From: an uncultured Odoribacter sp. | GTDB lineage: Bacteria; Bacteroidota; Bacteroidia; Bacteroidales; Marinifilaceae | Length of the DNA stretch: 11,015 nt | Assembly (NCBI GenBank): GCA_905204385.1 | Contig: CAJKZL010000068.1 | Coordinates: forward strand, 1 to 11,015 | Direction: 5' to 3' | Part shown: one piece after another, positions 1-11,015 of the stretch | Numbering within the stretch: the first letter of the stretch is position 1 | How the letters are laid out: each line of letters opens with the position of its first letter | Notes under the pieces: generated by a model | Seen by the model: only the letters and a program-made list of their open reading frames with translations | Databases searched by the model: none | What the model was told of the DNA's origin: nothing | Program-made: the position numbers and the translations under genes

Positions 1-775
1 ATTCTTGGAGATCGACAATATGATCAACTGAGGCTGCCGAATGTTGCCGATGGGTGAGTTTAGCGAAAACTTCTTCCAGGGAGCGGCAGTCGGTTTGGTT
101 TTTGAGTTCCTGTATGCTGCCATTGGCCATGACCATACCGTCGTTTAATAGAATGATCCGGCTAGCTATTTTTTCGACAATATCCATGAGATGAGAGCAA
201 TAGAAGATGGTTTTCCCTTGATGGGCCAGTTCGGTAATCATTTCTTTCATCAGAATCACTGCATTTGCATCCAGCCCATTTAAAGGTTCATCCATAAACA
301 AGATATCCGGGTCATGGAGCATGCCGGAAATCAGATGGATTTTTTGTTTCATTCCTTTTGAAAAAGTAGTCATCCGGGTATTGGCATAGTCCAGCATTTC
401 GAAAAGAGTAAGCATTTGCCGGATTTTTTCATCGGTATAGTCTTTCGATAGTCCGTACAGAGTCCCGATAAATTCCAGATACTCCACCGGAGTCAGATGC
501 TCGTACATGGTTGCGTTTTCAGGGATATAGCCGATCTTGCGTTTGAGCGGAAGCGCTTCCTTGCGGACATCATGTCCCATGAGGTTTACTTCTCCCTCGA
601 AGTCGGAAAGTATTCCGCATAATATTTTTACGGTAGTCGATTTCCCGGCTCCGTTGGTTCCTAAATAACCGATAACTTCTCCGGCATACACTTCCAGATC
701 TATGCCTTTCAATACTTGTTCTCCCTGCCGGAAACTTTTAGTGAGATGGCGAACGTTTATAACAGGATTTTCCAT
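1..775 (-). CDS. ABC transporter ATP-binding protein, 3' end outside window
   Basis: This is the nucleotide-binding subunit of an ABC transporter, probably of the ABC-2 export type, which hydrolyses ATP at the inner face of the cytoplasmic membrane. I translated it by hand from the ATG at 775; 258 codons are visible before the left edge. It shows, in order, a Walker A motif GTNGAGKST near residue 40 (Thr where Pro is commonest), a Q-loop region around GYIPENATMYEHLTP, an ABC signature in the form FSKGMKQKI (the SKGM variant common in NatA/ABC-2 type ATPases), Walker B ILFMDEP followed by LNGLD, and the switch histidine in YCSHLMD. The visible part covers the whole ATPase domain, so only a short C-terminal tail is missing. 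A permease partner would be expected past the left edge. The leader has no strong Shine-Dalgarno site, as is normal in Bacteroidetes. The transported substrate cannot be told. Confidence 0.93.
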   Translation of the reverse strand, partial: MENPVINVRHLTKSFRQGEQVLKGIDLEVYAGEVIGYLGTNGAGKSTTVKILCGILSDFEGEVNLMGHDVRKEALPLKRKIGYIPENATMYEHLTPVEYLEFIGTLYGLSKDYTDEKIRQMLTLFEMLDYANTRMTTFSKGMKQKIHLISGMLHDPDILFMDEPLNGLDANAVILMKEMITELAHQGKTIFYCSHLMDIVEKIASRIILLNDGMVMANGSIQELKNQTDCRSLEEVFAKLTHRQHSAASVDHIVDLQE

Positions 776-798
776 GGTTGTATCAGATAATAAAAGGG

Positions 799-828
799 TA
801 AATGTAATAAGATTTTTATAATATGCAA
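799..828 (-). promoter_or_regulatory. Possible Bacteroidetes-type promoter for the ABC ATPase gene
   Basis: Read on the minus strand, ATTG (TTG at 828-826) is followed after 19 bases by TACATTTA (806-799). This is close to the phylum consensus TTTG, 19-21 bases, TAnnTTTG. It lies 24 bases upstream of the ATG at 775. The final base of the -7 box is A rather than G and the area is AT-rich, so a chance match is possible. Confidence 0.35.
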
Positions 829-865
829 TCATTTATAAATGGGTATCGCTTTTACTGCCGGAGGG

Positions 866-907
866 TTGCCTGAAAGAAGGCAAAAGGTGGACCTATTCAG
901 TAAGGTC
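866..907. other. Two small hairpins in the divergent intergenic region
   Basis: The gap between the divergent ABC ATPase and DUF4491 genes holds two adjacent inverted repeats: TTGCCT/AGGCAA (866-871 with 878-883, 6-base loop) and GACCT/AGGTC (890-894 with 903-907, 8-base loop). They lie upstream of both putative promoters, so they would not be in either transcript. They could be an operator or the remnant of an older element. Nothing else was seen in this gap. Confidence 0.3.
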
Positions 908-964
908 TGGGGAATAGAAATGATAATTCTAAAAATAAGGCATGGATTTTCGGGAAGAATGTCC

Positions 965-972
965 TACTTTTG
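965..972 (+). promoter_or_regulatory. Candidate -7 promoter box for the DUF4491 gene
   Basis: TACTTTTG matches the Bacteroidetes -7 consensus TAnnTTTG exactly and lies 20 bases before the ATG at 993, leaving a very short leader. The -33 element is poor (ATGG at the right distance). The match in the -7 box and its position are the only support. Confidence 0.4.
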
Positions 973-992
973 GTGAAATGAAATCGTAAAAA

Positions 993-1310
993 ATGGAATT
1001 TTTAGAAAATTATAATTTAACAGGCTTGGTGATCGGAATTTGTACTTTTTTGATTATCGGCCTCTTCCATCCCGTGGTCATCAAGTGTGAGTATTACTTT
1101 GGAACTCGCTGTTGGTGGGTTTTCTTAGCCTTGGGGGTAGTGGGAATTGTTGCAGCCCTTTATGTGAAGGAGATTTTCTGGTCTTCCCTTCTGGGCGTTT
1201 TTGCTTTTTCTTCTTTTTGGACCATATTGGAAATCTTTGAACAGAAAGAAAGAGTGAAAAAAGGATGGTTTCCTATGAATCCGAAAAGGGAAAAGGAGTA
1301 TGAGGGGTGA
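993..1310 (+). CDS. DUF4491 family small membrane protein
   Basis: This is a 105-residue inner-membrane protein that I recognise as DUF4491, a family known mainly from Bacteroidetes and without an established function. It has three hydrophobic stretches: about residues 10-27 (around LVIGICTFLIIGLFHPVVI), 40-57 (WWVFLALGVVGIVAALYV) and 62-80 (FWSSLLGVFAFSSFWTIL). The family-typical stretches HPVVIKCEYYFGTRCWWVF and FEQKERVKKGWFPMNPKR are both present. The basic C-terminal tail (KERVKKGWFPMNPKREK) should face the cytoplasm. The length is normal for the family. A thioesterase gene follows 62 bases later on the same strand, across an AT-rich repeat, so the two may share a transcript. No function is assigned. 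Confidence 0.9.
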   Translation: MEFLENYNLTGLVIGICTFLIIGLFHPVVIKCEYYFGTRCWWVFLALGVVGIVAALYVKEIFWSSLLGVFAFSSFWTILEIFEQKERVKKGWFPMNPKREKEYEG

Positions 1311-1317
1311 GATAAGA

Positions 1318-1354
1318 GATTATAGATTAAAGATTATAGATTAAAGATTAGAGA
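1318..1354 (+). repeat. AT-rich tandem repeat, copy 1
   Basis: The 14-base unit GATTATAGATTAAA occurs twice in a row (1318-1331 and 1332-1345) and is followed by a partial unit GATTAGAGA. The 23 bases at 1332-1354 match 22 of 23 bases of the minus strand at 6388-6366, in the cysD-cysN gap. In both places the repeat reads in the same direction as transcription of the flanking genes, immediately before the leader of the next gene. It looks like a dispersed intergenic repeat of this genome; its function is unknown. Confidence 0.75.
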
Positions 1355-1372
1355 AGGGGAAAAAGAAATTTT

Positions 1373-1777
1373 ATGGAAGAGTATTTGATGCAGTTAACAG
1401 CAAGTTGTCGTAACACTTTGGTCGATCATTTAGTAATGGAGTTTATAGCTGCCGGTGAAGGATGGCTGGAAATGCGGATGCCGATTGACCGACGAACCTG
1501 TCGGCCGGACGGGGCTTTACATGGTGGAGCGAATATGGCGCTGGCCGAAACGGTAGGAGGGGCATTGAGTTCCCTATCTCTGCCTGAAGAATTCCGGTTT
1601 CATGTTTTCGGTATCGAAGTCAATGGAAATCATATGAAACAAGCACAGGGAAAATACGTTACCGCTAAAGGTACTTTTATACACCGAGGCAGGCGCACTC
1701 ATGTGGTGCAGGTAGAAATCCGGGATGAATTCGGCGCATTGGTGACGGTCAACCGGGTGACGAACATGATTGTCTGA
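1373..1777 (+). CDS. PaaI/YdiI-like hotdog-fold acyl-CoA thioesterase
   Basis: This 134-residue cytoplasmic protein belongs to the single-domain hotdog-fold thioesterases (PaaI/YdiI type), which hydrolyse acyl-CoA or aroyl-CoA thioesters. The family signature HGGANMALAET spans residues 50-60; His50 with the following Gly-Gly forms the usual oxyanion/active-site loop, and Glu59 sits where YdiI-type enzymes carry their catalytic carboxylate. Later motifs FGIEVNGNH (about 79-87) and FIHRGRRTHVVQVEIRDE (about 102-119) also fit. A role as 1,4-dihydroxy-2-naphthoyl-CoA thioesterase in menaquinone synthesis is possible for this family, but no men genes are nearby, so the substrate is left open. The ATG at 1373 is preceded by a purine-rich GAGAAGGGGA about 12 bases upstream; a second Met codon at 1388 is an alternative start. 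Confidence 0.88.
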   Translation: MEEYLMQLTASCRNTLVDHLVMEFIAAGEGWLEMRMPIDRRTCRPDGALHGGANMALAETVGGALSSLSLPEEFRFHVFGIEVNGNHMKQAQGKYVTAKGTFIHRGRRTHVVQVEIRDEFGALVTVNRVTNMIV

Positions 1778-1817
1778 AGGTAAGTCATTTAAAACTGCTA
1801 ACCGTTTTTATACTTTC

Positions 1818-1852
1818 TTTGCAAGTGACTGGCATAAAAGTTGATAATTTTT
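1818..1852 (+). promoter_or_regulatory. Weak promoter candidate for the DUF4136/OMP pair
   Basis: TTTG at 1818-1821 is followed after 23 bases by TAATTTTT (1845-1852), resembling -33 and -7 boxes but with a long spacer and T in place of the final G. It lies about 30 bases before the proposed ATT start at 1883. The gap is strongly AT-rich, which lowers the value of the match. Confidence 0.22.
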
Positions 1853-1882
1853 TTAATGGGAAAATAAAAAAATTAGAGTTAC

Positions 1883-2581
1883 ATTAAAAACAATTTAAGT
1901 AAGAAAAGAGTATTCATTTTGGGATTTTTGTTCCTGGTTTCGGTGTGCATGATTTCATGCTATCCGGAAGGACCGGAATATGTTCATGAAAAGGACATTG
2001 CTTTGACGCATTATGATGAGAATGCCAATTTTGCAGCTTATACGACATTTGTTTTGCCCGATTCGGTGGTTTTTATAACCTCCGATGGGGATAGCGCTTC
2101 CATCGATCAGGAAGTGAGTCATCAGGTATTGGAATTGGTAAAGAAGAATTTTACCGACCGAAATTACAAGTTATTGTCTGCTGAAGAAGCAGAAAATCAG
2201 ACGCCCGACTTTATGGTGACGGTTACAGCCTTCACTACCCCTGTTTTTAATTATGCCTCGTGGGGAAATTATTGGGGATGGTATCCCGGATGGAGTTGGT
2301 TTGGTTGGGGCGCCGGTTGGGGCGGTTATTATCCCTGGTATCCTTGGTATGCCGCTGGCTACAGCTATTATGCTTATGATGAAGGAACGTTGGTAATCGA
2401 TATGCTGGATGTGAAAAATGCCGATTCTCAATCGAAACGCATTCCGGTCTTATGGTCGGGAGTGAATACGGGGATTTTGGCCGGTAGCAAAGTATATGTA
2501 TGTGATCGTTTGGCCAGAAGCATCGATCAGTGTTTTCTCCAGTCTCCTTATCTCCGGGCAGGCTTACTTACCGATAAATAA
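1883..2581 (+). CDS. DUF4136 lipoprotein (probable ATT start)
   Basis: This is a predicted outer-membrane or periplasmic lipoprotein of the DUF4136 family, function unknown. The family pattern is visible: an early strand with DENANFAAYTTFVLPDS, a middle TPDFMVTVTAF, and a C-terminal part with GTLVIDMLDVK, IPVLWSGVNTGIL and a helix around RLARSIDQCFL. Between them is a stretch extremely rich in Trp, Tyr and Gly (about residues 123-164 from this start). I chose 1883 because reading from there gives a textbook lipoprotein signal: KNNLSKKR, then hydrophobic VFILGFLFLVSV, then the lipobox MISC with Cys26. No ATG, GTG or TTG lies at that point; the codon is ATT. The conventional alternative is TTG at 1919 (220 residues), which removes the basic residues. 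A stop at 1874 limits extension upstream. It is followed 63 bases later by a beta-barrel gene, probably in one operon. Confidence 0.8.
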   Translation: MKNNLSKKRVFILGFLFLVSVCMISCYPEGPEYVHEKDIALTHYDENANFAAYTTFVLPDSVVFITSDGDSASIDQEVSHQVLELVKKNFTDRNYKLLSAEEAENQTPDFMVTVTAFTTPVFNYASWGNYWGWYPGWSWFGWGAGWGGYYPWYPWYAAGYSYYAYDEGTLVIDMLDVKNADSQSKRIPVLWSGVNTGILAGSKVYVCDRLARSIDQCFLQSPYLRAGLLTDK

Positions 2582-2644
2582 ACCGGATCAGGTCGATCTT
2601 TTATTTTCTCAGATTTTAAGTTTTCAATATAAATTGGCGTGGTT

Positions 2645-3250
2645 ATGAAAAAGATACTATCTATACTTATTTTCTTTGTCCTCTGCTATGCAGGTCGGGT
2701 GGATGCGCAGGTATTTTCCCTGAACTACAGAATGTCGGCTCCTTTAGGGGATAGTCATGATTTTATTTCAAAGATGAGCTTTCGGGGGATGGCAGCTGAT
2801 TTTCAGTATTTTGTCAGTGAGCATATAGCTGTCGGTTTTAATTTGGGTTGGAACACTTATTACAAGCATCTGGATTATCATACGAATCATTTTCTATTGA
2901 ATGGTGAAAAAGTGACTATAACGGGCGATCAGTTCCGGTATTTGAATGTAGTACCGCTTTTGGCGAATGTGCGCTATCAGTTTACCAAAGGAGATGCTGC
3001 TGTTTTACCCTATGTTGGCCTGGGAATCGGCACGAATTGGGCGGAAACCCGTTTAGAGATAGGCGATTGGGTAGCAGAGGAAAAAGGATGGCAGTTCGCC
3101 GTCGCTCCGGAGATCGGTCTGATCGTTCCTTTCAGCGATCATGTGGGAATGCATGTCGGAGCACAATATCAATACAGTGTAAAGGCAAGCGGCCTTCCGT
3201 CATTACAGGATTTGGGCGTGAAAGTGGGATTGGCTTTTAATCTGCAATAA
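2645..3250 (+). CDS. Outer-membrane beta-barrel protein
   Basis: This is a 201-residue secreted protein with the look of a small outer-membrane beta-barrel (OmpW/OmpX-like, porin-family PF13505 style). From the ATG at 2645 the signal peptide MKKILSILIFFVLCYAG is followed by a cleavage site RVDA|Q, typical of Bacteroidetes. The mature part alternates aromatic and polar residues in strands, for example MAADFQYFVSEHIAVGFNLGW, VVPLLANVRYQF, VLPYVGLGIGTNW, HVGMHVGAQYQYSV and LGVKVGLAFNLQ. It ends close to the barrel-type C-terminus, with a near-terminal aromatic residue (F-N-L-Q). A GTG two codons earlier (2639) is possible but would put Met-Val before the basic Met-Lys-Lys start. It probably shares a transcript with the DUF4136 lipoprotein. 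The ligand, if any, is unknown. Confidence 0.85.
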   Translation: MKKILSILIFFVLCYAGRVDAQVFSLNYRMSAPLGDSHDFISKMSFRGMAADFQYFVSEHIAVGFNLGWNTYYKHLDYHTNHFLLNGEKVTITGDQFRYLNVVPLLANVRYQFTKGDAAVLPYVGLGIGTNWAETRLEIGDWVAEEKGWQFAVAPEIGLIVPFSDHVGMHVGAQYQYSVKASGLPSLQDLGVKVGLAFNLQ

Positions 3251-3256
3251 CAAGGT

Positions 3257-3298
3257 GCGGGGGAATACTCCGGGATTTTCCGGTTATTATTCTCCCGC
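3257..3298. terminator. Two-tier hairpin between convergent genes, likely bidirectional terminator
   Basis: An 11-base-pair stem joins 3257-3267 with 3288-3298 (GCGGGGGAATA against TATTCTCCCGC, one G-U pair). Inside it is a second stem, CCGG 3270-3273 with CCGG 3280-3283, around the 6-base loop GATTTT. The structure fills the 55-base gap between the stop of the beta-barrel gene and the stop of the convergent sulfotransferase gene. A pyrimidine-rich CTCTCTCTTT follows on the plus side, but there is no pure U-tract on either side. Confidence 0.65.
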
Positions 3299-3305
3299 TC
3301 TCTCT

Positions 3306-4412
3306 TTAGAGCTTATAATTCCATTGTTCCAATGCATAGGCCCAATGCTTTTCCACCAGTTCAATGGTACGGGGCTCGTATTTATAAGTATTTTTCTTAT
3401 AGCCTTTTTTCTTGTCCAGGTAAGCGGTTATGTCGGCTTTGGCATTTTCGAAACCGGGAATGGCCAGGGTTCGGTAGATTTTTTCGGTCATCCCTAGGGC
3501 ATCGGCTTCGAAATCTTCGAATTTAATTTCAATAAGGTTGCCTTCCGGGATGAGCTTTTTCTCTTCCTCATAGGCGCGGTATAACCGGGTAGAGACCTCC
3601 AGAATGTTCTTTTCCATTTCTTCTGCAGAAATTTTCTGGAGTTGCAATGGCAGGATCGTATTGCTGAAAAAGCTGCGGGTAGACTCAAAGACGGTATAAG
3701 GGTTTCGCATCAGGTAAATGAATTTCGCATTCGGGAACATTTCCAGTATTTCTTTCATTTTCCCGGTATGCGGCGGATTTTTACTGAGGAATTGCTGGCC
3801 CTTGGTATTCCATAAGGAAATTTTAATCAACTTTAGGAAGGTATCTTTGAAAATCCGGTGTTCCTCTGCCGTAGCCGTTTTCATCGTCAGGAAACGGTCG
3901 CAATATTCCAACATATTCTGGGGCAGAAACCAAAAATTATAATACGAACTAGACATCATGTTGGACAAGGCAAACTCTTCTTCCTGAGGTAGGTCGACGT
4001 TTAGCTCCATATTGTCGGTCGGGCGTTTATCCGGCATCAGCCATGCCATGGTTTTCTTAAACATGGGCTGTCCCCACATCATCAAATGAGGAAAAACGGT
4101 TTGATAGGTAGTGGTATAACCGAAATGCTTGTCATGAGCCAATACGTTGTGTACGAAAGTGGTTCCGCTGCGCCAATGACCCAGAATAAAGACGGGTTCC
4201 TCATTGATGTCCTTGTCCCTCAGACGTTTCCGGTACCTGCGATCCTGTATGGGTTTTAGTGAACTCATTAACCGGCATATGGCTTTAGTCAGTTGATATT
4301 TGGTTTTATACCCTTTTTCTATTTTTTGTCCTTTTGTAATCCCTTTAAATGTTTTCCAGTCTGCCCCCACCAAAGTATTTACCGGCAGTTTTTGAAATTC
4401 GAGTAAACCCAT
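3306..4412 (-). CDS. PAPS-dependent sulfotransferase (Sulfotransfer_3-like)
   Basis: This 368-residue enzyme should transfer the sulfonate group from PAPS to a hydroxyl acceptor. The 5'-phosphosulfate loop is clear: PVFILGHWRSGTTFVHNVL, with GHWRSGTT at residues 78-85. The 3'-phosphate motif follows at KFIYLMRNPYTVFESTRSFF, with Arg236 and Ser244 in the expected positions. PQEEEFAL (142-149) and LSKNPPHTGKM (209-219) are further family-type blocks. No signal peptide or membrane segment is evident, so it is cytoplasmic or peripheral. It is the last gene of the PAPS-producing operon, which argues that the operon exists to feed this enzyme. From memory, a similar arrangement in Bacteroides thetaiotaomicron (BT_0416 region) sulfonates cholesterol and other steroids; that makes sterols a candidate acceptor, but a lipid or glycan acceptor is equally open. 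The start ATG lies 4 bases from the repeat-bounded cassette upstream, which forms its leader; no Shine-Dalgarno site is seen. Confidence 0.9.
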   Translation of the reverse strand: MGLLEFQKLPVNTLVGADWKTFKGITKGQKIEKGYKTKYQLTKAICRLMSSLKPIQDRRYRKRLRDKDINEEPVFILGHWRSGTTFVHNVLAHDKHFGYTTTYQTVFPHLMMWGQPMFKKTMAWLMPDKRPTDNMELNVDLPQEEEFALSNMMSSSYYNFWFLPQNMLEYCDRFLTMKTATAEEHRIFKDTFLKLIKISLWNTKGQQFLSKNPPHTGKMKEILEMFPNAKFIYLMRNPYTVFESTRSFFSNTILPLQLQKISAEEMEKNILEVSTRLYRAYEEEKKLIPEGNLIEIKFEDFEADALGMTEKIYRTLAIPGFENAKADITAYLDKKKGYKKNTYKYEPRTIELVEKHWAYALEQWNYKL

Positions 4413-4416
4413 ATTG

Positions 4417-4461
4417 AAGTAACGATTAGCTTACAACCGGAGGTTGTAAAAGTAACGATTA
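4417..4461. repeat. Hairpin-centred terminal repeat, left end of cassette
   Basis: Two direct copies of the 12-mer AAGTAACGATTA lie at 4417-4428 and 4450-4461. Between them is a perfect 8-base-pair hairpin, TTACAACC (4431-4438) with GGTTGTAA (4442-4449), loop GGA. The inner copy contains the stop codon of the four-helix-bundle gene; the outer copy ends 4 bases before the sulfotransferase start codon. The same design in inverted orientation is found at 4824-4863. Confidence 0.85.
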
Positions 4462-4815
4462 ATGATTAGAATAATAATTGCGCAATGCGCTGATTTGAGC
4501 ACTGATTTTTTCTATTTTCTTTCTGATTGCTGTCAAGTTATTGTCATTTATATATCCTAATTTATTTCCTAAGATTAAATGGTTCATTGTTTCCATTAAG
4601 CTACTATAAGCAATGGTAAGAAAATGGGCTTTGTCTTTACTGGTTTGCCTGGAATTTCCTTCGGATATATTGGCAGGAACAGCGGAAGCTGCTCTTCTGA
4701 TTTGATCCGTTAAAGAAAATTGTTCTGTTTTAGGGAATGTCTCTGTTAACAGGTAAATGTTAACAGTGAAATCCATTGCTAATTGCCAAACTTCGAGTTT
4801 TTCAAAAGCGAACAT
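4459..4815 (-). CDS. Four-helix-bundle protein, 23S rRNA IVS / S23 family
   Basis: This 118-residue protein belongs to the family first seen encoded in intervening sequences of 23S rRNA genes (IVS, S23, TIGR02436-like). It begins with FEKLEVWQLAMDFTVNIYLLTETF, continues with the family hallmark LTDQIRRAASAVPANISEGN (about residues 35-54) and FLTIAYSSLMETMNHLILGNKLG, and ends in a long helix through IRKKIEKISAQISALRNYY. Four amphipathic helices are expected, assembling as a pentamer in structures known for the family; its biochemical role is not established. It is not near any rRNA here. It stands alone between cysN (42 bases) and the sulfotransferase (46 bases), enclosed by mirrored hairpin repeats; its stop codon is inside one repeat. 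It is more AT-rich than the cys genes around it. It looks like an inserted cassette rather than a functional part of sulfation. Confidence 0.88.
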   Translation of the reverse strand: MFAFEKLEVWQLAMDFTVNIYLLTETFPKTEQFSLTDQIRRAASAVPANISEGNSRQTSKDKAHFLTIAYSSLMETMNHLILGNKLGYINDNNLTAIRKKIEKISAQISALRNYYSNH

Positions 4816-4823
4816 ATTCTTTT

Positions 4824-4863
4824 ATCGTTACTTTGGTAAGCGTAGCTTACCTCATCGTTACTT
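4824..4863. repeat. Hairpin-centred terminal repeat, right end of cassette
   Basis: Two direct copies of ATCGTTACTT lie at 4824-4833 and 4854-4863. They enclose a perfect 7-base-pair hairpin, GGTAAGC (4835-4841) with GCTTACC (4845-4851), loop GTA. The 10-mer is the reverse complement of the one bracketing the left end. The outer copy includes the last lysine codon and the TAA stop of cysN (minus strand AAG TAA, 4863-4858). Confidence 0.85.
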
Positions 4864-6282
4864 AATAATTTTCACGCTTACCCCCATCCTGTCCAGTTCC
4901 CGGGCTACTTTTTCTACGGCTTCGTAATGTTCGGGGGAGATACCGAGTTTGGACAGATGGATTTCGGGAATTTCAAATTCCTGCAAATCTTTCATCTCCA
5001 CCTTGTCGATAATCATTCCGACAGCACAGGTGTTGTTGGTCATGGGATCGATCAGAATAAAAGCTCCGGTATTTTTATTTTTGGCGTAAGGATCGAAAAA
5101 TAAAGGTTTGCCTGTGGTGAAAATCACCCGGGCAATCTCGTTCAATTCCAGGGCTTCGCTGGAAGATTGCTCCATGGTGTTTACATTTACCTTATATTTG
5201 ATTTTATCGATCTTCACCCGGGTCAGGTTAGTGGTATGTTTGATGAAAAACTGTTCCTGAGGATCCATTTTTTTCTCATCCATCCACACCAGCATCGCTT
5301 CAAAATTACGGTCGATGAGAGGTAAATTGTCGGGATGTACCAGCATTTCTCCCCGGGAGATATCGATTTCGTCCTCCAGGGTGAGAGTGACAGCCTGGGG
5401 AGGGAAAGCGTAATCCATTTCTCCGTCGTAAGTGACTATCGATTTTACCCGCGATCTTTTCATAGAGGGTAATGCCACCACTTCATCCCCGGTACGGACA
5501 ATGCCTGAGGCAACGCTGCTGCTGAATCCCCGGAAATCCAGGTTCGGGCGCAGGACATACTGCACAGGAAAACGGAAATCGGTAAAGTTCTGATCACTGC
5601 CGATCTGTACGGTTTCGAGAAACTCCAACAAAGGTTTGCCGGTATACCACATCATGTTTTCCGATGATTCAACCACATTGTCTCCTTTGAGAGCGGATAA
5701 GGGAATACAGGTAATGTCCGGAATATTCAGGGGAGTCGCAAACTCACGGTAAGTATCGACGATGCGGTCGAAAACATTTCGATTGTAGCCTACCAGGTCC
5801 ATTTTGTTCACTGCCAGCACCACATGTTTAATCCCCAGCAAAGAAACGAGATAGGTATGGCGGCGGGTTTGGGTGATCACTCCCGAGCGGGCATCCACCA
5901 GGATAATTGCCAGGTTGGCTGTCGATCCGCCGGTGATCATATTCCGGGTGTATTGCTCATGTCCCGGAGTGTCGGCGATGATAAATTTCCGTTTGTTGGT
6001 GGAAAAATAGCGATATGCCACATCGATGGTAATCCCTTGTTCCCTTTCGGCTTTCAGGCCGTCCAGCAATAAAGCGTAATCGATATTGTCGCCCGCATTG
6101 CCGTAGCGTTTGGTATCTCTTTCCAGTGCATCCAACTGATCTTCATAAAGTTTTTTACTGTCGAAAAGCAACCTTCCGATCAATGTGGATTTCCCGTCGT
6201 CCACCGACCCCGCAGTTAAAAGCCGTAAAAGGTCTTTCTTTTCATCCTGATCCAGGAATTCTTTTATATTTAGTTTTTCCAT
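4858..6282 (-). CDS. cysN: Sulfate adenylyltransferase GTPase subunit CysN
   Basis: CysN is the GTP-hydrolysing large subunit of ATP sulfurylase; with CysD it drives formation of adenosine 5'-phosphosulfate from ATP and sulfate. The 474-residue length matches a stand-alone CysN (about 475), so there is no fused APS kinase. GTPase motifs are in order: G1 GSVDDGKST (25-33), a switch region with [13 protein letters not shown] (81-93), G3 DTPGHE (104-109), G4 NKMD (159-162) and G5-like SALKG near 198. EF-Tu-like beta-barrel domains follow ([19 protein letters not shown] onward). The final Lys codon and stop lie inside a repeat that begins the four-helix-bundle cassette. It lies 128 bases downstream of cysD, a gap holding the AT-rich repeat. 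The start ATG at 6282 has an A-rich leader (AGAAGAAATC). Confidence 0.96.
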
Positions 6283-6317
6283 GATTTCTTCTATTGCCTG
6301 TATTTGACGTTTAAGTT

Positions 6318-6388
6318 TATAGATTAAAATCGATCGTTTTCTCTTCCTTTATCTATTATCTTTAATCTCTAATCTTTAAACTATAATC
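6318..6388 (-). repeat. AT-rich intergenic repeat in the cysD-cysN gap
   Basis: On the minus strand, positions 6388-6366 match the plus-strand repeat at 1332-1354 in 22 of 23 bases. Further degenerate units (AGATTAAAG, AGATAATAG) follow in the downstream direction. A short copy in the opposite orientation, TATAGATTAAA, lies on the plus strand at 6318-6328 and could pair with 6361-6368 over 8 bases (AGATTAAA with TTTAATCT). It occupies much of the otherwise empty cysD-cysN gap. Confidence 0.7.
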
Positions 6389-6410
6389 TATCAACTTTCA
6401 TCTTTCCTTT

Positions 6411-7319
6411 CTAAAAATACCCTTCTCTTTTTTTCTGTTCCATGCTGGCATCCTGGTCGAAGTCGATCACCCGCGTGGTGCGTTCCGACTTGGTTGTGGT
6501 CATCATTTCTTCCACAATTTTTTCGATGGTATCGGCTTCCGATTCCACTGCTCCCGTAAGAGGCCAGCAACCCAGGGTGCGGAATCTTACTTTTCGCATT
6601 TGTACTTTGTCGCGGTATTGTTCGGGCATCCGTTCGTCGTCGGGCATGATCAGATTGCCGTCGATCTCCACAATGGGCCGTTCCTTGGCAAAATACAGGG
6701 GAACGATAGGAATGTTTTCCATGCGAATATATTGCCAGATGTCCAATTCGGTCCAGTTGGACAGGGGAAATACCCGGATGGATTCTCCTTTATGAACCCG
6801 TGCATTATAAAGATTCCACAATTCGGGGCGCTGATTTTTGGGATCCCATTGGTGAAACTTATCCCGGAAAGAGTAAATCCGTTCTTTGGCTCGGGATTTT
6901 TCTTCATCCCTGCGGGCGCCCCCGAAGGCTGCATCGAATTTATATTTGTCCAGGGCCTGGAGTAAAGCCTGGGTTTTCATGAGGTCTGTGTGGACTTTAC
7001 TGCCGTGGGTAAAGGGACCTACCCCTTCGTGAAAACATTTCATGTTCGATTCCACAATGAGATCCCAATTGTTATCCCGGGCATATCGGTCGCGGAATTC
7101 AATCATTTCTTTAAATTTCCATTTTGAATCGATATGCATGAGCGGAAAAGGAACTTTTCCCGGATAAAAAGCTTTCTCGGCCAGCCTGACCATGACGGAA
7201 GAATCTTTTCCTATCGAATAGAGCATCACTGGATTTTCAAATTCTGCAACCACTTCACGGATAATGTGGATGGATTCAGCTTCCAGTTCTTTTAAGTGAC
7301 TTAGTTTATATTCTGACAT
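6411..7319 (-). CDS. cysD: Sulfate adenylyltransferase catalytic subunit CysD
   Basis: CysD is the small, catalytic subunit of ATP sulfurylase and adenylates sulfate to APS; CysN, next in the operon, supplies GTP-driven energy. The protein is 302 residues, the usual CysD length. It belongs to the PAPS-reductase-like PP-loop family, with the ATP-binding loop SIGKDSSVM at 35-43. Other typical CysD stretches are [20 protein letters not shown] (59-78), [26 protein letters not shown] (about 128-153), [16 protein letters not shown] (about 183-198) and [15 protein letters not shown] (about 247-261), ending in the common KKREGYF. The [14 protein letters not shown] block clearly separates it from the related PAPS reductases (CysH). 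It is preceded by a 124-base gap with a hairpin. Confidence 0.96.
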
Positions 7320-7408
7320 TTTTCAATGCTTAGGGGCTGATCATAGATCATATTTCCATGCCTATTTCAGCGGTGTTATTTTTGTTTGCAAATTTATGTG
7401 TCCTGATG

Positions 7409-7434
7409 GCGGTAAACATCAGTATTTTTACCGC
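7409..7434. other. Stem-loop in the cysC-cysD gap
   Basis: A perfect 8-base-pair stem joins 7409-7416 (GCGGTAAA) with 7427-7434 (TTTACCGC) around a 10-base loop. TGAT/ATCA bases just outside could extend it. In the direction of transcription it begins 9 bases after the cysC stop codon. No U-tract follows on the minus strand, so a full intrinsic terminator is unlikely; partial termination, or protection of the cysQ-cysC message from 3' decay, is a reasonable guess. Confidence 0.5.
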
Positions 7435-7443
7435 TTATCATGT

Positions 7444-8037
7444 TCAACTAACCTTCGGAAGAACAGCTTCCAGCAATATTTTTACGGACTCTTCCAAAGA
7501 TTGCCGGGAGGTATCGATCGTGATAAAAGGATGTTCCGGACTTTCAAATGGCGAAGAGATTCCGGTAAATTCCTTGATTTCGCCTCGGCGGGCTTTCGCA
7601 TACAATCCTTTGACATCCCTTCTTTCGCATTCTTCTATCGGCGTACTGACATACACTTCCAGAAAATCCTTGCTGCCGATAATTTCGCAGGCCATGCGCC
7701 GGATCGCATTTGTAGGACTGATAAAAGCCGCCAGGGTAACGACGCCGCAGTCTACAAATAGTTTGGACACTTCTGCAATGCGCCGGATGTTTTCTGTACG
7801 GTCGGCTTCGGAAAAGCCCAGATTGTTGTTGATGCCGCTCCGGATGTTGTCTCCATCCAGGATCCTGCAAAGGATGCCTCTTTTGTATAATTCCCGTTCG
7901 AGGGCAATGGCTAAAGTGCTTTTTCCGGATCCCGACAACCCGGTAAACCAGATCATCATGCCCTTTTGTTTCAGCAAAGCTTCCCGGTCTTCCCGTTGCA
8001 GCATTTTTTCAAAAATCGGATATATATTTTCGGCCAT
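7444..8037 (-). CDS. cysC: Adenylyl-sulfate (APS) kinase CysC
   Basis: CysC phosphorylates APS at the 3' position to give PAPS, the sulfonate donor for the sulfotransferase downstream. The 197-residue protein is a stand-alone APS kinase of normal length. It has the P-loop GLSGSGKST (33-41), the conserved LDGDNIRSGINNNLGFSEADR (60-80) that binds APS, NIRRIAEVSKLF, the FISP block at 105-108, and EVYVSTPIEECERRDVKGLYAKARRGEIKEFTGI (about 127-160) forming the lid region. It lies 30 bases after cysQ and 124 bases before cysD. In other bacteria cysC often follows cysN or is fused to it; here it precedes cysD. A 228-residue open frame on the opposite strand is only its antisense shadow. Confidence 0.95.
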   Translation of the reverse strand: MAENIYPIFEKMLQREDREALLKQKGMMIWFTGLSGSGKSTLAIALERELYKRGILCRILDGDNIRSGINNNLGFSEADRTENIRRIAEVSKLFVDCGVVTLAAFISPTNAIRRMACEIIGSKDFLEVYVSTPIEECERRDVKGLYAKARRGEIKEFTGISSPFESPEHPFITIDTSRQSLEESVKILLEAVLPKVS

Positions 8038-8067
8038 TATTTAAGTATTTGTAAATGGATAAAAGGA

Positions 8068-8889
8068 TTAGGGTTGTTCATTCGACTGAGGCTTCACGAT
8101 AAACCAAGGGTTCAATAAATTCTCCTTATTATAGGTCAGAGGCGTTTTTCCATCCTGCTGGTACAATTCTTTGCCAGCAGCTTTAGCAATGGCGTGCCCT
8201 GCAGCAGTATCCCATTCCATGGTGGGGGCGAAACGGGGATAGATATCCGCCGAGCCTTCAGCCACCAGACATATCTTGATGGAACTGCCGATACTGGTGA
8301 ACCTTACTTCTTTATGTTCCCGTTTCAAGTCGGCGATGAATCTTTCGGTTTCCATACTCATATGCGAGCGGGAGGCTACGACGACAAAAGAAGTGTCCTT
8401 TCGGGGAAGTGGCAAAGGCAAGGCCTTTTTCTCCAGTTCGGCCCAATCGGTCGCCTTGGCGTAACTGACCGGAGCGATTTTGTAAGCTCCTTCGCGTAGA
8501 GTTCCGTAATAAAGTGTTCTGGTGACCGGAATATAAATCACTCCCAAGGCAGGTCTTCCTTCATAGACTAAAGCTATGTTGACTGTAAACTCACCGTTTT
8601 TCTGAATAAATTCCTTCGTGCCGTCCAAAGGATCGACAATCCATACCGTTGTCCAGGAGCGTCTTGTATCATAACCGATCGCCTTATTTTCTTCGCTGAT
8701 AACCGGGTAGGGAGTATTTTTCAGATATTCCATGATGATTTCGTTGGATTTACGGTCCGCAATCGTCAGAGGAGAATGATCTGACTTTTTTTCGACTTCG
8801 AAATCAGAAGCCGGGTCGTTGTATATTCGCAGTATTTCTTCACCTGCTTTAAGGGCAGCTGTGATTGCTGTTTGTAATAATGAATTCAT
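8068..8889 (-). CDS. cysQ: 3'(2'),5'-bisphosphate nucleotidase CysQ
   Basis: CysQ removes the 3'-phosphate from 3',5'-ADP (PAP), the inhibitory by-product of every sulfotransfer from PAPS; it can also act on PAPS. The protein has 273 residues and the inositol-monophosphatase-type fold. The metal-binding motifs are visible: Glu66-Glu67 in ISEEN, WIVDPLDGTKEF with Asp86, Asp89 and Thr91, and EWDTAAGHAIAKAAG with Asp227 in the C-terminal part. KSDHSPLTIADRKS (35-48) is also typical. Being first gene of an operon that ends with a sulfotransferase fits a role in clearing PAP and keeping sulfation running. The start ATG at 8889 follows a short leader of about 15 bases after the predicted transcription start. 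Confidence 0.95.
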   Translation of the reverse strand: MNSLLQTAITAALKAGEEILRIYNDPASDFEVEKKSDHSPLTIADRKSNEIIMEYLKNTPYPVISEENKAIGYDTRRSWTTVWIVDPLDGTKEFIQKNGEFTVNIALVYEGRPALGVIYIPVTRTLYYGTLREGAYKIAPVSYAKATDWAELEKKALPLPLPRKDTSFVVVASRSHMSMETERFIADLKREHKEVRFTSIGSSIKICLVAEGSADIYPRFAPTMEWDTAAGHAIAKAAGKELYQQDGKTPLTYNKENLLNPWFIVKPQSNEQP

Positions 8890-8909
8890 AGTATTTTTCG
8901 CATGCGCGG

Positions 8910-8942
8910 CAAAGGTATCAAATAAATTTTAAATTTCACCGG
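8910..8942 (-). promoter_or_regulatory. Promoter of the cysQ-sulfotransferase operon
   Basis: On the minus strand TACCTTTG (8917-8910) matches the Bacteroidetes -7 consensus TAnnTTTG exactly and is followed by C as is common. The -33 position (about 8937-8942) has only GGTG or CCGG, so it is weak. Transcription should start near 8903, about 14 bases before the cysQ ATG. The 8-base palindrome CGCATGCG at 8899-8906 overlaps the predicted start point and might be an operator, or chance. Confidence 0.55.
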
Positions 8943-8986
8943 ATGGATAGATTTATGATTTATATCATGCAGAACGAAATTTCTTC

Positions 8987-8994
8987 TATATTCG
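8987..8994 (+). promoter_or_regulatory. Candidate -7 box for the ECF sigma gene
   Basis: TATATTCG differs from TAnnTTTG at one base and lies 23 bases before the ATG at 9018. No good -33 element is seen. It would make the sigma operon divergent from cysQ with about 70 bases between the two -7 boxes. Confidence 0.3.
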
Positions 8995-9017
8995 TACCCT
9001 GAAATGGCATACTTTCT

Positions 9018-9575
9018 ATGGAGGAGGAATTGACAGACCGGTTTAAGGCTTTCCAAAGAGGAAATGAGAGTGTTTTTCGTTGGTATTACGAGAAATATTA
9101 TCATGCGCTGTGTCTGTGGGTGCTCCGGATTACCAAAGAAGAGATGCAAATGCACGATATAGTGCAGGAAGCTTTCATCACTTTATGGAAATCGCGCGAA
9201 AAACTGGAATCCGAGTTGCATTTAAAGATGTTTCTTTATCAGATCGTCCGTAACCGTTGTCTGAATTACTTGAAAACCAGGAAGATTGAAGAAAAATACA
9301 TCCAAGAATACCTTGCCCTGAACAATGAGCAGCATTTCGGACAACTGGTGCTCGAAGAAGAAGTGTACCGGTTGATCATTCAGGAAATCCAACAATTGCC
9401 CGAAGAACAACGGAAGGTGGTGGAATGGCACTTGAAAGGAAAAAATAATGCTGAGATTGCGGGCCTGATGTCCATTTCGGTCAATACGGTGAAAACGCAT
9501 AAGGCAAGAGCCCGTAAAACTTTAAAAAATAAATTAGATAATCTTTTCATTATTACGGTCTTATTAGGCTTATGA
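9018..9575 (+). CDS. ECF-type RNA polymerase sigma-70 factor
   Basis: This 185-residue protein is an extracytoplasmic-function sigma factor of the kind greatly expanded in Bacteroides relatives (TIGR02985-like). Region 2 spans about residues 8-85 and includes the core-binding helix DIVQEAFITLWKSR (47-60) and the YQIVRNRCLNYLKTRK segment that contacts the -10 DNA. Region 4 spans about 118-172, starting IIQEIQQLPEEQRKVVEWHL and containing the helix-turn-helix NAEIAGLMSISVNTVKTHKARA (143-164, quoted here only by its ends N143 and A164). The C-terminal tail LFIITVLLGL is hydrophobic. The next gene, 98 bases downstream, is a FecR-type anti-sigma gene, its expected partner. Such pairs normally sense substrate transport through a SusC-like TonB receptor and switch on its operon. 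That receptor would be to the right of the window. Confidence 0.92.
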   Translation: MEEELTDRFKAFQRGNESVFRWYYEKYYHALCLWVLRITKEEMQMHDIVQEAFITLWKSREKLESELHLKMFLYQIVRNRCLNYLKTRKIEEKYIQEYLALNNEQHFGQLVLEEEVYRLIIQEIQQLPEEQRKVVEWHLKGKNNAEIAGLMSISVNTVKTHKARARKTLKNKLDNLFIITVLLGL

Positions 9576-9673
9576 AAAAATAATTTTCTTTTTTTCTGCT
9601 TTCTTGTCATTCTTCGAGGCCTTGAAATTGTATTAAAGGAAAAATATGACGTTTTGTTTGCTTTAATCTATAG

Positions 9674-10852
9674 ATGATGACCTCCTATAGCGATATCGAA
9701 CGAAAAATATACCTGATAAAAGCTTCGCTGGACAGCGAATTAGGGGAAGATGACCGAAAGGAACTGAATGAATGGCTCAGGACCTCTGAGGAAAATCAAG
9801 AGATGTACGACCGTTTTCGGAATAAACGGCTTCTTTTTGAACGGCTCGGTTTTTATCGTCAGACGGATCCTGAGCCGGATTGGAAGGAAATCCGTAGGCG
9901 GACACAACGCATATCCCGGCATGAGCGGTGGCTACAGAGATTGACTTATGCGGCCGTCTTTATCGGTTTGCTGTTTATGGTGAGTCTCTATATCTACCGG
10001 CAGAAGGCAGAGATTCCTTTACCGGAGAATATTGCCATAAATTGTGATTCTATCCGGCCGGGAAGTCGTCAAGCCTATATTGAATTAATAACCGGGGAAA
10101 AAATTGTTTTGGGAGAAAGGGAGAAAGGATTGGTGAAAAATGTGGACGGGGGAATGCTGAAAGAAGGGGAGGAAGGACTGATCATGGTGGGAGACGACTC
10201 GGTGAAAAACGAAGTGCAGGAAGTTGAATTTAACCGGGTGGTTGTACCCCGGGGAGGTTAGTATCGACTAATCCTGGCTGACGGATCCAAAGTATGGATG
10301 AATTCGGATTCGAAATTTGAATTTCCCACTGTTTTTACCGGCAAGGAACGCAGAGTCAGGTTGCAGGGAGAAGCTTATTTTCAGGTACAGCGAAATGAGA
10401 AAATGCCTTTTCGTATAGAAGTGAACGGAATAGAGGTTGCCGTTTTGGGTACTTCGTTCAATATTCAAGCCTATGGGGAACTTATGTATACTACCTTGGT
10501 AGAGGGAGCGGTGGCGTTAAATGTTGGAGGGGATACTTTCCGTCTGTCACCCGGTGAGGAGGCTAAAGTCAATAAGAGAAAAGTAAGGGTGCAAAAAGTC
10601 GATGTTTACGAAAGAATTGCCTGGAAAGAGGGAAAATTCGTATTTCGGGAAAAACGGCTGGAAGAGGTAATGGAGATATTGGGAAGATGGTATGACGTGG
10701 AAATATGCTATCGAAATGCAGCGGTGAAAGATCTCCATTTTACTGGAAATATTCCCCGGCATGCTACCATTAGCGAGGTTTTGCAATTTTTGGAACGTAC
10801 CCGCTTGGTGCATTTCAGTATCGCCGGACGTACGGTTATTGTTTCTGCTTAG
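9674..10852 (+). pseudogene. FecR-type anti-sigma factor, split by an in-frame amber codon
   Basis: Read through one TAG, this is a 392-residue FecR-family transmembrane anti-sigma factor of normal length. Residues 1-85 form the cytoplasmic sigma-binding part (ELNEWLRTSEENQEMYDRFRN), about 91-108 the membrane helix (TYAAVFIGLLFMVSLYIY), about 187-300 the periplasmic FecR domain (NRVVVPRGG, then YRLILADGSKVWMNSDSKFEF, given here as two adjoining pieces), and about 320-392 a DUF4974-type tail (FVFREKRLEEVMEILGRWYD). Codon 196 is TAG; relatives have Glu between PRGG and YRL, so GAG to TAG is the likely change. The frame is unbroken on both sides. The first part (9674-10261) would give a 195-residue membrane-anchored protein without its sensing domain. 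The second part (ATG at 10298) has no signal or membrane segment and could not reach the periplasm. It may be a real mutation or a base-calling error. Confidence 0.88.
10259..10261 (+). other. Premature TAG in the anti-sigma gene
   Basis: The codon order is CGG GGA GGT TAG TAT CGA CTA. All surrounding sequence on both sides codes for conserved FecR-domain residues in the same frame. One G-to-T change from GAG explains the stop; no insertion or deletion is needed. Confidence 0.9.
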
Positions 10853-11015
10853 TCTGTAGAATATAGATTATTATCAGAAGGATAGGTTTTAATAAAAACG
10901 AGCGTTTTTTTTAGTGTTTAAAATTTCGATTACTTTAGTGTTTCATACTTTTTCCTTTCATAGATTCTTATTTATTAAATTGAAATAATATTCTCTCTAA
11001 TCACTGTATTTTCTG
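10853..11015. other. AT-rich non-coding right end
   Basis: No coding region is visible here. It holds the hairpin-plus-T-run described separately and a weak promoter-like pair, TTTT followed after 19 bases by TACTTTAG near 10931-10938. A SusC-type receptor gene often starts one to two hundred bases after a FecR gene, so this may be its leader. Confidence 0.4.
10894..10912 (+). terminator. Possible weak intrinsic terminator after the anti-sigma gene
   Basis: AAAAAC (10894-10899) can pair with GTTTTT (10904-10909) around GAGC, and eight T residues run from 10905 to 10912. The stem is nearly all A-U, so it would be weak. It lies 42 bases after the stop codon, a usual place for a terminator. Confidence 0.4.

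What the first reader, a model, noticed from the sequence alone, without database searches (positions are those of the whole stretch)
4417..4863. IVS-family gene enclosed by mirrored hairpin repeats inside the sulfation operon
The cysN-sulfotransferase junction is entirely made of a 447-base unit: an IVS/S23 four-helix-bundle ORF with, at each end, a perfect hairpin between two direct copies of AAGTAACGAT, the two ends being inverted to each other. The stems differ (TTACAACC/GGTTGTAA versus GGTAAGC/GCTTACC), so the 10-mer brackets rather than the stems are what is conserved. This looks like a small non-autonomous mobile cassette that carries an IVS protein gene, with hairpin ends that recall REP/REPIN or single-strand-transposed elements. 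IVS proteins have no known role, and a defined DNA boundary would be a clue to how they spread.
Basis: partly seen in the sequence, partly recalled or inferred. Interest (0 to 1): 0.72.

Follow-up and report, generated by a model that had tools for sequence, protein, structure and literature searches.

The report
Mobile IVS cassettes with heptad-repeat arms
A small gene of a family without a known role sits between two mirrored sets of short DNA repeats, and comparison across bacteria indicates that gene and repeats move in and out of operons as one unit, each gene lineage with its own repeat.

Summary
Double bracketed hairpins occur only in the window (1 of 195 IVS genes). What is general: IVS (PF05635/S23) genes sit between arms of degenerate, mostly seven-base repeats that are inverted copies of each other (143 of 195 genes, against 12 of 210 control genes and 3.6% of unrelated mispaired arms). 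The repeat unit follows the IVS protein lineage rather than the host genome. The cysN–sulfotransferase junction is empty in two of the three closest relatives found and holds an IVS gene with other arms in the third, whose genome also has solo arrays of that unit. At four sites elsewhere, flanks more than 85% identical carry IVS genes only 56–78% identical; in one, only the cassette was exchanged. The window itself holds two solo heptad arrays. Best explanation: IVS genes are the coding members of a class of small mobile hairpin elements with cognate heptad arms. The enzyme that moves them is unknown. Eight searches of open-access papers found none linking IVS genes to heptad repeats.

The parts
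4417..4863 (-). whole IVS cassette: outer repeat copy to outer repeat copy, filling the cysN-sulfotransferase junction
   Evidence: junction empty in L066 and L068, refilled in L067
4459..4815 (-). IVS/S23 four-helix-bundle protein gene (118 aa), PF05635 / TIGR02436
   Evidence: PDB relative 2GSC XCC0516, E 3.5e-21
4417..4459 (+). 3' arm of the cassette (relative to the IVS gene): two AAGTAACGAT copies with hairpin TTACAACC/GGTTGTAA between them; heptads CGATTAA TGATTAG run on into the end of the IVS gene (to 4468)
4824..4863 (-). 5' arm: two AAGTAACGAT copies (rc) with hairpin GGTAAGC/GCTTACC between them; the outer copy supplies the cysN stop codon 4858-4860
1310..1351 (+). solo heptad array, six AGATTAW-type units, beginning on the stop codon of ORF 993-1310; no IVS gene
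   Evidence: lag-7 identity 0.86 in 1283-1373
6348..6403 (-). solo heptad array, eight AGATTAW-type units, in the cysD-cysN junction; no IVS gene
   Evidence: lag-7 identity 0.80 in 6333-6418
4858..6282 (-). cysN (host operon gene upstream of the cassette)
   Evidence: GTP_EFTU
3306..4412 (-). sulfotransferase (host operon gene downstream of the cassette)
   Evidence: PF13469

Best explanation
The 447-base unit is an IVS cassette: a small mobile (at least exchangeable) hairpin element. Its only gene makes the IVS/S23 four-helix-bundle protein. Its ends are arms of degenerate heptad repeats that are reverse complements of one another, so that a transcript or a single DNA strand folds into one stem with the gene in the loop. 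The IVS protein and its arm sequence form a cognate pair that moves together; gene-less arrays and hairpins of the same unit are its non-autonomous relatives. Cassettes settle at gene junctions of operons, in the best-resolved cases from the stop codon of one gene to just before the start codon of the next, mostly co-directional with the neighbours, so they are transcribed with the operon without breaking a gene. Shown here: the anatomy, its generality, the match of unit to protein lineage, the concerted evolution of the two arms, empty and refilled sites, exchange limited to the cassette, solo arrays, purifying selection on the protein. Inferred: that the IVS protein binds its own arms, and that strand transfer is done by an enzyme acting in trans, not identified (a reverse transcriptase is a lead only, because IVS is distantly akin to Avd). 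The two bracketed hairpins are a peculiarity of this copy.
For: Matched inverted arms: 143 of 195 IVS genes score >22 against 12 of 210 control genes and 3.6% of 5000 unrelated mispaired arms; 29 of 43 representatives below 50% identity. Autocorrelation peaks at 7, 14 and 21 nt, with controls at 0.015 or less at every lag from 2 to 25. Unit tracks protein at non-syntenic sites: about 1% below 50% identity, then 10%, 28%, 50%, 82%; same-genome pairs below 50% identity share arms in 3 of 121. Arms co-evolve: own beats cross in 73 of 73 syntenic pairs of 50-60% identity and in 15 of 16 sites. Empty and refilled junction. Exchange in closely similar flanks: 22 of 59 pairs, four sites; mosaic L139. 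Solo arrays: G301 six places besides its only IVS; GTAGGCA 20 places besides 5 IVS loci in 5 genomes. dN/dS 0.05-0.17 in 10 of 12 chosen pairs.
Against: 52 of 195 IVS genes have arm scores of 22 or less. Direct, not inverted, flank comparison also exceeds the high score of 37 in 19 of 195 genes, against 60 of 195 for the inverted one. Most Bacteroidales cassettes are long-lived at conserved sites, so movement is rare. One of 16 sites has cross better than own by 19, and the own-cross difference vanishes at 80-90% identity. G347 has YGATTAA arrays but no IVS hit. The reversed control patterns were not clean: 5 hits in 4 of 56 genomes, 10 hits in 2 of 398. No target-site duplication or recombination enzyme was found, and no movement was observed directly. 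Sites, pairs and genomes are related to one another, so counts of pairs are not independent events.
Confidence: 0.62

Rival explanations
1. The arms are kept for RNA processing: they form a double-stranded stem that RNase III cuts, releasing the IVS RNA from the operon transcript as in rRNA IVSs. The cassette is then a tolerated RNA insert and the arms have no role in movement.
For: Arms pair and co-evolve; rRNA IVSs have a 28-bp terminal stem cut by RNase III (PMC4990558, passages). Mostly co-directional insertion in operons (131 of 175 with both neighbours).
Against: Pairing alone does not explain why the unit follows the protein lineage at unrelated sites, why gene-less arrays of the same unit are scattered, or the heptad period. 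It is compatible with the best explanation as a second role.
Confidence: 0.15
2. Ordinary homologous recombination between related strains swaps IVS alleles together with flanking DNA; there is no element-specific movement.
For: In L139 the donor-like allele sits at the same site in G332; most IVS sites are conserved across genomes. L139/L142 share outer arrays that could serve as homology.
Against: In L139 the flanks are 94-100% identical to G339 over most of their length and 52-94% to G332, while the gene is 82-100% identical to G332 and 52-78% to G339; imported flanks are missing. It does not explain matching arms at non-syntenic sites or solo arrays.
Confidence: 0.12
3. IVS is a host or defence accessory gene (for instance CRISPR-associated), and the repeats are unrelated slippage-prone intergenic DNA.
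For: IVP genes in cas loci were reported as a CRISPR-linked function (PMC3936711, passage), and PF05635 as the commonest Pfam of a defence-linked set (PMC10053308, passage). Purifying selection. cas6-cas4 and cmr2-cmr3 neighbours here.
Against: Neighbours also include a nuoC gene, a succinate dehydrogenase/fumarate reductase gene pair, cysN-sulfotransferase, ribonucleotide reductase and a conjugation-type gene cluster, with no common function. The unit follows the protein, not the genome, and control genes lack matched arms.
Confidence: 0.06
4. One reading: hairpin ends recognised by a REP/RAYT-type or IS200/IS605-type Y1 transposase.
For: The window has hairpins on both sides. Y1_Tnp is present in 30 of 41 IVS-positive but 1 of 15 IVS-negative family genomes.
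Against: Bracketed hairpins in 1 of 195 IVS flanks; 11 of 41 IVS-positive genomes without a Y1_Tnp hit; G301's single hit, a weak one (E 5e-9), has no GATTAA heptads around it. Genome size confounds the co-occurrence.
Confidence: 0.05

Closest known systems
rRNA intervening sequences (IVS) with S23 ORF, e.g. Coxiella and Leptospira
   Same: Same protein family; ORF of about 118-125 codons inside a stem formed by terminal inverted repeats; sporadic distribution; mobility and a role of the ORF in it were proposed before (PMC4990558, passages)
   Different: Lies in a protein operon, not in an rRNA gene; arms are heptad-type with dispersed gene-less relatives; RNase III excision untested
REP/REPIN elements with RAYT (TnpA-REP)
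   Same: Works-like parallel: one coding copy per lineage, scattered gene-less copies of the same short repeat
   Different: No Y1 transposase in the cassette; heptad arrays rather than a fixed palindrome; 11 of 41 IVS-positive genomes have no Y1_Tnp hit
Heptad repeat arrays: GGGAATC in Xanthomonas and Nostoc heptads (PMC4692102), TAACTGA in Beggiatoaceae (PMC4679880), cyanobacterial STRR (recalled)
   Same: Intergenic degenerate heptads, sometimes as inverted pairs, sometimes overlapping gene ends (passages)
   Different: Those papers do not mention S23/IVS (term search 0); here the arrays flank IVS genes and match the IVS lineage; one GGGAATC-armed IVS gene, probably frameshifted, found in G630
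Avd, accessory protein of diversity-generating retroelements
   Same: Weak homology: DivGenRetAVD 24.4 bits, bAvd 20.6 bits; likeness of 2GSC and 4DWL stated in PMC10053308 (passage)
   Different: Below both family cut-offs (80 and 40 bits); no reverse transcriptase or repeat pair was noted in the window, and none was searched for by profile
MITEs and small non-autonomous transposons
   Same: Short, inverted ends, scattered copies
   Different: No conserved terminal sequence shared with a transposase element, and no target-site duplication seen

Membership tests
IVS/S23 protein family (PF05635, TIGR02436) | Profile match above the curated cut-off | tested here: met
   129 bits against 33.8; 120.3 against 24
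IVS/S23 protein family (PF05635, TIGR02436) | Motif GxxRxxxSxxxNxxE (motif as given in PMC3936711) | tested here: inconclusive
   R41, N49 and E52 are present; the conserved S45 (97% of 87 rows) is A in the window
rRNA intervening sequence | Lies inside an rRNA gene | tested here: not met
   Lies between cysN and a sulfotransferase gene
rRNA intervening sequence | Terminal inverted repeats forming a stem | tested here: met
   Predicted outer and inner stems; inverted pairs 4449-4468/4815-4834 and 4417-4429/4851-4863
rRNA intervening sequence | Excised from the transcript by RNase III | not testable with these tools
   Needs RNA from cells
REP/RAYT system | A Y1 (RAYT) transposase whose own flanks carry the same repeat | tested here: not met
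   Tested in the relative G301: its only Y1_Tnp hit has no GATTAA heptad in 2.6 kb. The window's own genome is not held
REP/RAYT system | Hairpin ends shared between copies | tested here: not met
   Bracketed hairpins of 7 bp or more in 1 of 195 IVS genes
DGR accessory protein Avd | Match above the Avd model cut-off | tested here: not met
   24.4 bits against 80
MITE / classical transposon | Target-site duplication | tested here: inconclusive
   None seen by eye at the cysN junction or; no base-level empty/filled pair was available

The most novel reading that the evidence does not exclude
IVS/S23 genes are the coding members of a widespread, undescribed class of homing-like mobile elements whose ends are lineage-specific arrays of degenerate heptad repeats. 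Protein and arms co-evolve as a recognition pair. The classical rRNA IVSs are one special case, and many of the unexplained heptad arrays of bacteria are their gene-less offspring.
Probability: 0.5. Interest if true: 0.92.

Novelty: new variant of a known kind. Interest (0 to 1): 0.82.

Why it matters
S23/IVS proteins have been known since 1993 (the Ralph and McClelland reference as cited in PMC3936711) and have a solved structure (2GSC), but no known role. Heptad arrays have been reported separately, also without a cause. Linking the two makes both testable: each IVS protein should recognise its own arm unit. It also warns that IVS genes inside CRISPR or other operons need not be working parts of those systems, and it supplies defined ends, exchange events and solo copies with which movement can be assayed.

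Tried and rejected
Exact bracket AAGTAACGATN{6,36}AAGTAACGAT: 14 IMG/VR loci, with stems of at most 5 bp and no IVS gene in the loci, so unrelated; 0 of 56 family genomes, with 1 reversed-control hit. IVS protein in IMG/VR: 58 candidate stretches, none confirmed. L126 as a polymorphic site: outside the IVS gene it matched nothing in 9 other genomes, uninformative. An extra empty site with L302: no match in G217 or G117; in the other genomes almost only repeats matched. Hairpins as a general IVS feature: rejected; stems of 7 bp or more on either side in 16 of 195 IVS genes, 15 of 195 shuffled, 40 of 210 controls; on both sides 1, 0 and 3. Prediction that genomes with GGGAATC arrays carry IVS genes with GGGAATC arms: 3 of 398 genomes have the arrays (reversed control 2 of 398); G630 yes, but its IVS matches only positions 1-64 of the profile and looks frameshifted; G760's IVS has no GGGAATC run in 2.3 kb; G598 is not among the IVS-positive genomes. 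Single-linkage clusters collapsed into one of 188, so 43 greedy representatives were used instead. Published or recalled heptads looked for in the arms: only TTGGTCA was found, in L143, L145, L158. In my draft I counted five exchange sites; a recount showed four, because two lists were the same site. Literature: searches found no paper tying IVS genes to heptad repeats (open-access PMC only).

Rows dropped before counts: one search dropped L041 (short flank). One search was given 211 loci, found 211 IVS ORFs in 207 of them, kept 207 records after flank filters (window included) and 195 after removing duplicates. The loci are mostly the best-scoring matches of each search (30 loci, some of them shared, plus 60 more places taken by hand from the list, and 12 of 36 plasmid records), so weak or broken IVS genes are under-sampled. 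One search had only 11 control genes; one search used 210. In one search pairs in which neither member scored 25 were left out. dN/dS was computed for 12 pairs chosen by hand: 10 gave 0.05-0.17 (two of them with dS above 1), L182/L185 gave 1.16 with almost no changes, window/L111 was saturated (pN/pS 0.21).

Full report
1. Check of the observation. The ORF is a full-length member of PF05635/TIGR02436. In the minimum-energy fold of the transcribed strand the two ends pair: an outer and an inner stem made of the 10-mers, with the two unlike hairpins facing each other. The outer copy holds the cysN stop codon, and the left end lies 4 nt from the sulfotransferase start codon, so the cassette fills the whole junction. 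The neighbours upstream in the operon are an APS-kinase gene and a PAPS-reductase-family (cysD-type) gene.

2. The arms are general. A scan of public genomes for the IVS protein gave 21 loci; by eye most had short repeats on both sides, inverted to one another and different between lineages; in the later test 12 of 19 of them passed. I then took IVS loci from 11 genomes behind those loci, from the family of the closest relative (41 of 56 genomes with IVS), Planctomycetota (58 of 119), Pseudomonadota (52 of 299) and 12 of 36 plasmid records, eleven of them cyanobacterial. This gave 195 distinct IVS genes with usable flanks. The 150-nt upstream flank matches the reverse complement of the downstream flank with p<0.05 (100 dinucleotide shuffles) in 147 of 195 and with score >22 in 143 of 195, against 12 of 210 control genes and 3.6% of 5000 unrelated mispaired arms. 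By group, score >22: Bacteroidales 68 of 88, Planctomycetota 21 of 28, Pseudomonadota 23 of 28, plasmids 7 of 12, other 23 of 38, window 1 of 1. Direct comparison of the two flanks has a median score of 17, though 19 of 195 exceed 37, as do 60 of 195 in the inverted comparison. Among 43 representatives (below 50% identity, not syntenic), 29 have matching arms. The flanks show autocorrelation peaks at 7, 14 and 21 nt and a lesser one at 8; control flanks stay at or below 0.015. Typical heptads are GTAGGCA, GGGAATA, GATATGA, AGCTNCA and YGATTAA (units read by eye); some lineages use 8 or 9 nt. 52 of 195 genes show no clear arms.

3. Unit and protein belong together. For pairs of IVS genes without detectable flank homology (within about 1 kb), the share with matching arms is about 1% below 50% protein identity, then 10% (n=940), 28% (n=175), 50% (n=48) and 82% (n=11) for the 50s, 60s, 70s and 80s. 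IVS genes of one genome with proteins below 50% identity share arms in 3 of 121 pairs, against 1.1% between genomes. So the unit follows the protein lineage, hardly the genome. Within a site the two arms fit each other better than the arms of the orthologue: own beats cross in 73 of 73 syntenic pairs of 50-60% identity, in 82% of 68 in the 60s, 67% of 39 in the 70s and 47% of 34 in the 80s; by site in 15 of 16, the other one going strongly the other way. The arms therefore evolve in concert.

4. The cassette comes and goes. Among 30 sulfotransferase loci (best of 52 genomes with a hit out of 295), tblastn finds an IVS gene in one, L067; in 23 of the 30 a cysN gene lies beside the sulfotransferase. 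L066 (88% identical sulfotransferase) and L068 (82%) are empty, with 33 and 32 nt between the genes; L067 (81%) has the IVS gene, 71% identical, with other arms; L070-L073 have 14-17 nt, L069 has 79 nt; L080 has an 86-nt gene-less inverted heptad array. In most of the rest the tblastn match ends before the cysN end, so no clean junction could be read. The genomes of L066 and L068 (G217, G117) have no IVS hit at all, and G301 (L067) has only this one.

5. Cassettes are exchanged. Of 59 syntenic pairs whose flanks are both more than 85% identical, 19 have IVS genes 56-66% identical at the nucleotide level, 3 are at 76-78% and 37 at 83-100%. The 22 low pairs come from four sites. In L227/L235 the divergent tract runs from the stop codon of a nuoC gene (PF00329) to the start of the next gene (nuoD-like by my reading; no Pfam hit for its first 80 residues); in L098/L103 it lies between a succinate dehydrogenase/fumarate reductase flavoprotein gene and its iron-sulfur subunit gene; in L139/L142 it lies inside shared outer arrays. 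L139 is a mosaic: flanks 94-100% identical to the sibling G339 over most of their length and 52-94% to G332, gene 82-100% identical to G332 and 52-78% to G339, the switches falling in the 100-200 nt outside the gene on either side. Import by homologous recombination would be expected to bring flanks along.

6. Solo arrays. (GATTAAY)3 occurs in 2 of 56 family genomes: G301 at 7 places, one of them its sole IVS gene, and G347 at 4 places without an IVS hit; the reversed control has 5 hits in 4 genomes. (GTAGGCA)3 occurs in 5 of 8 IVS-bearing genomes tried, at 25 places, 5 of them IVS loci; of the three genomes without it, two have other arms and one (G729) degenerate arms of a similar kind; reversed control 0. 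Several solo copies are array, short spacer, inverted array (by eye), that is, cassettes without the gene. The published GGGAATC heptad (PMC4692102) occurs in 3 of 398 Pseudomonadota genomes (reversed control: 2); in G630 inverted GGGAATC arms flank an IVS gene that looks frameshifted, while G760's IVS has other flanks and G598 has no IVS hit. The window itself has two solo arrays, 1310-1351 and 6348-6403, unit AGATTAW, close to but not the same as the YGATTA unit in the cassette arms.

7. How it most likely works. The protein is kept by selection (dN/dS 0.05-0.17 in 10 of 12 chosen pairs), is mostly co-directional with both neighbours (131 of 175 by a simple ORF rule that misjudges some, L227 for one), has near-invariant Q38, N49, E52 and E75 and a well-kept R41 (87 rows) and is distantly akin to Avd. 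I infer that it recognises its own arms, as RNA stem or DNA, and that strand transfer is done by an enzyme in trans, not identified. A Y1 transposase is unlikely, although Y1_Tnp genes are commoner in IVS-positive genomes (30 of 41 against 1 of 15), which are also mostly larger.

8. What is known. Seen as passages only: rRNA IVSs with inverted repeats, RNase III excision and earlier mobility proposals (PMC4990558); IVP genes in cas loci (PMC3936711); PF05635 as commonest Pfam of a defence-linked set and its likeness to Avd (PMC10053308); IVP in rRNA insertions of CPR bacteria, with ORF-less insertions at the same kinds of site (PMC11270868); heptad arrays (PMC4692102, PMC4679880; term searches there for S23, four helix and intervening gave 0). 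No paper linking IVS genes with heptad repeats came up in the eight searches; subscription journals are not covered.

9. Verdict. By membership it is an IVS-family gene outside rRNA; the heptad arms, their match to the protein lineage and the solo relatives are the new part.

Noticed in passing
window 1310-1351 and 6348-6403: Two solo heptad arrays (AGATTAW) at other gene junctions of the same window, one beginning on a stop codon; their unit is close to but not the same as the YGATTA unit in the arms of the IVS cassette.
   Followed up: partly
G347 (loci L291, L293, L299, L301): YGATTAA arrays at four places but no IVS hit: loss of the coding copy, or an incomplete assembly.
   Followed up: no
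G301:C105 and other contigs (L332): A second, unrelated repeat family (query 1258-1317 of L302:900-2300) is scattered over G301 and G347, with copies 1.3-1.5 kb from the genome's only Y1_Tnp hit; it may be a RAYT/REP pair of its own.
   Followed up: no
L338 (G760:C1:326300-327600): A very long perfect GGGAATC tandem tract; the genome has 209 overlapping triple-unit hits, while its IVS gene has no GGGAATC run nearby.
   Followed up: no
G710 and G728: The reversed control pattern of GGGAATC hit only these two genomes, and both carry IVS genes, so the 'control' may itself be a heptad array.
   Followed up: no
L244, L245, L248: IVS genes inside cyanobacterial CRISPR operons (cas6-cas4 twice, cmr2-cmr3 once), the setting that earlier papers took as a CRISPR link.
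   Followed up: partly
L333 13408-13428 (G301): G301 has a further YGATTAA-type array in the cysC-cysD junction of the same sulfation operon; the window has none there.
   Followed up: partly
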